This document shows positions 1 through 64,000 of a DNA stretch of 64,000 bases, in pieces; position 1 is the stretch's first letter; each line of letters starts with the position of its first letter. Source of the DNA: Thiogranum sp. (GTDB taxonomy: Bacteria > Pseudomonadota > Gammaproteobacteria > DSM-19610); assembly GCA_030148915.1 (NCBI GenBank), contig JASBSN010000043.1, positions 1-64,000 of the forward strand. Reading direction: 5' to 3'. Under the pieces are notes generated by a model. It made no database searches, was not told the origin of the DNA, and saw nothing but the letters and a program-made list of their open reading frames with translations. The translations under genes were made by a program, and so were the position numbers.

Positions 1-15
1 CAAGGAGAAGTTATT

Positions 16-639
16 TTGAATCGTTCACGCTTGACCCGTTGCCTGCATGGCCTGGTGGCCATCGCAGTGGTCCATCAGTTATCGGTCAGTTTACTGATGC
101 AGGCGCCCGAGGAAGGCGAAGTCGAGAGCGGGCTGGGCGGCTTGCTGTTTGAGTTTCATGAGACGGTAGGTCTGGTGACCTTCGGTATTATCCTGGCGTA
201 CTGGCTGTGGTCGCTGATGCGGCGTGGCGAAACTTCACTGGGCCAACTAGTTCCGTGGTTTTCCGCGCCTGGCTTAGCCGCACTGGGCGATGATCTGCGC
301 GAGCACTGGCACTCCCTGCGTCGCCGCCAGGGGCCCAAGTATCAACCCGCAGGGCCGCTGGCCAGCGCCGTGCATGGACTGGGCTTACTGGCGGTGACGA
401 TGATGACCCTTACCGGCACACTCTGGTGGTTGACCGAGAGTCCGGCCGGTCTGTCGAGCACGCTTGCCGAGGGTGCCAAAGAAGTTCACGAGCTCTTCGC
501 GCCGCTGGTGTGGACCTACCTGATCGGGCACGCGGCGATCGGTGTGTGGCACAGCTTGCGCGGTCACCGTGCCATCCAGACCATGTTTCAGTGTCGGCGA
601 GGCGCGGTACCGGTTGCCGAGGAAAGGGAAACTCCTTAG
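16..639 (+). CDS. Cytochrome b561 family membrane protein
   Basis: Predicted 207-residue di-heme cytochrome b561-type protein that would pass electrons within the inner membrane. Visible are about four hydrophobic segments with histidines suited to b-heme ligation: His near residue 11, HETVG near 48, AVHGLG near 118 and GHAAIGVWHSLRGH near 170-185. The TTG start is chosen because an AAGGAG ribosome site lies about 8 nt upstream at the very edge of the window. The gene before it is outside the window, so its redox partner is unknown. The stop codon TAG coincides with the left end of a MITE/REP-like element. Family assignment is good; the physiological donor and acceptor are not visible. Confidence 0.85.
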   Translation: MNRSRLTRCLHGLVAIAVVHQLSVSLLMQAPEEGEVESGLGGLLFEFHETVGLVTFGIILAYWLWSLMRRGETSLGQLVPWFSAPGLAALGDDLREHWHSLRRRQGPKYQPAGPLASAVHGLGLLAVTMMTLTGTLWWLTESPAGLSSTLAEGAKEVHELFAPLVWTYLIGHAAIGVWHSLRGHRAIQTMFQCRRGAVPVAEERETP

Positions 640-753
640 GGAAGCTCTGGTTCATTCGTCATTCCGGCGCATGCCGGAATCCAATGCACTAATTTTGCTG
701 GATTCTGACATACGCCAGAATGACGGAAAAGGAATTAATCAGGGCTTCCTTAG
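636..753. repeat. MITE/REP-like palindromic element, copy 1
   Basis: Imperfect outer inverted repeat: TTAGGGAAGCTCTGGTTCATT on the left, and GGAATTAATCAGGGCTTCCTTA on the right, whose reverse complement matches it. Inside are REP-like palindromes (ATTCCGGCGCATGCCGGAAT and a diverged second copy). It starts at the stop codon of the cytochrome gene and resembles the elements at 6051-6148 and 12838-12891. No ORF is inside, so it would be non-autonomous. Confidence 0.75.
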
Positions 754-832
754 AGTGGTCGGTCGATGGACTCCATCGTCCGGCACCAGGGCGCTCGCGG
801 CATGTGGGTGCGGGAGCATTAAACGCCGCTGT

Positions 833-2830
833 CTAGGGGCGTTTCCCGCTGCCGGGTTGCGGGTCCGGTGCGGCACTGACCAGCAGCGGCCATTGACGCA
901 ACGCATAGGGCATGGCGCTGGGCATCTCGGCCAGTCGGCTGCCGACCCAGGCGGCCGTGCGCCGTGCCCGATCGAGCAGCGTCGGGGTGTCGCTCAGACG
1001 GGCGAGGGTGATCAGATTGCCGATGCTGATCGAATTGACGCCCGGCTCGACGCCGTCCTCGCTTTGCTTGTCGCGCAGCCAGATCCCGGTGTCGGCCGGA
1101 CTGTTGAAGAAGCCTGCTGCCTTGTGGTCCCAGAACAGCGCGATCTGCGTGTCGTTCAGCGCCTTGGCCCGAGTCAGCCAGCGCGCTTCCCCGTCGGCTG
1201 CGTAGAGGGCCAACAGCGCTTCACAAACCGCGGCGTAGTCGCCGGCAAAGGCTGGCGCGCCGCGTCTGCCGCCACTGAAATCCCGATACAGCCGTTTGGA
1301 CTGCGCATCATAGAGCTGCCTCAGCAGGGCCTCGGCGGCTTGGTCGGCGGCGGTGATATAGGCCGGTGCCTTTAGGTATTGTCCGGCTTCGGCCAGGGCG
1401 GTGATCATGTAGCCATTCCAGGCGGCGACGATTTTGTTGTCCCGTGGAGGCGCCGGCCGGGTGGCCCGTGCGGCGAGCAACAGCCGGTCGGCGCGCTGCA
1501 AACTTTGGCGCAGGCTGGCGGTATCGGTATTCGACGAGCCCTGCTCGGCCAGAGTTGCCAGGGGCGTGGCGATATACAGCACATTGCGACCCTGCATCTC
1601 ACCGCCGGGCTGGCTATCGGCACTGCCGGCCTGACGAATACCATAGTGCCGCGTAGCCAGATCCCGCAATGGCTTGTCCGGCAGTGCCGCCTGCCACTGT
1701 TGCCAGGTCCAGGTGTAATAGGCGCCTTCCTCGGCGTGCCGGCTGTCGGCAGCCGGCAGGCTGTCGGCGGCAAAAGCGGCATAAAAGCTGCCGTCGGGTG
1801 CGCGCATCTGCGCCAGCACGAAATCCAGCGTGCGGCGCGCCACCGCAGCGTAACGCGGCTGGCCGCTGACGCGCCAGGCGGCCAGATAGGCGCGGGCGTT
1901 CAGCGCCTGGTCGTAGAGCATCTTCTCGAAATGGGGTAAGCGCCACAGCGGGTCGGTGGCATAGCGGTGAAAGCCGCCGTCGAGCTGATCGTGAATGGCG
2001 CCCTCGGCCATGGCATCAAGGGTGTGCAAGGCCATGTCGCGATCCGCCGCCTGCGGGCTCTGTAGCAGAAACAGCAGCTGTGCGGCCTGCGGAAATTTCG
2101 CTGCGTCGCCGAAGCCGCCCGCCAGCGCGTCGTAGCGTTGCCGGAAGTCTTCGCGCGCTTTCTCCGGCAAGCGCGGATCGAGGTCGGTCGTGGCACTGGC
2201 GAGCGAGCGCTTTTGCTGGCGTATCTGCAGCACGGCGGAACTGGCGGTCGCTTCAACTTGCCGGGGGTCTTCGGCCCACACTTGTTGAATCCGCTCGAGC
2301 AGCTCGGCGAAACCGAGGTGGCCGTCGCGGCTGTGCGGCGGAAAGTAGACGCCGCCGGTAAAAGGGTAACCTTCGGGCGTGGCGAAGACGCTCATCGGCC
2401 AGCCACCGGCGCCACGGGTCAGCGTGATAAAGGCCATATAGGCCGCGTCGATATCCGGACGCTGTTCCCGATCAACCTTGATCGAAACAAAATGCCGGTT
2501 CAGCAGGGCGGCGATATCCGCATCCATGAACGATTCGCGTTCCATGACGTGACACCAGTGACAGGTGAAATAGCCGACGGAGATAAACAGCGGTTTATGT
2601 TCGCGCTGGGCCTTGGCAAAGGCCTCTTCGCCCCAGGGGTACCATTGCACCGGATTGTCGGCGTGCATGCGTAAATAAGGGCTGGCGGCATCGGCCAGCC
2701 GCCAGCCGCCACTGCGCGGGGGCTCTTCGGCCAGGGCTTGTGTACACCAGGCGCCGAGAGCGAAGGTCAACCAGCAGAGCCAGCGCAGCGGTATAGGTTG
2801 CGCCCTCGCGCAGGAACGGTTTGTCAGCAT
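833..2830 (-). CDS. Exported thioredoxin-fold DUF255 protein (YyaL/SSP411 type)
   Basis: About 665 residues. Starting at [11 protein letters not shown] gives a clear signal peptide (hydrophobic [18 protein letters not shown]), so the 67-residue upstream extension in the ORF track is probably not translated. The N-terminal domain is thioredoxin-like, with the family hallmark [13 protein letters not shown] and the redox motif CHWCHVME. The long C-terminal part has the alpha/alpha-barrel look of the N-acylglucosamine 2-epimerase-like half ([25 protein letters not shown]). The family is widespread and its substrate is not settled; a thiol-redox role is inferred from the CxxC motif. An exported version is less usual than the cytoplasmic form. 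The approximately 200 bp upstream of the start (2831-3027) show no other gene. Confidence 0.85.
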
Positions 2831-3027
2831 GCTGTGGCGCTCCGTTGGGGAAATAACCAAGTTTTGAGTCCGGCTGCTGGGTGAAGTTCCCGCCTTGCCC
2901 GACGGGACCTCGGACCGAAGCCAGCGGCTGTCTCGAGGTGGTGCCCACACACAGCCCAGGTGCAGACGGGCTTCGACCGCCGCCGGCGGTCGAAACCCGC
3001 TTGTTGCGTGTGCCGGCTTTATCGGGC

Positions 3028-3954
3028 TCATTCCTTTAGATCGGCCAGATAAGCGAGCGCACTGTGCGAGAATTCAACGCACTTGCGCCCGGCGTCAATG
3101 GCCACTTCGGCCTTATCGAAGTCCATCAGCCCGAGATGGGCGAGCCGGGGCGAAAGAATGATATCCGGGGGTTCGCCGGCCATGCGGCTACGGGTGATGC
3201 GATCCTGCATGATGTTGATGGCACTGGCGATGACTTCAAACATGCCCGGTGATTTTTTTCGCGGCCGGAACATTGCCGACCAGGTGTCGTTGCGGTTCAG
3301 CGATTGCCCCAGCCGCGCCAGCGTCTGGTTCCACAAATCACTTTTAAACAGCGGTTTTGGCTCTCCTCCCAGTGTGTCGACCGGCAGCGACTTTTTCAGA
3401 TGCCGGCCGGCGAGGTTGTCGTTGAGATTGACGGCGATGACCATTTCCGCGCCCATCGCCCGGCACAGGGAGACAGGGACCGGATTGACCAGTCCGCCAT
3501 CGATATAGTACCGATCGTCCAGCAACGCCGGGGTGAACAGACCCGGAAGCGCGATGGAGGCGCGCAATGCCTTGCCAAGGCGGCCTTCCTGGAACCAGAT
3601 TTCGCGGCCTGTCGACAATTCCGTGGCGACCGCCGCGAAGCGTTTGGGCAGGTCTTGTATATTGACCGATTGCAGGGTGTCGTGGAAATGGGCGAACAGT
3701 TTGTCGCCCTGTATCAGGCCGGCACCGCTCCAGCTGATGTCGAGAAAACGGATGATGCCGCTGCTGTCGAGCTCGAGCACCCATTTTTCCAGTTGATCGA
3801 GGTGGCCACTGGCATAGGCCGCGCCCACCAGCGCGCCGACCGAGCTGCCGGCGACGATCTCGGGCTGAATGCCCATCGCTTCCAGGGCGCGCAGGATGCC
3901 AATATGCGCCCAGCCTCTGGCAGCGCCGCTTCCCAGGGCAATACCAATTTTCAT
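3028..3954 (-). CDS. rssA: Patatin-like phospholipase, RssA family
   Basis: 308-residue patatin-fold acyl hydrolase. Visible motifs are the oxyanion-hole glycine stretch [12 protein letters not shown] at the N-terminus, the nucleophile elbow GSSVGA (GxSxG) near residue 37, and the catalytic aspartate in DGGLVNPVP. Together these give the Ser-Asp dyad. Length and motif order match RssA-like cytoplasmic proteins of proteobacteria, whose physiological substrate is not established. No signal peptide is seen. It is transcribed in the same direction as the DUF255 gene, about 200 bp downstream; co-transcription is possible but not obvious. Confidence 0.88.
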
Positions 3955-4120
3955 TGCGGCTCGTCCGTTGTCCGTGGGCGGCGCCGGGAGGCGCCGCTAC
4001 AGGCACGCGCCGGGTTTATCCGGTGCAAGGCTCACCGAGTATACCTCACGACCGCGCTTGACGGGCCCGATGACAGTCAGCGAGCTTGCGTCACGTTGCG
4101 ACAGCCCTAAGAGCCGGGCG

Positions 4121-4651
4121 TCAATCGAATTCAAGTATTTCGCCGATGGCATTGATTCCGGCTTGAGCGCAGGCACCGTCGATGCTGTCCCTCTCGGATT
4201 TCCCCGGCGGAGCACCGGACACGCCGATACCGCCCACTACCTCGCCCTGAGACTGAATAATAAGGCCGCCGCCGACCAGTAACGCACCGGGATTATGCTG
4301 TACTTGGTGGGGAATGGTGCCTTCTGTTAAAAGCCCCGCCAGATCCGCGGTGGATTGTCGGAAACTTGCCGCGGTCCAGGCCTTGCGAATCGACGTTTCG
4401 GGGGTATGGGGGCCTGCGAAGCGGTCCCGGTACAGGGCCTGAACATTGCCACCCCGATCGACGACGGCAACGGCAATGGAGTAACCGCGTTTGCGACATT
4501 CGAGCAGCGCCTGCCACGCGGCTTTCGCCGCGGTTTCAACCGACATGGAGCGGGAGGAAAACATACCAGCGTTGTCATCGCCGTAAGCAAGTGGCGCTGA
4601 TAGCGCCGAAAAAATGATGTAGGTAAATGCCGTAGTGAGATAACCTGGCAT
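4121..4651 (-). CDS. Exported GlcG/HbpS-like protein (DUF336)
   Basis: 176 residues. The start at MPGYLTTAF is favoured over the longer ORF because a strong AAGGAGG site lies about 6 nt upstream and the new N-terminus is a signal peptide ending near APLAYG. The mature part has the GlcG/HbpS signature: an N-terminal helix, then AVAVVDRGGNVQALYRDRFAGPHTPETSIRKAWTAASFRQST and the glycine-rich core GALLVGGGLIIQSQGEVVGGIGVSGAPPGKSE. Exported members of this family have been linked to heme or cofactor binding; here the ligand is unknown. The gene stands alone between the patatin and the SDR gene. Confidence 0.82.
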   Translation of the reverse strand: MPGYLTTAFTYIIFSALSAPLAYGDDNAGMFSSRSMSVETAAKAAWQALLECRKRGYSIAVAVVDRGGNVQALYRDRFAGPHTPETSIRKAWTAASFRQSTADLAGLLTEGTIPHQVQHNPGALLVGGGLIIQSQGEVVGGIGVSGAPPGKSERDSIDGACAQAGINAIGEILEFD

Positions 4652-4761
4652 AATAATCCTCCTTAGGGGCGCCACCGGCGAGTAGGTCAGGGAAGCGGAT
4701 GATTCGCGTCAACTGTGCTCGCGTACCTTCCAGTTTAGCAAGAATGTTTTTCTGCCAGAAG

Positions 4762-5523
4762 TTATTGGTTACGCCCCGCAGTCACACCGCCATCTATGGG
4801 CAGGACGACGCCGGTAATCCATCCTGCGCAATCGCTGTTGGCGAGAAATAACACGGCTTGCGTGATATCGCGAGCCTGACCGTTGCGACCTAAGGGGTGA
4901 AAAGAATTGAATTCCGCAAGCTGCTCTGGGGTCAGTAATTTGTCGAATAGTGGCGTTTCCACGACCGCTGGCGCGATGGCGTTCACACGGATATTATCTG
5001 CTGCAAACTCAATCGCGAGATTGCGGGTCAGCGCGTGTACGCCGCCTTTTGCCGTCGATGAGCCGCTGCACGGGGTTGCGGCAATGGCGTGCAATGCCCA
5101 CATCGAGCCGATGTTGACGATGCTGCCGCCCCCGCGCTTTCGCATCGATGGGATTACCGCTTGTGAGGCGAAGAAATAACCTTTTAACAGATTCAAGTAT
5201 TGGTCCAGGTCTTGATCCGTGTGGTCCAGGAACGGCTTTGGTGCGAATACGCCTGCGTTATTGAACAACACGTCGATGCCGCCGAACCGCTTGATCGCTG
5301 TGGCGGCCAGACGCCGGCTTGTTTCTGCTTGACCGATATCGCCCGGCACGCAGGCCACGCTCTGGCCGGATGAATCCAGTTGCGATGCAGTGTCGGCCAG
5401 CAGATCTTCACGTCGACCATTGAGCACCAGTTTTGCTCCGGCGGCGTGGAAAGCTGCTGCGGCGTGCGCGCCGATACCGGTAGCGCCGCCCGTGATGAGA
5501 ACGACTTTATTTTCAAGGCTCAT
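4762..5523 (-). CDS. Short-chain dehydrogenase/reductase with degenerate active site
   Basis: 253-residue classical-length SDR. The cofactor motif TGGATGIGA (residues 11-19), NNAG (88-91) and catalytic-region serine (IGS, about 140) are present, with the usual C-terminal GxxLPIDGG. The YxxxK element is altered: the segment reads CSGSSTAKGG, so the lysine (159) remains but the catalytic tyrosine position is serine. The codons are unambiguous on reading the minus strand. The protein may bind NAD(P) without normal catalysis or use another proton donor. AGAGGA precedes the ATG. It is transcribed divergently from the HxlR regulator, which is its likely controller. Confidence 0.85.
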   Translation of the reverse strand: MSLENKVVLITGGATGIGAHAAAAFHAAGAKLVLNGRREDLLADTASQLDSSGQSVACVPGDIGQAETSRRLAATAIKRFGGIDVLFNNAGVFAPKPFLDHTDQDLDQYLNLLKGYFFASQAVIPSMRKRGGGSIVNIGSMWALHAIAATPCSGSSTAKGGVHALTRNLAIEFAADNIRVNAIAPAVVETPLFDKLLTPEQLAEFNSFHPLGRNGQARDITQAVLFLANSDCAGWITGVVLPIDGGVTAGRNQ

Positions 5524-5643
5524 GTAAAATCCTCTGCGACTTGGGACATCCGTTGGTATCAGAGCAGCTCAACGGGTAAGCGAGGATAGTCGGTAAAACG
5601 AGAGCCGGAAAGAGAGCACAATGTTGTTAGGTAGGGTACTTCT

Positions 5644-6054
5644 ATGAAAGAATCGCAGCAAACAGGGCCACGGCAGCAAAATAAAATTTCAGTCGCAACA
5701 CCGAATGTGGCAGAGACTGTAGAAGCGATTTTCGGCTGTAAGTGGTCGTTGCGTATCCTCGAACTTATTCGCCGCGGCGTAAGCCGTCCCGGCGCCATTC
5801 AGCAGGCATTGGAAGGGTTGACCCCCAGGGTCCAAAACTATTATTTTCGGCGCATGATGAGCTTGGGCGTTCTGGAGAAAACCATATTTCCGGAAGTTCC
5901 GCCGCGCGTGGAATATCGACTTACCGCCTTTGGGCTCCGTTTCGTTCCTATACTCGATTGCATACAGGAATTGCAGCGCAAGCTTGAGGAGGATGGCCTA
6001 GAGGGAACCGACGACAGAGCTAACTCGTCCTCAGACAGGCCGGTGAAGACATAG
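5644..6054 (+). CDS. HxlR family winged-helix regulator
   Basis: 136 residues. The core AETVEAIFGCKWSLRILELIRRG...LTPRVQNYYFRRMMSLGVLEKTIFPEVPPRVEYRLTAFG is a typical HxlR winged helix. The family normally has GGKWT/S at the first helix; here a cysteine (GCKWS) replaces glycine, which could be a thiol sensor as in some redox-responsive HxlR members (inference). The 120 bp gap to the divergent SDR gene would hold the shared operator. The terminal TAG belongs to the left end of a MITE/REP-like element, so the native C-terminus may have been altered by insertion. Confidence 0.85.
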   Translation: MKESQQTGPRQQNKISVATPNVAETVEAIFGCKWSLRILELIRRGVSRPGAIQQALEGLTPRVQNYYFRRMMSLGVLEKTIFPEVPPRVEYRLTAFGLRFVPILDCIQELQRKLEEDGLEGTDDRANSSSDRPVKT

Positions 6055-6148
6055 GGGACCTCTGATCAATTACTTTTCGTCATGCAGTGGTTTCAATAAC
6101 TTGGATACCGGCCTGCGCCGGTATGACGAATTGATCAGAGGTTCCATA
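6051..6148. repeat. MITE/REP-like palindromic element, copy 2
   Basis: Nearly perfect terminal inverted repeats of about 20 bp: ATAGGGGACCTCTGATCAATT and AATTGATCAGAGGTTCCATA. An internal REP-like palindrome (TACCGGCCTGCGCCGGTA) lies between them. The left TAG is the stop codon of the HxlR gene. It has the same family layout as copies 1 and 3. The rest of the gap to 6190 has no gene. Confidence 0.8.
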
Positions 6149-6190
6149 GGCTTTTAAGGCCACTAATTTGCAGCTTTGAACGGTCTGGAT

Positions 6191-7870
6191 TCAGCCGATC
6201 TGAAACCCGGCGACCAGCCGCTCAAGCTCGTGGGCGAGAGCGGTAAGCCGATGGCCGATGGCGGTAGTTTTGGCGGCGCTCTCGGAAGTTTTCCCGGCAG
6301 TGCAGCTGATGTCGGCGATATTTCGGGTGACCTCTTCGGTAACGGCGCTCTGTTGTTCCGCAGCGGTTGCGATCTGCGTGTTGCGGTCATTGATGGCGGA
6401 GATTTCCCCGGCAATTGTCCCGAGTGACTCGGCGGCTTGCTCCACTTGCTCGGAGCCTTGTTCGGCACGGCCGCTGGCCGCTTCCATTGCCTCTACCGAA
6501 TGCCGCGCGGTGGCCTGCAGGGTTTCGACGATCTGTTGAATTTCCACGGCCGATCCCTGGCTGCGCGCGGCAAGCGTTCGGACTTCGTCGGCCACGACGG
6601 CAAAACCACGGCCTTGATCACCGGCACGCGCGGCCTCGATGGCGGCATTCAGCGCCAGAAGATTGGTTTGCTCCGCGATGTTTTTGATCACGTTGGATAC
6701 CATACCGATGTGTTCGCTCTGATCCTTCAGTTCGTCGATGGTCCGGGCCGCAGCATGCACGTCCTGCACCAGGCGCTCCATGCTGCCTAATGCCTGGGTC
6801 GAAATATAGGCGCCTTGGCGTGCCAGTTCGTCCACCGCTTGCGAGGCCCGGGCGGTTTGTTCGGCGTTGCGGGCCACGTCTGAAACCGTGGCGCTCATTT
6901 CCTCCATGGCGGTTGCCACCTGATCGGTGGCCGAGTTCTGTTGCCGGACGTCGGCAAGGGTTTGTTCGGCTACGCTTGTGATTTGCTCGGTTGTCTCTTG
7001 AAGCCGGTGGCCGGAGGCTGCAACCTGTTGCAAGCTGTCACGAAAGCGCGCCAGCATGCGGGTTAGGGTGACCCCCAGGATACCGACTTCGTCACGGGAC
7101 GATCCGGTGTCGACCTTGCGGGTCAGATCGGCGTTCGCTTCAATATCCTCCATGGATCGGCGCAGGCGGATCAGCGGTCCGGTAACGGTATGGCGCAGAA
7201 CAAAAATCAAAGCCAACAAGCCTAACCCGGACAAGGCGGCCGTGATCAGACCCGAGACGACAAGGTTGCGGTTTACCTGCGCGTCGAGCTGCGCCAGGGA
7301 GTAGCTTACCCGTACTGCGCCCATCACACTGCCGGGGGCTGCATTGGCGTGACAGCTCAGACAGTTGGTGCCCCGATAGTCCTCGCTGGCAATAATAGGG
7401 TTCAGTACAGTGAGTATTCGTCCCGTCTTGCGCTGTTCGATGTGAACGATTTTTTCCCCCTGGATCGCGCGCCGGTCCAGATTGTCCGCCGCGGCCTCTT
7501 CCGCCTTGCCCGTTCCAAACAGTTCGGTGACCGGCCGGCCGCGAATAATGCGTGCGTCGATTACCCCGGGCCGATCGCGCAGTTTTTCCCGCACCAGAGC
7601 GCGCTGGTCCATTGTGCCGGTGATCATCATCGTATTGATGGCGTCAAAGTAGGAATCGGCGGCATCTCTGGTCTGCTGTTCCACGACCTGCTCTATCAAT
7701 TTCCGTTCGCTGCGCACGGTATGGAACATCGACGCGGCGAGCATGAGCGCCAATACCGAGACAATAGCCAGATTGATTTTGATGGATATGGAACAACTCT
7801 TGAACAGCGACCGCAACATTATGGTTCTCGCACGAATCCGAATGGGGCGAATGCTCCGGGTTCGAAACAT
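6191..7870 (-). CDS. Methyl-accepting chemotaxis protein with periplasmic c-type heme motif
   Basis: 559-residue chemoreceptor. The order is: short cytoplasmic N-terminus, TM1 (about 31-50), periplasmic sensor (about 51-205), TM2 (about 206-226), HAMP, then a long signalling domain containing the conserved hairpin tip ([35 protein letters not shown]). The sensor contains [12 protein letters not shown] (CxxCH at 170-174), a covalent heme attachment motif. The receptor probably senses redox state, oxygen or a heme ligand, as proposed for other heme-c chemoreceptors. The start at 7870 has AAAGGAG just upstream; an internal ATG at 7819 is an alternative. No che genes are nearby, so it is an orphan receptor. 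Confidence 0.9.
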
Positions 7871-7963
7871 ACGCTCCTTTTACTGCGACAGGAGCACGCT
7901 GAACTTGACTCCCTTTATTGACATGGATCAACAAAGGTTCGAATCGCGGGAAGACGCGCCGGT

Positions 7964-8275
7964 TCAGATGCGACGAGCGATTCTCCGATACAGTTTTCGC
8001 ACCAGACATTCGCTACGATCCAGGCTGCGGGCGACGACCAGCGATTGAGAAGCGAGCAGGGCCAGACCGGGAAGCCAGAGCAGGAACCCCGGCAACAGCG
8101 GTGGCAGTGAGAGCAGCAGGCCCAGCGCCAGCAGGAGCAGCCCGGCGCCGATGCGCACTACACGGTGCCAGATTCTCGCCGCCGGTCGCTTGCGGTTATG
8201 GTGGTAGCGGCAAAAACGCTCACCGGCGGGGTGGGTGGTGATTTCGCGGTAAGCTTTACGCAGTTTGCCTATCAC
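7964..8275 (-). CDS. Small membrane protein with hydrophobic hairpin
   Basis: 103 residues starting with GTG. A basic N-terminus (GERFCRYHHNRKRPAARIWHRVVR) is followed by one long hydrophobic stretch (IGAGLLLLALGLLLSLPPLLPGFLLWLPGLALLASQ) that could form two re-entrant helices around PPLLPG, and a basic C-terminal tail (RKLYRRIARRI). It resembles short PGPGW-type membrane proteins of unknown function. No catalytic residues are visible. It lies 39 bp downstream of the 8315-8656 gene in the same direction, so the two may be co-transcribed. Confidence 0.6.
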   Translation of the reverse strand: MIGKLRKAYREITTHPAGERFCRYHHNRKRPAARIWHRVVRIGAGLLLLALGLLLSLPPLLPGFLLWLPGLALLASQSLVVARSLDRSECLVRKLYRRIARRI

Positions 8276-8314
8276 GGCACTGTCCGGGCCTCGGCACGCC
8301 CGCCCCGGGGAGTC

Positions 8315-8656
8315 TCAGGCGGCAGCCGGGGCGCCGCCTGGTATTTCTATGATGACCATCGGCGGACTGACGATGTGCAGGGATGCGTCTTCGCTGCGCA
8401 ACACGTCGACCAGCAGAGCAAAGTCTTCCAGGCCGTTAATTTCCGACACCGTATTGAGTAGCTCGGCATCGCCGGACTTATCGATATTCTCCACCGCCGC
8501 GCGCGGCGCCTCGGGGTGAAGTTTCTGAAACAGCGCATGGTTATACTCCGGCGCCAGTTGGATTTCGATCAGCTCCGTACGGCCGAGCATCTGACCGACC
8601 ATCGGTACGGTTTCCCGACCGTTCCACTGCAGGTGGATGACGGGTTCTTTCTTCAT
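8315..8656 (-). CDS. Hypothetical protein, 113 residues
   Basis: I do not recognise this family. The protein is soluble, with no signal peptide or membrane segment. It begins MKKEPVIHLQWNGRETVPMVGQ and contains an acidic middle (ENIDKSGDAELLNTVSEINGLEDFALLVDVLRSEDASLHI). GGAG about 9 nt upstream supports the ATG. Codon pattern and length look like a genuine small gene. A 63-residue ORF just upstream (8653-8844) overlaps its start by ATGA, but I could not support it as a gene. Confidence 0.6.
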   Translation of the reverse strand: MKKEPVIHLQWNGRETVPMVGQMLGRTELIEIQLAPEYNHALFQKLHPEAPRAAVENIDKSGDAELLNTVSEINGLEDFALLVDVLRSEDASLHIVSPPMVIIEIPGGAPAAA

Positions 8657-8851
8657 GGCGCTTTCTCCGTCTCAAGCTGCGTGTCGGTGCACGGCAGGTA
8701 AATGGGTAAGAGCAGGTCGTCGACCGCCCGGCGGCGGCCGGAGCCCGGATTAAATACCCTAGGAGAAATGCCGCCCAGACGCATTATCAAATGTTCGATG
8801 TCCACGGCCGGATACCGTGCGCCGATGCCGTTTATTCGGGTCAAATAAAAC

Positions 8852-8877
8852 GAATAAACCGGGGGGTTATTGCATCT
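8852..8877 (+). promoter_or_regulatory. Putative ECF promoter of the first sigma gene
   Basis: GAATAA (8852-8857), 17-nt spacer, TCT (8875-8877). The sigma ATG at 8886 is only 8 nt beyond TCT, implying a leaderless or nearly leaderless transcript. The same two-part motif occurs at 52043, 52723, 56273 and, on the minus strand, 51976. Autoregulation is inferred. Confidence 0.55.
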
Positions 8878-8885
8878 TGCATATT

Positions 8886-9440
8886 ATGGAACTGATACGC
8901 CGCCTGCTGGTCACCCGCGATCTCAAAAAAAGGATGGCCGATAATCGCGACCGCCTCTACCGGGTGGCGCTGGCGTGGTGTGGCGACCCGGTGGTGGCCG
9001 ACGATCTGGTGCAGGAAACGCTGATGATTTCCCTGCAGCGGGCCGCGCAGCTGCGGGACCCGGGTGCGCTCAAGGCGTGGATGCACGTGATTCTGGGCAA
9101 TTGCTGGAAAAAACACCTCCGCTGTCTGCGCCCGAGCGTGGACATCGACGAAGCGGGCCTGGCCAGCGAGAATGATGTGGTGGGCGCGTGCAGTGAACAG
9201 GAAATAGTCGAGCGCGTGAGGCGGGCGATTCTCAAGCTTCCGGTCGGCCAACGGCAGACATTGACGCTTGTGGACCTGGCCGGTTTCTCCTACGCTGAGG
9301 TCGCCGAAGTCATGGATATTCCGATAGGAACAGTTATGAGCCGGCTGTATGCCGCCCGGCAAACCTTGCAAAAAGCCCTGGCCAGTTTCCATTCGTCGAC
9401 GCCGCCCGGCACGACCACATATTTGCGGAGGGTGAAGTGA
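8886..9440 (+). CDS. ECF RNA polymerase sigma factor (copy 1)
   Basis: 184 residues from the ATG at MELIRRLL. Region 2 reads DRLYRVALAWCGDPVVADDLVQETLMISLQ, with the DDLVQE core. Region 4 reads LPVGQRQTLTLVDLAGFSYAEVAEVMDIPIGTVMSRLYAARQTL, the -35-binding helix-turn-helix. No regions 1 or 3 are present, as expected for ECF factors. A longer ORF start at 8817 would include the promoter-like motif and has no ribosome site, so I prefer 8886. The next gene overlaps its stop by 4 nt (GTGA) and encodes the cognate membrane anti-sigma factor. It is very similar to the sigma gene at 52078. Confidence 0.92.
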   Translation: MELIRRLLVTRDLKKRMADNRDRLYRVALAWCGDPVVADDLVQETLMISLQRAAQLRDPGALKAWMHVILGNCWKKHLRCLRPSVDIDEAGLASENDVVGACSEQEIVERVRRAILKLPVGQRQTLTLVDLAGFSYAEVAEVMDIPIGTVMSRLYAARQTLQKALASFHSSTPPGTTTYLRRVK

Positions 9441-10144
9441 AAGAGTCCCAGTATTGTTCCGATCGCATGCTGCATGCCTACGTGGACGGTGAACTAAGTA
9501 CCGGCGAAAAGCAGGCCATGCTGTCGCAGTTTGAATCCGACCCCCAGTGCCGCAGGCGGGTGTGTGACTTGCAGCGGACCAAAGAATGGGTGCAGTTTTC
9601 GTTTGAAGGGGAGTGCGCACCGACGCGTGAGCTACCCGCGGCGCGCGCGCCTGCGTGGTTGGCCGGTACGGTGCGGGTGGCGGCCTCGGTGCTGTTGCTG
9701 GTGTTTGTCTTCGGTGCCGGCTGGTATGGGCACAGTCTGCGCGAACAGCGTGATAACCGCGCGACACTGCAACAAGCGGTCCCCGACACCAAGCACGTCA
9801 TTTTGCACATCGGCGAGTCCAACGAAAAGCTCTTTGCGGCGCTGTTGCGCAAGACCGAGGGTATTCTCAAACAGTACAGCGCCCAGGGTATTCAGGTCGA
9901 AGTGGTGGCCAACGCGGGCGGGCTGGATCTTATGCGCACCGCCGCCTCGCAGCATATCGACGATATCAAACAGTTGATCGGGCATTACCCGAATGTGCGT
10001 TTTATCGCCTGCAGCAAGGGCCTGGGGAGACTGCGCGCAAGCGGTAAGGATGCCTCTGTGATCGAGGGGGTCTACGCCCACGAACCGGCCGCCGACCATC
10101 TGATTCAGCGGCTCACCGAAGGGTGGACATTGATCAGGCTCTAA
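9437..10144 (+). CDS. Membrane anti-sigma factor with C-terminal DsrE-like domain
   Basis: 235 residues, GTG start with GGAGG just upstream, translationally coupled to the sigma gene. The N-terminal 60 residues look like an anti-sigma domain (CSDRMLHAYVDGELSTGEKQAMLSQFESDPQCRRRVCDL). Cysteines and histidine are present, but spacing is not the canonical HxxxCxxC zinc motif. One membrane helix lies at about 75-97. The rest (about 118-235) resembles a DsrE/DsrF-like fold: KHVILHIGESNEKLFAALLRKTEGILKQY, VEVVANAGGLDLM, and a cysteine in FIACSKGLGRL (Cys192) where DsrE-type proteins place their reactive cysteine. Topology would put that domain in the periplasm as a sensor. Fold assignment is by pattern, not by search. 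Confidence 0.8.
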   Translation: MKESQYCSDRMLHAYVDGELSTGEKQAMLSQFESDPQCRRRVCDLQRTKEWVQFSFEGECAPTRELPAARAPAWLAGTVRVAASVLLLVFVFGAGWYGHSLREQRDNRATLQQAVPDTKHVILHIGESNEKLFAALLRKTEGILKQYSAQGIQVEVVANAGGLDLMRTAASQHIDDIKQLIGHYPNVRFIACSKGLGRLRASGKDASVIEGVYAHEPAADHLIQRLTEGWTLIRL

Positions 10145-10190
10145 TGTCGCTCGCCGCTGGTTTCGCCGCCAGGCCCGGTCTCGGCGGCAT

Positions 10191-11156
10191 TTACGGTTTG
10201 CGCAGTGGCAGTTCCACGCACATCAGGTCTTCGGCCACGGTTGGCTTGCCGCCGTAGGTTTTACCGATCTGCGCCAGGCTTTCTTCCAGTACGCTTTCGC
10301 TGCGCGGCATGATATGACTCAGCAACAGGCGCCGTACGTTTGCCTGTTCGGCCAGTTGGGCAATCTCTGTCGGACGGGCGTGCAGCTTGGCGGCGACTTT
10401 GTCGGCGTTTTCGCCCACCGCGTGGTCCATCACCAGCAGGTCGGCGTCGGCGATCATTTTGCCGAATTGCGGGTTATCCCCGTTCTGATCGCCGCTGAAA
10501 GCGATGCGTCGACCGTCGACTTCCACCAGGTAAGCCAGCGCGGGTACCGGGCCGTGAACGACGCCAACCGCTGAAACGACCAAATGCTTGGTCTCCAGGA
10601 CTTTTACCGCTTTGCGATTGTCGGCGTCGGTTTCGTACAGGGTGGTCTTGAAATAGCCCTTGGTTCCCGACAGGTAACCGGAGAGGTAGCGGAAAGCACC
10701 CTGTCCGGGGCCGATGAGTTGTTGCATGAATTCGGTCAGGCCGGGAAACTCGAGGTTACCGGAGGGGCCGATAAGCGGCAGCGCTTGTTGGCGGTCGCCA
10801 AACCAGGCACTTTTCAGATACGCGGGCAATTCCACCGCGTGGTCCACGTGCAGATGTGTCAGGGCGATGGCTTCAAGATCGGCGATAGATGCCCCCGCAC
10901 TACCAAAGCGCGCGAACGTTCCGCCGCCGGCATCCACCAGCAGTCGGGCTTTGCCATCTACCCAGATCAGATAACCGGAGCTGGCGCGCCGCGGGTTGGC
11001 GATCGGACCGCCCGATCCCAATACCTGCACACTGACCTGACCGGTGCACACCGCTTCGCCGCTGATCGGCAGCGTGGCGCTGACGATGAGCAGCAGCCAG
11101 CTGAGAAAGTGGCCTGGCCGGCGCACAGCGCAGATACTCAAGTTGGATTGCGGCAT
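10191..11156 (-). CDS. Exported metallo-beta-lactamase-fold hydrolase
   Basis: 321 residues from MPQSNLS, chosen because it gives a signal peptide (FLSWLLLIVSATLPISGEAVC) and has AGGAAA upstream; the 66-residue upstream extension is unlikely. The catalytic core has the HxHxDH zinc motif THLHVDHAVELPAYL, an upstream DAGGG loop, and later FSGDQNGDN, DHAV and SHIMPRS ligands. The domain order resembles the arylsulfatase/RNase Z-like branch rather than antibiotic lactamases. It converges with the sigma/anti-sigma pair (46 bp gap) and diverges from the DsrE-like gene. Substrate unknown; a periplasmic sulfur ester or thioester is a plausible guess. Confidence 0.85.
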   Translation of the reverse strand: MPQSNLSICAVRRPGHFLSWLLLIVSATLPISGEAVCTGQVSVQVLGSGGPIANPRRASSGYLIWVDGKARLLVDAGGGTFARFGSAGASIADLEAIALTHLHVDHAVELPAYLKSAWFGDRQQALPLIGPSGNLEFPGLTEFMQQLIGPGQGAFRYLSGYLSGTKGYFKTTLYETDADNRKAVKVLETKHLVVSAVGVVHGPVPALAYLVEVDGRRIAFSGDQNGDNPQFGKMIADADLLVMDHAVGENADKVAAKLHARPTEIAQLAEQANVRRLLLSHIMPRSESVLEESLAQIGKTYGGKPTVAEDLMCVELPLRKP

Positions 11157-11345
11157 AACGGTTTCCTGGTTGACCCGGGGAGACGAATTTTTCGCACTTT
11201 GCTGCGAGGGAGCTGGAGCGTCATTCACATTTGATAATGTTAGGTTAAGGCCGCAACTGAGGGCGCGGCGTCTGTGTGGTAGGCTAGCGGCTGACGCCGC
11301 GGGGCTCAGGCCCGGCGGAGGCTTGACACTTCGAGGAGAAAGAGC

Positions 11346-11831
11346 ATGACACAATGCGTGCGCAACGTCTTGGTCGCGTTAGTTGGGGTAATCTGGATGG
11401 CCGGCGCCGGCGCCGACAATGCCACCCCCTGGGGCAGGGCCTCGCTGGAGGCGATAGACTATAAGCCGGAGAAAGTCGTTTATGATGTGGCGGTCAACAG
11501 TGTCGAGGCGCTCTCGGGGGTACTCGACCGAGTCAGCTACCTGAACAACATCTATGAGGCTGACCCTTTCGAGGCCTCGATAGTGCTGGTGTTGCACGGC
11601 AATGAAATTCCCTTTTTCAGTGTAAAAAACACCGACCGATACCGCGCATTGATGCAGCGCGCACAGAGTCTTACCCAGTCGGGTCCGATAGAGTTCCGCA
11701 TGTGCCGGGTCGCGGCCAAGGCTCACGGGTTGGAGCCCGAGGATATCCACGGTTTTGTCAAGGTCGTGCCGATGGCTGACGCAGAGATCGTCCGTCTGCA
11801 ACGGGAGCAGGGTTATGCCTACATGCGTTAA
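11346..11831 (+). CDS. Exported DsrE-like protein
   Basis: 161 residues with an N-terminal signal (VRNVLVALVGVIWMAGAGA). The mature part has the DsrE/DsrF-like pattern: KVVYDVAVNSVEALSGVLDRVSYLNNIYEADPFEASIVLVLHGNEIPFFS, then a cysteine in EFRMCRVAAKAHG (Cys120), followed by a conserved-looking valine-rich strand. GGAGAAAGAGC upstream supports the ATG. Cytoplasmic DsrE-type proteins carry or exchange sulfane sulfur on a cysteine; a periplasmic form suggests handling of persulfide or polysulfide outside the inner membrane. It overlaps the next gene by 17 nt, so the two are an operon. Confidence 0.8.
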   Translation: MTQCVRNVLVALVGVIWMAGAGADNATPWGRASLEAIDYKPEKVVYDVAVNSVEALSGVLDRVSYLNNIYEADPFEASIVLVLHGNEIPFFSVKNTDRYRALMQRAQSLTQSGPIEFRMCRVAAKAHGLEPEDIHGFVKVVPMADAEIVRLQREQGYAYMR

Positions 11832-12840
11832 ACGTCTCGCCCGATGCGTGGGAATGGTGGTGATGCTCGTTTCGGCTACTCCGACGGCGTGGGCGGGCGA
11901 GGGCGTAGCGACGCCCTATGGACCGGTAAGCCTGCCTTTCGAGCTGCACAAAGTGCCCAAGGTTCCGGTGTATTACGTGGTCGGTCTGTCCGGGGTGCCC
12001 GGTGCGGACAACGAGGGGCATACGTCGAACGCAGGTTTTGTCGTCACCGAGGGCGGCGTGGTGGTGTTCGATGCGCTGGGTACTCCGGCGCTGGGTTACC
12101 GGTTGTTACAACGTATCCGTGAGGTCACCGACAAGCCGGTTGAGCGCATTGTCATCAGTCATTATCATGCCGACCATGTCTACGGCCTGCAGGCGTTCAA
12201 GGATCACGCCGGCAACCCGCCGGTCTGGGCCCAGCGACTGACCCTGGGCTACGTCGGTGGCAGCAGGGCAACCCAGGGTGAAGACTCGGAGCGCCGGCTG
12301 GCACAGCGGCGCGAGGCGCTGTTCCCCTGGGTGGACGAAAACACCCGCGTCGTGCCACCGGATCGGACTTTCGACGACGGCGCCAGTTTCCAGGTAGGTG
12401 GCATCACCTTTGAGCTCAAGCATCTGGGGCCGGCGCACGCGCCGGGAGACAGCATCATGCTGGTAAAGGATTACGGCGTGTTGTTCAGCGGAGACGTCAT
12501 TTACAAAGGTCGGGTGCCGTTTCTCGACAGTCCGCAGACCGACATCGACCGCTGGTTGCAGGGCTTGGACTATCTGCTGAAGCTGAAACCGCAACCGACC
12601 TATATTATACCCGGGCACGGCTCGGCGTCGCGCGACATGGGCGAAGCGATCGCCGCCACTCGGGATTATATCGACTATGTGCGGGCGGCGATGTCCAAGG
12701 CAGTGGCTGAATTCGTGCCCTTCGACGAAGCCTACGAGGCGACCGACTGGTCGAAGTACCGAAATCTTCCGGCCTTCGATGCCAGTAACCGCGGCAATGC
12801 CTACCGTATCTATCTTGAATCGGAGGCCAAGTCATTCTAG
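11815..12840 (+). CDS. Exported metallo-beta-lactamase-fold protein (SoxH-like)
   Basis: 341 residues from MPTCVKRL, which has GGGAGCAGG upstream and a signal peptide (MVVMLVSATPTAWAG). Zinc ligands are visible: HYHADHVYGLQAF (HxHxDH), HLGPAHAPGD, FSGDVIYKGR and PGHGSASRD. The overall pattern matches SoxH/quinoprotein-relay-type metallohydrolases of the periplasm. It is coupled to the exported DsrE-like gene, suggesting both act on the same sulfur compound. The native 3' end may have been altered: the TAG stop is the end of MITE/REP-like copy 3, directly abutting. Confidence 0.87.
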   Translation: MPTCVKRLARCVGMVVMLVSATPTAWAGEGVATPYGPVSLPFELHKVPKVPVYYVVGLSGVPGADNEGHTSNAGFVVTEGGVVVFDALGTPALGYRLLQRIREVTDKPVERIVISHYHADHVYGLQAFKDHAGNPPVWAQRLTLGYVGGSRATQGEDSERRLAQRREALFPWVDENTRVVPPDRTFDDGASFQVGGITFELKHLGPAHAPGDSIMLVKDYGVLFSGDVIYKGRVPFLDSPQTDIDRWLQGLDYLLKLKPQPTYIIPGHGSASRDMGEAIAATRDYIDYVRAAMSKAVAEFVPFDEAYEATDWSKYRNLPAFDASNRGNAYRIYLESEAKSF

Positions 12841-12891
12841 GGAAAGCCTGCGCCGGAATGACAAAAAGGGAATTAATCAGCAATTCCTTAA
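12838..12891. repeat. MITE/REP-like element, truncated copy 3
   Basis: CTAGGGAAAGCCTGCGCCGGAATGAC, then GGGAATTAATCAGCAATTCCTTA. It has the same outer ends (TAGGGAA ... TTCCTTA) and the same internal CCGGAATGAC as copies 1 and 2, but about half the interior is missing. The left TAG is the stop codon of the SoxH-like gene. The rest of the gap to 13017 shows no gene. Confidence 0.65.
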
Positions 12892-13017
12892 GTCTATAAC
12901 CGTCAATCCGGCCCGCCAGTCCCGTGCTGGTGTCTCACCACCTGCCCCCTGTCGTTGCCCGCCTGATGCGGATCGACGGTTGCTCCAGTCAGGCCTGACT
13001 GACCGTCGCCCGGCGAT

Positions 13018-14217
13018 TTATTCCGCGCGCAGTGCTTCGACCGGATCCAGACGGGCGGCGCGTTGTGCCGGCAACACGCCGGCGGCTAAGCCGATCAGCA
13101 CGGCGAGGCTCTCCGCCATGACGACAAATATCCACGGTGTGTGCACCGGTAAAGCGGGCACTGCCAGATGCAGCAGGCCGGCGATGCCTACACCCAGCAC
13201 CAGACCGGCAATGCCGCCGGCCGCGGCGAGCACCACCGCTTCACCCAGGAACAGGGCCAGTACTTGGTTGCGGCGTGCGCCCAGGGCGCGGATGAGGCCA
13301 ATTTCCGCAGTGCGTTCGTTCACCGAAATGGTCATGATGGTGACGATACCGATGGCGCCGACCAACAGCGAGATGCCGCCGATAGCGCCCACCGCGAACG
13401 TAAGAATATTAAGGATTGAACCGAGCACCTCCAGCATCTGTTCCTGGGTGGTCACCGTATAGTCTTCGCGACCGTGACGATTGACAAGCAGTTTGTGGAT
13501 GCCTTTGACCACCTTCTCGGCACTGATCCCCTCTGTGTAAAGCAGATCGATCTCGAACAGTGAATCACGATTGAACAGTTCCATACCGCGTGCGGCGGGT
13601 ATATACACGGTATCGTCCAGGTCAAAACCCAACACCGAGCCTTTCGCCTCCATGACCCCGATAATCCGATAACGGCTGCCGCCGATACCCAGGCGTTGTC
13701 CCAAGGGGTTTTCGGTGCCGAACAGTTCATGGCGCAATTTGCTGCCGAGTACGGCGAAGGCGCGCGGCGCGGTGGGATCGTCCGCCGGCAGGAAACGCCC
13801 GGATGTGACCTTCATGCTGAACGCTTCGGGCATCTGCGCGCCGACGCCGTAGACGGTGGTGCGCCGTCGCCGGTTGCCGGCTTCCACTTCGGCGTTACCC
13901 TGCACCAACGGTACCACGGCCCGGGCGAACGGTAGGCGCTTCAGGGCTTCGGCGTCCTCGATGGTCAGCGGTCTTACCGTGCCGAACACGCCGGTGGAGG
14001 TGCCGTGGGTGCTGGTTTTGCCTGGGTTTATGCCGACAATGGTGGTGCCGAATTGGGTGAATTCCGAGAGCACGAACTGGTGAATGCCCTCGCCAATGGA
14101 CGTCAGCAGCATCACCGCGGCGATGCCGACGGCGATGCCGAGCATGGTGAGAAAATTGCGCAGGCGGTGGGCACTCAGCGAACTGGCGGTGAGGCGCAGA
14201 AAATCACGGCTCAACAT
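13018..14217 (-). CDS. MacB-type ABC transporter permease
   Basis: 399 residues. One N-terminal membrane helix (FLTMLGIAVGIAAVMLLTSIG), a large periplasmic MacB_PCD domain (about 45-250), and three C-terminal helices of the FtsX family (ILTFAVGAIGGISLLVGAIGIVTIMTISVNERTAEIGLIRALGARRNQVL and following). This mechanotransmission layout is typical of MacB/LolCE half-permeases lacking a fused ATPase. It is the last gene of a four-gene minus-strand operon (adaptor, ATPase, permease, permease), 3 nt after the preceding permease gene. Confidence 0.9.
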   Translation of the reverse strand: MLSRDFLRLTASSLSAHRLRNFLTMLGIAVGIAAVMLLTSIGEGIHQFVLSEFTQFGTTIVGINPGKTSTHGTSTGVFGTVRPLTIEDAEALKRLPFARAVVPLVQGNAEVEAGNRRRRTTVYGVGAQMPEAFSMKVTSGRFLPADDPTAPRAFAVLGSKLRHELFGTENPLGQRLGIGGSRYRIIGVMEAKGSVLGFDLDDTVYIPAARGMELFNRDSLFEIDLLYTEGISAEKVVKGIHKLLVNRHGREDYTVTTQEQMLEVLGSILNILTFAVGAIGGISLLVGAIGIVTIMTISVNERTAEIGLIRALGARRNQVLALFLGEAVVLAAAGGIAGLVLGVGIAGLLHLAVPALPVHTPWIFVVMAESLAVLIGLAAGVLPAQRAARLDPVEALRAE

Positions 14218-14220
14218 AAC

Positions 14221-15425
14221 TCACCGGCGCGCTAGCGCCAACACCGGGTCGAGCCGCGCGGCGCGCCTTGCCGGCAGCAGGCTGAACAACAGACCGGTGC
14301 TCAGCGCCACCAGTACGGCGCTCAGCGCAGCCCATAGCGGCGCGTGCGCGGGAAGTACCGGAAAGGCGTAGCGGATCAGCGCACTGGCGCCTTCGCCCAG
14401 CAGCAGTCCGCTGCCGGCGCCAAGAGCGGACAACAATAACGCTTCGGCCATGATCAGGGTGACGATCTGTCGTGGCGCGGCGCCCAGTGCTTTTAGCAGA
14501 CCGATTTCGGCGGTCCGTTGGGAGACAGCCACCAGCATCACGTTCATGATGAGGATCCCGGCCACCATCAGGCTGATCGCGGCAATGCCGCCGACGGCAT
14601 AAGTCAGCGCGGAAAAGATCCGGTCGAAGGTGGCGAGCACGGCGTCTTGGGTAATCACGGTGACATCTCTTTCGCCCTGATGGCGTTCCTGCAGGGTATC
14701 GACGATGAACTGCTTGACCGACGGGATGGATTCGCGTGACTTGGCCTCAACCAGAATGCGAAACAGCGACGGCGTATTGAACAACTGCTGCGCCGAGGCC
14801 ACCGGGATCATCACCGTTTCCTGTACATCGACGCCGATCGATCGTCCCTCCGAGCGCATCACGCCGATGACCCGGAAGCGCCGGTCGCCGATGCGCAGCC
14901 ATTCACCGACCGCCCGTGTGGCACCAAAGAGTTCGCGACGAATAAGGCCGCCGATGACACATACCGGTGTGGCCAGATCCATATCCGTGGCCGGCAGAAA
15001 CTTACCCTGCGAGAGTTTCCAGTGGCGGATCGCCAGCATCTGCGCGTTGGTGCCGATGACTGTCACCTCGCGTTGTCGGCCGCGCCAGCGGATATCCGCG
15101 GAGCCGACGTTCAGGGGTGCAATCCGCCGCACGCTGTAACTGCGCCTGAGCGCCAGCGCGTCGTCGAGTGTCAGATCCCGCGGCGTTTCGCCCATCATCG
15201 TGGTGGGGTTGGCCCCGGCGGTCTCCGATCGTCCCGGCAGTACGATCAGCAGATTGGTGCCGAGCGAGGAGAACTGGTCGGTAACATAGCGGCGTGCACC
15301 TTCGCCGAGTGAGGTTAGCACTACCACCGCGGCCACGCCGATGGCCATGGCCAGCAGCATCAGCAGCGTGCGGGTGGGGTAGCCGCGCAACGCGCCCCAG
15401 GCAAAGCTCGACACATCGCGGCCGT

Positions 15426-15429
<4 letters not shown>
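14221..15429 (-). CDS. MacB-type ABC transporter permease
   Basis: 402 residues, paralogous to the next gene: N-terminal helix TLLMLLAMAIGVAAVVVLTSLGEGARRYV, a MacB_PCD-type periplasmic domain, and the FtsX block (ISLMVAGILIMNVMLVAVSQRTAEIGLLKALGAAPRQIVTLIMAEALLL). Its ATG overlaps the ATPase stop codon by 4 nt, showing coupling. Two different half-permeases in one operon suggest a heterodimeric exporter (LolCE-like arrangement) rather than a MacB homodimer. Substrate unknown. Confidence 0.9.
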
Positions 15430-16092
<663 letters not shown>

Positions 16093-16100
<8 letters not shown>

Positions 16101-17256
16101 CGTCGGCGGCGGTCGGATCCAGTTCGGCGTGCGCCCCGTCGACCACGCCGTCGCGATCAACCGAAACCACCACCTTGTCACCGGCCTCGAGACCGCCGCG
16201 CACTTCCGTGTAGGCCCAGTTGCTCAGACCGGTTTTGATGCGCCGCTCCCGCAACACGCCCGCGCTGGAGAAGAGCATGACTTTGTCGCCTTCCAATACC
16301 GCCTCGGTGGGCACGCGCACCACGTCGTCGCGTTGCTCGAGGATGACCGAGATATCGGTGCTGTAACCGGGCAGCATGCCGCGGGTATCCTCGGGATTGG
16401 CGAAGGCCACCTCCACGTCCACGGTGCGCGCCTGTTTTTCCCGGTCCAGTACATAGGGCGCGACCCGCCGGACGTTGCCGGCAAAGCGCCGCTGCGGAAA
16501 AGCATCCAGAGAAATAGTCGCCGGCATACCGACGCGAATACGGGGCGCGTCCACTTCGTCGATGGGCGCCGAGGCATACAAGCAGGTGATGTCGACCAGA
16601 TCGACCGCCGGCGGAGTGGGGATGCCGACCGGTGAGGGCGTGACGAATTCGCCGACTTCGCCGTTGATCTCGGCGACAGTGCCGGCAAAGGGCGCGGTCA
16701 GGCGAGTGCGTTGCAGCGTGGCGCGAGCCACATCGAGCTGCGACCGGCTGACCGAGGTGCGGGCGCGGGCAGCCTCGCAGGCCGCCGCCTGGGCGCTGGC
16801 ATCGCCCTCGGCTTTGTCGGCGGCCTCTTCGGTGGTCAGGCCTTTTTTGCGCAGGGTATGTGAACGCTCGGCCTCGCGTGCGGCCACATCGGCCAGTACG
16901 CAGGCCTGGCGGGCAAGCGCTGCGGTGGCTTTGGCTTCGCTGCCCGCCAGCGCCACTTGCGCGCGCAGATCGTCGTTCCACAATTCCAGCAGCAACTGAC
17001 CGCGCTTTACTTGCTCGCCGACGGCCACCGGCAGCCGCGCGATCTGACCGCCGGTGGCCGGCGACAGGCCGGCGCGGCTGCAGGCTTTGACGGTGCCGGC
17101 ACGGGTGTTGGCGGTGGTGTCCTGGACACCACCGCGATCGACGGTTTTGACCACTACCGCCACCGGCCTGGGGCGTTGCAGCCAGACGATCAGGGCGATA
17201 AGGACGAGCGCTGCGACGATGCCGTAGCCGAGCAGTTTGAGGCGCTTGGCAGCCAT
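16093..17256 (-). CDS. HlyD/MFP periplasmic adaptor of the ABC efflux operon
   Basis: 387 residues: an N-terminal anchor helix (LLGYGIVAALVLIALIVWLQRP), a split biotinyl-lipoyl domain (VKRGQLLLELWNDDLRAQVALA ... RLTAPFAGTVAEINGEVGE), a coiled-coil hairpin of about 80 residues with heptad-like Ala/Glu runs, and beta-barrel and membrane-proximal domains. It resembles MacA. It is the first gene of the operon, with no outer-membrane TolC-type gene nearby, so the exporter probably uses a shared TolC. Confidence 0.9.
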
Positions 17257-17352
17257 AGTTAGGGTTCCGTAAATCCCGTGAGATACCTGCTGATGGTACC
17301 GAGTACCTTACCAGAAAGCATGCGCGGCGCTCACATGCGATATACTCGCAGC

Positions 17353-18837
17353 ATGACCCACGCCACCCTGCTCAGTGATCTGATCGATCTTACCACCGCC
17401 CTCAAAACTGACAACGCCACCGACCTGGAGCAGCGCAAACAGCGCGATCGCGCCATTGGCAAAACCTTGCAGGCACAGCGCAAGCACCCGGCGCGGCAAC
17501 TACGCGGCTGGCTCGAACGGGTTGAGATCCGCGGCTGGCAGCGGCGCGGTCAGGCCGGCGTACAGCTCTATCATGTGCTCGGCGTAGTGCTCGCTGTCGC
17601 CGGTCTGAGCGCCGGCTGGGGGCTGGCCGGCGCGCTGTTGCATTACACCGGCGCAACGCCGATCAACGTCTTCCATGCGCTGGGTGTGTTGGTGCTGGCG
17701 CAGATCGCGCTGCTGGTCCTCTGGGCGTTGAGCATGTTGCCGGTGACGTTGCCGTGGTTCGCCGGTCTGCGTTCGGCGTTGGGGTTTCTCCACCCCGGGC
17801 GTCTGGCGCGATGGATTGCCGGCCGGTTCCCGCAACGCGGCGGCTCGGCATTGGAAGTTGTCTGGCATGGCGACAACCTGATGGTAACGGCGCCGGCGGC
17901 GCGGTGGTTGTTGTCGTTCTGGTCGCAGCTGTTTTCTTTCTGGTTCAATCTCGGCGTGCTGGCGGCGGTATTTTATCTGATTGCGTTTTCCGATCTCGCC
18001 TTTGCCTGGAGTACCACGCTGAAGCTGAGCGATGCTGATTTTCACGGCCTGCTGAGAGTGCTGTCGTGGCCCTGGCACAATCTGGTTCCGGCAGCGGTGC
18101 CGAGTCGCGAACTGGTCGAGGCCAGCCGTTACTACCGGCTGGACGCCGGCCCGCTTGGCGGCGGGGCGAAGCTCTCCGGCGCGCAGCTCGGCGGCTGGTG
18201 GCCGTTTCTGGTTGCCGCGGTGGTGTGTTACGGGCTGGTGCCGCGGCTACTGACCCTGCTGATTTCGTGGCAACGGACCCGCCACCATCTGGCCCGGGCG
18301 CTGCCGCGCCTGCCCGGGGCGCCGGAGTTACTGGCGCGACTGAATTCACCGCTGGTGACCACAGCGGCCGGCGGCGCGCAAGAGCGTGCAGCGGTAAGGC
18401 CCGTGGCGCCGGAAGAGGCCGGGCCAAGGAGCGCTCTGGCGCCTGTTCCTTGCACCATCGTTGGCTGGTCCGATACGCTCGACCATCGCGCTGCGCTCGG
18501 CGGCGGATTACAAGCTCTGGGGATACAGCCGCGTGACTGGTTGAGCGCCGGCGGGGGTCGGTCGACGCAGCAGGATCGCGAGACGGTGGCGGCGCTGTGT
18601 CAGCACGCCGCCGAGGGTGTGGCGGTGGTGACCAAAGCCTGGGAACCGCCGCTCCTGGAATTTCTGGATTTTCTCCAGGCGCTGCGCGCCCAGTGCACTC
18701 GGCACCAGCCGATCCTGGTGTTGCTGTGGGGCGCTGGCGATGGAGTGTCGCGCGCGCAAAGCGATACCTGGCGCCAGACCTTGCGCCAGCTTAAGGATCC
18801 CGACTTGCACCTGGAAGTCCTCGGAGCGGCGCGATGA
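17353..18837 (+). CDS. DUF2868 membrane protein
   Basis: About 494 residues. The start at MTHATLLSDL is preferred; no clear ribosome site is present at any candidate. Several hydrophobic segments are visible (VLGVVLAVAGLSAGWGLAGALL; ALGVLVLAQIALLVLWALSMLP; WLLSFWSQLFSFWFNLGVLAAVFYLIAF; LVAAVVCYGLVPRLLTLLI), then a cytoplasmic C-terminal domain (TIVGWSDTLDHRAAL ... PILVLLWGAGDG). DUF2868 and DUF3482 proteins are encoded together in many gammaproteobacteria. Here the stop overlaps the next start by ATGA, so they are translated as a pair. Function unknown. Confidence 0.82.
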   Translation: MTHATLLSDLIDLTTALKTDNATDLEQRKQRDRAIGKTLQAQRKHPARQLRGWLERVEIRGWQRRGQAGVQLYHVLGVVLAVAGLSAGWGLAGALLHYTGATPINVFHALGVLVLAQIALLVLWALSMLPVTLPWFAGLRSALGFLHPGRLARWIAGRFPQRGGSALEVVWHGDNLMVTAPAARWLLSFWSQLFSFWFNLGVLAAVFYLIAFSDLAFAWSTTLKLSDADFHGLLRVLSWPWHNLVPAAVPSRELVEASRYYRLDAGPLGGGAKLSGAQLGGWWPFLVAAVVCYGLVPRLLTLLISWQRTRHHLARALPRLPGAPELLARLNSPLVTTAAGGAQERAAVRPVAPEEAGPRSALAPVPCTIVGWSDTLDHRAALGGGLQALGIQPRDWLSAGGGRSTQQDRETVAALCQHAAEGVAVVTKAWEPPLLEFLDFLQALRAQCTRHQPILVLLWGAGDGVSRAQSDTWRQTLRQLKDPDLHLEVLGAAR

Positions 18838-20228
18838 CACGGCCTGTCTTCGCGGTGGTCGGACACCCCAATAAAGGCAAGAGCAGCATTGTCGCGACCT
18901 TGGCAGGCGACGAAAGCGTGGCTATTTCCGCGTTACCCGGCACCACGGCCGCCGCGCGTGAGTACCCCATGGTGGTCGATGGCGAGACCTTGTACGTGCT
19001 CATTGACACGCCCGGGTTTCAGCGCGCGCGCGAAGCGCTGGAATGGATGCAGGCGCAGAGCGGTTCCAGCGTCGATCGCCCCGATATCGTGCGCCGTTTC
19101 GTCGAGCAGCACCGGCAGGACGAACGTTTTGCCGCCGAGTGCCGTCTGCTGGCGCCGCTGCTCGAGGGCGCGGGCATCCTCTATGTGGTCGACGGCTCGC
19201 GCCCCTTCGGCGATGAGTACGAGGCGGAAATGGAAATCCTGCGCTGGACCGGTCAGCCGAGCCTGGCGCTGATCAATATGATTGGCAGCGGCGACTACCG
19301 CGGGGAATGGCAAAAGGCGCTGGGACAGTTTTTCCGTATCGTGCGGGTGTTCAATGCCATGAACGCGGATTTCGATAAACGCGTTCAGCTGCTGCTGGCG
19401 TTCGGGCAACTGCGCGAAGACTGGCGCCCGGCGCTGGAGCGCGCGGTGCAGGCGCTGCAGGCCGAACAGGCGCTGCGCCGTTCGTTGGCGGCCCGCCTCA
19501 TTGCCGAATGCCTGGCCGCCATGATCGTGCACAGGCGCCGCCAAGCGGTGCCCGATACGGCGCCTGGCGAGCCATTGCGCGAGCAGTTGCGCGCCGCCTA
19601 CCGTCGGGATCTGGTGAGCATGGAAAACGACTGCCGTCGGCAAGTGGAGCAGGTGTACCACTACCGTCACCTGCAGCGCCAGGAGGCGCTGGTAGAGGTG
19701 CTCGACGCGGACCTGTTCGCCGCACAGACCTGGCGGCTGTTCGGATTGACGCGCCAGCAGTTGGTCGCCACCGGTGGGCTCGGCGGCGCCGCCGCGGGCG
19801 GGGTGGTCGACGTCGCCGTGGGCGGGCATTCGCTGTTGCTCGGCACCGGTATCGGCGCGCTCATCGGTGGGATTTCGGCCTGGGCGACGGCCGACCGGGT
19901 GGCCGATATCAAGCTGCTCGGAAGGCCACTGGGTGGTCAGGAGCTCAGCGTCGGCCCGATGCGCAACATAAACTTCCCTTACGTGGTACTGGGGCGCGCG
20001 CTGTGGCACCAGCGCATGGTGGAGGATCGTACCCACGCCAGCCGGGCGCCGCTGGAGATCGCCGCCGTACCGGGAGCGCTCCAGGTCGCCGGCCTGCAAC
20101 AACGTAAAAGTCTGGAAAAGATTTTCGCCGCGCTGCGCAAGCAGGCCGCCCTCGAACCGGCGTTGCTGGATCGACTGAGTGCCTCGATCGAAGGGCTGAT
20201 GCAAGCCGGCGATACCGCTCCGCCCTGA
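18834..20228 (+). CDS. GTPase with DUF3482 domain
   Basis: 464 residues. The GTPase part has G1 GHPNKGKSS, a G2-region threonine in LPGTTAA, G3 DTPGF and a weak G4 (NMIGSGD instead of NKxD), so nucleotide specificity is uncertain. The C-terminal DUF3482 region contains a glycine-rich amphipathic stretch (GGLGGAAAGGVVDVAVGGHSLLLGTGIGALIGGISAWATA) that could insert into or lie on the membrane. Coupled to the DUF2868 membrane protein, it probably acts at that partner. Process unknown. Confidence 0.85.
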   Translation: MTRPVFAVVGHPNKGKSSIVATLAGDESVAISALPGTTAAAREYPMVVDGETLYVLIDTPGFQRAREALEWMQAQSGSSVDRPDIVRRFVEQHRQDERFAAECRLLAPLLEGAGILYVVDGSRPFGDEYEAEMEILRWTGQPSLALINMIGSGDYRGEWQKALGQFFRIVRVFNAMNADFDKRVQLLLAFGQLREDWRPALERAVQALQAEQALRRSLAARLIAECLAAMIVHRRRQAVPDTAPGEPLREQLRAAYRRDLVSMENDCRRQVEQVYHYRHLQRQEALVEVLDADLFAAQTWRLFGLTRQQLVATGGLGGAAAGGVVDVAVGGHSLLLGTGIGALIGGISAWATADRVADIKLLGRPLGGQELSVGPMRNINFPYVVLGRALWHQRMVEDRTHASRAPLEIAAVPGALQVAGLQQRKSLEKIFAALRKQAALEPALLDRLSASIEGLMQAGDTAPP

Positions 20229-20339
20229 GTGCGGCCTAGTCAATTCATACTCGCTCAGCGATACAGTAGCGGGCGATATCGTGAGAGAATCGTCCCCACA
20301 CCGGTACGCCGATCACCTGGAAGCTAACAGTCGCCCCCT

Positions 20340-21977
20340 ATGCATTCCGATATTCTCGCCATCAGCATCGCCTACCTAAGCGGCCTGATCGCACGCAGCC
20401 TGGCGCTGCCGCCGCTGATCGGTTACCTGCTCGCCGGCTTTGTCCTGTATGCCGGCGGCAGCCGCCTGAGCCCGACATTGACGGGGCTGGCCGATCTTGG
20501 CGTCACGCTGTTGTTGTTTACCATCGGTCTGAAATTAAGGCTCAGCAGTCTGCTGATGCCGCAGATTTGGGCGGTGGCCGCGCTGCACATGCTCGGCGCC
20601 GTCGTGCTGGGTACGGCGAGCGTGTGGCTTCTGGGGGCGCTCGGGGTGGGTCTGTTCGCCGACCTGGACGCCGCTTCGGTGGCGCTGGTGGCGTTTGCGC
20701 TGAGCTTTTCCAGCACCGTTTTTGCCGTCAAAGTGCTGGAAGAGAAAGGCGAGATGTATTCGCTCTATGGGCGTATCGCGGTGGGTATTCTGGTGGTTCA
20801 GGACATCGCCGCGGTGTTGTTTCTGGCCGCCTCGCTGGGCAAGGTGCCGACAGTGTGGGCCCTGGGCCTGGTGGCGCTACTGCCACTCAAGCCGGTGCTG
20901 CAACGCCTGCTGGATAAATCCGGCCACGGTGAGCTGCAGATCCTGTTCGGTCTGACCCTGGCCCTGGGCGGTGCGCAGTTGTTCGAGTTGGTCAACATCA
21001 AAGGCGATCTCGGTGCGCTGCTGCTCGGTGTCTTGCTGGCCAGTCACCCGCGCGCCTCGGAACTGGCGCGGCAGTTGCTGGGGTTTAAGGATCTGTTCCT
21101 GGTGGGCTTCTTTCTTTCCATCGGGCTGTCCGGTCCGATCAGCGTGGAAGCGGTTGGTGTGGCGCTGCTGCTGTTAGCGCTGGTGCCGCTGAAAAGCGGA
21201 TTGTTCTTTTTGCTGATGTCGCGCTTTCATCTACGGCTGCGTACTTCGGTGCTGGCCTCGCTCAGCCTGAGTAATTACAGCGAGTTCGGCCTGATCGTCT
21301 GTGCTATCGGTGTCACCCAGGGTTGGATCGGCAGCGAAGTGCTGATCACTCTGGCGATTGCGCTGTCGCTGTCGTTTATCATTGCGGCGCCGCTGAATGT
21401 GGCCTCTTACCGAATCTATGTGCACTTGCGACCCTGGCTGGCGGGTTTTGAAACATCGCAACGTATCGCCGAGGAGGAAAGTATCATGCCCGGCGACACC
21501 TCGGTGATTGTGTTCGGCATGGGACGGGTCGGTACCGGTGCCTACGACGCCATGCGCCAGCGCCTGGGCGATCTGGTGCTCGGGGTGGACGTCGATCAGA
21601 TGACCGTTGATGAACAGCAGACGCAGGCGCGCCGGGTGATCCTCGGCAGCGCCACCGATCCGGATTTCTGGGATCGTATTCAACTGGATTTCGAGTCGGT
21701 GAACCTGGTTTTGCTGGCGATGCCCAACACCCAGGAGAACCTGTTCGCCGCCCGTCAACTGAAAGAGCTCGGTTACACCGGGAGGATCGCCGCCATCGCC
21801 AAATACGCCGACGAAACCGACGCGCTGATGCAGGCCGGCGTGCACGCGGCATTTAATCTGTATGCGGAGGCGGGCGCCGGCTTTGCCGAGCACGTGTGCA
21901 GCGAATTGCTGACCCAGAGTGACGATCCCGCGCCCGGCGGTGGGAGCGGCGCTAAAGAAAACGCGACAACAAGGTAG
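20340..21977 (+). CDS. Kef-type monovalent cation:proton antiporter
   Basis: 545 residues. The N-terminal two thirds is a CPA2 sodium/hydrogen exchanger domain with about 12 membrane segments (start ILAISIAYLSGLIARSLALPPLIGYLLAGFVLY; FALSFSSTVFAVKVLEEKGE). The C-terminal RCK/TrkA-N domain (VIVFGMGRVGTGAYDAM; GVDVDQMTVDEQQ) binds a nucleotide. The layout resembles YbaL/KefB-type potassium or proton antiporters. The last 26 bp overlap the convergent MgtE gene. The ATG is supported by the hydrophobic N-terminus, not by a clear ribosome site. Confidence 0.9.
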   Translation: MHSDILAISIAYLSGLIARSLALPPLIGYLLAGFVLYAGGSRLSPTLTGLADLGVTLLLFTIGLKLRLSSLLMPQIWAVAALHMLGAVVLGTASVWLLGALGVGLFADLDAASVALVAFALSFSSTVFAVKVLEEKGEMYSLYGRIAVGILVVQDIAAVLFLAASLGKVPTVWALGLVALLPLKPVLQRLLDKSGHGELQILFGLTLALGGAQLFELVNIKGDLGALLLGVLLASHPRASELARQLLGFKDLFLVGFFLSIGLSGPISVEAVGVALLLLALVPLKSGLFFLLMSRFHLRLRTSVLASLSLSNYSEFGLIVCAIGVTQGWIGSEVLITLAIALSLSFIIAAPLNVASYRIYVHLRPWLAGFETSQRIAEEESIMPGDTSVIVFGMGRVGTGAYDAMRQRLGDLVLGVDVDQMTVDEQQTQARRVILGSATDPDFWDRIQLDFESVNLVLLAMPNTQENLFAARQLKELGYTGRIAAIAKYADETDALMQAGVHAAFNLYAEAGAGFAEHVCSELLTQSDDPAPGGGSGAKENATTR

Positions 21978-23256
21978 CCAGACCAAGGAAACTGAAGAAA
22001 CCGACGATATCCGTGACCGTCGTGAGGATGATCGACGCCGACTGCGCCGGGTCCAGACCCACGCGCGTCAACAGCAGGGGGATAGCGGCCCCGGCGAGGC
22101 CCGCCAGGGCCATGGAGAGTACCATGGCGCAGGCGATCACCAGCGCCAGTCCGACAGAGTGACTCCAGATCAATACGCCGAGCCCGGTCACCAGGGCGAT
22201 GGCGATACCGTTGAGCGCGCCGGCCGCGACTTCTTTGAACACCACGCGTTGCCACTGACGCAAGCGGATCTCGCGCAACGCCAGTCCGCGCATAATCACC
22301 GCCAGCGCCTGCGCCCCGGTGTTGCCCGATTGTCCGGCGACGACCGGCAACAGGACCGCCAGCGCGGTGAACTGGGCGATGGTGTTCTCGAACAGGCCGA
22401 CCACGGCAGCGGCGAGAAAGGCGGTGACCAGATTGATGTTCAGCCAAGGCAGGCGCTTGCGTACGGCGAACAGCGGCGAGGACAGGGCGCGCTCCTCACG
22501 GCTGACACCGACCATCGCCTGCAAGTCGCCGGCGGCTTCTTCCTGCGCCGCCTGGATGACCGTCGCCTGGTGAATGACGCCAAGCAGATGGTCGTCGATG
22601 TCGACCACCGGCAGGAACTCCAGACGGTAACGTGAAAACAGCTCGACGATATCTTCGCGCGGCGTCAGCGCGTGGACCCGTACCGGTGCGCTTTTGGCGA
22701 TCTGGGCGAGTGGCGTGTCGGGATCGGCGCGCACCACGTCCACCAGCCTCGCCAGGCCGACCAGTTTCCCTGCCGCGTCGGTTACCAGCAGTGCGCCGCT
22801 GTCGCGCGGCGACAGGCGGCGCACTCGCGCCAGTGCCTGTTTGGCCGTGTGCCGGGCCGGTATGCTGGGTGCGCGCGGTTGCATCAGCCGCCCGGCGCTG
22901 CCTTCGGGGTAATCCATCAGCTCGCGCAGCTCGCGCGCCAGCTGTGGCTGCAAACCGGTTAACAGCGTTTCGCGCTGGGCATTGGGCAGGCTGCTGACCA
23001 GCAACGCGGCGCCGACCGGATCCATGGCGCCGAGAATGCGATCGGCGAGCGCGGGGCGCAGTTGCTGCAGGCCGGCTGCGGCGAGCGCCGTGGAGATACG
23101 CGTGAGGATCCGCGCGGCGCGTTCCGGGGTCTGCACGCGCAGCAGCTGGACAATTTCCTCCAACGGCGCGGACTCCAGCGCCTCGGTGGCTTCTTGTGGG
23201 TACAGGTCGATGTAGGTATCGGCCAGCGAGCGCGACAGCGTGCGCAGGTCAGTCAT
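21952..23256 (-). CDS. mgtE: MgtE-type magnesium transporter
   Basis: 434 residues. The N-terminal MgtE superhelical domain (about 20-130), tandem CBS domains (about 130-240: SGALLVTDAAGKLVGLARLVDVV and EFLPVVDIDDHLLGVIH), then five membrane helices including the pore segment PVVAGQSGNTGAQALAVIMRGLAL, which carries the conserved acidic/asparagine-rich selectivity region. It overlaps the upstream MgtE_N/CBS gene by 8 nt and the convergent antiporter gene by 26 nt. Probably the transport subunit of a three-gene unit. Confidence 0.9.
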   Translation of the reverse strand: MTDLRTLSRSLADTYIDLYPQEATEALESAPLEEIVQLLRVQTPERAARILTRISTALAAAGLQQLRPALADRILGAMDPVGAALLVSSLPNAQRETLLTGLQPQLARELRELMDYPEGSAGRLMQPRAPSIPARHTAKQALARVRRLSPRDSGALLVTDAAGKLVGLARLVDVVRADPDTPLAQIAKSAPVRVHALTPREDIVELFSRYRLEFLPVVDIDDHLLGVIHQATVIQAAQEEAAGDLQAMVGVSREERALSSPLFAVRKRLPWLNINLVTAFLAAAVVGLFENTIAQFTALAVLLPVVAGQSGNTGAQALAVIMRGLALREIRLRQWQRVVFKEVAAGALNGIAIALVTGLGVLIWSHSVGLALVIACAMVLSMALAGLAGAAIPLLLTRVGLDPAQSASIILTTVTDIVGFFSFLGLATLLSRFL

Positions 23257-24094
23257 GGCGCTCGGGAGGTTGCAGTGTCTTACCGGTGGCGATCAGCGTC
23301 GAGAGCAGGTGTCCGGCGGAGACCGAAAACAGTTCGCCGACCGCCATAAAGGTGTTCAGGCTGCCGCTGACCGCACCGCGCTGTGGCGCTTGCTCCTGGA
23401 AGCGGCGTAAGGTCTTGTGGCGGATGACGCCCAACAGCACCTGGTTTTCATCGGTCACCGGCAGGGCGTGAAATTCCTGCCAGTAGGGGCTGTCGTTGAC
23501 GCTACGCAGCGGGTCTGACGCCCCCAGACTGATCACCCGGGTGTGCATGACCTGGGCGACCGTGTCCGAGGGGGTTGCATTGATCAGTTCGTGCAGTGTC
23601 AGTACGCCCATCAGCTGGGATTGTGAATTGGTCACGTACAAGTAGAATTTGGCTCCACGGCGCATCCGTTTGACGCGTTTAATGGCGTGACGAACGCTGA
23701 GCTCAGCGGGCAGACTGGCGAGCGTGGCGTCCATCAGCGCGCCGGCGGTGCCCTCGGCATAGGGGAGCAGACGGCGCAGCGCGATCGCCTGTTCGCTCGG
23801 CAGTGTTTCCAGCAGTGTCTCGCGTCGCGGGCGCTCGAGCCGGCGCAGCATCATCACCTGAAGATCCGGCGGCAACCGGGCCAACAGTTCTCCGGCACGG
23901 GCCGGTGCGCTGGCCAGCAGAAAAGCGGCGGCGTAACCCGGGCTGAAGTGCTGCAGCACTTCCTCTTGGATCGTGCGGCTAACAGAGGCGAGATAACGCG
24001 CCACGCTGTCGGCCGGAAAATCCTCCAGAACCTGTGCCGCAGCCTGCGGCTGGTCACGCAGAAAGGCACTGCCGAGGCGCGATAGCGGATTCAC
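23249..24094 (-). CDS. Soluble MgtE_N/CBS protein without channel domain
   Basis: 281 residues, GTG start overlapping the preceding stop (GTGA). It repeats the cytosolic half of MgtE: the MgtE intracellular N-terminal superhelix (FPADSVARYLASVSRTIQEEVLQHFSPGYAAAFL ... EGTAGALMDATLASLPAELSVRHAIKRV) and a CBS pair (FYLYVTNSQSQLMGVLTLHELI; FHALPVTDENQVLLGVIRHKTL). It ends where the membrane part would begin, with a short remnant (LNTFMAVGELFSVSAGHLLSTLI). It may be a regulatory partner of the adjacent MgtE, or a C-terminally lost paralogue. Confidence 0.85.
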   Translation of the reverse strand: MNPLSRLGSAFLRDQPQAAAQVLEDFPADSVARYLASVSRTIQEEVLQHFSPGYAAAFLLASAPARAGELLARLPPDLQVMMLRRLERPRRETLLETLPSEQAIALRRLLPYAEGTAGALMDATLASLPAELSVRHAIKRVKRMRRGAKFYLYVTNSQSQLMGVLTLHELINATPSDTVAQVMHTRVISLGASDPLRSVNDSPYWQEFHALPVTDENQVLLGVIRHKTLRRFQEQAPQRGAVSGSLNTFMAVGELFSVSAGHLLSTLIATGKTLQPPERHD

Positions 24095-24927
24095 GTGGGC
24101 CCGTTCCGGGACAGTTGTACCGAGACTTCCTCCTGGAAACGCCGTGCCGGAATCAGCGTCTGCCCGTCTACGGTTTCGAGTACCACACTGGTGCGCGTGA
24201 AGCGCAGAATCCGACCTTCGATGTCGCCGATACGCACCTGATCGCCGACATGGTAGGTCTGGGCGATCGACTGGGCGGCCAACAGGTTCTCGATCGAAAC
24301 GCGCGCGCCAAAGGCGAAGGCCAGCGCCAGGGCGCCGAGCACCACGGCAAACAGAGTCACGACCAGGGCCACCAGCAGACTGTTGTCGATGCCGATCTGC
24401 CCGGCGGCAATGGAAAAGACAATCAGCAGTACCAGCGTCTGCCCCAGGCGCCCCAGCACTTCGCCCTGTTCAATGCCGAGGTTGTGGCTGCTGCGTTGCA
24501 AAATAGCGCGCGTCACCTCGGCGAACCACAGGCCGATAAACAGAATCAACAGACCGGCGATCAATCGCGGCAGGTAATTGGTGACCGCCGCAAGCAGACT
24601 GGAAATGATCTTCAGCTGCAGCACCTGTGCTGCGGCGAGAACGAAAAACAGCAATACCATCCAGAAGACAACGCGACTGACGATTGCCGGCGCGGCGCTG
24701 TAAGAGCGCGGCTGCTGAATGCGGGTATCCATCGGCCGCGTGCGCGCCAAGCGGGTCAGGGTGCGTTCGGTGATCTGTGCGGTGGCGTAGCGTAACAACC
24801 GCGCCACACCCCAGCCGACCAGCAGCAGCACCGTAGCGCCGAGCAGCGACGGCAGGTATTCCAGTATCTGCACCGCCACCCGGCTGACCGAGGCGGTCAG
24901 GGTGGCGGTCCACTGTTGCAGTTCCAC
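24091..24927 (-). CDS. MscS-type mechanosensitive ion channel
   Basis: 278 residues, GTG start. Four hydrophobic segments (YLPSLLGATVLLLVGWGVARLL; IVSRVVFWMVLLFFVLAAAQVL; YLPRLIAGLLILFIGLWFAEVT; TLVLLIVFSIAAGQIGI) precede the pore helix region (ALVVTLFAVVLGALALAFAFGARVSIENLLA) and the MscS beta domain (YHVGDQVRIGDIEGRILRFTRTSVVLETVDGQTLIPARRF). The C-terminal alpha/beta cage is absent, as in short family members. First gene of the mgtE operon, consistent with osmotic/ionic homeostasis. Confidence 0.88.
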   Translation of the reverse strand: MELQQWTATLTASVSRVAVQILEYLPSLLGATVLLLVGWGVARLLRYATAQITERTLTRLARTRPMDTRIQQPRSYSAAPAIVSRVVFWMVLLFFVLAAAQVLQLKIISSLLAAVTNYLPRLIAGLLILFIGLWFAEVTRAILQRSSHNLGIEQGEVLGRLGQTLVLLIVFSIAAGQIGIDNSLLVALVVTLFAVVLGALALAFAFGARVSIENLLAAQSIAQTYHVGDQVRIGDIEGRILRFTRTSVVLETVDGQTLIPARRFQEEVSVQLSRNGPT

Positions 24928-25057
24928 GGTGCGCAGCCTTTAGCCGGTAAGAGAAGACTATCTTGGTGCGAAACAGCAGGCTTTGCAACACGCTCGGCAA
25001 ACTGCTGCCGGCGGAATCGGTATGTATCTGGTGGTCCGATTGCGTTATAGTCAGCCT

Positions 25058-26512
25058 ATGCGCATCGACTGGAACCAGTACGACGCCGGCGGCTTCTACG
25101 ATGAGATGATCAGTTCGCCGGGCCAACCCCGGGCCGCGGCACGCGTCCTGGCAAATTACCTCAAATCCCTCAGTGACCAGAAGCTCGCCCGCCGTCAGCG
25201 GGCCGCGGAACTGGCCATTGAAGAAATGGGGATCACCTTTACGGTCTACAGCGAAGGCGAGAATATCGACCGCGCCTGGCCGTTCGATATCATCCCGCGG
25301 GTCGTTGCGCTGCGCGAGTGGCGCCAGATCGAGGCCGGGTTGAAACAACGCATGCAGGCGCTGAATCTGTTCATCGACGACGTCTATAACAAGCAGCGTA
25401 TCATCCGCGACAAAGTCTTCCCCAAGGACATGCTTACCAGCTCCAAGGACTATCTGCCGCAATGCGCCGGAGTCAGTCCGCGCTTTGGTGTCTGGGCCCA
25501 TATCTGCGGCTCGGATCTGGTGCGTGACGGGGACGGCACGGTCTACGTCCTGGAAGACAATCTGCGCGTGCCTTCCGGTGTTTCCTACATGATCCAGAAC
25601 CGCAGCGTGGCCAAGCGGGTCTTCCCTGAGCTGTTCCGCCGCCAGGCCATTTTGCCGGTCGACGACTACCCGGCGGCGCTGTTCGACATGCTGGCGGCGT
25701 TATCGCCACGGCCGCTGGACTACCCGGAAATTGTCGTCCTCACCCCGGGGATCTATAACTCCGCTTATTTCGAACACGCTTACCTGGCGCAGCAGATGGG
25801 CGCCGAACTGGTGGAGGGCGGCGATCTGGTGGTCGGCAGTGACGATTGCGTGTACATGCGCACCATCGACGGTCTGCAACGCGTGGATGTGATCTATCGC
25901 CGCGTCAACGATGATTTCATCGACCCCGAGGCGTTTCGAGAAGACTCGGCGCTGGGGTGCCCCGGGCTGCTGCGTGCCTGGCGAGCGGGTAATGTGGCGC
26001 TCGCCAATGCTCCCGGCTGCGGCGTCGCCGACGACAAGGTGGTGTATACCTATGTGCCGGACTTCATCCGCTACTACCTGGACGAGGAACCGATCCTGCC
26101 CAATGTGCCGTCCTACCGTTGCGAGGACGAGAAACAGCGCGGTCATGTGCTGGCCAATCTCAAGGATCTGGTGGTCAAACCGGCCAATGAGTCCGGCGGT
26201 TACGGCATGCTCGTCGGTCCGCAGTCGACCCTCAAAGAGCGCGAAAAATTCGCCACGCTGATACAGCGCCGGCCGCGCAACTACATCGCCCAGCCGGCCC
26301 TGGCGTTGTCCACCGCGCCAACGGTGGTCGGGCGTCACCTGGAGGCGCGTCATCTGGATCTGCGGCCCTTTATTCTCAGTGCCAAAGACACTTACGTAAC
26401 TGCCGGGGGGCTGACCCGGGTAGCGCTGCGCAAGGGTTCCCTGGTGGTCAATTCTTCCCAGGGGGGCGGCAGCAAAGACACCTGGGTGGTGGACAGCGGC
26501 GGGCGTTCCTGA
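25058..26512 (+). CDS. Circularly permuted ATP-grasp (type 2) protein
   Basis: 484 residues from MRIDWNQYDAG; the earlier ORF start lacks support. Family motifs are clear: GGFYDEMISSPGQPR, the ATP-grasp core GSDLVRDGDGTVYVLEDNLRVPSGVSYMIQNR, the GIYNSAYFEHAYLAQQMGAELVEGGDL segment, and LKDLVVKPANESGGYGMLVGP near the C-terminus. Such proteins are predicted amide or peptide ligases. It is followed with TGATG overlap by an alpha-E protein, and the convergent next gene encodes the Anbu protease: a conserved neighbourhood proposed to make and process a peptide modification. Confidence 0.88.
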   Translation: MRIDWNQYDAGGFYDEMISSPGQPRAAARVLANYLKSLSDQKLARRQRAAELAIEEMGITFTVYSEGENIDRAWPFDIIPRVVALREWRQIEAGLKQRMQALNLFIDDVYNKQRIIRDKVFPKDMLTSSKDYLPQCAGVSPRFGVWAHICGSDLVRDGDGTVYVLEDNLRVPSGVSYMIQNRSVAKRVFPELFRRQAILPVDDYPAALFDMLAALSPRPLDYPEIVVLTPGIYNSAYFEHAYLAQQMGAELVEGGDLVVGSDDCVYMRTIDGLQRVDVIYRRVNDDFIDPEAFREDSALGCPGLLRAWRAGNVALANAPGCGVADDKVVYTYVPDFIRYYLDEEPILPNVPSYRCEDEKQRGHVLANLKDLVVKPANESGGYGMLVGPQSTLKEREKFATLIQRRPRNYIAQPALALSTAPTVVGRHLEARHLDLRPFILSAKDTYVTAGGLTRVALRKGSLVVNSSQGGGSKDTWVVDSGGRS

Positions 26513-27450
26513 TGCTTTCAAGAGTGGCCGAACGGCTGTACTGGACCGGGCGCTATATCGAGCGCACGGAGAACACCGCGCGTCTGCTCAACGCGTTCAA
26601 GACTCTGATGCTGGATCTGCCCAAGGGCGTCGGTCTGTCGTGGGCGCAGCTGATCGATATCAGCGGCGGTCACGATGACTTCAAGGCCCGTTACCGCAGC
26701 GCCAACGAACGTAATACGCTGGCCTTTATGCTTTCCGACCGTGACAATCCCGGCGCTATTATCACCTGCCTGGGATTGGCGCGCGAAAATCTGCGTACCA
26801 CCCGCGACATCGCCCCCAGCGAGGGTTTCGAGAGTGTCAACGAACTGCTGATGTTTGTGCGCCGGCGGCTGGCCTCGAAACGTCCCGGCAATCATAACTA
26901 TGAGTTTTTGTCGCAGATTGTACAACGTTGCCAGGGTATCACCGGCTTGCTGGCCGGCACCATGAGTCAGGACGCCGCCTACCAGTTCGTGCGCGTCGGG
27001 CGCAACCTGGAGCGCGCCGACATGACCACGCGGATTCTCGATGTCGGCTCGGCGACCCTGATCGCTCCCGATGCAGAGTTGGAACGCCTGGAACACCGGC
27101 TGTGGACCTGGTTACTGAGCGCCTTGAGCGCCCACCAGGCTTATCGGCAGAGCGTGCGCCGCCAGGTCAGCGCGCCGGTGGCCGCCGGCTATCTGTTGCA
27201 CGACACCCTGTTCCCGCGTGCCGTGCTGCACACCCTTTGCGAGATTCGCGCCTGCCTGAAACAACTGCCGCGCAGTACCTCGGCGGTGCGCGCCGTGGGG
27301 CGTGTCGAGCGGCTGGTGAGAGACAGCGATGTGCACGAAATATTTCCGCAGACCTTCCACACTTTCATCGACGATCTGCAGGTGGCGCTCGGCGATATAC
27401 ACGCCAGCATTCAGCGTACCTGGTTCGAGCCGGCCGCCCGCAGCGATTAG
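26512..27450 (+). CDS. Alpha-E domain protein
   Basis: 312 residues, all-helical alpha-E domain with the hallmark N-terminus MLSRVAERLYWTGRYIERTENTARLLN, conserved ENLRTTRDIAPSEGFESVNEL, and the C-terminal EIFPQTFHTFIDDLQVAL. The domain nearly always accompanies circularly permuted ATP-grasp proteins; its own role is unknown. Its start overlaps the ATP-grasp stop, and its stop overlaps the stop of the convergent Anbu gene by 4 nt. The transglutaminase that often completes this set is not present here. Confidence 0.9.
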   Translation: MLSRVAERLYWTGRYIERTENTARLLNAFKTLMLDLPKGVGLSWAQLIDISGGHDDFKARYRSANERNTLAFMLSDRDNPGAIITCLGLARENLRTTRDIAPSEGFESVNELLMFVRRRLASKRPGNHNYEFLSQIVQRCQGITGLLAGTMSQDAAYQFVRVGRNLERADMTTRILDVGSATLIAPDAELERLEHRLWTWLLSALSAHQAYRQSVRRQVSAPVAAGYLLHDTLFPRAVLHTLCEIRACLKQLPRSTSAVRAVGRVERLVRDSDVHEIFPQTFHTFIDDLQVALGDIHASIQRTWFEPAARSD

Positions 27451-28226
27451 CCGTTGCTGGTCGGAGGGGTGTTTTTCGCTATCCCGCCCCGATCCCCGGG
27501 CGACTCACCCGGTTGCCAGTTGTAGCGGCGCAGCTCGGTAAAGGCTTCTTTCAGTTTCGCATCCCAGGCCAGCTTCAGATCGCTCAAGTAGGGATCTTCG
27601 GCGGCGAAAGTGAAATGGCGGTCGGTGCACAGCTGATCGGTGGCGTAGATCAGCACTTCGATCGGCGGGCCGACGGTGGCGTTGGAACGGGTGGTCGAGT
27701 CCATCGACACCAGCGCGCACAGCGCCGCTTCGCTCAACGGGGTATCTTTGCGGATAATGCGATCGAGAATGGGTTTGCCGTACTTCACCTCGCCGATCTG
27801 CAGATAGGGTGTTTCATCGGTGGCGGTGATGAAGTTGCCTTCCGGATACACCAGGCAAACCACCGGCGGGCTGCCGGCGATCTGTCCGCCAAGGATGAAG
27901 CTGGCGCTGGTATCGGCGTTGCTGGCGCTGTGTTTGGCCTGTTCCTCACGGTTGAGCATGCCGAGGTAATGCGCCGCTTCTTCGACCGTTTCCAGAGTGT
28001 TCAGATTCGGTTCGAGACCTTTTTTCATATCTCGCTGCAGGCGGGTGATGACCGATTGGGTGGTCGCCAGGTTGCCTGCCGTGAGGATCGTGAAAACACG
28101 CTGTCCCTCGGTGCCGAAGGAAAACATCTTACTGAAGGTGCTCAACTGGTCGGCACCGGCGTTGGTGCGCGAGTCGGAGGCGAAGACCAGCCCTTCTCTG
28201 ACTTTTATGGCAAGGCAATATGTCAT
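27447..28226 (-). CDS. Anbu-type bacterial proteasome-like peptidase
   Basis: 259 residues starting at MTYCLAIKVREGLVFASDSRTNAG; the 84-residue upstream extension in the ORF track has no support. The second residue is the expected N-terminal nucleophile threonine after methionine removal. The Ntn-hydrolase pattern continues with STFSKMFSF (conserved lysine region), ILTAGNLATTQSVITRL and ICVL-type strands. Anbu is an HslV-like self-compartmentalising peptidase found together with ATP-grasp and alpha-E genes. The C-terminal tail (after RRYNW) is low complexity and probably disordered. Confidence 0.9.
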   Translation of the reverse strand: MTYCLAIKVREGLVFASDSRTNAGADQLSTFSKMFSFGTEGQRVFTILTAGNLATTQSVITRLQRDMKKGLEPNLNTLETVEEAAHYLGMLNREEQAKHSASNADTSASFILGGQIAGSPPVVCLVYPEGNFITATDETPYLQIGEVKYGKPILDRIIRKDTPLSEAALCALVSMDSTTRSNATVGPPIEVLIYATDQLCTDRHFTFAAEDPYLSDLKLAWDAKLKEAFTELRRYNWQPGESPGDRGGIAKNTPPTSNG

Positions 28227-28362
28227 AATAACGCTGTAATGAACCCTGTTGCTGTAATTTCGGCCGCGGTGCGGTGAGGGCAGAGTGTCTGCCAGATTGA
28301 GGTGGACGTCAATCGGCGCCGAGGATATTTGGTGGATCCGGGCGAGTCCGGCGGAGAACGGT

Positions 28363-29106
28363 ATGCGAAGCGCACAATGCGTTGCGGCGGCGGTGGGTCT
28401 GGTGGCCTGGCTGGCGTTCGGCCCGCTTTTGGCCGGCGAGTTGCGCGTTGCCGTGGCGGCCAATTTCACCGCTGCCATGAAAGCCCTTACCCCCGGCTTC
28501 GAGCAGGCCAGCGGGCAGCACCTGGTGGCCAGCTATGGGTCCACCGGCAAACTCTATGCGCAGATCCTTCAGGGCGCGCCTTTCGATGTGTTTCTCGCCG
28601 CCGATCAGCGACGTCCCAAGTTGCTCCAGCAACGGGGGCTGGCCACCGGGGCGTTTACCTATGCCGTCGGCAGGCTGGTGCTGTGGAGTGCCCACCCCGG
28701 GCAGCAGCTCGGCGCGCAGACGCTGCGCCAGGGCCATTTTCAGCGGCTGGCGCTGGCCAATCCGAAGACCGCGCCCTACGGTGCCGCGGCGCTCAGCGTC
28801 ATGCGCAGTCTGGGTGTCGAGAAGGCGCTGATGGCCAAACGGGTGACCGGTGAGAGTATCGCTCAGACGTACCAGTTCGTGGCCAGCGGCAACGCCGAAC
28901 TGGGCTTTGTGGCCCTGGCGCAGGTCGCGCTGGAGACCTCCGGCAGCCGCTGGCTGATCCCGCAAGGGCTCTACCCGGCGATCCGCCAGGACGCCGTGTT
29001 GCTGGTGCGCGGTAAGGACAACCCGGCGGCCAAGGCCTTCCTGGCGTATTTGCGCGCTGATGCCGCCAAAAAGGTTATTCAGCGCTATGGTTACAGCACC
29101 CGATAG
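28363..29106 (+). CDS. modA: Molybdate ABC transporter substrate-binding protein
   Basis: 247 residues from MRSAQCVAAA, with GCGGAGAAC upstream and a signal peptide (AAAVGLVAWLAFGPLLAG). Mature part: ELRVAVAANFTAAMKALTPGFEQASGQHLVASYGSTGKLYAQI, with the ANF and SxGSTG oxyanion-binding residues, and later PFDVFLAADQRRP. It matches periplasmic ModA. First gene of modABC. No ModE gene is nearby; the 136 bp upstream region, shared with the divergent Anbu gene, may hold the promoter. Confidence 0.92.
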   Translation: MRSAQCVAAAVGLVAWLAFGPLLAGELRVAVAANFTAAMKALTPGFEQASGQHLVASYGSTGKLYAQILQGAPFDVFLAADQRRPKLLQQRGLATGAFTYAVGRLVLWSAHPGQQLGAQTLRQGHFQRLALANPKTAPYGAAALSVMRSLGVEKALMAKRVTGESIAQTYQFVASGNAELGFVALAQVALETSGSRWLIPQGLYPAIRQDAVLLVRGKDNPAAKAFLAYLRADAAKKVIQRYGYSTR

Positions 29107-29133
29107 GCGCATGTCACAGCGGCGGAGCGTCTG

Positions 29134-29796
29134 ATGGCCGATTACTGGCAACCGGTCTGGCTGACACTCAAACTGGCCACCATCACCACTTTGGTATTGC
29201 TGGTGCTGGGTACACCGTTGGCTTGGTGGCTGGCGCGCTCGCGCACCTGGTGGAAGGATCTGCTCGGCAGCCTGGTGGCGCTGCCGCTGGTGTTGCCGCC
29301 GACGGTGCTGGGCTTCTACCTGCTGTTGCTGCTCGGACCACAGGGGCCGGTGGGACGGCTCACCGACAGCCTCGGGCTCGGCACGCTGCCGTTCACCTTT
29401 GCCGGTCTGGTGGTCGGCTCGGTGATCTATTCGCTGCCGTTTGTCGTGCAGCCGATACGCAATGCGTTTGAAGCGCTCGGCGAGCGACCGCTGGAGGTGG
29501 CCGCCACCCTGCGCGCCTCACCGCTGCAGCGTTTCTTCGATGTCGCCGTGCCCTTGGCGCGCCCCGGGTTTATCACCGGCGCGGTGCTGGGTTTCGCCCA
29601 TACAGTCGGAGAATTCGGTGTCATACTGATGATCGGCGGCAACATTCCAGGCGAGACTAAAGTGCTGTCGGTGGCCATTTACGACCACGTTGAAGCGTTG
29701 GAATGGACCCAGGCCCACTGGTTGGCCGGCGGCATGCTGGTATTCGCTTTTGCGGTCATTTTCGCGATGTACCGTTTGCAGCAGCGCTGGCAATGA
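29134..29796 (+). CDS. modB: Molybdate ABC transporter permease
   Basis: 220 residues with about five membrane helices ([66 protein letters not shown] region). The cytoplasmic coupling loop [33 protein letters not shown] carries the EAA motif that docks onto ModC. Ribosome site CGGAGCG precedes the ATG. The stop overlaps the modC start (ATGA). Confidence 0.92.
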
Positions 29797-30869
29797 ACGG
29801 CCTCGAGATCCGCCTGCAACAGCGCCTGGGAGACTTTCAGCTCGATGTGGCGTTTGCCGTTCCGGGCCGCGGGCTATGCGCATTGTTCGGCCCTTCAGGG
29901 TCGGGAAAGACCAGCGTGTTACGCGCCGTCGCCGGACTGCTGCGGGTGCCAGCGGGCGTGGTGAAGATCGACGGTGAGATTTGGCAGGCGGACGGGCGCT
30001 TCGTTGCGGCGCACCGGCGTGCCTTGGGTTACGTGTTTCAGGAGGCCAGCCTGTTCACGCATCTGTCGGTGGAAGGCAATCTGTTATACGGCTGGCGCCG
30101 GGTGCCACCGGCACAACGCCGGCTCGGTTTCGACACAGTGGTCGAGCTGTTGGGTATCGGGCCACTGTTGCCACGCGCCACGCTCAGTCTGTCGGGCGGC
30201 GAGCGACAGCGCGTGGCGATCGGTCGGGCGCTGCTTACCAGCCCGCGCCTGCTGCTGATGGACGAACCCCTGTCGGCGCTGGACCATGCGGCGCGGCGCG
30301 GCATTCTGCCTTATCTGGAGAGCCTGCACCGGGAGTTGTCTATTCCCTCGTTGTATGTCTCGCACGATGCCAACGAAGTGGCGCACCTCGCCGACCATAT
30401 TGTGCTGATGGATCAGGGCCGCGTGCTGGCCAGCGGCGGCGCCGCAGTGCTGCTGACGCGGCTGGATCTGCCGCTGGCGCAGTTCGATGACGCCACGGCT
30501 ATTATCGAAGGCACGGTGGCCCTTCACGAGCACGACTATCAGCTGACATGGGTCGGGGTGGGGCAGGAGCGTATCGCCGTGGCCGGCACAGAGCGGCCAG
30601 TGGGCAGTCGGGTACGGGTACAGATGCATGCCCGCGATGTGAGTCTGGCGATGGGGGCGCGTCGCGATACCAGTATTCTCAATCTCCTGCCGGCTCGCGT
30701 GTGCGGCGTGCGCGAAGTCGGACGCGCGCAGTTGCTGGTGCGCCTGCAACTGGAGGACGGCCAGACATTGCTCTCGCGCATCACCCGCCGTTCCGGCGCC
30801 ACGCTGGGCGTGCATGAGGGGTTGTCGGTGTACGTTCAAATCAAGAGTGTGGCGCTGATCGGCGCCTGA
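29793..30869 (+). CDS. modC: Molybdate ABC transporter ATP-binding protein
   Basis: 358 residues from [12 protein letters not shown], coupled to modB by ATGA; the longer ORF-track start is inside modB. Walker [11 protein letters not shown]-loop [20 protein letters not shown], signature [14 protein letters not shown], Walker [13 protein letters not shown] and H-loop YVSHD are intact. The C-terminal TOBE (molbindin-like) domain (about 290-358: [25 protein letters not shown]) supports molybdate specificity. Completes modABC. Confidence 0.92.
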
Positions 30870-30942
30870 TCTGCCACCCATCCGACAGGGTTTGCGGCAA
30901 TGGCCTATAATCCCGAGCTGATGTCATCAGGAGTCCGCAGCA

Positions 30943-32124
30943 ATGGTCAGCATAGGTACCCCTTTTTCGCCCACGGCAACTCGCGTGCTGCTGTGTGGTG
31001 GCGGCGAACTGGGCAAAGAAGTGGTGATCGAATTGCAGCGTCTGGGAGTGGAAGTGGTGGTGCTGGATCGCTATGAACAGGCGCCGGCGATGCAGGTGGC
31101 GCACCGCAGTTACGCCGTCTCGATGCTCGACGGCGATGCTTTGCGGGCGATTATAGAAAAAGAACAGCCGCACTATATCGTTCCGGAGATCGAGGCTATC
31201 GCCACCGATACCCTGGTGGCACTTGAGACGCAAGGCTTCACGGTCATTCCCACCGCGGGCGCGGCCAGCTTGACGATGAACCGCGAGGGCATCCGCCAAC
31301 TGGCGGCCGAACAATTGGGGCTGAAAACCTCACCTTATCGGTTTGCCGAAACGCGCGCGCAATTTGCCGCCGCGGTCGGTGAAATCGGCCTGCCGTGCGT
31401 GGTCAAACCGATAATGAGCTCGTCGGGTAAAGGGCAGAGTTGCGTGAAAAGCGCGGCTGAGATCGAGCCGGCCTGGGACTACGCCCAGGCCGGCGGGCGT
31501 AGCGGGGCGGGGAAAGTGATTGTCGAGGGATTTGTCGAATTCGATTACGAAATCACCCAACTCACCGTTAGACACGCCGCGGGCACCGCGTACTGTGAGC
31601 CCATCGGACACCGCCAGGTCGATGGCGACTATCGCCAGTCGTGGCAGCCGCAGCCCATGTCGCCCCGAGCATTGACGGCGGCCAGGGACATTGCCGCCAG
31701 AATCACCGCCGCGCTTGGCGGCCGCGGCCTGTTTGGCGTCGAGTTATTCATCAAGGGTGACGAGGTCATTTTCAGCGAGGTTTCGCCGCGCCCGCACGAT
31801 ACCGGCATGGTGACCATGATCTCGCAGGACCTGTCGCAGTTCGCCCTGCATGCGCGGGCGATTCTCGGCCTGCCGATCCCCAACATCCACTTTCACGGGC
31901 CCTCGGCTTCCAGCGTGGTTATGGTCGAAGGGGAATCCCGGCAGGTGAGCTTCGGCGCGCTCGAACAAGCGCTGGCCGCAGCCGATACCCAATTGCGCCT
32001 GTTCGGCAAACCGCAGGTGAGCGGTCAGCGGCGCATGGGCGTGGCACTGGCGCGTGCCGACAGCGTCGAGGCGGCCCTGGAGAAGGCGAAACGCGTTTCC
32101 GCAAGCGTCTCTGTCACACTCTAG
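30943..32124 (+). CDS. purT: Formate-dependent phosphoribosylglycinamide formyltransferase
   Basis: 393 residues. PurT makes formyl-GAR in purine biosynthesis using formate and ATP, the folate-independent alternative to PurN. Visible: the N-terminal dinucleotide-like segment [43 protein letters not shown], the ATP-grasp domain with [12 protein letters not shown] and [16 protein letters not shown], and the metal-binding [13 protein letters not shown] motif. Length matches E. coli PurT. CAGGAG lies upstream. It stands alone. Confidence 0.95.
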
Positions 32125-32180
32125 CTCCCTGCGTGGAACTCTTCGTGACCATGAGTCATAACTAACACAACTTGCCTCAA

Positions 32181-32265
32181 GCGGGGTTCAGCCGGTCCAG
32201 GGTTTTTGGTGCATGCGCCGCTCGCGGCGCCCTAAGCCAAAAACCCTGGACCGGCTGAACCCCGC
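32181..32265. repeat. Perfect 29-bp inverted repeat hairpin
   Basis: GCGGGGTTCAGCCGGTCCAG continuing to GG-T5-GG (32181-32209) is followed by its exact reverse complement at 32237-32265. The 27-nt loop itself contains a GCGCCG/CGGCGC stem. It lies 57 bp after the purT stop. It has no T-tract, so it is not a classical terminator. The remaining sequence to 32375 shows no gene. Confidence 0.85.
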
Positions 32266-32375
32266 CTGCGCCAAGGCCAAAGAACATCAGTACGGCGCCG
32301 GCTCCCTAAGCCTTACTTCGAGAGCCAGTCCGGCGGCCGTTCAGTCCTATTCACCGCGCCCGGTTGGCACAGTGG

Positions 32376-33128
32376 TTATTTGCCGAGCAGCCCATCCAGC
32401 GCGCCATCGAATTTCTTATCCAGCTTTTCACGGGCCTTTTGCTTGAGCTCCTGCTTGGCCGCTTCGACGCCGGCGCGCCCGGCGGCGCGGGCCGCCTGCT
32501 GCGTCAGCCGTTCGAGGATTTCCTTGGCGATCGCCTCGCCGCTGGCACCGCCGCTGGCCTTGCCCAGATCGGTCATTTCAAAAGGGGGCAGGTCGGTGAT
32601 CACCGGTTTGTCCGGACGCAAGGTGGTCGAAGCACTGACGCGACCGCCCTCGAATACGAGCTTGCGGATGATGAATTTGAGCGGCGGGGTATCGGCTTGC
32701 TCAGCGTCGGCCGGCGTGGCTCTCGAGGCGCTGTAGCTCTGGACATTTTTTTTCAGTACGTTGAGGTTCGACTGACCCTCTTCGTTCAGTTCCAGAAAGA
32801 CTTGCGGCTGAGCGACGGCCAACCGGTCGATGATCACGGGCTCTTTTTTCAGCGACGCGACATCGATAGCCAGGGCGATATCATCGAGCATGAAAATCGT
32901 CTGACCGGTAAAGCCGGGCGGATTCGCCACTTTGATGCCGGACACGCCCGCTTTGCCGTCGAGCAGCTGCAGCTTGACACCGCTGACGCTAACCGCAGTG
33001 CCGCTGACGTCGCTGCCGACATCCTCAATAGCTCTGGCGACAATGGCGTCGAGGTTGACGTAGAGGCGCCATACCACCACGGCGATGACGGCGACTAGAA
33101 CTGCCAGGACGATCAGAGTTTTTTTCAT
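32376..33128 (-). CDS. AsmA-like membrane-anchored protein
   Basis: 250 residues starting at MKKTLIVL, with GAGGTG 5 nt upstream. One N-terminal membrane helix (TLIVLAVLVAVIAVVVWRLYV) anchors a periplasmic part resembling the start of AsmA/DUF748-type proteins (LDAIVARAIEDVGSDVSGTAVSVSGVKLQLLDGKAGVSGIKVANPPGF). A charged, Ala/Lys-rich coiled-coil-like tail follows (LERLTQQAARAAGRAGVEAAKQELKQKAREKLDKKF). AsmA-like proteins are linked to lipid transport or outer-membrane assembly; the short size leaves this one's role open. Confidence 0.72.
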   Translation of the reverse strand: MKKTLIVLAVLVAVIAVVVWRLYVNLDAIVARAIEDVGSDVSGTAVSVSGVKLQLLDGKAGVSGIKVANPPGFTGQTIFMLDDIALAIDVASLKKEPVIIDRLAVAQPQVFLELNEEGQSNLNVLKKNVQSYSASRATPADAEQADTPPLKFIIRKLVFEGGRVSASTTLRPDKPVITDLPPFEMTDLGKASGGASGEAIAKEILERLTQQAARAAGRAGVEAAKQELKQKAREKLDKKFDGALDGLLGK

Positions 33129-33296
33129 GGGCACCTCATGCTACGGGTGGTCGGGGCGAAATAAACACAGGCCTCTCAGTATGGCCGAGCCGCCGGCCTG
33201 CCGCAATTGTCCGGTGCGATTCAGGGCGCTGCCACCGGCTGCCCGTATCCTTTACAATGACCGCCAACGCCTCGGCCGACCTGGATTGACGTTAAT

Positions 33297-33869
33297 TTGA
33301 TCTCACTGAAGCTATCGGCATTTTTCGCCACCACCGTGCTGGTCTGCCTGATAATTTGCGCTCCGGTCAGCGCCAGTGCCGCGGGTAACGACACCTGGTT
33401 GCTGGTGGATACGCGCCAGATGACCTTACTCGTGATGCAGGGCCGGGAGGTCAGGCGCCGCTACGCCAATATCTCCATCGGTCGCGGCGGCGCTACGGCC
33501 GATCGGCGCATACACGATGACAAAACGCCGCTCGGCGAGTTCCATATCGCGCGGATCGCCCAGGACAGCGATTTTCACCGATTTTTCGGCTTCGATTATC
33601 CGTCCCTGGCGCAGGCCGGGCGGGCCTTGCAGGCGGGGGACATCGACGGCCGCCAGTATCAGCGTATTCGTAAGGCGCTGGCGGCGGCAAAAATGCCGCC
33701 GCAGCAGACCGCCCTGGGCGGTTTTCTCGGTATTCACGGCATCGGCGCCGGTGACCCGCGTATCCACGAGGACTTCAACTGGACCAGCGGCTGCATTGCC
33801 CTGACCAACGAGCAGATCGACGATCTGGCCTCCTGGGTGCGTCTGGGTATGCGCGTCGTGGTCCGCTGA
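33297..33869 (+). CDS. L,D-transpeptidase (YkuD domain)
   Basis: 190 residues, TTG start, signal peptide (FFATTVLVCLIICAPVSASAAG). The YkuD catalytic motif is present as GIHGIGAG ... NWTSGCIALTNEQ (HxG then SxGC), including the nucleophile cysteine. It begins with a beta segment DTWLLVDTRQMTLLVMQGREVRRRY typical of the domain. It would cross-link peptidoglycan or attach a lipoprotein to it. Neighbour on the same strand is an Lpp-like lipoprotein gene; a second L,D-transpeptidase lies beyond on the opposite strand. Confidence 0.88.
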   Translation: MISLKLSAFFATTVLVCLIICAPVSASAAGNDTWLLVDTRQMTLLVMQGREVRRRYANISIGRGGATADRRIHDDKTPLGEFHIARIAQDSDFHRFFGFDYPSLAQAGRALQAGDIDGRQYQRIRKALAAAKMPPQQTALGGFLGIHGIGAGDPRIHEDFNWTSGCIALTNEQIDDLASWVRLGMRVVVR

Positions 33870-33984
33870 GGCCGTGCGCGGGCGGTTAAAAAATACGCGA
33901 CCTTACCGGCCACCTGTTCTACACTTACGCCTGAACTCAGGTTCAAACCGTTTTTTCAACGTTGTAACTTCAAGGGGATCAAGT

Positions 33985-34275
33985 ATGACACGCAAGGATA
34001 TGAAAACCGCCGCGGCCCTGGTCGGCCTGCTCTCGCTGACCGGTCTGGCCGGTTGCGCCAGCACCGCCGGGACGGATTCGCTGCGCAGCGAAGTTCGCCA
34101 GGCGAACGAAACCGCCCAGAGCGCGGCGGCAGACGCTGCCGCCGCCCGCAAGGAAGCCGCAGCAGCTTCGGCGGCGGCCGCCGCCGCCCAGTCGACTGCC
34201 GACGAAGCCAAGGCATCGGCCGATGCGACCGCCGAAAAAATCGATCGCATGTTCAAAAAGTCGATGTACAAGTAA
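33985..34275 (+). CDS. Lpp-like alanine-zipper lipoprotein
   Basis: 96 residues from MTRKDMKTAAALVG, with AAGGGGA upstream; the longer ORF start is rejected. Lipobox LAGC is followed by an alanine-rich helix with heptad-like spacing (SEVRQANETAQSAAADAAAARKEAAAASAAAAAAQSTADEAKASADATAEKIDRMF). It ends KKSMYK, with a C-terminal lysine. Braun lipoprotein is fixed to peptidoglycan by L,D-transpeptidases through exactly such a lysine, and such enzymes flank this gene on both sides. Resembles OprI/Lpp. Confidence 0.85.
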   Translation: MTRKDMKTAAALVGLLSLTGLAGCASTAGTDSLRSEVRQANETAQSAAADAAAARKEAAAASAAAAAAQSTADEAKASADATAEKIDRMFKKSMYK

Positions 34276-34347
34276 CAAGCCGCCGGCGGTTTCGGCCGCC
34301 AAGGTACGGTGTGGCCGGTCCGTTACGCGGGCCGGCCAACGCTTCCA

Positions 34348-35274
34348 TCAATCGCGCAGCGTATGGCCGATGGCGAGCGGAATACCGTTTTGTTGTTCAA
34401 TCGCCCGATTGAGCATGCCACCGTCGAGCTTGAAAGGCCGTCGCTGGTATTGTTTATTGACCAGATCCATGGCCAGCGCGGTCAGATTCGTACGGCTACG
34501 ATCTTCATCCAGCGGCGGATGTACTTCAATGTACAGAGTGCCGCTCAGCCAGCCGACTTTGACCGGTTGATTGACGATCTGCACCGGCGTGTTCACCGGC
34601 ACCTGCGGGAACAGTGTTTCAATATCCTCCGGATACATACGTACACAACCGTGGGTGACGCGCATGCCCACGCCATACGGTTTGTTGGTGCTGTGGATCA
34701 GATAACCCGGCAGTCCCAGACGCAGCGCGTATTTACCCAGTGGATTGTCCGGCCCGGCGGGGACAATGTCCGGCAGAGGCTCGCCCTCGGCGGCATGTTC
34801 CTGTTTGATCGACTCCGGCGGATGCCAGGCGGGGTCGCGCGTTTTGGCAATCACCCGGGTGGTGCCTTGCGGGGTATCCCAGTCCATGCGCCCGACGCTC
34901 ACCGGGTAGGTCTGCAGCACGTCAGGCTGTCCGGGTTGCGAGGGCGGAAAATAATACAGGCGCATTTCGGCCACGTTCAGTATCAGCCCTTCGCGTTTGG
35001 CTTGCGGCAGAATATGGCGCGTCGGTAGCAGTACCCGGGTGCCCGCCTGCGGCAGCCAACGGTCCACGGCCGGGTTGGCGTGCAGGATTTCGTCCTGGCC
35101 GGTGTCGTAACGCCGGGCGATATCGAGCAGTGTGTCTTCGTGCAGAGCCTCGACGCTGCGCACTTCGCCGACCAGGTCCACGTCCAGCGGCGGACGAATC
35201 AGCGTTTCTGCGCTGAGCGGCAAGCTGTGCAGCAGCGCTCCGACCAGCGGCGCCGCGCTGCGTTTCAGACGCAC
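34348..35274 (-). CDS. L,D-transpeptidase (ErfK/YbiS-like)
   Basis: 308 residues from a GTG at 35274 (VRLKRSAAPLVGALL), which gives a signal peptide and overlaps the TusE stop by 10 nt; the longer ORF reads antisense to tusE and is rejected. A LysM-like segment (EALHEDTLLDIARRYDTGQDEILHANPAVD) precedes the YkuD domain, with IHSTNKPYGVGMRVTHGCVRMYPEDIE (HGCVR nucleophile motif). The layout matches ErfK/YbiS/YcfS enzymes that anchor Lpp, in keeping with the Lpp-like gene next door. Confidence 0.88.
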   Translation of the reverse strand: MRLKRSAAPLVGALLHSLPLSAETLIRPPLDVDLVGEVRSVEALHEDTLLDIARRYDTGQDEILHANPAVDRWLPQAGTRVLLPTRHILPQAKREGLILNVAEMRLYYFPPSQPGQPDVLQTYPVSVGRMDWDTPQGTTRVIAKTRDPAWHPPESIKQEHAAEGEPLPDIVPAGPDNPLGKYALRLGLPGYLIHSTNKPYGVGMRVTHGCVRMYPEDIETLFPQVPVNTPVQIVNQPVKVGWLSGTLYIEVHPPLDEDRSRTNLTALAMDLVNKQYQRRPFKLDGGMLNRAIEQQNGIPLAIGHTLRD

Positions 35275-35558
35275 CCGGTGGGCTTCGGCAGGCCGCCGTA
35301 CTTGGTGATCGGTTTCATCGGGCCGCTCATCCACATCTTGAACATGAGCTTCTGATCCTCGCCGACATACTTGGCGAATTTGCGGATCGGCGGTACCACC
35401 GCGTGTTCCTCGTAATACTGCCGCGCCTTGAGAATTTGTTGCCATTTGCTGTCGTCGAGTTCGACGCCATCCTCGGCGGCCATAGCCCGGCCGATTTCCG
35501 GTGTCCAGACGCTCATGTCTATCAAGTAGCCGTCGCCGTCGCGTTGTGGAAGTTCCAT
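35265..35558 (-). CDS. tusE: TusE/DsrC-family sulfur relay protein
   Basis: 97 residues. Hallmarks: DGYLIDMSVWTPEIGRAMAAEDGVELDDSKWQQILKARQYYEEHAVVPPIRKFAKYV and the C-terminal GLPKPTGCV with the penultimate cysteine. The second cysteine that defines true DsrC (about 10 residues earlier) is absent (ITKYGG here), so it is the TusE type. TusE takes sulfur from TusBCD and hands it on for 2-thiouridine tRNA modification. No tusBCD or dsr genes lie in the window. GAGGT precedes the ATG. Confidence 0.92.
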   Translation of the reverse strand: MELPQRDGDGYLIDMSVWTPEIGRAMAAEDGVELDDSKWQQILKARQYYEEHAVVPPIRKFAKYVGEDQKLMFKMWMSGPMKPITKYGGLPKPTGCV

Positions 35559-35751
35559 AATGACCTCACAGTTGAATTGTCAGTTGGTTCAAAAAAGCAT
35601 AAAGCAGACCTGGGCGGAAATCCACGCGCCACGGGGTACGTCATTTGATGTCAGGATAAATGGTGCGGAATTGGTATACTGACACCGACGCTTTGACAGC
35701 GTCTGCGGCAACTTGCCGACTATACCCTATAAACTCTGAGGAGACCCTGTT

Positions 35752-36138
35752 ATGCAAATGATGCAACGCACGTTGGCCGTGCTGCTGTCCTGCGTGTTGA
35801 TGATACTGCCGGTTATGCCCGCCCAGGCGGCCATGGTTGGAACCGGCGAGATTCTCAGCCCTACGGCGGCGCGCCAGGATGAAAGCAGATTACGGCACTT
35901 TCTCGCCCAGGAGTCGGCTCGCGAGCAGCTGCAAAGTTGGGGTGTGGATGCGGCCAGTCTCGATGCGCGCATCGCCAATCTCAGTGACAGCGAACTGGCG
36001 CGGATCAGCCAGGGTATCGAAGCCCAGCAGGCCGGCGGCAGTGTGCTGGGGGTAGTGGTGTTGATTTTTGTGATTTTCGTTATTACTGACGTCATCGGCG
36101 CCACCGATATCTTTCCGTTTATACACCCGGTCAGGTAG
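35752..36138 (+). CDS. PA2779-family small membrane protein
   Basis: 128 residues. Signal peptide (LAVLLSCVLMILPVMPAQAA), a polar middle containing LSPTAARQDESRLRHFLAQESAREQLQSWGVDAASLDARIANLSDSELARIS, and a C-terminal membrane helix (VLGVVVLIFVIFVITDVIGATDIFPFI). It fits the PA2779 family, almost always encoded just before a PA2778-type C39-like peptidase, as here (6 bp gap). Function unknown; probably an inner-membrane partner of that peptidase. GAGGAGA precedes the ATG. The leader carries a small GACGCTTTGACAGCGTC hairpin. Confidence 0.85.
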   Translation: MQMMQRTLAVLLSCVLMILPVMPAQAAMVGTGEILSPTAARQDESRLRHFLAQESAREQLQSWGVDAASLDARIANLSDSELARISQGIEAQQAGGSVLGVVVLIFVIFVITDVIGATDIFPFIHPVR

Positions 36139-36144
36139 GACGCG

Positions 36145-37134
36145 GTGCGCGGTGCAGCGTGCTGGTCTGCCCTGGCTCTGAGCGGTGCGTTGTTGCTGGC
36201 AGGCTGCGCGACGGCACCCCAGTCGCGCGCCTTGCTGGCGCATTCGCCGGCGGGGCTGCCCTCGTCTGTGGAGCTCAGCGAGACGCCGTTCTGGCCGCAA
36301 CAACGCTATCAGTGCGGCCCGGCCGCCCTGGCGACCGTTCTGGGTGCACAGGGTGTGAACGTCGAGCCAGAACAACTCGTCGCCTCCGTCTATGTGCCGG
36401 CGCTTAAAGGCAGTCTGCCGGTGGAGCTCGCCGCGACAGCCCGCCGCTATGGGATGCTCGCCTATCAGCTGCGGCCCTCGATGTCCGCTCTGCTGAGGGA
36501 AATCGCCGCCGGTCACCCGGTACTCGTGCTGCAGAATCTGGGTCTGGGTTGGCTGGCCAACTGGCACTTTGCGGTGGCGATGGGTTACGACCTGGAGCAG
36601 GATGAAATCCTCTTGCGTTCCGGAACCACCCGGCGCTGGCGCACACGGTTGTCAACCTTCGAGCAGACCTGGGCACGCGGTGATTACTGGGCTCTGGTGG
36701 TGTTACCGGCGGGTGAGGTGCCGGTTTCAGCGAGCGTATTGGGCTATCTGCAGGCGGTGCACGATATGGAAGGCGGTGAGGCCGCCGCTGTCGCTGCCGC
36801 GTATCGCGCCGCGCAAAACCGCTGGCCGGAGGCCGCCGCCGTCTGGTTGGCTCTGGGCAACAATCGCTACGCCGCCGGCGACTATGAGCAGGCGGCCAGG
36901 GTGTTTGCCAAGGCCACCCGGTTGGCTCCCAAGGATCCGCGTGGCTGGAACAATCTGGCCTATGCACTGTTGAAAACCGCCTGTCCATTGCAGGCGCGCA
37001 GGGCGGCGGCGTGTGCTGTGCGCCTGGCGCCGCAGGAAGCGAACTATCAGGACAGCCTGGCCGAGATCGGCGCGGATCCTGGTAAACTGGACGGCCCGGC
37101 CTGCCAACCGGTGAACTGTGAGCCCCCGGTTTAA
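36145..37134 (+). CDS. PA2778-family lipoprotein, C39-like peptidase with TPR
   Basis: 329 residues, GTG start. Lipobox LAGC after a short signal (WSALALSGALLLAGC). The C39-like papain fold shows PFWPQQRYQCGPAALATVLGA (catalytic cysteine), later NWHFAVAMGYD (catalytic histidine and following polar residue). A TPR-like C-terminus follows (AAYRAAQNRWPEAAAVWLALGNNRYAAGDYEQAARVFAKATRLAPKDPRGWNNLAYALL). It overlaps the GH17 gene by 17 nt. Likely an outer-membrane-anchored periplasmic protease; the target is unknown. Confidence 0.87.
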   Translation: MRGAACWSALALSGALLLAGCATAPQSRALLAHSPAGLPSSVELSETPFWPQQRYQCGPAALATVLGAQGVNVEPEQLVASVYVPALKGSLPVELAATARRYGMLAYQLRPSMSALLREIAAGHPVLVLQNLGLGWLANWHFAVAMGYDLEQDEILLRSGTTRRWRTRLSTFEQTWARGDYWALVVLPAGEVPVSASVLGYLQAVHDMEGGEAAAVAAAYRAAQNRWPEAAAVWLALGNNRYAAGDYEQAARVFAKATRLAPKDPRGWNNLAYALLKTACPLQARRAAACAVRLAPQEANYQDSLAEIGADPGKLDGPACQPVNCEPPV

Positions 37135-38206
37135 GGGGCGCTGTGGCCGTCGAACTCCAAGCGTCGCGTTGCTGGCGGTGCTGCTCGGTTCGCCGCTCGG
37201 TCAGGTAGCCCAGGCGGGGCGGGACGCTGCCGTGGCGCGGATTGCGGCGGCCATCGACACAGCGCGTTTCGTTGCCTATACGCCGAGCGATCTGAACATT
37301 GTCAACGGTCAGGTGCAGGCTGCCTCGAAACAGCGCATACGGGCCGATCTGGAAACGCTGCGGCGGGACTTTCAGGGGCTGGTGACCTACTCCACCAGCG
37401 GCGGTGTCGAACAGGTTCCGGGCGCGGCGGCAGCCCTGGGTTTCCGCGCCATCATTCTGGGTGTGTGGGACCCCACCTCCACCGAGGAGATCGACACCGC
37501 CATCCAACTGGCGCGGCGTTGGCCGCAATTGGTGGTGGCGGTCGCCGTCGGCAATGAGACACTGCTGGCACAGCGCCACGCGTGGCCGCTGTTGCGCGCC
37601 GCGATGCAGCGCGTGCGCCGCGCCTTACCCGGGGTGGCGGTGAGTACCTCGGAACCCTTCTATTATTATCTTGACGGCACGCCGGCGGATTTCATCGCCA
37701 GTCAGGATTTTCTCCTGCCCAGCGTACATCCGCTGTTTCAGCCCTGGTTCGCCGGGGCGAGCACCACGCAGGCGATAGACTTCGTGGTGGAGGTGGCGAA
37801 CCTGTTGGCGAAAAAAACCGCCAAGCCGATTTTGATTAAGGAAACCGGGTTGCCCAGTGGTCCACCGGGTAGCGCGTTTTCGCCCGCCCGCCAGGCGGCT
37901 TTCTGGTCCGGCCTGTGCAAACGCTGGCCCCATCGGGCCGGCCTCGGGGTGGTCTATTTTGAAGCCTTCGATCACCACTGGAAGATCGAAAACGCGCGCC
38001 TGGAATTTGGCGATCACCCGGAGGAGGCTTATTGGGGACTGTATCGCGCGGACGGCCAACCCAAGCTGGCCATGGAAGAGTTGCGTAAACTGTGGCGGCA
38101 GCCGGACCGGGCGGACAGAATGAAGGAACCGCAGACATGTGTGGCGGTCAGTCACAGTGAGGGAAGCCCCCGACCCCATAGAGCGGTACCCGGGCGGGGC
38201 AGTTGA
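37118..38206 (+). CDS. Glycoside hydrolase family 17 (beta-1,3-glucanase type)
   Basis: 362 residues, GTG start inside the preceding gene. Signal peptide (VALLAVLLGSPLGQVAQA). The barrel contains AVGNETLLA (acid/base Glu in VGNE) and ILIKETGLPSGPPG (nucleophile Glu in KETGxPS), the two GH17 signatures. Substrates are beta-1,3-linked glucans. The link to a C39-like peptidase and PA2779 protein is unusual. The last approximately 30 residues after LRKLWRQ look unstructured. Confidence 0.82.
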   Translation: MSPRFKGRCGRRTPSVALLAVLLGSPLGQVAQAGRDAAVARIAAAIDTARFVAYTPSDLNIVNGQVQAASKQRIRADLETLRRDFQGLVTYSTSGGVEQVPGAAAALGFRAIILGVWDPTSTEEIDTAIQLARRWPQLVVAVAVGNETLLAQRHAWPLLRAAMQRVRRALPGVAVSTSEPFYYYLDGTPADFIASQDFLLPSVHPLFQPWFAGASTTQAIDFVVEVANLLAKKTAKPILIKETGLPSGPPGSAFSPARQAAFWSGLCKRWPHRAGLGVVYFEAFDHHWKIENARLEFGDHPEEAYWGLYRADGQPKLAMEELRKLWRQPDRADRMKEPQTCVAVSHSEGSPRPHRAVPGRGS

Positions 38207-38316
38207 TCGCCGGCCCCAATCTGTTTGCGTCGCTGACGCGCCGGGGGCGGCGTTCGCAAGTCTGGCGCGGGATAAACGCCGCGGCAGCGGTTTAAATACG
38301 CAAGGGAGAGGAGAGT

Positions 38317-39444
38317 ATGGACAAGAGCATTACGCCCACCGCCGGCGTGGCGCGGCTCGGCCAGAGCCTGTGGCTGGACTACATTGATCGACGCATTCTC
38401 GTTGACGGTTCGCTGCAAGAGCTGATTGCGACCGATCGGATTGCCGGTCTGACTTCCAATCCGGCGATCTTTGAAAAGGCCATCAGCCACGATACCTGCT
38501 ACGACGAGGATATCAAACGGCTGCGTGAGTCCGGAGCCGATCGCGAAACGCTGTATGAAAAAATTATTTTCGACGACATTGCGCGCGCTGCCGACGCCTT
38601 TGCCGACGTCTACCGGGATAGCGGCGGACGCGACGGTTATGTGAGTATTGAGGTGTCACCGCTGCTGGCGCGCGATACCCAGGCGACCATCGCCGAGGCA
38701 CGCGAGCTGTGGCAGACACTCGATCGTCCCAACGTCATGATCAAAGTGCCGGGGACAGCCGAAGGACTGCCGGCGATCAGGCAGTTACTGAGCGAGGGCA
38801 TCAACGTAAACATTACGCTGCTGTTTTCCGTCGGGCGCTACCTGGAAGTTCTGGATGCTTATCAGGATGCCATGCAGGAACGTCTCGACGCCGGCCTGCC
38901 GTTGGACAAGGTGGCCTCGGTGGCGAGTTTTTTCCTCAGCCGCATTGATGTCATGGTCGACCCGATGCTGGCTACGATCGCGGCCGGCGGCAGTGGGCGC
39001 GCCCCGCAGGCGGCGGCCTTGCGCGGTCAGGCGGCCATCGCCAGTGCCGGTTTTGCCTATAAGCGCTTCCTCGAGATCAGCGCGCAACCGCGCTGGCAGG
39101 CACTGGCCAAGGCCGGGGCACGGGTGCAACGGCTGCTCTGGGCCAGCACCGGCACCAAGGACCCGGATTACAGCGACATTAAATACGTCGAAGCGCTGAT
39201 CGGCGCCGATACGGTCAATACGCTGCCCGTCGAAACCCTCGAAGCCTACCGCGCCCACGGCGAGCCGGCGTTGCGCATTGATGCGGCCATGGCCACCGCC
39301 CCCGCGGTGATGAAAGGGCTGGCCTCACTGGATATCGACATGCACGCCGTGGCCGATCAGCTCGAACGCGAAGGCATCGACAAATTCGTCAAACCCTATC
39401 AGTCGTTGCTCGATACGCTGGGCCGCGTGCGCGCCAGCGCTTGA
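38317..39444 (+). CDS. tal: Transaldolase
   Basis: 375 residues; transfers a dihydroxyacetone unit in the non-oxidative pentose phosphate pathway. Visible: GLTSNPAIFEKAIS, the Schiff-base lysine segment RPNVMIKVPGTAEGLPAIRQLLSEGINVNITLLFS, and DKVASVASFFLSRID. The length and sequence fit the longer tal type (TalA/B-distinct, as in actinobacterial/cyanobacterial Tal). GGGAGAGGAG upstream is a strong ribosome site. Alone in its transcription direction with the next gene 13 bp away. Confidence 0.93.
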   Translation: MDKSITPTAGVARLGQSLWLDYIDRRILVDGSLQELIATDRIAGLTSNPAIFEKAISHDTCYDEDIKRLRESGADRETLYEKIIFDDIARAADAFADVYRDSGGRDGYVSIEVSPLLARDTQATIAEARELWQTLDRPNVMIKVPGTAEGLPAIRQLLSEGINVNITLLFSVGRYLEVLDAYQDAMQERLDAGLPLDKVASVASFFLSRIDVMVDPMLATIAAGGSGRAPQAAALRGQAAIASAGFAYKRFLEISAQPRWQALAKAGARVQRLLWASTGTKDPDYSDIKYVEALIGADTVNTLPVETLEAYRAHGEPALRIDAAMATAPAVMKGLASLDIDMHAVADQLEREGIDKFVKPYQSLLDTLGRVRASA

Positions 39445-39457
39445 GCGGCGTAGCCCC

Positions 39458-40285
39458 GTGAACGATAAGACCGATATCGATCTCTCCGCCAGCGAACGTC
39501 AGGATGCGCATCGGCGCAGCGCCCCCGGCGTGGCGGTGGTTTACGAAGCGATCCGTCAGGAAGCCGAGACCGAGCTGAGCCGGCCCAACCACGCACTGTT
39601 CTGGTCGGGGTTGGCGGCCGGTTTATCGATGGGCTTTTCTTTTCTCGCCGAGGCTCTGCTGCAATCGGCGCTGCCCGATGCGTCCTGGCAGAGTCTGGTG
39701 TCGAAATTTGGTTATGCGGTTGGCTTTCTTTTTGTGATTCTGGGACGCCAGCAGCTGTTCACCGAGAATACCCTGGTGCCGGTACTGCAGGTGCTGCATA
39801 AAAAGACGCTCGCCACGGTGGTCAATACGGCGCGCCTGTGGGTAGTCGTGCTCGGCGCCAATCTGGTCGGGACGTTGATCTTTGCCTTCGCCTTTTCAGT
39901 GGGCTCTATTGTCGATACGCAACAGTTCGCTGCGCTCGATGCGATTGCAAGGGAGGCCATGCAAGGGGGCTTTGGAAACACCCTTCTCAGGGCGATTTTT
40001 GCCGGTTGGCTGATAGCTCTGATGGTCTGGTTGCTGCCGGTGGCCGAGACCGGGCGGGTAACGGTGGTGATTATTATCACTTATCTGGTCGGCATCGCCG
40101 GTTTTCCACATATCATCGCCGGTTCCACGGAGATGTTTTATGCGGTGATGAACCAGCTGAGCTCTCCCGGCGAGGCGCTGCTACAGTTTTTTCTCCCCAC
40201 CCTGATCGGCAACACCATCGGCGGCGTGGCGCTGGTCGCGGCAATTAATTATGCGCAGGTGCATGCGCGCAATAACGATGAATAG
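39458..40285 (+). CDS. Formate/nitrite transporter family channel
   Basis: 275 residues, GTG start. Six membrane segments of the FNT fold are visible (ALFWSGLAAGLSMGFSFLAEALLQ; FGYAVGFLFVILGRQQLFTENTLVPVL; LWVVVLGANLVGTLIFAFAF; IFAGWLIALMVWLLPVAE; VVIIITYLVGIAGFPHIIAGSTEMF; FLPTLIGNTIGGVALVAAINY). It has a soluble N-terminal extension of about 45 residues, as in YfdC-type members. The conserved histidine region GFPHIIAGSTE is present. Substrate may be formate or another small anion. Possibly co-transcribed with tal. Confidence 0.88.
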   Translation: MNDKTDIDLSASERQDAHRRSAPGVAVVYEAIRQEAETELSRPNHALFWSGLAAGLSMGFSFLAEALLQSALPDASWQSLVSKFGYAVGFLFVILGRQQLFTENTLVPVLQVLHKKTLATVVNTARLWVVVLGANLVGTLIFAFAFSVGSIVDTQQFAALDAIAREAMQGGFGNTLLRAIFAGWLIALMVWLLPVAETGRVTVVIIITYLVGIAGFPHIIAGSTEMFYAVMNQLSSPGEALLQFFLPTLIGNTIGGVALVAAINYAQVHARNNDE

Positions 40286-40315
40286 ACGCGATGGACGGAC
40301 AATAAAGGGTATAAG

Positions 40316-41086
40316 ATGAAACAACCGGTCGTCATTATAGGTATGGGTGAACTGGGTTCGGTGTTCGCGCGAGCGCTGCTGCGTAGCGGGCACCCGGTCT
40401 ATCCAGTCACCCGCGAAATGGATATGGCCGCGCAAGCGGCTCGTCTGCCTGACCCGCAGATGGTTGTGCTGGCGGTCGCCGAGAAAGACCTGCAGGCGGC
40501 GCTCGCCGCTATGGCTCAACCTTGGCGCGACCGCATGGTGTTGCTGCAGAACGAGCTGCTGCCGGGCGACTGGGAACGCCACGGATTGCGCGACCCGACG
40601 GTGATTTCAGTCTGGTTTGAAAAGAAAAAAGGCACGGAGCCCAAAGTGCTGCTGCCTTCTCCGGTGTTCGGTCCCCAGGCTGCACTGCTGAAACAGGCGC
40701 TGGCGAGTATCGATATTCCGGCGCGCGTGCTGGCGAGCCCGGACGCGCTGTTGTTTGAGCTGGTGGTCAAAAATGTGTACATACTCACCACCAATATAGC
40801 CGGCCTGGTGGTCGGTGGCACTGTCGGTGAACTCTGGGAGCAACATGAAGGTTTGGCGCGCGAGGTGGCCAACGAGGTCATCGACATCCAACAGCATCTT
40901 TGCGCCCGTGAGTTTGACCGAGAGGCGCTGATTCAGGGGATGCTCGAGGCATTTCGCGGCGATCCGGCGCACGGGTGTATGGGGCGCAGCGCCCCGGCAC
41001 GCTTACAACGCGCCTTGACGCTGGCCGATGAAGCCGGGCTTGCGGTTAAGCGCTTGCGTGCGATCGCCCGGCAATATGCCGGCTAG
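40316..41086 (+). CDS. NAD(P)-binding ketopantoate-reductase-like protein
   Basis: 256 residues. N-terminal Rossmann motif VVIIGMGELGSVFARAL, then VVLAVAEKDL, and a helical C-terminal domain (ELVVKNVYILTTNIAGLVVGGTVGELW ... EVIDIQQHL) resembling ApbA/PanE-like 6-phosphogluconate dehydrogenase C-terminal folds. I cannot assign the substrate. It is probably a metabolic reductase; panE is only one possibility and I do not use the symbol. It converges with the MFS gene. Confidence 0.7.
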   Translation: MKQPVVIIGMGELGSVFARALLRSGHPVYPVTREMDMAAQAARLPDPQMVVLAVAEKDLQAALAAMAQPWRDRMVLLQNELLPGDWERHGLRDPTVISVWFEKKKGTEPKVLLPSPVFGPQAALLKQALASIDIPARVLASPDALLFELVVKNVYILTTNIAGLVVGGTVGELWEQHEGLAREVANEVIDIQQHLCAREFDREALIQGMLEAFRGDPAHGCMGRSAPARLQRALTLADEAGLAVKRLRAIARQYAG

Positions 41087-41108
41087 AAGATTGTAAACGC
41101 CCGACGGC

Positions 41109-42350
41109 TCAGGGCACGGGACCTTCCGCTTCCACGCGCGGATCCAATTCGAGCACGGCAGACGAGGTGCGCGCCATCATGACGAACTCCGCCTGTTGCT
41201 GCGCGCCGAGAGGCGTGCCCACGCGGTGGCGCTGCCAGGCAAAGAGCGACAGCATCAGGGACAGGGTGGCGAGATAGAGCATCAGCACATGGGCGTCGAA
41301 CCACTGCATGAGCAGCCCGACAGCGAGCGGGCCGATGCTGGCGCCTATACCACTCAGCAGCAATAACCCGCGGGTGGTCTCCAGCACATCGTCGGCGTGC
41401 AGATGGTCGTTGGCCTGCGCCACGCTCAATGAATAGATAGCGAAGGATCCGCCGCCGTACAATACGGCGGCCAGCAGGGCAAGGCTGCGGTGCTGCTCGA
41501 CGAGAAAGTACACGCCGAGAGCCGCGGCGCCGGCCAGCAGACTCACCGCGGATATCACCAACCGCCGGTCATGACGATCGGACCAGTGACCCAATGGCCA
41601 TTGCAGCAGGGCGCCACCGAAGATAACGCCACTCATGAACAAGGCGATGCCGGCTTTATCGAATCCGGCGCCGAGGGCGAAGACCGGCCCCATACCCCAG
41701 AAGGCTCCGCCCACCAGACCGGATACCAGCGCACCGATCACCCCCAGGCGAGAGGTGGCATACAGGTGTTGCAGTCCCAACCGTGCGGAGGGCACCGGCT
41801 TTGGCTGCGCCATCTTGGTCAGCGCTATCGGCACCAGCGCCAGTGCATAAAACAGAGCGGCGAGCGCAAAAGGCGCCAAGCTGCCGATGTCATAGGCCAG
41901 CAGCAGATATTGGCTGCAACCCAGCGCCAGCAGGTTGATGGTCATATAAACGGCAAACAGGCCACCACGGGTTTTGTTGGTCGACAGACTGTTCAGCCAG
42001 GATTCTATGACCAGGTACAGACCCAGCATACTGATGCCGGTGATCAGACGCAGCAGCAACCATATCAGTGGATGGACCCACAGACCGTGCACCAGAATAC
42101 TGGCGCAGCCTATCGCGGCAAAGACCGAAAAACTGCGGATGTGCCCTACGGCGCGAATTACCCGGGGACAGAGATAAGAGCCCACCAGATAGCCGCCGAA
42201 AAATCCCGACATGATCAGACCGGTCGTGCTCTGAGAAAAGGATTCCATGCCCGCGCGCAGCGCGATTACCGTGCCGATCAATCCGGAGCCGAGCAATAGA
42301 ATCGCTGTTGCCGCCAGTAATGAATAAATCGAGCTGATGTTCTTGAGCAT
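41109..42350 (-). CDS. MFS transporter (YcaD-like)
   Basis: 413 residues from MLKNISSIYSLL with AGGAAC upstream; the 49-residue extension in the ORF track is rejected. Twelve hydrophobic segments, including LLAATAILLLGSGLIGTVIALRAG and MSGFFGGYLVGSYLCPRVIRAVGHIRSFSVFAAI. The motif-A-like loop is present as PLGHWSDRHDRRLV between the halves. It fits the YcaD-type branch of the major facilitator superfamily; substrate unknown. Confidence 0.87.
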   Translation of the reverse strand: MLKNISSIYSLLAATAILLLGSGLIGTVIALRAGMESFSQSTTGLIMSGFFGGYLVGSYLCPRVIRAVGHIRSFSVFAAIGCASILVHGLWVHPLIWLLLRLITGISMLGLYLVIESWLNSLSTNKTRGGLFAVYMTINLLALGCSQYLLLAYDIGSLAPFALAALFYALALVPIALTKMAQPKPVPSARLGLQHLYATSRLGVIGALVSGLVGGAFWGMGPVFALGAGFDKAGIALFMSGVIFGGALLQWPLGHWSDRHDRRLVISAVSLLAGAAALGVYFLVEQHRSLALLAAVLYGGGSFAIYSLSVAQANDHLHADDVLETTRGLLLLSGIGASIGPLAVGLLMQWFDAHVLMLYLATLSLMLSLFAWQRHRVGTPLGAQQQAEFVMMARTSSAVLELDPRVEAEGPVP

Positions 42351-42676
42351 CGGTGTTCCTGCACATTGGTGCGGCAATAATTGTGTTTTTACAGAAGCTG
42401 AACTGCAACCGCAAAGTATGCCAGAAAGGCGGGGGGAAGCGCACGCACAAAACGCTTGGTACAGGTGTACGAGTCGTTCATCAACCGGCGAATCCACATC
42501 GCCCGCCAGGGTTTAACGCCCCGTCCGGGGGCATTGCCGGGCGGAGTGAATACATAAAAAATAACCGCCCTGTCATAGCCGTGTCATATTGGCGAAGTAG
42601 TTTGCATCCATGCAGTTCGCGGTGACGGTGACATCCCGTCCGGTCGTAGATCCTAATCAACCAGAGGAGAGTCCAC

Positions 42677-43777
42677 ATGCACGGTTGTTCCAGATTGACA
42701 ATGCGCGCCGGTTTGTTAGCCGCCGCTATGTTACCGGTCATCGGCCACAGCGCGTACGACGGGCATGGCCGCAAACACGAGCAGGGCGAGGCTCGCGGCG
42801 AACACGCCGCCCGGCATTCGCGCCTGCGGGTCGGCTTGTGGGGAGACGAGTTCTACAGCGATGACCCGCAACTCAAGTCGGTGACGATCGATCAGACCAT
42901 CGATTCCATGAATCGTCATAAACTGAATTTCACGATTTTTGCCGGCGACAGCAAAAACGGGCATAGCCTGTGCACCGACGAAGCCATCGGTCAGGATGTC
43001 GTCGATATTTTCAACCGGTTGAAGGCGCCAACGCTGTACTCGCTTGGGGACAATGAGTGGACGGATTGTCATCGCACCAGTAACGGCGCTTATGACCCGC
43101 TCGAACGACTGGATTATCTGCGCAGCGTATTTTTCAGCAAAAACACCACCCAGGGCGAACGGTCTATCGAAGTGGAACGCCAGGGCGAACTCGGGCAGGC
43201 CTACAGCGAGAACAGCCGCTTTGTCGCCAGTAATGTGGAATTTGTCGCACTGCACATACCGGGCAGTAACAATAACCTGGTGGCTACCGAAAAGCAGTGC
43301 ACGAAGAAATCCGAGCGCACTCAGGCCGACTGCGACGCCGCGACTGCCGAGTACCAGGCGCGCAATGAGCGCAATATCGACTGGCTTAAAACGGCGTTCT
43401 CGGCCGCCAGAGAGCAACACTACGCCGGCGTCCTGATTGCCATTCAGGCGGATATTTTTTTTCCGTTTGAGTTAAGCGACGGCGGTTACCAGGAGGATTT
43501 TCTACCGCAGTTGGACAGTAATAACGGCTATGCCGATTTCTTTCACACCCTGATTCGCGAAACACAGAATTATTCGGGCAAAGTCGTGTTGGTGCACGGC
43601 GATTCACATTACTTCAGAATCGACAAGCCGATGTTCAACGACGATGGGCGCCTTACCGCCAATTTTACTCGAGTAGAAGTGTTTGGCAGTAAGGACAACA
43701 GCTGGATAGAGATGACCGTGGACCCGTCGACCGAAAACGTATTTTCCTTCGCACCGGTCATACTGGAGTCACCGTAA
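42677..43777 (+). CDS. Exported calcineurin-like phosphoesterase
   Basis: 366 residues, GAGGAGAG upstream, signal peptide (LLAAAMLPVIGHSA). Metallophosphatase motifs are partly recognisable: FTIFAGDSKNG, LYSLGDNEWTDC (GDNE) and KVVLVHGDSHYFRID (in place of the common GHxH). These would bind a two-metal centre. A histidine-rich stretch follows the signal (GHGRKHEQGEARGEHAARH). Upstream (about 42540-42676) is an A-rich region with no gene. The enzyme class is likely; the substrate is not. Confidence 0.78.
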   Translation: MHGCSRLTMRAGLLAAAMLPVIGHSAYDGHGRKHEQGEARGEHAARHSRLRVGLWGDEFYSDDPQLKSVTIDQTIDSMNRHKLNFTIFAGDSKNGHSLCTDEAIGQDVVDIFNRLKAPTLYSLGDNEWTDCHRTSNGAYDPLERLDYLRSVFFSKNTTQGERSIEVERQGELGQAYSENSRFVASNVEFVALHIPGSNNNLVATEKQCTKKSERTQADCDAATAEYQARNERNIDWLKTAFSAAREQHYAGVLIAIQADIFFPFELSDGGYQEDFLPQLDSNNGYADFFHTLIRETQNYSGKVVLVHGDSHYFRIDKPMFNDDGRLTANFTRVEVFGSKDNSWIEMTVDPSTENVFSFAPVILESP

Positions 43778-43789
43778 ACGGCATGGGTT

Positions 43790-44833
43790 CTAGGGGGCGG
43801 GCTCCATCAGTTCGGTGAGGCGTGCGCGCAGTGTCGCCCCGCGGGCGCGCGGTATCCGAAAGAGCCAGCCCTCCAGGCGGTCATGCAAATCGTTGTCCAG
43901 TTGTGCGTCTTCGGGGGGTTGATCCGGGGCATCGCGTGCAGCGCCGGCGACATCAAACCAGACAAACATCGCGTTGTTCCATTCGACCGTATAGGCGGTG
44001 ATCCGTAAACCGTCCCAGGTTTCAAAAACGGCCGTCACGGCCTCTGCCTGGGGCAAGCCGGCGTCAGCGCGTACCAGCATGTCATCCATCTTCAGCGCCG
44101 CAAGCCCCCTGGCGAGCGGATTGATCTGCGCGTGGTGTTTCGCCACCAAACCCTCGGGAGCGTTCCGCACGGTGTAGTCCGGAGCGCCCTGATAGGGTTT
44201 TTCTATTACCAGTGTGTCACCGTCGGGGTGGGTGATAGTCAGCCGGTGCACACGTTTCGGTTTGAGGTGGATGATGCGCCGGTCGACCCAGTCGACCGGC
44301 TGCTGCGGCACATCGAGGTGGCCGGCGACCAGCCAGGCCCGGCGTTCGCCGGAGAGGCGAATATAGATACCGTCCCGTGCGCCGGCCATCAATCCTGTTC
44401 TGACGCCGCCGACAATCAACGAGGCGACCGGTGCCGGCGCGCCGGCGTATAAACTCAGGCGGGTGTTGTCGCTCTTCTTCGACGGCGCCTGCACCCCCAA
44501 CCGCGCGTAGTTCTCCGCTTTGTCGGTTTTCGCCTCGACTATTTCCAACAGAGTTATGTCAAGCAGTAGGGGTTTGATGCGTTCAAACAGCACGGGATAA
44601 CCGCCTTTGTCCGGCAGTTGCCAGTGCTCGGCGGTTTTCACAACGTCGTATAGGTTGCCGCCGTGTTCCACTCTTATCCGCTCGATGTCGTTGAGTTGTG
44701 TGGCGAGCCGGGGAAACAGGCGTTGCTCTTCGACACGGTGCTCGGGCGGCGAGGCGCGTTGGCTCAGCAACCAGTAAGCGCCGGCCAGGAACAGCAGCGC
44801 CAGAAGAGGGATAACCAGTGTCTTACTGCGCAT
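43790..44833 (-). CDS. DUF4340 protein of Gld-like ABC operon
   Basis: 347 residues. One N-terminal membrane helix (LVIPLLALLFLAGAYWLLS) and a periplasmic DUF4340 region (RLATQLNDIERIRVEHGGNLYDVVKTAEHWQLPDKGGYPVLFERIKPLLLDI; VGGVRTGLMAGARDGIYIRLSGERRAWLVAGHLDVPQQPVDWVDRRII). DUF4340 proteins are typically encoded after GldG-like and ABC-2 permease genes, as here. Role unknown; probably a periplasmic component of the exporter. Last gene of the operon, after a 61 bp gap. Confidence 0.85.
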   Translation of the reverse strand: MRSKTLVIPLLALLFLAGAYWLLSQRASPPEHRVEEQRLFPRLATQLNDIERIRVEHGGNLYDVVKTAEHWQLPDKGGYPVLFERIKPLLLDITLLEIVEAKTDKAENYARLGVQAPSKKSDNTRLSLYAGAPAPVASLIVGGVRTGLMAGARDGIYIRLSGERRAWLVAGHLDVPQQPVDWVDRRIIHLKPKRVHRLTITHPDGDTLVIEKPYQGAPDYTVRNAPEGLVAKHHAQINPLARGLAALKMDDMLVRADAGLPQAEAVTAVFETWDGLRITAYTVEWNNAMFVWFDVAGAARDAPDQPPEDAQLDNDLHDRLEGWLFRIPRARGATLRARLTELMEPAP

Positions 44834-44894
44834 GTCTAGGAGCGCCTAGGTGCGAAGACGGCTGGGGGCTGAGAGGCGTACATATCCGTTGTCG

Positions 44895-46778
44895 CTACGC
44901 GCCGCTACGGCGCATACGCCGAGCGCGCAGTAGCCCCAACACCACAGCCACCACTACCACGAGCAGGGGTACCAGGCCGATATTGATGAGTTTCAGCCGG
45001 TTGCCCAGTTTTTCGATGTTGCGGGTCAACTCATGCTGTACATTACGCAGCGCCTTGCGGGTTTTGCTCTGCTCGCTCTGGAATGCGCGCAGCTCCTCGC
45101 GCTGCTCGGGGCTGATGATGAGTGTGTTCCCGTCTTCATTGCGTTGGCGAAGGGTGCCGATTTTTTGTTCGGTCTCGCTGAGTTTTATTTGCAGGGCGCG
45201 CTCCTTGGCGCGAAATTGTTTCTCGGCGGCCTCCTTCAGTGCGGCCACTTTGCCGAACGGGCGCGCCGAGCGGGCGCGGCTGCGCAGGCTGATCAGGTCG
45301 CTGCTGCCGCTTAAATTCTCCAGGGCGTTGATCAGAAAGGCGCCGTTGTCGGCGCGGGTGGCGGCCACGCGGCGACCGTAGAAGTCTTTGAAATCGACCC
45401 AGAACCGGTCCTGGAGCATGTCGCTGTCGGCCACTACGATAAGGTCCACCGGTCGTTGCGCCTCAGTAAGGCGGTGGCTGTTATCCGCGCCGTCGAGACC
45501 GTTTGGAAAAGCCGATTTAAGCTCGCCCCGGATGCGCGCAGCCAAAACCAGGGGGGTTCCGCCCGGCGCATAAGTCTGCAGCAGGTCAGTCGGCTTGGTG
45601 CCGTATTTGACATAGCCTGCGTCCAGCTGCATAGCCTGATCGCTGGTCTGAATCAGGGGCACCATCTGTGTGGTTGCGCCCGGGCGTTTGAGCAAATAGC
45701 CCGAGCTGGCCATCACCAGGCTCTGCAGATCGGCGGTGACAAAGTCCTGGTGGTTAAAAGCGTTCTTGCTCAAGCTCAGCCAGACGACATAGTCCACCGG
45801 CGTTCCGCGGCTGGTCATGACGCTGGCGGCCGCGCGCCGATCGACGGCGATATGACCGGGTGCCAGTTGCACGCCCCAGGCGTTCATTAACCGCTGCAGA
45901 TTTGCATGACGCACGGCCTCGACATATCCCTGCTCGGGGCTGGTCACCTTCGGCAGCGACGTATCGGCTTCCGAAAATGCGTCGAGAAACACAACTACCC
46001 GCCCGCCAGCCAGCACATACTGGTCAATGGCGAACAGCGTTTTATCCGGCAGATTTTTCGGATACACCAGCATCAGTACATCGATATTGTCGGCAACATG
46101 CGTCGTCTCGGTACCCAGGCTCACGACATCGAATGATTGTTTTATCTGCGTGAGGGTAAACCAGTCTTGCTGCGGCTCACTGGGCAAGGAACGCGCGGCT
46201 GCGGAACCGCCCATCGCCGGTAAGCCCGACAACAGACCCACCACGGGCTTGCGCGGATTTGCCAGACTGTAGATCAGCTTGGAGAGCGTGTATTCCAGCG
46301 CATCTTCCTGGTCCGGTTGAAAGAACGGGATGCGTCGGATATCCCCCACCGAATTGCTGCCGACCAGCCCGAAATAGGCGTAACTTCCCGAGCTCTTGCC
46401 GGGCACGCCCTGCATACCATAGCGCGCCGCCTGCTCTTCGGTCTCAGAAAACGGCTCGGGTTGTTCAACTATCAGTCGCAGCTTGCCGTCGCTGAGCGAG
46501 GCATATTCTTCGAGCAGTTCGCGCACCCGCTGCCCGTAGGTGGAGACCACGGGCATGTCGCTGAACTGTTTGTTGGAGAAATAAAAGCGCAGTGTAAGCG
46601 GTTCATCGAGATTGGCCAGAATGCTGCGGGTGCCGGCGGACAAGGTGTAGAGTCTGTTTTCGGTCAGATCGAAGCGGACGTTGTTCAGAAATACATCGGC
46701 GAACACATTGATAATCAGCAGCAGCGCGGCGAGCGCTATCAGCCCCGAGGCGGAATAAAATGCGCGCCGCGTCAGCAT
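44895..46778 (-). CDS. GldG-like ABC-associated protein
   Basis: 627 residues: N-terminal helix (LIALAALLLIINVFADVFLN), a large extracytoplasmic GldG/DUF7088-type domain (FDLTENRLYTLSAGTRSILANLDEPLTLRFYFSNKQ; VGLLSGLPAMGG), a C-terminal coiled coil (about 520-600, RAKERALQIKLSETEQKIGTLRQRNEDG ... RKALRNVQHELTRNIEKLGNR) and a final helix (LINIGLVPLLVVVVAVVLGLLRARRMRR). In bacteroidetes GldG works with GldA/GldF in gliding; here gliding is not implied. Confidence 0.87.
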   Translation of the reverse strand: MLTRRAFYSASGLIALAALLLIINVFADVFLNNVRFDLTENRLYTLSAGTRSILANLDEPLTLRFYFSNKQFSDMPVVSTYGQRVRELLEEYASLSDGKLRLIVEQPEPFSETEEQAARYGMQGVPGKSSGSYAYFGLVGSNSVGDIRRIPFFQPDQEDALEYTLSKLIYSLANPRKPVVGLLSGLPAMGGSAAARSLPSEPQQDWFTLTQIKQSFDVVSLGTETTHVADNIDVLMLVYPKNLPDKTLFAIDQYVLAGGRVVVFLDAFSEADTSLPKVTSPEQGYVEAVRHANLQRLMNAWGVQLAPGHIAVDRRAAASVMTSRGTPVDYVVWLSLSKNAFNHQDFVTADLQSLVMASSGYLLKRPGATTQMVPLIQTSDQAMQLDAGYVKYGTKPTDLLQTYAPGGTPLVLAARIRGELKSAFPNGLDGADNSHRLTEAQRPVDLIVVADSDMLQDRFWVDFKDFYGRRVAATRADNGAFLINALENLSGSSDLISLRSRARSARPFGKVAALKEAAEKQFRAKERALQIKLSETEQKIGTLRQRNEDGNTLIISPEQREELRAFQSEQSKTRKALRNVQHELTRNIEKLGNRLKLINIGLVPLLVVVVAVVLGLLRARRMRRSGA

Positions 46779-46809
46779 CGCCGTTTTGCGCTCTGCTGAA
46801 AGAGCGCCA

Positions 46810-47544
46810 TCAGTCGGATTTCCCCGTTTCTACGGCGATCACGTTGGCCATCAGCCAGCAACCAATGAAGGAGAGGAAAAAAATTGCATCGCGCAGATCG
46901 ATGACGCCTTTGGTGATTGATTCGAAGTGGCTCAGAAAACTCATCCTGCCGACCGCGTTGATCAGCGCCGGCGGCGCCCAGCCCTGGAAGATATCCATCA
47001 CCATGGGAAAACCCGCCAGGACAAAAACCAAGCAGATAACGAACGAGAACACAAAGGCGATGACCTGGTTGCGGGTAAACGCCGATACACAGGCGCCGAC
47101 GGCGAGATAGGCCCCTGCCATCAGGAAGCTGCCAAAATAGCTCAGCGCGATGACGGGATTATCGGCGTGGCCGAGATAATTGATAGTGAGCCATACTGGA
47201 AAGGTCAGCGCCAGGGCGATGCCGGTGAACGTCCACGCGGCGAGAAATTTGCCGATTACCGCCGCGCCGACCGATACCGGCAGCGTCATCAACAATTCAA
47301 TCGTTCCGCTCTTGCGCTCCTCCGACCACAGGCGCATCGACAGCGCCGGAATCAAAAACAGATAGAGCCAGGGATGAAAGGTGAAAAAGGGCTGCAGATC
47401 GGCCTGACCGCGCTCGTACAGTCCACCCAGGTAAAATGTAAAGGCGCCGGACAGCACCAGAAAGATGACGATAAACACGTACGCCACCGGGGTGGCGAAG
47501 TAGTTGCCGAGCTCTCGCCTGAGGATGGCGCCGGTCACCGTCAC
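46810..47544 (-). CDS. ABC-2 permease (GldF-like)
   Basis: 244 residues, GTG start overlapping the ATPase stop (GTGA). Six membrane segments (TPVAYVFIVIFLVLSGAFTFYLG; LYLFLIPALSMRLWSEERKSGTIELLMTLP; FLAAWTFTGIALALTFPVWLTI; AYLAVGACVSAF; VIAFVFSFVICLVFVLAG; AIFFLSFIGCWLMANVIAV). The conserved SEERKSGTIELLMTLPV region is characteristic of GldF/NosY-like permeases. Forms the membrane channel of the exporter. Confidence 0.88.
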   Translation of the reverse strand: MTVTGAILRRELGNYFATPVAYVFIVIFLVLSGAFTFYLGGLYERGQADLQPFFTFHPWLYLFLIPALSMRLWSEERKSGTIELLMTLPVSVGAAVIGKFLAAWTFTGIALALTFPVWLTINYLGHADNPVIALSYFGSFLMAGAYLAVGACVSAFTRNQVIAFVFSFVICLVFVLAGFPMVMDIFQGWAPPALINAVGRMSFLSHFESITKGVIDLRDAIFFLSFIGCWLMANVIAVETGKSD

Positions 47545-48524
47545 GCTGGCTCCCCGCGCTGCGCGGCTTCGGCCGGGCCGGTGATACGGCGAAACACCTC
47601 ATCGAGCTGTCCGCTCTCGACAACCAGTTCCTGGAGCTGCCAGGTTTCGGCGCGCGCCAGCTGTGCTACCTGTTTGACGATGGCCGTTGCGTTGTTGGGT
47701 AGCACCATGAGCTGATCGGCTTCGTCGCTTTGGTTCACCCGCCCGACTCCGTGCAGATCCAGCAGGCGTGCTGCGGCGTCCGCCGGGACGTTGCCTGCAA
47801 AGCGCAAACGCACCGCGTTGTGCAGACTGGACATGCACAACAGCTGCTGTGGTGTCCCGTCAAACTTGAGTCTGCCGTGCGCGATGATAATAGCGCGATC
47901 GCAAATCGCGTCCACTTCTTCGAGGATATGCGTGGAGATCAGAATAGCCTTGTCTCTGGCCATCTCCCGGATCAGTGTACGCACTTCATGCTTCTGGTTG
48001 GGGTCGAGGCCGTCGGTCGGTTCATCCATCACCAGGATCGGGGGATCGTGCAGGATCGCCTGCGCCAGTCCGACGCGCCGTTTAAAGCCTTTTGATAGGG
48101 TCTCGATGGGCTTGTAGGCGACCGAGCCCAGATTTGCCTTCTCAACGGCCGCCGCCACCCGTGAGCGCCGTTCGCGGCGGCGGTAACCGCGCATGCGGGC
48201 GATAAAGGTGAGAAAGGCGCTGACCGACATATCGGCGTAGGCGGGAGCGCCTTCGGGCAGATAACCGAGACAACGCTTGGCTTCGAGCGGCCGCCGATCG
48301 ATGTCGTACCCACCCACCCATACCTGCCCCCGGGTGGGTGCCAAGAACCCGGCGATCATCTTCATCGTGGTGGATTTGCCGGCGCCGTTGGGGCCGAGAA
48401 AGCCGAGCACTTCACCGCGGCGGACCGCGAAGGAAATGTCCTTGACGGCGCTAAAAGCGCCGAAATCTTTACCCAGCGACGCGACTTCGACCGCTGCGCG
48501 TGACTGTGCGCCGGCGCTCGTCAT
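47541..48524 (-). CDS. ABC transporter ATPase (GldA-like)
   Basis: 327 residues. Walker A GPNGAGKST, signature LSKGFKRRVGLAQAI, Walker B ILVMDEPTDGLDPNQ and H-loop ILISTH are intact, with a C-terminal DUF4162-like regulatory tail. First gene of the four-gene operon ATPase, permease, GldG-like, DUF4340. Related to GldA/CcmA-type ATPases. The approximately 80 bp upstream show no gene. Confidence 0.9.
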   Translation of the reverse strand: MTSAGAQSRAAVEVASLGKDFGAFSAVKDISFAVRRGEVLGFLGPNGAGKSTTMKMIAGFLAPTRGQVWVGGYDIDRRPLEAKRCLGYLPEGAPAYADMSVSAFLTFIARMRGYRRRERRSRVAAAVEKANLGSVAYKPIETLSKGFKRRVGLAQAILHDPPILVMDEPTDGLDPNQKHEVRTLIREMARDKAILISTHILEEVDAICDRAIIIAHGRLKFDGTPQQLLCMSSLHNAVRLRFAGNVPADAAARLLDLHGVGRVNQSDEADQLMVLPNNATAIVKQVAQLARAETWQLQELVVESGQLDEVFRRITGPAEAAQRGEPA

Positions 48525-48623
48525 GTGGGGCGGGGAGAAGATTTAATCATAGTGCCTGGAGCGGTATTTGTTAATGCAAAGTTATTTATAGCCGACTAAT
48601 CGCAAGACGCAGATGGAGCCGGT

Positions 48624-49268
48624 TTATTCTTTTTCCGTTTGCGCGGCGGCCGTTGCCGGTACCGGGCGATAGCTGACAAATTTGCGTTCAATCAGCTTTT
48701 TGTCCTGATACCAGATCTGGAAGATCCAGTCACCTTCGACGAGTTCATAGTCTTCGTTGAATACGTAGCCGTCGAAACCCATCACCTGCTGGGTTTCCAC
48801 CCGGCCTTTGAAGTGACGCTCCCAGCCGGTGGTTTTTGAGCCGTCGGGCAAGGTCATTTGCGGATGAATCAGTACTTTTTTCAGCTCCATGACCGGCTTG
48901 ATCAGCGCTTCCGGCGGCAAATCGAATAAACGATACTGATAGCCGAAATAGGTCTCTTTGAGCAAGGGGATACGATCTGTCATGCTCACGTGCTCGAGCG
49001 TGGGTTTGCGTATGACTTTGCCGGTATTGGTTTCGCTGCTGTCCTTGAGTTGGCCTTTCCGCAGTGCTTTGTAGATGCCGAACTGGAAGACGTGAGCCGT
49101 CGGCCCTTGGGACTGGGAATCGGTTGGCGCAGCGACACCCGCGCTCGCTCCGGCCTCGGTGGCGTTCAGTTCGCCGCTGGGGGCTGTCGGCTCGCTAACA
49201 CTGCTGTCGGCCGTACGTTCGCAGCCCGCCAGCGCGATAACAAACACGAGCATGATTACGCGTATCAT
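48624..49268 (-). CDS. DUF3859 lipoprotein
   Basis: 214 residues; lipobox LAGC (IRVIMLVFVIALAGC), then a low-complexity linker rich in Ser/Ala/Glu and a beta-rich DUF3859-like domain (HVFQFGIYKALRKGQLKDSSETNTGKVIRKPTLEHVSMTDRIPLLKETYFGYQYRLF ... GDWIFQIWYQDKKLIERKFV). GAGG precedes the ATG. Outer-membrane or periplasmic; function unknown. It is 100 bp after the Gld-like ATPase start and on the same strand, so it sits upstream of that operon. Confidence 0.8.
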   Translation of the reverse strand: MIRVIMLVFVIALAGCERTADSSVSEPTAPSGELNATEAGASAGVAAPTDSQSQGPTAHVFQFGIYKALRKGQLKDSSETNTGKVIRKPTLEHVSMTDRIPLLKETYFGYQYRLFDLPPEALIKPVMELKKVLIHPQMTLPDGSKTTGWERHFKGRVETQQVMGFDGYVFNEDYELVEGDWIFQIWYQDKKLIERKFVSYRPVPATAAAQTEKE

Positions 49269-49494
49269 AATCCGTCCTCTATGGTTCCAGCCGCCGGCGC
49301 GTATAACCAGTATCCCGGTAAGCGGTGGCTAAGTCCAGATTGATTCGGGAGAGTAGGGAAAAAAATAGGGGCGCTACATGCGCAGCGCCCGAGAGAGGAA
49401 GGGGTCATACTTGCTCTTTATGCCGGTTGGCGTTTTATGGTTAGTGGGCCTTCTGCGCTATAGCAGCTTGTCGTGCAGCTTGCTCGGATGCGCT

Positions 49495-50199
49495 TCAGGG
49501 ATACTGGAACCAGGCTTCCCGGGTCGCCGGCGACAGCCCGTGGCTGGCACTGTCAGTACAGTGCGAAACCACCCTGATCAGAAAAGGTGTGCCTTCCTGA
49601 CCGGGCTCTCTGGGATCGGCAATCGCCGTGGGGACATTGGCGTGTCCTTCGTGTCCGGGCCGCGAAGTTGTCGTCATCTGAAACGGGTAGGCGCCGCGTA
49701 CCAGCGGAAAATCGAGCGTAGTCTTGAACTCGCCACGGCCGGATGCATCAGTGGTGAACGAGTTGATTGATGCGCTGGCCCCGGCGGGGTCCACCCACGG
49801 ACTGATCCCGTTCAGGGCGTCGAGGGCGGAGCCTGGCGCCAGCGGGGTTGCGCCGCCGCCGGTCAGAGGGCTGCCGGCGCTGTTCAAGCCGTTCTTGCCC
49901 TTGATGCGGACCCACACGGTGAACAGCGTGTCCGGCGCGGCGCCATTGACTTCGATCTCGACACGGCTTGCGTCGCCCTTCTGGCTGACTTCGAGCGTCG
50001 CGGTCGCGCCCTGCCAGCCGTTACCGCTGGGGTCCAGTGCGCAGTTGGCCTCGACGGTGTCGCCGCTACCACTGGCTGAGCCGGGGCCTCGCCGGCTCAT
50101 GTTGTCATCTATCACGCTGGAGCCGGCCAGTGCCATGGAAGAGGCCGCGCCCATTGTCAGCAGCGTAACGGCGAGTGTCGTCATTTTGAAATTGATCAT
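49495..50199 (-). CDS. Exported protein of unknown function
   Basis: 234 residues from MINFKMTTLAVTL with a signal peptide (LAVTLLTMGAASSMALAG). The mature protein is rich in Gly/Ser/Thr, beta-like (ATATLEVSQKGDASRVEIEVNGAAPDTLFTVWVRIKGKNGLNSAG), and ends GTPFLIRVVSHCTDSASHGLSPATREAWFQYP. Two cysteines only. I do not recognise the family; a beta-sandwich or CHRD-like fold is possible. It follows the 50312-51856 gene on the same strand with a 112 bp gap. The 49269-49494 gap shows no gene. Confidence 0.7.
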   Translation of the reverse strand: MINFKMTTLAVTLLTMGAASSMALAGSSVIDDNMSRRGPGSASGSGDTVEANCALDPSGNGWQGATATLEVSQKGDASRVEIEVNGAAPDTLFTVWVRIKGKNGLNSAGSPLTGGGATPLAPGSALDALNGISPWVDPAGASASINSFTTDASGRGEFKTTLDFPLVRGAYPFQMTTTSRPGHEGHANVPTAIADPREPGQEGTPFLIRVVSHCTDSASHGLSPATREAWFQYP

Positions 50200-50311
50200 C
50201 GTTGCATACCCTCTACTTTTGTTTTGATAGTTAAACAAGTTATGCGCCCCCGGCGAACGGCCGCTGAACCGGTCAGGGCAAAGTCCACCGGGAGCATCTC
50301 CCAACAGCTAC

Positions 50312-51856
50312 TTACTGAACGAACGCTTCGTGAATGACCATCAGCATGCGCGGATCAACAAAGTCCGTGCCGCCGGTGACATTGTCGCGGCCGAGATAGG
50401 TGGCGATTGGCTGGGCGCAGCCACTATTGTCGGCGCCGGCGGCCTGATCACCGGTGCAGGTGCCGTCCTGGGCATCGGCGTCTTGCGGTGCGATCGAGTA
50501 TTCACCGACGCCGCCGCCCTGGACGAAGCAGCGCGCCGGGGGTACCGATCCGTGCTCCGTGCAGCCCGGGTTATACGCCGATGAGGCGATCAGCAGGGTC
50601 TCGACGTCACAGGCGGTACCCGCCGGGTTGCTGCCGTTTGCCGTCGGGCCACCGATATTGTCGCAGGCCACCGCGGACATACGGTTGGGGCGAATGCCGG
50701 CAATGACGTTCACGCCCGGGTCCAGACCGATGGTGCGCGAGGGGAAATCGTCGCCGAAATCGACCACGTCAACGCGCTGCCGGAACACGCTCGGGTTACA
50801 GCCACCCGGTGTGCCGGGAACTTCGCCGCGCAGACAATCGCGCGAACGCGCACGGTCGGTGACATAAATGGTACCGTCCTCGTCGTAACCCCAGGCGCGC
50901 AGCGAGTCACGGCGCGACGGGTCATCGAGCGGTTTGCCCGGGCGCAGGTCGATCCAGCGGCTGACGTGAGCGCGGTTCTTTTTATCGCCGAGCTCGAAGT
51001 GCTCGTCCAAATCATTAGAACCCACTCCTGCCACGTCGTCTTTAAGACCGCGTTTCCAGTCCACCATGGCGATGGCGGCGCCGTGGAACATGCTCAGCCC
51101 CATGCCTTCGCTGCTGAAGGCGATACCGGCGATACAGGTCCAACGGGGATCCTTGTTTTTTGGTTGACTGTATTCGTCGATCACCTGCATGGTTTCCTGG
51201 TCGATGACCAGCACCCGGCTGTTGGCATTGCGCTCGGCGGTCGTGTTGACGGGCGGGAAGTACTGATTGGCCTCCAGTCCGCCTTCAGGCGCCACATCGG
51301 AGTTGGAGGCGTTAAAGAAGTTCGCATCGCAGATGGCCTGCACCAGGTTACCGTTGGGCATCATCTGTGTTCCCAGCGGCCGCGGTACGGTGCCGCGCCC
51401 GGCGGGGCCGGTGGGATTACCGAGCAGCGGGCGGTAGGAGACGGTACGGATCGGCGTGCCGTCACGATGAAATTCGGTCAGCGCCTGCTGGCCGGCACTG
51501 GTGATGAAGGCGTGTCCGTTCAGACCGCCCGAGAGTACGCCGGTCGGTTTGAACGGACCCGGGCATTCCAGATTGCCGCTGCCATTTTCGCACACCGGGC
51601 CGTTGGGGTCCGCGGAGCCGCCAAAGGGATTACTTACCGTAATGCCGCGCGCGCCTGTGACGATACTGACTTCCAGCACCTGGCCGGGACCCTGCACGCC
51701 AAACGGAGCGTTCATGGCGTCCGCCATCATGAAATTGGCTTCCAGACAGGCCGGTTGGCCGACCTCATCCAGACCGTGAGCGGTGACGCCGCCGGCAACC
51801 ATGGCGAGACCCAGGCCGTAGGCCAGGCTCGTAAGTGGTTTTATTGTTGATTTCAT
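50312..51856 (-). CDS. Exported cysteine-rich protein, possible beta-propeller
   Basis: 514 residues from MKSTIKPLTSLAYG with GAGGAG about 10 nt upstream and a signal peptide ending VTAHG. The mature part has about 14 cysteines and repeated blade-like segments (VLSGGLNGHAFITSAGQQALTEFHRDGTPIRTVSYRPLLG; TQMMPNGNLVQAICDANFFNASNSD; SRVLVIDQETMQVIDEY; IYVTDRARSRDCLRG). It suggests a secreted, disulfide-stabilised propeller, but I do not recognise a named family. Its promoter region carries the minus-strand copy of the ECF motif at 51951-51976, linking it to the sigma gene that diverges from it. Confidence 0.72.
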   Translation of the reverse strand: MKSTIKPLTSLAYGLGLAMVAGGVTAHGLDEVGQPACLEANFMMADAMNAPFGVQGPGQVLEVSIVTGARGITVSNPFGGSADPNGPVCENGSGNLECPGPFKPTGVLSGGLNGHAFITSAGQQALTEFHRDGTPIRTVSYRPLLGNPTGPAGRGTVPRPLGTQMMPNGNLVQAICDANFFNASNSDVAPEGGLEANQYFPPVNTTAERNANSRVLVIDQETMQVIDEYSQPKNKDPRWTCIAGIAFSSEGMGLSMFHGAAIAMVDWKRGLKDDVAGVGSNDLDEHFELGDKKNRAHVSRWIDLRPGKPLDDPSRRDSLRAWGYDEDGTIYVTDRARSRDCLRGEVPGTPGGCNPSVFRQRVDVVDFGDDFPSRTIGLDPGVNVIAGIRPNRMSAVACDNIGGPTANGSNPAGTACDVETLLIASSAYNPGCTEHGSVPPARCFVQGGGVGEYSIAPQDADAQDGTCTGDQAAGADNSGCAQPIATYLGRDNVTGGTDFVDPRMLMVIHEAFVQ

Positions 51857-51950
51857 CAGTGTTGAGCTCCTCACAATATTTAGTATTGGTAGAATGAGTG
51901 TTATGTAGCGAAGGCATGCGGCGCGCCTGAGCGGCCGCTGCTAAAGGTAG

Positions 51951-51976
51951 GGAGGCGCGAGCGGTGTAATTTATTC
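51951..51976 (-). promoter_or_regulatory. Putative ECF promoter of the propeller-like gene
   Basis: On the minus strand GAATAA (51976-51971), 17-nt spacer, TCC (51953-51951), about 95 nt before the ATG at 51856. It differs from the other four sites only in TCC for TCT. The exported-protein gene at 49495 may belong to the same unit. Confidence 0.5.
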
Positions 51977-52042
51977 GAATTTACTTAGCATCTTAAGGCA
52001 CATAAAGACTGAATCTATGCCGCCGCCAGAGCGGCCCAATTT

Positions 52043-52067
52043 GAATAATGCCCGGACTGGCGCGTCT
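52043..52067 (+). promoter_or_regulatory. Putative ECF promoter of the second sigma gene
   Basis: GAATAA (52043-52048), 16-nt spacer, TCT (52065-52067), only 10 nt before the sigma ATG at 52078. The placement mirrors that in front of the first sigma gene (8 nt), which argues against chance. Confidence 0.55.
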
Positions 52068-52077
52068 GAAGAAGAAT

Positions 52078-52629
52078 ATGAGTCTCTTAAATCAGATTTT
52101 CTCCCGCCGCGACCAGCGCAGGACAATCGCCGCTGACCGCGACCGCCTCTACCGCGTGGCGTTGTCCTGGTGCGGGGACCCCATGGTGGCCGACGACCTG
52201 GTTCAGGAGGCTCTGCTTATCGCCCTGCACAGCATCGATCAACTGCGGGACAGCCGCTGTCTGAGTGCCTGGATGTACCGAATTCTCAGCAACTGCTGGC
52301 ACCAGCACCTGCGCCAGCTGCGCCCGATGACTGACATCGATGACGCCAGCATCGTCAGCGACACAGACGCGGAATCCTGCTGTTGCGAACAACAAACCGT
52401 GGCCCGGGTCCGGGCCGCTATCTTGAAATTACCGCCCGGACAGCGCCAGACCTTGACGCTGGTCGATCTGGGCGGATTCTCTTATGCCGAAGTTGCCGAG
52501 GCATTGAATATTCCTATTGGTACGGTGATGAGTCGCCTGCATACGGCGCGCCGTTCGTTGCGGAGACTTTTGCTGGGTATCTGCGACTCGACGCCCGTGC
52601 CGGTGGCCCGGATAGGCGACCTGAAGTAA
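52078..52629 (+). CDS. ECF RNA polymerase sigma factor (copy 2)
   Basis: 183 residues from MSLLNQIF. Region 2 (DRLYRVALSWCGDPMVADDLVQEALLIALHSIDQLRD) and region 4 (LPPGQRQTLTLVDLGGFSYAEVAEALNIPIGTVMSRLHTARRSL) match copy 1 almost word for word, so they are close paralogues. A linker of acidic residues and a Cys cluster (SCCCEQQ) differs between them. No anti-sigma gene follows it; it may be controlled by the copy-1 anti-sigma factor or be constitutively active. It diverges from the propeller-like gene. Confidence 0.92.
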   Translation: MSLLNQIFSRRDQRRTIAADRDRLYRVALSWCGDPMVADDLVQEALLIALHSIDQLRDSRCLSAWMYRILSNCWHQHLRQLRPMTDIDDASIVSDTDAESCCCEQQTVARVRAAILKLPPGQRQTLTLVDLGGFSYAEVAEALNIPIGTVMSRLHTARRSLRRLLLGICDSTPVPVARIGDLK

Positions 52630-52722
52630 GGTATTCCGGCCTGCCCAGCGCCTTCTATCTGTGACTTAACGCACAGAAGACTCCGTATCACCGGACAAAT
52701 AACTCCGAAAGCTAAAAATATC

Positions 52723-52748
52723 GAATAAATCCGGCGTCTGAATACTCT
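52723..52748 (+). promoter_or_regulatory. Putative ECF promoter upstream of the Crp/Fnr gene
   Basis: GAATAA (52723-52728), 17-nt spacer, TCT (52746-52748); ends about 168 nt before the Crp/Fnr ATG at 52917. The gap 52630-52916 holds no gene and is A/T-rich near 52830-52880. Confidence 0.5.
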
Positions 52749-52916
52749 CTCATCGGCGGGTTCGGATGGGACGGTTTGCGGCGGCCTGGATTAAATCCGC
52801 CGCTTTATCCGTCTTTCAGTGTGGGAGCTATTTTTCTCTAAATAATAAGTTCTGCAGAAAATAATAAACCTGCGACCGTACCGGTACGGAAAAAAATAAT
52901 GTTTAGGAGAGGAGCG

Positions 52917-53618
52917 ATGTTGAATGAGGTTCGACATACGGCAGGCGTAATAAACCATCAACAGACCTGGCTGAAGCAAATTCCCGGTCTACAGCATATT
53001 ACCGAGGATGTCTGGAAGGAGGCGTTGACCAAATCCGAAATTATTTCATTTCCCGCCGGCGCCAAATTGGTGCAGTGCGGCGACGCTGCAACCCATTTTG
53101 TGATTGTTCTGAAAGGCGTTGTCCGGGTGTTTCAGATCGCGGAAAGCGGCCGGGAGATTTGTCTTTATCGGGTGCGCAGGGGGCAGGTCTGCGTGCTGAC
53201 CTTGACCAAGCTGCTCACTACCCGGGATATTTTCGCCCAAGCGGTGGCTGACGAAGATGTGCGCATTCTGGCCATGCCTATTGACTATTTTCGGCGCCTA
53301 ATGGCCGAGTCCGAAGATTTCAGGCAGCATGTCATGTGCTCCATGGCCGATAGTTTTACCGAAGTGGTTCAACTGGTGGCCAATGTCAGTTTTCAGCGTC
53401 TGGAATTAAGGCTGGCGTGTTTGCTCGGAAAACTGGCTCAAGCGGAAACCTCCTGCACACTCAAAGTCACCCATCAGGAAGTCGCCAATGAATTGGGGAC
53501 TACGCGTGAAGTGGTCAGCAGGATATTGAAAGATTTCGAGAACATCGGTTGTATTAAGCTGCGCCGCGGCAGCATTGAAGTGCTGTCGGGCGAAACGCTG
53601 CAGGGGATCTCCGGTTAA
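52917..53618 (+). CDS. Crp/Fnr family transcriptional regulator
   Basis: 233 residues from MLNEVRHTAG with AGGAGAGGAG upstream. N-terminal cyclic-nucleotide-binding-type beta roll (FPAGAKLVQCGDAATHFVIVLKGVVRVFQIAESGREICLYRVRRGQVCVL), a long dimerisation helix, and a C-terminal HTH_Crp (VTHQEVANELGTTREVVSRILKDFENIGCIKLRRGSIEVL). No N-terminal cluster of cysteines typical of [4Fe-4S] FNR, and no clear cAMP-binding RxS. The signal is unknown. It may regulate the surrounding oxidase genes. Confidence 0.88.
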   Translation: MLNEVRHTAGVINHQQTWLKQIPGLQHITEDVWKEALTKSEIISFPAGAKLVQCGDAATHFVIVLKGVVRVFQIAESGREICLYRVRRGQVCVLTLTKLLTTRDIFAQAVADEDVRILAMPIDYFRRLMAESEDFRQHVMCSMADSFTEVVQLVANVSFQRLELRLACLLGKLAQAETSCTLKVTHQEVANELGTTREVVSRILKDFENIGCIKLRRGSIEVLSGETLQGISG

Positions 53619-53679
53619 CCGAGCGGCACTGTCAAGCGAGTCGAAACACCACATACCGTGTTCGAGGCGGGCGCGTTCG

Positions 53680-54234
53680 ATGAGGGCGCCTCGCGTGTTG
53701 GCCCTGCTGCTGGCCGCGACGGTGCTCGCCTGTAGCGACCGGGCGCAGTATGACAACCACAGCGCAGCCTGTGATGCCGCACAACGACAGGGTCTTCTGG
53801 CGCTGGCCGTCAAGGCCTGTGGGCAGGCGGTGGTTGCGGCTGAGTCGGCTGGCTTGCCTGCGGCGACCAAATCCCAGGCGTTATACAGGCTTGGGCGGCT
53901 TAAACGACAGCAGGGAAAGTTTGTCCAAGCCGAGGCCCTGCTCAGCCGATCGCTTGGCGAAGAGGCGACGTTGGATACTGCGCAAATCGGTGATCGTCTG
54001 ATTGAATTGAGTTTAAGCCTCGCCGGCCAGGGGCGCTGGTCCGAGGGCGCGCTGATACTGCAGCGCTTGATAACCTTACTTGATAATCTCCCGGAAACAC
54101 CCCGCGCTGACACCGTCAATATTATTCACCGCTACCGTATACAGCTGAATAAAACCGGGCGCAGTGAGCTCGCGAGTCGCCTCGAAGCGGCGGCCGCAAA
54201 GCTAAAACAACCGCTGCCTGCAGATCGCAGCTGA
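53680..54234 (+). CDS. Small TPR-like lipoprotein
   Basis: 184 residues from MRAPRVLALLLAATVLACSD (lipobox VLAC). The mature part consists of helix-turn-helix repeats resembling tetratricopeptides (CDAAQRQGLLALAVKACGQAVVAAESAGLPAATKSQALYRLGRLKRQQGKFVQAEALLSRSL; LIELSLSLAGQGRWSEGALILQRLITLL). Likely an outer-membrane-anchored scaffold. It begins 61 bp after the Crp/Fnr stop and may be co-transcribed. Start choice rests on the lipobox. Confidence 0.72.
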   Translation: MRAPRVLALLLAATVLACSDRAQYDNHSAACDAAQRQGLLALAVKACGQAVVAAESAGLPAATKSQALYRLGRLKRQQGKFVQAEALLSRSLGEEATLDTAQIGDRLIELSLSLAGQGRWSEGALILQRLITLLDNLPETPRADTVNIIHRYRIQLNKTGRSELASRLEAAAAKLKQPLPADRS

Positions 54235-54283
54235 TGGGCGTTCGTCGGCGTTTGCGGTTTTATTCGCGCCCGGTACAACGCCC

Positions 54284-54312
54284 AAAAAAAACCGGCCTCT
54301 GAAAGGCCGGCT
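54284..54312 (-). terminator. Intrinsic terminator of the di-heme oxidoreductase gene
   Basis: On the minus strand GCCGGCCTTTCAGAGGCCGG forms a GC-rich stem followed by T8, 46 bp after the stop of the gene at 54358. On the plus strand there is only an A-run before the stem, so it acts mainly for the minus gene. Confidence 0.8.
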
Positions 54313-54357
54313 AAATTAGGGCAGGTCGCCCTGAAACGGGCTTAACGCTGTTTGTGT

Positions 54358-55800
54358 TCAGTCCTCGTCATCCGGCGCCACCACCTGCAAGGTCTTAAGA
54401 AACTTCACCACAGCGATCTGATCTTGCGCGGCGCTGGCCAGAAACAGATCGCGGGCGCTGCGCGCTTCCCCGCCGTGGGCGAGTATCGCTTCGGCAATGG
54501 TGGTCAGATCCCCGCGGTGTCCATAGGGTGCCGAGTTACCCACGTCCCATAGTTTGCGCGTCAGGAAGAACTCGGTGCCGGGTTTACCGTCCTGGTCAGG
54601 ACGACCTTGCGCCAGGTGCTCATTGCAGAAGTGGCGCACCGGATCCGGGTCCGTAACCTCGTCGCACAGGTTATGGCGCTTGAGATCGGTGTAGGCGCGC
54701 ACGATCGCACCACCCTTTTTGCCTTTCTCCAACAACGGACCCTCGCCCTGTTTAGTCATGTCGAAGCGGTATTCGGGACAGACCGTGATATCGCTGCAAG
54801 TGCCCGGTGGATTAAAGGGGTTGGGTTCGACAAAGAAGCGGCTTTGCAGCTCTAACTTAGGTACATGGCAGGAGGTACAGCCGACGTCATCGAATACCTC
54901 TTCACCGCGCTGAACGCGTTCGCGCTCCTCTTGGCTTTTCGGCATAGCCCGCCCGGGTACCCCGAGCTGCGCTTGCCAGAGCGTATTGGCGGTGATGTCG
55001 CCGACGGTCAGTTCGCGCGCTACGCCGTCTTCGTCGAAATCCGGATCAAAGCCTTTTGCCGGGTTCATATCGAAGCGCTCTTCGGCCTGCATGCCGTGGT
55101 GGTGGTTCATCGCATTGGCGGTGAACTCGCGCAGAGAAATAACCACTCCGGCCTGGTGAAAGGGCTTGACGACCAGATCAGTATCGACGCCTCTACTCGC
55201 TGTGACGACCCCCCCGAGCTTGGTGATTTCAAAATTTATGCCCTTGGTGGTCAGCGTGTGCGCGCCGTCGGGTAAAGCGCCCGCCTGAGTCTGGAGGTCG
55301 ACGGTCATTTCACGCGACAGCATTTCAATCGCGCCCGACCCGTTCATGCCTAGGGTATTGCGCTCGTTGCTGAACTCAGGGGCCACCGAAAAATTAACCG
55401 GATCGGCCGCCTGTGCGAGCACGAAAACGCTGGTGACAATATCACCGGCGCCGCCGGCGCGCGGTTGCGCATGGCACCCGGCGCAGGAATTGGACTCCGG
55501 CGCCGAGGTGCGGATAAAGGCCGGTTCATCGGCTACCCGTTTATCTCCGGTACCGGTGGCGGAAGGGCGCCCCTGCCCGTCGCAGGTATTGAATCGTGCG
55601 ACGAACAACGCTTCGCCGGCATCGGTGATCTGCTTAAAACTCAACGCACCGCTGTTGATGTCGGTTTGATGGACGTGCCCGGACAACACCGGCGCGTCCG
55701 GAAAACCGGCCGCGCAAGTATGAATTTCGTGCGCCGTTGCCGCTATCGGCATCAGTGCCAACGCCAATACCACAGGAATGCTTGGATGAGTAGCTGTCAT
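54358..55800 (-). CDS. Di-heme DUF1111-type (DHOR) oxidoreductase
   Basis: 480 residues with GGAG upstream and a signal peptide (PVVLALALMPIAATAHE). Two heme-c motifs: CAGCH (106-110) and CTSCH (308-312). Other DUF1111-like blocks: GLGRR-like KRVADEPAFIRTSAPESNSC, AMNHHHGMQAEERF, and a C-terminal KPGTEFFLTRKLWDVGNSAPYGHRGDLTTIAEAILAHGGEA, characteristic of the family that includes proposed thiol oxidoreductases. A periplasmic redox protein; electron partners are unknown, but the multicopper oxidase nearby is a candidate. Confidence 0.87.
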   Translation of the reverse strand: MTATHPSIPVVLALALMPIAATAHEIHTCAAGFPDAPVLSGHVHQTDINSGALSFKQITDAGEALFVARFNTCDGQGRPSATGTGDKRVADEPAFIRTSAPESNSCAGCHAQPRAGGAGDIVTSVFVLAQAADPVNFSVAPEFSNERNTLGMNGSGAIEMLSREMTVDLQTQAGALPDGAHTLTTKGINFEITKLGGVVTASRGVDTDLVVKPFHQAGVVISLREFTANAMNHHHGMQAEERFDMNPAKGFDPDFDEDGVARELTVGDITANTLWQAQLGVPGRAMPKSQEERERVQRGEEVFDDVGCTSCHVPKLELQSRFFVEPNPFNPPGTCSDITVCPEYRFDMTKQGEGPLLEKGKKGGAIVRAYTDLKRHNLCDEVTDPDPVRHFCNEHLAQGRPDQDGKPGTEFFLTRKLWDVGNSAPYGHRGDLTTIAEAILAHGGEARSARDLFLASAAQDQIAVVKFLKTLQVVAPDDED

Positions 55801-56272
55801 GTTTTTCTCCGCTCAGTGGAAGTCCCTTAACTGGAACTTGTTTCAGTGGTAAAAAATTCCGCTATTTTTTGGCAGACCGGAGCAGTCATGCCAATGGCGG
55901 GTTCCGCTTGTAGTTCGTATGGCGCGCAAGTTGGGTTTCGGGCGCATGGTTAGAATGACTCTTAGAGCAAATCTAAATTAAGCCTGGCAGACGTGTCTGT
56001 AATATTTGATACGCTTGCAAAGATTTATTCGGGATGACCTTCAAAAGCTCTGTCGCGCATGTAACACGGGCTTTGCACGGCGGACTACGGTGGATCGTTG
56101 GTAAACACCGCTGTTAAAACCATTGTGATAGTTGGTACACAAAAGAGTTTGTCTATAGCGCCAAGCAGCCGCGCACTGGTCACCAGTGGATAAGCGATTC
56201 ATGTCGATCTATCCCCATTGATTGCTGCGGGGGGCTGCAGATCAGGCGGTGGAGAGCCCGGTGCGGAAAAAT
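55801..56272. other. Long intergenic control region
   Basis: About 600 bp separates the divergent di-heme and 56401 genes. I see no ORF. It has an A/T-rich segment near 55960-56030, with an FNR-like half-site TTGATACGCTTGCAA near 56006 and a minus-strand GAATAA at 56030-56025 without a matching TCT at 17 nt. Confidence 0.4.
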
Positions 56273-56298
56273 GAATAATCCCGCCGGTATTGCTATCT
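56273..56298 (+). promoter_or_regulatory. Putative ECF promoter upstream of the 56401 gene
   Basis: GAATAA (56273-56278), 17-nt spacer, TCT (56296-56298), about 100 nt before the GTG start. The transcript would carry the hairpins at 56330-56374. Confidence 0.55.
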
Positions 56299-56348
56299 AC
56301 ATAGGGTCGCCCCGTGGACGGAATCCTTCCGTCGCCGGGGCGACGACG

Positions 56349-56374
56349 AGGCCGGTTTTTGCCGGCCTGATTTT
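56349..56374 (+). terminator. Leader hairpin, possible attenuator
   Basis: AGGCCGGTTTTTGCCGGCCT stem followed by GATTTTA, lying between the putative promoter (56273) and the GTG (56401). A smaller stem (CGTCGCCGGGGCGACG) precedes it. It could be a weak terminator of upstream reads or an attenuator of the 56401 gene. Confidence 0.5.
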
Positions 56375-56400
56375 ACGTTCAGACTTGGAGGAGTAATCTA

Positions 56401-57663
56401 GTGAATGCAAAAGGAAAGCAGCAAGTGAGACCGGTGTTGACCGCGGCCGCCCTAGCCGGCGCCCTGGCCGCGGGCCTGAGCCTCGGTGTACTCGCCGACG
56501 GCAAAGAAAAGTCGGATGATCATGGCAGGTTCGACAATATCATTACCGCTGTTGTCGCGCCGCCCGTGGTCAGCAACGGTCAGATAGCCGGCGAGCCGAC
56601 CGAGCTTATCGCGGTCCTCAATGCCCCAGGTGCGCCTGACAATCTCGCCGCCGACCCCAACAACTTCGGTCATCAGATCCCGGCTGGCGGGCGTATGGAA
56701 GTGGAGGTCGGCGGGAGTATTGAACGTAACGGGGTCGATAACGATAAAGCCTTCGTGCCGGTTACCAGCAACGCATTTTTTGTTCTGGTCACCGGGTTGC
56801 CACAGATGCCGATTACCGCGGCGGCGGGTGATGGGGTGCAACACGGTAACTACCGCATTGTCGATGATGGCAACAAAATGATCACCGTAATCCCCAACGG
56901 TGGGAGCGGCGCCAATGGTCTGGAGCAGGCTCGGGCAAACCAGATTGGGTTCAAAGTCGTGCATATCCGTCCGCGACCCAATACCAACGCCGGGCCCGCG
57001 CCTTTTACCAACGGGCCGGAGGGCAGCAAGGGGACCTTGAAGATCCGTATTTTTGACGCCGCGGGAAAACTGATGGAAAAGGGTAAGGGAAAAATATACT
57101 TTCCCGCCGCGGTGGGAAGAGTGGTTGGCGCCACCAACGCCGGCCTGGCTACCGGTGCGCAAGGCAGCCCGGCGACGGTGACCGCTGAGCTTGTCGAATC
57201 AGTAACCTTTCAGCACATCGCGCCTGAGACGGTCCTGTCAAATACCGTGCGTAGCGGCTCTTTTTCTGCCGGCGCGCCTTACGCCCCGCGTTTTTTGCTG
57301 TTTGAAGAAAGAGCGGGTCAACCCGATTCGTTTATCCCCTTTAAAGGCATTGCCGCGGTGGGTTATGTCGTTGATGCGGAAAAACCCTGGAAAGCCGATC
57401 TGGTGGTGGACTCAAACGGCAATGGTGTAGCCGATGAGGACGACGAAGAAATCGGTGACATCGAGATACAGGGTCCGTCCAAGCAATCGCGCGGTACACT
57501 GATGGCGAATTCTTCACTCACCAGTTCCGGCGACGGCGTGAGCGGACCGAATGGCAGCATCTTGAATGTACCTGTGCAGGTTGGTGGGCAAAGCGGCGTT
57601 TATACCGTGGCGGTTTCCTTGGAGGACGGTAATCGCGCAACTACTATATTAGTAGTAGAATAA
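56401..57663 (+). CDS. Exported unknown protein with Ca-binding-like loop
   Basis: 420 residues, GTG start with GGAGGAG upstream, signal peptide (LTAAALAGALAAGLSLGVLADG). The mature protein is Gly/Pro-rich and beta-like (DNIITAVVAPPVVSNGQIAGEPTELIAVLNAPG; FFVLVTGLPQMPITAAAGDGVQHGNYRIVDDG). Near residue 335 an EF-hand/dockerin-like loop reads DLVVDSNGNGVADEDDEEIGD. No cysteines. I do not recognise the family. A strong terminator follows 20 bp after the stop, so it is monocistronic. Confidence 0.75.
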   Translation: MNAKGKQQVRPVLTAAALAGALAAGLSLGVLADGKEKSDDHGRFDNIITAVVAPPVVSNGQIAGEPTELIAVLNAPGAPDNLAADPNNFGHQIPAGGRMEVEVGGSIERNGVDNDKAFVPVTSNAFFVLVTGLPQMPITAAAGDGVQHGNYRIVDDGNKMITVIPNGGSGANGLEQARANQIGFKVVHIRPRPNTNAGPAPFTNGPEGSKGTLKIRIFDAAGKLMEKGKGKIYFPAAVGRVVGATNAGLATGAQGSPATVTAELVESVTFQHIAPETVLSNTVRSGSFSAGAPYAPRFLLFEERAGQPDSFIPFKGIAAVGYVVDAEKPWKADLVVDSNGNGVADEDDEEIGDIEIQGPSKQSRGTLMANSSLTSSGDGVSGPNGSILNVPVQVGGQSGVYTVAVSLEDGNRATTILVVE

Positions 57664-57683
57664 GCAAAGCACGTTATGACCTG

Positions 57684-57711
57684 GGCCCGCTTTTAAAGCG
57701 GGCCTTTTTTT
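57684..57711 (+). terminator. Intrinsic terminator after the 56401 gene
   Basis: GGCCCGCTTTTAAAGCGGGCC stem followed directly by seven T. Clear Rho-independent terminator. Confidence 0.92.
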
Positions 57712-57760
57712 GTATCTACTATCACAATCGTTTTATAAGACTGGATTATTTTCGTCTCGG

Positions 57761-57774
57761 GTAACCTGGGTTAC
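57761..57774. promoter_or_regulatory. Palindrome upstream of the multicopper oxidase
   Basis: GTAACCTGGGTTAC is a 6-bp inverted repeat with a 2-nt spacer. A related half, GTTACCCAGG, recurs at 57879-57888, closer to the gene. It may be an operator; no regulator is known. Confidence 0.35.
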
Positions 57775-57928
57775 ATACCTGTTCGCCAATCTGTTTCATT
57801 ATGCGCGGCAACAAAAGCGACAAATCGGCAGCGCCGACATTTGTCCAGGAGGTTGGAGTGGCAGGTTCGGGTGTGAGCGTTACCCAGGCTCACCAGAAAA
57901 ACACAATTACCTAGGAGCTGGAGGGAAA

Positions 57929-59614
57929 ATGGCTAAAAGAAGAGACGTGCTCAAAGCAGGGGCGATGGCGGTGGCCAGCACACCTGCAATTTTTGGCGGA
58001 GTTGCATTGCCGCGCGCGGCGCAGGCGCAACTGTGTCGCCCGGAAGGCATTCGCAGTCCGCTGACAGAACCGGACAGTCCTCCGGTGACGCCCTACACCA
58101 CACCGGTGTACATTCCTCCGGCGATGACACCGGTCGATCCGGCGACGCTCGCGCCTCCTCCGGACCCCAACCGTCATCAGCGCTTCGACGAGTTCACGCC
58201 CGCCAAGCACTACGTGCAGCATATGACCGAGGGTCTGTGGAATTATCACCCGCAACTCTCGGCGCTGAACCCACTTGGCTTCGGCTCGCTGGCCTGGTTG
58301 TTCAACGGTGCCACACCGGGTGAGCAACTGGTGGCGCGCTATGGCGAGCCCGTGTTCGTGCGTCGTTATAACGATTTGCCGATGACCGAAAATGCGCTGA
58401 TTCCCTTCGGACTGCCTTACACCACGATTCATCTGCACAATGCACACACAGCCTCGGAGAGCGACGGCTATCCCGAAGACTTCGTCGGCCCGGGCGAGTT
58501 CTGGGATCACCACTACGGTATGCTCTACGCGCGCAACGATCCGCGCGAGGCGCTGGGCAGCCTCTGGTATCACGATCACATGCTGGATTTCACCGCGACC
58601 AACGTCTACGCGGGCCTCTCGGCGATGTCGACGTTCTACGACGAGCTGGACTCCGGTGACGAGAATGATCCCAACCCGAACGCCTTGCGTTTGCCCGGCA
58701 CCTACGGCAAGTACGACCTTTCGTTCATTCTGCACGATGTGCGTTTCGACCAATTCGGTAACCCGTCCTACAATGTGTTTGATACCGACGGTCATCTCGG
58801 CGATCTGATTACGGTAAACCGAAAAGTATCTCCTTACCTGGATGTGGAGCCGCGTAAATACCGCTTACGTTTTTACGACGGCGGGCCATCGCGCTTCTAC
58901 GAACTGGGGTTGAGCGATAACGCCGAGATGTTCGTCATCGCCAACGATGGCAATCTGCTCGAGGAGCCGGTCAGCGTAACCAGTATTGTTCTCGGACCGG
59001 CCAACCGGCACGACGTGATTATCGACTTTTCGCGTTATCGCCCCGGGGAGAGCGTCAACCTGGTCAACCTGATGGAGCAGATCAACGGCCAGGGCCCGAC
59101 CGGGCGCCGTCTGGAGGGCCCGGATCGTATGCCGGTGATGCAGTTCCGCATCAAAAATCTGCAAGGCCCGGATAACAGCCGCATTCCCGACTTTATGCGT
59201 GAGTTGCCGCCCGTTAATCTCGATGAAGTGGTCGCAGAGCGCGAATGGATATTTGACCACGACATGGGGTTGTGGACCGTCAATCATGAATTCATGGATC
59301 CGACCAAGATTTCCGCCGCACCCAAGCAGGGCACCGCGGAAATCTGGACATTCCGCAACGCCGGCAGCTCCTGGGCTCATCCGGTACACGTTCACTTCGA
59401 GGAATTCCAGGTACTGGAATGGAACGGCCGACCGCCGACCGGGGTACTTCGCTCGCGCAAGGACGTCGCCACGTTGGGGCCGAACGATTCAGCACGTGTG
59501 TTTTACCGCTTTGACGACTTTCTGGGTCGTTACGTCATTCACTGCCATAACAACGTCCACGAAGACAACGCCATGATGGCGCGTTGGGACATTATACCCA
59601 ACGGTGGTAGCTGA
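57929..59614 (+). CDS. Tat-exported multicopper oxidase (CotA/bilirubin-oxidase-like)
   Basis: 561 residues from MAKRRDVLKAG with GGAGGG upstream; the long N-terminal extension in the ORF track is rejected. A twin-arginine signal (KRRDVLKAGAMAVAST ... AQA) is followed by three cupredoxin domains. All four copper-binding blocks are present: HLHNAH (168-173), WYHDH (near 215), HPVHVHFEEF, and HCHNNVHEDNAMM with the type-1 His and Met. The HLH...ESDGYP context and size fit CotA or bilirubin oxidase-like enzymes, which oxidise phenols, metals or bilirubin. The mature N-terminus probably begins QLC (after AQA). Substrate unknown; Mn or Cu are options. Confidence 0.9.
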   Translation: MAKRRDVLKAGAMAVASTPAIFGGVALPRAAQAQLCRPEGIRSPLTEPDSPPVTPYTTPVYIPPAMTPVDPATLAPPPDPNRHQRFDEFTPAKHYVQHMTEGLWNYHPQLSALNPLGFGSLAWLFNGATPGEQLVARYGEPVFVRRYNDLPMTENALIPFGLPYTTIHLHNAHTASESDGYPEDFVGPGEFWDHHYGMLYARNDPREALGSLWYHDHMLDFTATNVYAGLSAMSTFYDELDSGDENDPNPNALRLPGTYGKYDLSFILHDVRFDQFGNPSYNVFDTDGHLGDLITVNRKVSPYLDVEPRKYRLRFYDGGPSRFYELGLSDNAEMFVIANDGNLLEEPVSVTSIVLGPANRHDVIIDFSRYRPGESVNLVNLMEQINGQGPTGRRLEGPDRMPVMQFRIKNLQGPDNSRIPDFMRELPPVNLDEVVAEREWIFDHDMGLWTVNHEFMDPTKISAAPKQGTAEIWTFRNAGSSWAHPVHVHFEEFQVLEWNGRPPTGVLRSRKDVATLGPNDSARVFYRFDDFLGRYVIHCHNNVHEDNAMMARWDIIPNGGS

Positions 59615-59670
59615 AGCGGCGCGGCAGAGAACCCTGAGTCGGTGCACATGATCGGAATTCCAAGGAGTCT

Positions 59671-60306
59671 ATGATGAAGAAAAGCACAAGAAGAATGTTT
59701 TTGGCAGGAGCTGCCGCGGCCGTGCCGGCGGCGGTGACCGCTGCCATGGCGCCCGGGGTGGTAAAAGACAACCCGGCGTTCAAGACCTGTCCGCGCGCCC
59801 GGGGCGGCAAGAACGCCGGCCGTTTTCCCCAGGTCATCGTGCAGGACCAGCACAACCGCAAAAACTGGTTCTACGAGGACCTGATTGCCGACAAGCTGGT
59901 GCTGGTGAGTTTCACTTCGGTGAAAGGTGAGCAGTACTATCCGTTGCTCAGCAACCTGGTCAAGGTGCACGAAATGATCGCCGATCGGGTCGGCAAAGAT
60001 GTACAGATGTACACCGTCACCACCGATCCCCACCACGACACTCCGGATGCGCTGCGCGCGCTGGCCGAAAAACACGGCGCCAAGTGGCGTTTTCTGACCG
60101 GCGCTCCCGAGGACATTCGGGAAATTCTGGCCTCTTTCAACGCCCGCGGCAGTCTCTATGCCCTGTCTTGGATCGGCAACGAAAGGACCGGCCGCTGGAT
60201 GAATAAGCCGAGTCGGCTGCAGCCGCTGTACATCGCCGAAGCCGTGGCGCGTCTCAGTACGGGTAAGCAGCACAAGCCGTTCCTGGTGGACATGCACAGC
60301 GTCTGA
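59671..60306 (+). CDS. SCO-like thioredoxin-fold protein lacking the copper cysteines
   Basis: 211 residues with AAGGAG upstream. A twin-arginine-like start (STRRMFLAGAAAAVPAAVTA) precedes a SCO-like domain: LVLVSFTSVKGEQYYPLLSNLVKVHEMIADRVGKDVQMYTVTTDPHHDTPDALRALAEKHGAKWRFLTG. SCO proteins carry CxxxC in the segment that reads FTSVKGEQYY here, so both copper-binding cysteines are missing, while the DP-HDTP signature remains. It may be a degenerate chaperone or a docking protein for the oxidase encoded 56 bp upstream. Confidence 0.82.
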   Translation: MMKKSTRRMFLAGAAAAVPAAVTAAMAPGVVKDNPAFKTCPRARGGKNAGRFPQVIVQDQHNRKNWFYEDLIADKLVLVSFTSVKGEQYYPLLSNLVKVHEMIADRVGKDVQMYTVTTDPHHDTPDALRALAEKHGAKWRFLTGAPEDIREILASFNARGSLYALSWIGNERTGRWMNKPSRLQPLYIAEAVARLSTGKQHKPFLVDMHSV

Positions 60307-60410
60307 CACCCAGCGTTCCCGCGGGAACTGAGCTGGTGGTACACACACAATATTCCCCTGTGGCGCCTAGGCGAACACCGCCGTGCCGCCGGGGAGGAGG
60401 TGAAAAAACA

Positions 60411-62348
60411 ATGAAGCAGCAAAGACCATTTGTTGAAGTGCGCATCGCAGCGGCGTTCAGTTTACTCTGCGCGGGCCTCGGGGCGAGCAGTACCGTCTGG
60501 GCGGGGTGTGAAATGACTTTCGATCCTATGACCGGTATGACCGGCATGATGGGTCACCCCTGTACACAGCCGCGCCCCGGACCGTCGGTGCAGACTGTGT
60601 CGGCTGACGGCATTACCACTTTTGTTGTTACTCCGGAAGGCCACTTCCCGCCCCAGGATCCGTTCGCCGAGCCGCCGGGGAGTAACTTCTTGATGACCGT
60701 CTACGAAAATCTCCGCGATTTCAACGGCGACGAAATGCCCAACACGCTGCCTTCGTCGCCCGACAACCCCTATAATCTGCACGACGGACCGGTGTTGACT
60801 GAGTCGATCAATCCGACAAACCCGGAAGACGATCTGGACAGAATCATCGACAAGATCGAAAAAGTCGCGCGAAAAGGCAAGAAAAAGGTAAAAGAAGATT
60901 TAATCGAACGAGCGATAGATATCCTCGAAGGTAACCCGATCAAGGGGCGCGCCTACAGCGGTTTTCCGCTGTTGCACTACAACGGGCCGAACAAAGTCAA
61001 AACCGTGGAGCCTGTGTTTGACGCCGACGGAAATGTCATCGGCGGCAACGTCGATGTGAATATGATCTACTTCAATCAGCACATCGAGAGCGATACGGCG
61101 TTTGTCGACCCCAGCGCTGTACTGGAAGTCCCGTGGACTGTGACCTACCACGTCAACATTCTCAACCGCGGCATGGAAGATTTCTCGCCGATGGTGATGA
61201 ACTTCGACCGCGTCGGGCCCAACCGCGGTCCCTTCCACGCTTCGATGGACCAGAGCTATTTTCCGATGCTCAACGAGGGTACACGCTATACGGTCAAAAT
61301 TAAGGAGAATAAGGGCAAGTACTTCAACTTGGTCTATACCTGGGGCTGGCGCCTGCATCCGCCACGGGTGCAGGTTATGGAAAATGCGTTGAAGAAGGCC
61401 GGGCCACTCGAATGGACACTACCGCAGTGGGAGAAGTCCGCCTTTTGTGCCGATGGCGCAACTGATGACAATTGCGACCCTGTCGGCGACAAGGCGCATA
61501 AAGAATACGCTATTTCACGCATCGGCGATCTGTCGCCCGCCAAGCGTATGTGGAACATTTTCAAATCTCTGGAAGAGGACGATCACGACGACCATAGCGC
61601 GTCCTCGCTGACGCAGATCGCCGTCGACCTGCGCCAGGCGTTCCTCGACTGGACGGACCGCACGCATCTGCCCGCCGGTGTCGTGGCCGATCCGAATGCC
61701 ACAGTGACGTTGTTGTACGTTAACAATACCCTCTATGGCAGCCGTCAGGGTCTGCAGGGCGAAGGCAGCGGTCAAGGTCCGGCCAGTTACAAAGGTATCG
61801 CCAACGGCAGCGCGCATGAATGGAATATTCGTCCGTACGACTATCAGGTTACCTTATACAACGGCGACCACTTCCCGCACGGCTACATGAACGTGGACTT
61901 CGGCGGCTCTCGGGGCTGGGAAAACCATTTTCAGTTCACCGATCCGACCACGCTGGTCGGCCCGCACCCGGTAGTTCCCGCCGGTCACCCGGCCGAAGAG
62001 GACCCCTTCAATAACCCAGCCAACACCGTCGCTGGTCACGACAACGTGTTTCCGATCAATCGTGGCGGGGCGGAGGAGTACCTACAACCGTCGCCACGCA
62101 ATCTGCTCGACCCGGACAACGGGCCGCCGCAGTTGGGATCGGGCTGCTTTTTCACTTTCGGGCGCAACCACGCCTGGCCTAACGCCGGCGGACCTTGGGG
62201 CGGTATCGTAGTGGCGCCAGTGGCGGCGGACGGCACGCCGGGTATGCACAAAGTGGATATCACCTATAACTTTGAGCCCAGTCGTCGTCTGCGGATTTAT
62301 CAGTTCGATCCGTTGCACCATGACGTGGCAATTTATTCGCTGCACTAG
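60411..62348 (+). CDS. Large exported protein of unknown function
   Basis: 645 residues from MKQQRPFVEV, with GGAGGAGG upstream and a signal peptide (IAAAFSLLCAGLGASSTVWAG). A Met/Cys/His-rich N-terminus (CEMTFDPMTGMTGMMGHPC) looks metal-binding. A Lys-rich helix (KIEKVARKGKKKVKEDLIERAIDI), an acidic His stretch (EEDDHDDHSAS), then beta-rich sequence with several HxxH pairs (NGDHFPHGYMNVDFGG) and an FDPLHHDVAIYSLH end. I do not recognise the family. It follows the MCO and SCO-like genes with no terminator between them, so it is probably their functional partner. Confidence 0.78.
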   Translation: MKQQRPFVEVRIAAAFSLLCAGLGASSTVWAGCEMTFDPMTGMTGMMGHPCTQPRPGPSVQTVSADGITTFVVTPEGHFPPQDPFAEPPGSNFLMTVYENLRDFNGDEMPNTLPSSPDNPYNLHDGPVLTESINPTNPEDDLDRIIDKIEKVARKGKKKVKEDLIERAIDILEGNPIKGRAYSGFPLLHYNGPNKVKTVEPVFDADGNVIGGNVDVNMIYFNQHIESDTAFVDPSAVLEVPWTVTYHVNILNRGMEDFSPMVMNFDRVGPNRGPFHASMDQSYFPMLNEGTRYTVKIKENKGKYFNLVYTWGWRLHPPRVQVMENALKKAGPLEWTLPQWEKSAFCADGATDDNCDPVGDKAHKEYAISRIGDLSPAKRMWNIFKSLEEDDHDDHSASSLTQIAVDLRQAFLDWTDRTHLPAGVVADPNATVTLLYVNNTLYGSRQGLQGEGSGQGPASYKGIANGSAHEWNIRPYDYQVTLYNGDHFPHGYMNVDFGGSRGWENHFQFTDPTTLVGPHPVVPAGHPAEEDPFNNPANTVAGHDNVFPINRGGAEEYLQPSPRNLLDPDNGPPQLGSGCFFTFGRNHAWPNAGGPWGGIVVAPVAADGTPGMHKVDITYNFEPSRRLRIYQFDPLHHDVAIYSLH

Positions 62349-62374
62349 CGGCGCGTTTTCAGGAGTGAGCGGAC

Positions 62375-62400
62375 GCCCTTCCCGAGTACTCGGGAAGGGC
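62375..62400. terminator. Perfect 26-bp palindrome after the 645-residue gene
   Basis: GCCCTTCCCGAGT followed by its exact complement ACTCGGGAAGGGC, 26 nt after the stop. It would form a strong stem but lacks a T-tract, so it may be a Rho-assisted terminator or mRNA-stabilising hairpin. The rest of 62401-62596 shows no other gene. Confidence 0.6.
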
Positions 62401-62596
62401 CTCTGCGTTTAAGATGTTTCGCAGGAGGCCGTACTGGTAGACCAAGCCCCAGATGGGGCGAGGTAGCCAAAAGTTTCGGATGGTTGCTTGAGTGTCCGCT
62501 GAACGAACCGAAAGTAAGGGGCCGCACAGCTCCGAGTGCTACTGCGCTGGCCAGCGGTTGGTGAGAGAGCGGTCGTGCCGGCTCGTAAGGGTCTTG

Positions 62597-63478
62597 ATGC
62601 TGGCGTTGGTTGTTGGCGGTCTGACGGCCGGAAAAACCTTTGCCCAAGCTCAGCAGAGGTGCAGTCTGGTGACCCAAAATAAGCCGGTACACCCGCCCGG
62701 CTTAGCGGTAACCGGTCGTGCGGTGCCGACGCAGCGCTATGAGATCGTGGCGCGGTTTCCACATGCCCGCAATGCGTTCACTCAAGGGCTTGCATTTTAT
62801 CAGGGCGCACTCTACGAGAGTACGGGCCTACGTGGCCACTCCAGTGTCCGCAGGCTCGATGTGCAGTCCGGGCGGGTCCTCGCCTCACGGCGTTTAGACC
62901 AGGGTCTGTTCGGGGAAGGGCTGGCCGTATCGGGCCAATACCTTATTCAGCTGACCTGGCAGGCCGGTAAGGCATTTATTTACGCCGCCGCCGATCTGCG
63001 CCAGACAGGCGGCTTCGCGTTCGACGGCGAGGGGTGGGGCGGAACCGTTATCGCTGAACGGTTGGTGATCAGCGACGGGTCGGCACGATTGAGATTTATT
63101 GACATGCAAACGCATCGCCAAGTCGCCACCCTGCAAGTGACCGATAGCGGGCGTCCCGTACAAGGACTGAACGAACTTGAAACAGTCGACGGATTGATTT
63201 TCGCCAATGTTTATCCGACTGACTGCATCGCACAGATCGAGCCGCGCACCGGCGAGGTTGTTGCTTGGATTGATCTCGACGGGTTGCTGCCGGCGGCACA
63301 GCGCGCTAACGGCGCGGCACTCGCCAACGGCATCGCTTATCACCCACAAAGCAAAGCGCTGTTTGTGACGGGGAAGCTCTGGCCCTACCTCTATCAACTT
63401 AGGCTGAGCCAAACCAATAGGCTTGCTGATAAGCCGTTCGCTTATTCCGCTACCACCGGTTGGCGGGCGCCAAGATGA
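62597..63478 (+). CDS. Glutaminyl-peptide cyclotransferase
   Basis: About 293 residues from MLALVVGGLTAGKTFAQA (signal peptide); a GTG at 62561 giving a more basic N-terminus is an alternative. The five-bladed propeller of bacterial/plant-type glutamine cyclotransferase is recognisable: HARNAFTQGLAFYQGALYESTGLRGHSSVRRLD, EGLAVSGQYLIQLTWQAGKAFIY, GWGGTVIAERLVISDGSARLRFID, LNELETVDGLIFANVYPTDCIAQI and ANGIAYHPQSKALFVTGKLWP. It turns N-terminal Gln of exported proteins into pyroglutamate. The adjacent multicopper oxidase is predicted to begin with Gln after signal removal, a likely substrate. Confidence 0.88.
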   Translation: MLALVVGGLTAGKTFAQAQQRCSLVTQNKPVHPPGLAVTGRAVPTQRYEIVARFPHARNAFTQGLAFYQGALYESTGLRGHSSVRRLDVQSGRVLASRRLDQGLFGEGLAVSGQYLIQLTWQAGKAFIYAAADLRQTGGFAFDGEGWGGTVIAERLVISDGSARLRFIDMQTHRQVATLQVTDSGRPVQGLNELETVDGLIFANVYPTDCIAQIEPRTGEVVAWIDLDGLLPAAQRANGAALANGIAYHPQSKALFVTGKLWPYLYQLRLSQTNRLADKPFAYSATTGWRAPR

Positions 63479-63497
63479 CAAACGGAGAATAACTATA

Positions 63498-64000
63498 ATG
63501 TCGAAATCACTCGTTGTTACAGCCGCGATCGCGGCGTTTCTGGGTTACCTGGCCGCCCAATGGCCGACGCAGGAGAGCGCCGGGCCCGCCCCGCACAACG
63601 GCGCCCAGATCCTGGAGCCGGTGGCGACGGGCCCCGCGCAATCGCATTACGTCTGCCCGATGCACGCCGAAATCGTCAGCGGCGTGGCGGGTAGCTGCCC
63701 GATTTGCGGCATGCACCTGGTCGAGCGGCAGATCGATCAGAAGGCGGGCGCAGAAGAGGGTTTTCCGGTCGTCACCGTCGCGCCGTCGGTAATGCACAAC
63801 CTCGGCGTGCGTACCGCCACCGCGGTCTACGGCGACTTGCAGCGCAGTATCGAGACGATCGGAAAAATCACCCGCGTCGACCCGATGGCGCGGCGCACGA
63901 TCACGCCGCCCATCCGCGGCGAGCTGGTCGCCATCGCCGACAAGCACGACGGCGATTTCATTACCCGTGGAGAGTTACTGTTCAGCGTCAAGTCCGACGA
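63498..64000 (+). CDS. CusB-like heavy-metal efflux adaptor (partial, runs off the end)
   Basis: Reading from ATG at 63498 to the edge gives about 167 residues with no stop; the gene continues past the window and is missing from the ORF track. N-terminal helix (VVTAAIAAFLGYLAAQW), then a heavy-metal-binding domain with YVCPMHAE ... GSCPICGMHLVER (paired Cys and Met/His), and the start of an HlyD-type adaptor (ITPPIRGELVAIADKHDGDFITRGELLFSVKSD). This combination is typical of CusB/CzcB-like adaptors of RND pumps that expel copper or silver. It lies 20 bp after the cyclase gene and supports a copper theme for the island. Confidence 0.88.
   Translation, partial: MSKSLVVTAAIAAFLGYLAAQWPTQESAGPAPHNGAQILEPVATGPAQSHYVCPMHAEIVSGVAGSCPICGMHLVERQIDQKAGAEEGFPVVTVAPSVMHNLGVRTATAVYGDLQRSIETIGKITRVDPMARRTITPPIRGELVAIADKHDGDFITRGELLFSVKSD

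Follow-up and report, generated by a model that had tools for sequence, protein, structure and literature searches.

The closest described counterparts of the system reported here are the ECF26 sigma factors RpoE1 and RpoE4 of Sinorhizobium meliloti, which respond to thiosulfate and taurine and drive the expression of sorT (PMC3511301). Each is followed by the gene of a single-pass anti-sigma factor, EcfR1 or EcfR4, with a periplasmic C-terminal part, and both pairs are autoregulated from promoters with a -35 GGAATA and a -10 GT element (PMC3511301, PMC6180224). The rpoE4 promoter has been mapped, and its sequence, GGAATAAGCGAGGCAGCTCGCTCGTCT, has the form GGAATAA-N15-CGTCT (PMC6180224). The mechanism by which thiosulfate or taurine activates ECF26 sigma factors is still hypothetical (PMC6180224).

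Thiosulfate oxidation is regulated in response to external sulfur in Hyphomicrobium denitrificans as well, where SoxR and sHdrR, two cytoplasmic ArsR-type repressors, work with the membrane transporter SoxT1B as signal unit (PMC11582611, PMC12423496). The way in which external sulfur is perceived by the regulators of sulfur oxidisers has been stated to be poorly understood (PMC11582611). DsrE-type proteins are known from sulfur transfer: in DsrE3A of Metallosphaera cuprina the conserved cysteine takes the thiosulfonate group from tetrathionate, and the protein reacted only with this compound and not with polysulfide or thiosulfate (PMC4175335). DsrE3A is a cytoplasmic carrier with two cysteines that passes thiosulfate to TusA and does not itself act as a regulator (PMC4175335).

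The locus described here was found in a contig of Thiogranum sp., of which 64,000 nucleotides were analysed (called the window below), and its features are the following.

8851..8878, + strand: ECF promoter predicted for the sigma/anti-sigma operon, with -35 CGAATAAA, N14 and -10 CATCTT, ending 7 nt ahead of the sigma ATG
8886..9440, + strand: ECF sigma factor gene, 184 aa, ATG start (PF04542, PF08281)
9437..10144, + strand: anti-sigma gene, GTG start, 235 aa, with a predicted periplasmic DsrE domain
9446..9652, + strand: N-terminal anti-sigma domain, residues 4-72, zinc motif absent
9665..9736, + strand: single transmembrane helix, residues 77-100 (AlphaFold helix; KD19 maximum 2.1)
9788..10141, + strand: DsrE-fold domain, residues 118-235, predicted to be periplasmic
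9806..9808, + strand: codon of His124, invariant among the fusions
10010..10012, + strand: codon of Cys192, invariant and the sole cysteine of the DsrE domain

The arrangement resembles RpoE1-EcfR1 and RpoE4-EcfR4 in that an ECF sigma factor precedes a single-pass anti-sigma factor with a C-terminal part predicted to be periplasmic, and in an apparently autoregulatory promoter of the same type. Unlike it, the S. meliloti systems are alphaproteobacterial, the periplasmic part of the EcfR proteins is described as somewhat RsiW-like rather than DsrE-like, and their targets belong to sulfite oxidation (sorT, a sulfur-compound oxidase), whereas those predicted here are soxXYZAB and dsrE genes. The window's sigma factor is likened to ECF26 by its promoter and not by its own sequence; hence it is not filed as ECF26. 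In comparison with SoxR and sHdrR, the sensor predicted here would be periplasmic and would act through a sigma factor.

An earlier note made from the sequence alone had described an ECF sigma factor paired with an anti-sigma factor that carries an N-terminal anti-sigma region, one membrane helix and a DsrE-like C-terminal part. The sigma factor matches PF08281 (2.8e-15) and PF04542 (1e-11), both above cut-off, and contains sigma-70 regions 2 and 4 only, a match to region 3 being absent. Its gene overlaps that of the anti-sigma factor by 4 nt, and the pairing is borne out. The layout of the partner was also recovered. AlphaFold places three helices at its N-terminus (9-16, 22-34 and 36-55), and on comparing residues 4-72 with RsiW (5wuq_C) in VIA-align a modest Z of 6.3 was obtained; the match of zf-HC2 to residues 10-28 is weak (E=0.0022) and below cut-off. 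Only one membrane helix, the hydrophobic segment at 77-100, is present. With an N-terminal helical domain and an adjoining sigma gene, the protein is a predicted class I anti-sigma factor. It shares with the RsiW-type members of this class the order of anti-sigma helices and one membrane helix, and differs from them in lacking the zinc motif and in carrying a DsrE domain outside.

Residues 118-235 were modelled as an alpha/beta domain with a pLDDT of about 93. A profile of 27 relatives found PDB entries 1l1s (MTH1491; E=3e-21) and 2pd2 (7e-10) over the C-terminal domain, the Cys192 column being aligned with a cysteine of 1l1s. Foldseek likewise gave 1l1s as top match (E=1e-9, TMt 0.89), and VIA-align returned Z values of 18.0 for 1l1s, 17.1 for ST0148 (2pd2), 14.3 for YchN (1jx7), 12.8 for DsrEFH (2hy5_A) and 11.2 for TusBCD, against 7-8 for unrelated rows. 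Pfam DsrE (PF02635) did not match the window's anti-sigma factor by itself but matched six of the 27 relatives, with a best value of 1.2e-6. A chance likeness to DsrE was ruled out by the independent profile, Foldseek and VIA-align results, and as judged from the models the C-terminal domain is confirmed to have a DsrE/DsrF-like fold over its whole length. MTH1491, ST0148, DsrEFH, TusBCD and YchN share the fold and have a conserved cysteine in the same place; members of this fold family are free-standing, whereas in the window's protein a membrane helix joins the domain to an anti-sigma domain. DsrE-fold proteins need not handle sulfur.

In a family alignment of 86 distinct fusions, Cys192, His124 and Trp230 (window numbering) were each kept in all 86 sequences. 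The fused domain has exactly one cysteine in every one of them, and a search for HxxxCxxC gave no occurrence in the 86 fusion proteins. The two observations that the earlier note had named as speaking against its proposal, an unrelated C-terminal fold and a cysteine that varies among homologues, were thus looked for, and neither was made. Standalone DsrE relatives also keep the cysteine (47/47); the column of His124 is occupied by Gln in 31 of them and by His in 15. A zinc-finger redox release of the RsrA/ChrR type was rejected because of the missing HxxxCxxC. With a single cysteine and no such motif, neither an internal disulfide nor a switch based on zinc release is likely, which leaves modification of the one cysteine or a disulfide with a partner.

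It could be argued that the DsrE domain survives only as a structural remnant, has no part in sensing, and that the sigma factor is released by envelope proteases answering another cue. Regulated proteolysis is indeed a common release route of single-pass anti-sigma factors. However, Cys192 and His124 persist without exception even where identity to the window protein falls to about 21-25%, which would not be expected of a remnant, and the regulon is linked to sulfur; this explanation is therefore considered the least probable of all, with hardly any weight left to it.

The distribution of the fusion was studied next. Matches were found in 26 of 56 related genomes. Full-length fusions were present in 66 of 369 gammaproteobacterial genomes, taken as an even sample, and came from about 40 families; the earlier observation thus concerns a widespread family rather than a single odd protein. 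Within a phylum-wide sample full-length fusions occurred only in Gammaproteobacteria, and among the plasmid records searched there was no relative. The named relatives, obtained by searching genome contigs with a 12-sequence alignment, are mostly metagenome-assembled genomes labelled Thiogranum or Thiohalobacter. A sigma gene lies immediately upstream in 84 of the 86 fusions. Fused and standalone DsrE domains fall into separate tree groups with support of 100/99, which, for a short alignment, fits a single origin of the fusion with later duplications. That the gene fusion is a one-off was ruled out by this separate grouping together with the many-genome distribution. The fusion is closely associated with SoxB, which was found in 65 of the 66 fusion genomes and in 85 of the 303 others (P=5e-29, genomes being counted without phylogenetic correction).

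Several arrangements of the loci were observed besides. At L146 and L152, two pairs of sigma and DsrE-anti-sigma genes stand in tandem between two secreted DsrE genes that differ from each other. Loci of paralog groups B and C (L040, L072 and others) have typical neighbours in several genomes: mnmE and further genes characteristic of the replication-origin region for group B, and groEL/groES, cutA and a DsbD-like gene for group C.

Upstream of the sigma genes a motif of the form GGAATA-N16-CGTCT was found, with close variants (GGAATA-N16-C(G/A)TC). One exact form was common to 33 of 83 sigma upstream regions, where shuffled sequence gave no more than 3, and the family pattern was present in 71 of 83 (reversed control, 0/83). 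As the group C variant with a 15-nt spacer is missed by a fixed-width matrix, the counts were made with a pattern that allows either spacer length. The motif agrees with the -35 GGAATA / -10 GT consensus and with the mapped ECF26 promoters of S. meliloti, that of rpoE4 included (PMC6180224). Secreted dsrE genes have a copy of their own in 21 of 47 cases (reversed control, 0), and where such a gene is divergent from sigma, back-to-back promoters were observed. Genome-wide, the strict motif occurred 65 times in 60 fusion genomes, against 7 for the reversed pattern; in 30 fusion-less genomes the figures were 7 and 8.

The gene divergent from sigma under a back-to-back motif is not always dsrE (L188, L254, L175, L176, L249); it encodes a SoxB-like phosphoesterase in some genomes and a porin-like protein containing NWLMLQG in others. 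In the window's genus (window 8873-8886; L207, L210-L214, L220, L224, L226, L227) the sigma start lies about 6-9 nt past the -10 box, so that the sigma mRNA is predicted to be leaderless or nearly so. The corresponding distance is longer in other families.

Away from the sigma locus, the motif was found ahead of genes for SoxB (TIGR04486, 1.9e-221), SoxX (TIGR04485) and SoxY (TIGR04488), all assigned above the NCBIfam cut-offs, and ahead of a YeeE/TsuA-type sulfur transporter (PF04143, 1.7e-70). Further matches precede genes for a SoxH-related hydrolase, secreted DsrE proteins, a SoxB-like phosphoesterase, a thioredoxin-fold protein, a DUF302 protein, porin-like proteins and a PhnD-like binding protein. 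Upstream of soxB the motif was present in 16 of 40 fusion genomes and in 3 of 20 SoxB genomes without the fusion; within 300 nt of soxB the counts were 12/40 and 0/20 (P=0.004). In nine of the fusion genomes a site lies 2.48-2.70 kb upstream of soxB, a position that corresponds to the start of soxXYZA in the two genomes inspected. In 24 of the 40 fusion genomes no motif was seen ahead of soxB within the stretch scanned, which extended to 5 kb or, on some contigs, less. Since the motif of the switch also stands ahead of thiosulfate-oxidation genes, the switch is probably the means by which many sulfur oxidisers sense sulfur compounds outside the cytoplasm and turn on their use.

A response to some other chemistry was weighed against these targets. 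The cysteine and histidine might answer peroxide, hypochlorite, copper or a disulfide partner, in which case the domain would be a general thiol-oxidant, redox or metal sensor and its link to sulfur oxidisers indirect. A lone periplasmic cysteine with a conserved histidine could bind metal or form mixed disulfides, and redox-sensing anti-sigma factors are common (PMC7406223). Nevertheless, the domain has neither HxxxCxxC nor a second cysteine with which to form an internal disulfide, the recognisable targets are genes of sulfur oxidation and not of oxidant defence, and the fusions are nearly absent from genomes without SoxB. Sensing of this general kind is accordingly held to be very improbable.

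The earlier note had also proposed that the DsrE domain senses persulfide, polysulfide or thiol oxidants and thereby releases the sigma factor. A role in sensing sulfur is strongly favoured by context, because the fusions are nearly restricted to Sox-carrying Gammaproteobacteria and because adjacent secreted DsrE genes share the promoter type, which also occurs ahead of sox genes in fusion genomes; the reaction of Cys192 with persulfide, polysulfide or thiosulfate and the release of sigma are still matters of inference. Nothing found here speaks for copper or general thiol oxidants as the signal. The explanation considered likely is that the protein spans the membrane and senses periplasmic sulfur compounds by way of Cys192, controlling its own operon, a secreted DsrE and Sox genes. 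Its cytoplasmic N-terminal domain would hold the sigma factor at the membrane while the DsrE domain sits in the periplasm. There, a sulfur compound encountered during periplasmic sulfur oxidation (thiosulfate, tetrathionate, polysulfide, or persulfide that a protein hands over) would modify Cys192, probably assisted by His124. This modification would be transmitted through the membrane helix and set the sigma factor free, by a putative conformational or proteolytic step. Freed sigma would then read promoters of the GGAATA-N16-CGTCT type, at its own operon and, in many genomes, at a secreted DsrE gene and the sox operon. Sequence and models support the architecture, the fold, the invariant cysteine and histidine, the operon, the promoter motif that sigma and dsrE genes share with some sox genes, and the association with SoxB; the topology, the ligand, the chemistry at Cys192, activation (rather than repression) by sulfur and the wider regulon of the window's sigma factor are predictions.

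The main rival to direct sensing is a relay of two proteins, in which the secreted DsrE would be the real sulfur carrier or sensor and would control the anti-sigma factor through a DsrE-DsrE heteromer, the fused domain serving mainly as a docking or receiving site. A secreted DsrE gene lies within 6 kb of 46 of the 86 fusion loci, usually divergent from sigma or just downstream and often with its own promoter copy, and DsrE-family proteins do form heteromers, as do the subunits of DsrEFH and TusBCD (2hy5 and 2d1p are among the fold matches). On the other hand, the remaining 40 loci, those of the window's own clade included, are without a nearby secreted DsrE that has a family match, and the fused domain retains an invariant cysteine and histidine that docking alone would not need. 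The relay is hence judged unlikely, though it deserves more weight than the other alternatives. The broader proposition of a so far undescribed, widespread class of transmembrane sulfur sensors in sulfur-oxidising Gammaproteobacteria, in which a periplasmic DsrE obtains sulfur either directly from substrates or by way of a secreted DsrE carrier under the same control and thereby switches on Sox through an ECF sigma factor, is put forward tentatively, at slightly less than even chances.

In the open-access literature searched, which did not extend to the 2021 ECF re-classification (10.1093/nar/gkaa1229), no DsrE linked to an anti-sigma factor was found, nor was an ECF sigma factor linked to sox genes found in the open-access literature searched. 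The parts are known; the way they are combined, and the position this gives them in sulfur oxidation, appear to be new. A DsrE domain within an anti-sigma factor offers a concrete sensor that can be mutated at one cysteine and one histidine, in dozens of gammaproteobacterial families, and the built-in sensor together with the predicted sox regulon makes external-sulfur sensing and ECF26 activation directly testable. If the proposal is true, DsrE would be a signalling domain as well as a sulfur carrier, and a direct answer would be given to how sulfur outside the cytoplasm is sensed in sulfur-oxidising Gammaproteobacteria.

Two further groups of genes with the motif were observed. A PhnD-like substrate-binding protein gene carries it in two distant genomes, G174 (L174:1643-2599) and G015 (L216), and is followed in G174 by the gene of a sensor-kinase-like membrane protein. 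In two genera (L217, L230) an ABC transporter ATPase gene stands behind the window-type motif GAATAAA-N14-CATCT and is a candidate for control by the window's sigma group.

Within the window's own genome the promoters were compared directly. The assembly contains only two fusion pairs, that of the window and a second one (G000:C135), which is 37% identical to it and has a divergent secreted dsrE gene. Ahead of soxXYZAB lies GGAATAAATCCTTTGCGCCACCCGTCC, a promoter of the form GGAATAAA...CGTCC, which differs in both the -35 and the -10 box from the auto-promoter of the window's sigma factor (CGAATAAA...CATCTT) and also from the promoter of the second pair (GAAATAAA..CATCTA), so that three promoter types are seen. 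No pair of group C, the group with promoters similar to that of sox, was found in this assembly. As the window's promoter is not that of its own genome's sox genes, control of these genes by the window pair is unproven, and what is shown for the window's sigma factor is its own motif alone. Three extra motif matches in the genome (C6, C45, C116) were taken as chance or left without assignment.

Two genes downstream of the pair were also identified.

11346..11831, + strand: separate secreted DsrE-family protein, 161 aa (PF02635, E=1.2e-5, above cut-off)
11815..12840, + strand: SoxH-related hydrolase of metallo-beta-lactamase fold, overlapping the dsrE gene (TIGR04559 2e-41 and TIGR04558 1.5e-36, both below cut-off)

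No ECF motif was found ahead of these genes (11346-12840), so membership of the dsrE gene in the regulon is unsupported. A member of the same metallo-beta-lactamase group in another genome (L203; TIGR04558 2.6e-45) carries the ECF motif. The secreted dsrE gene of the window, which overlaps the start of the hydrolase gene, forms with it a candidate sulfur-metabolism pair.
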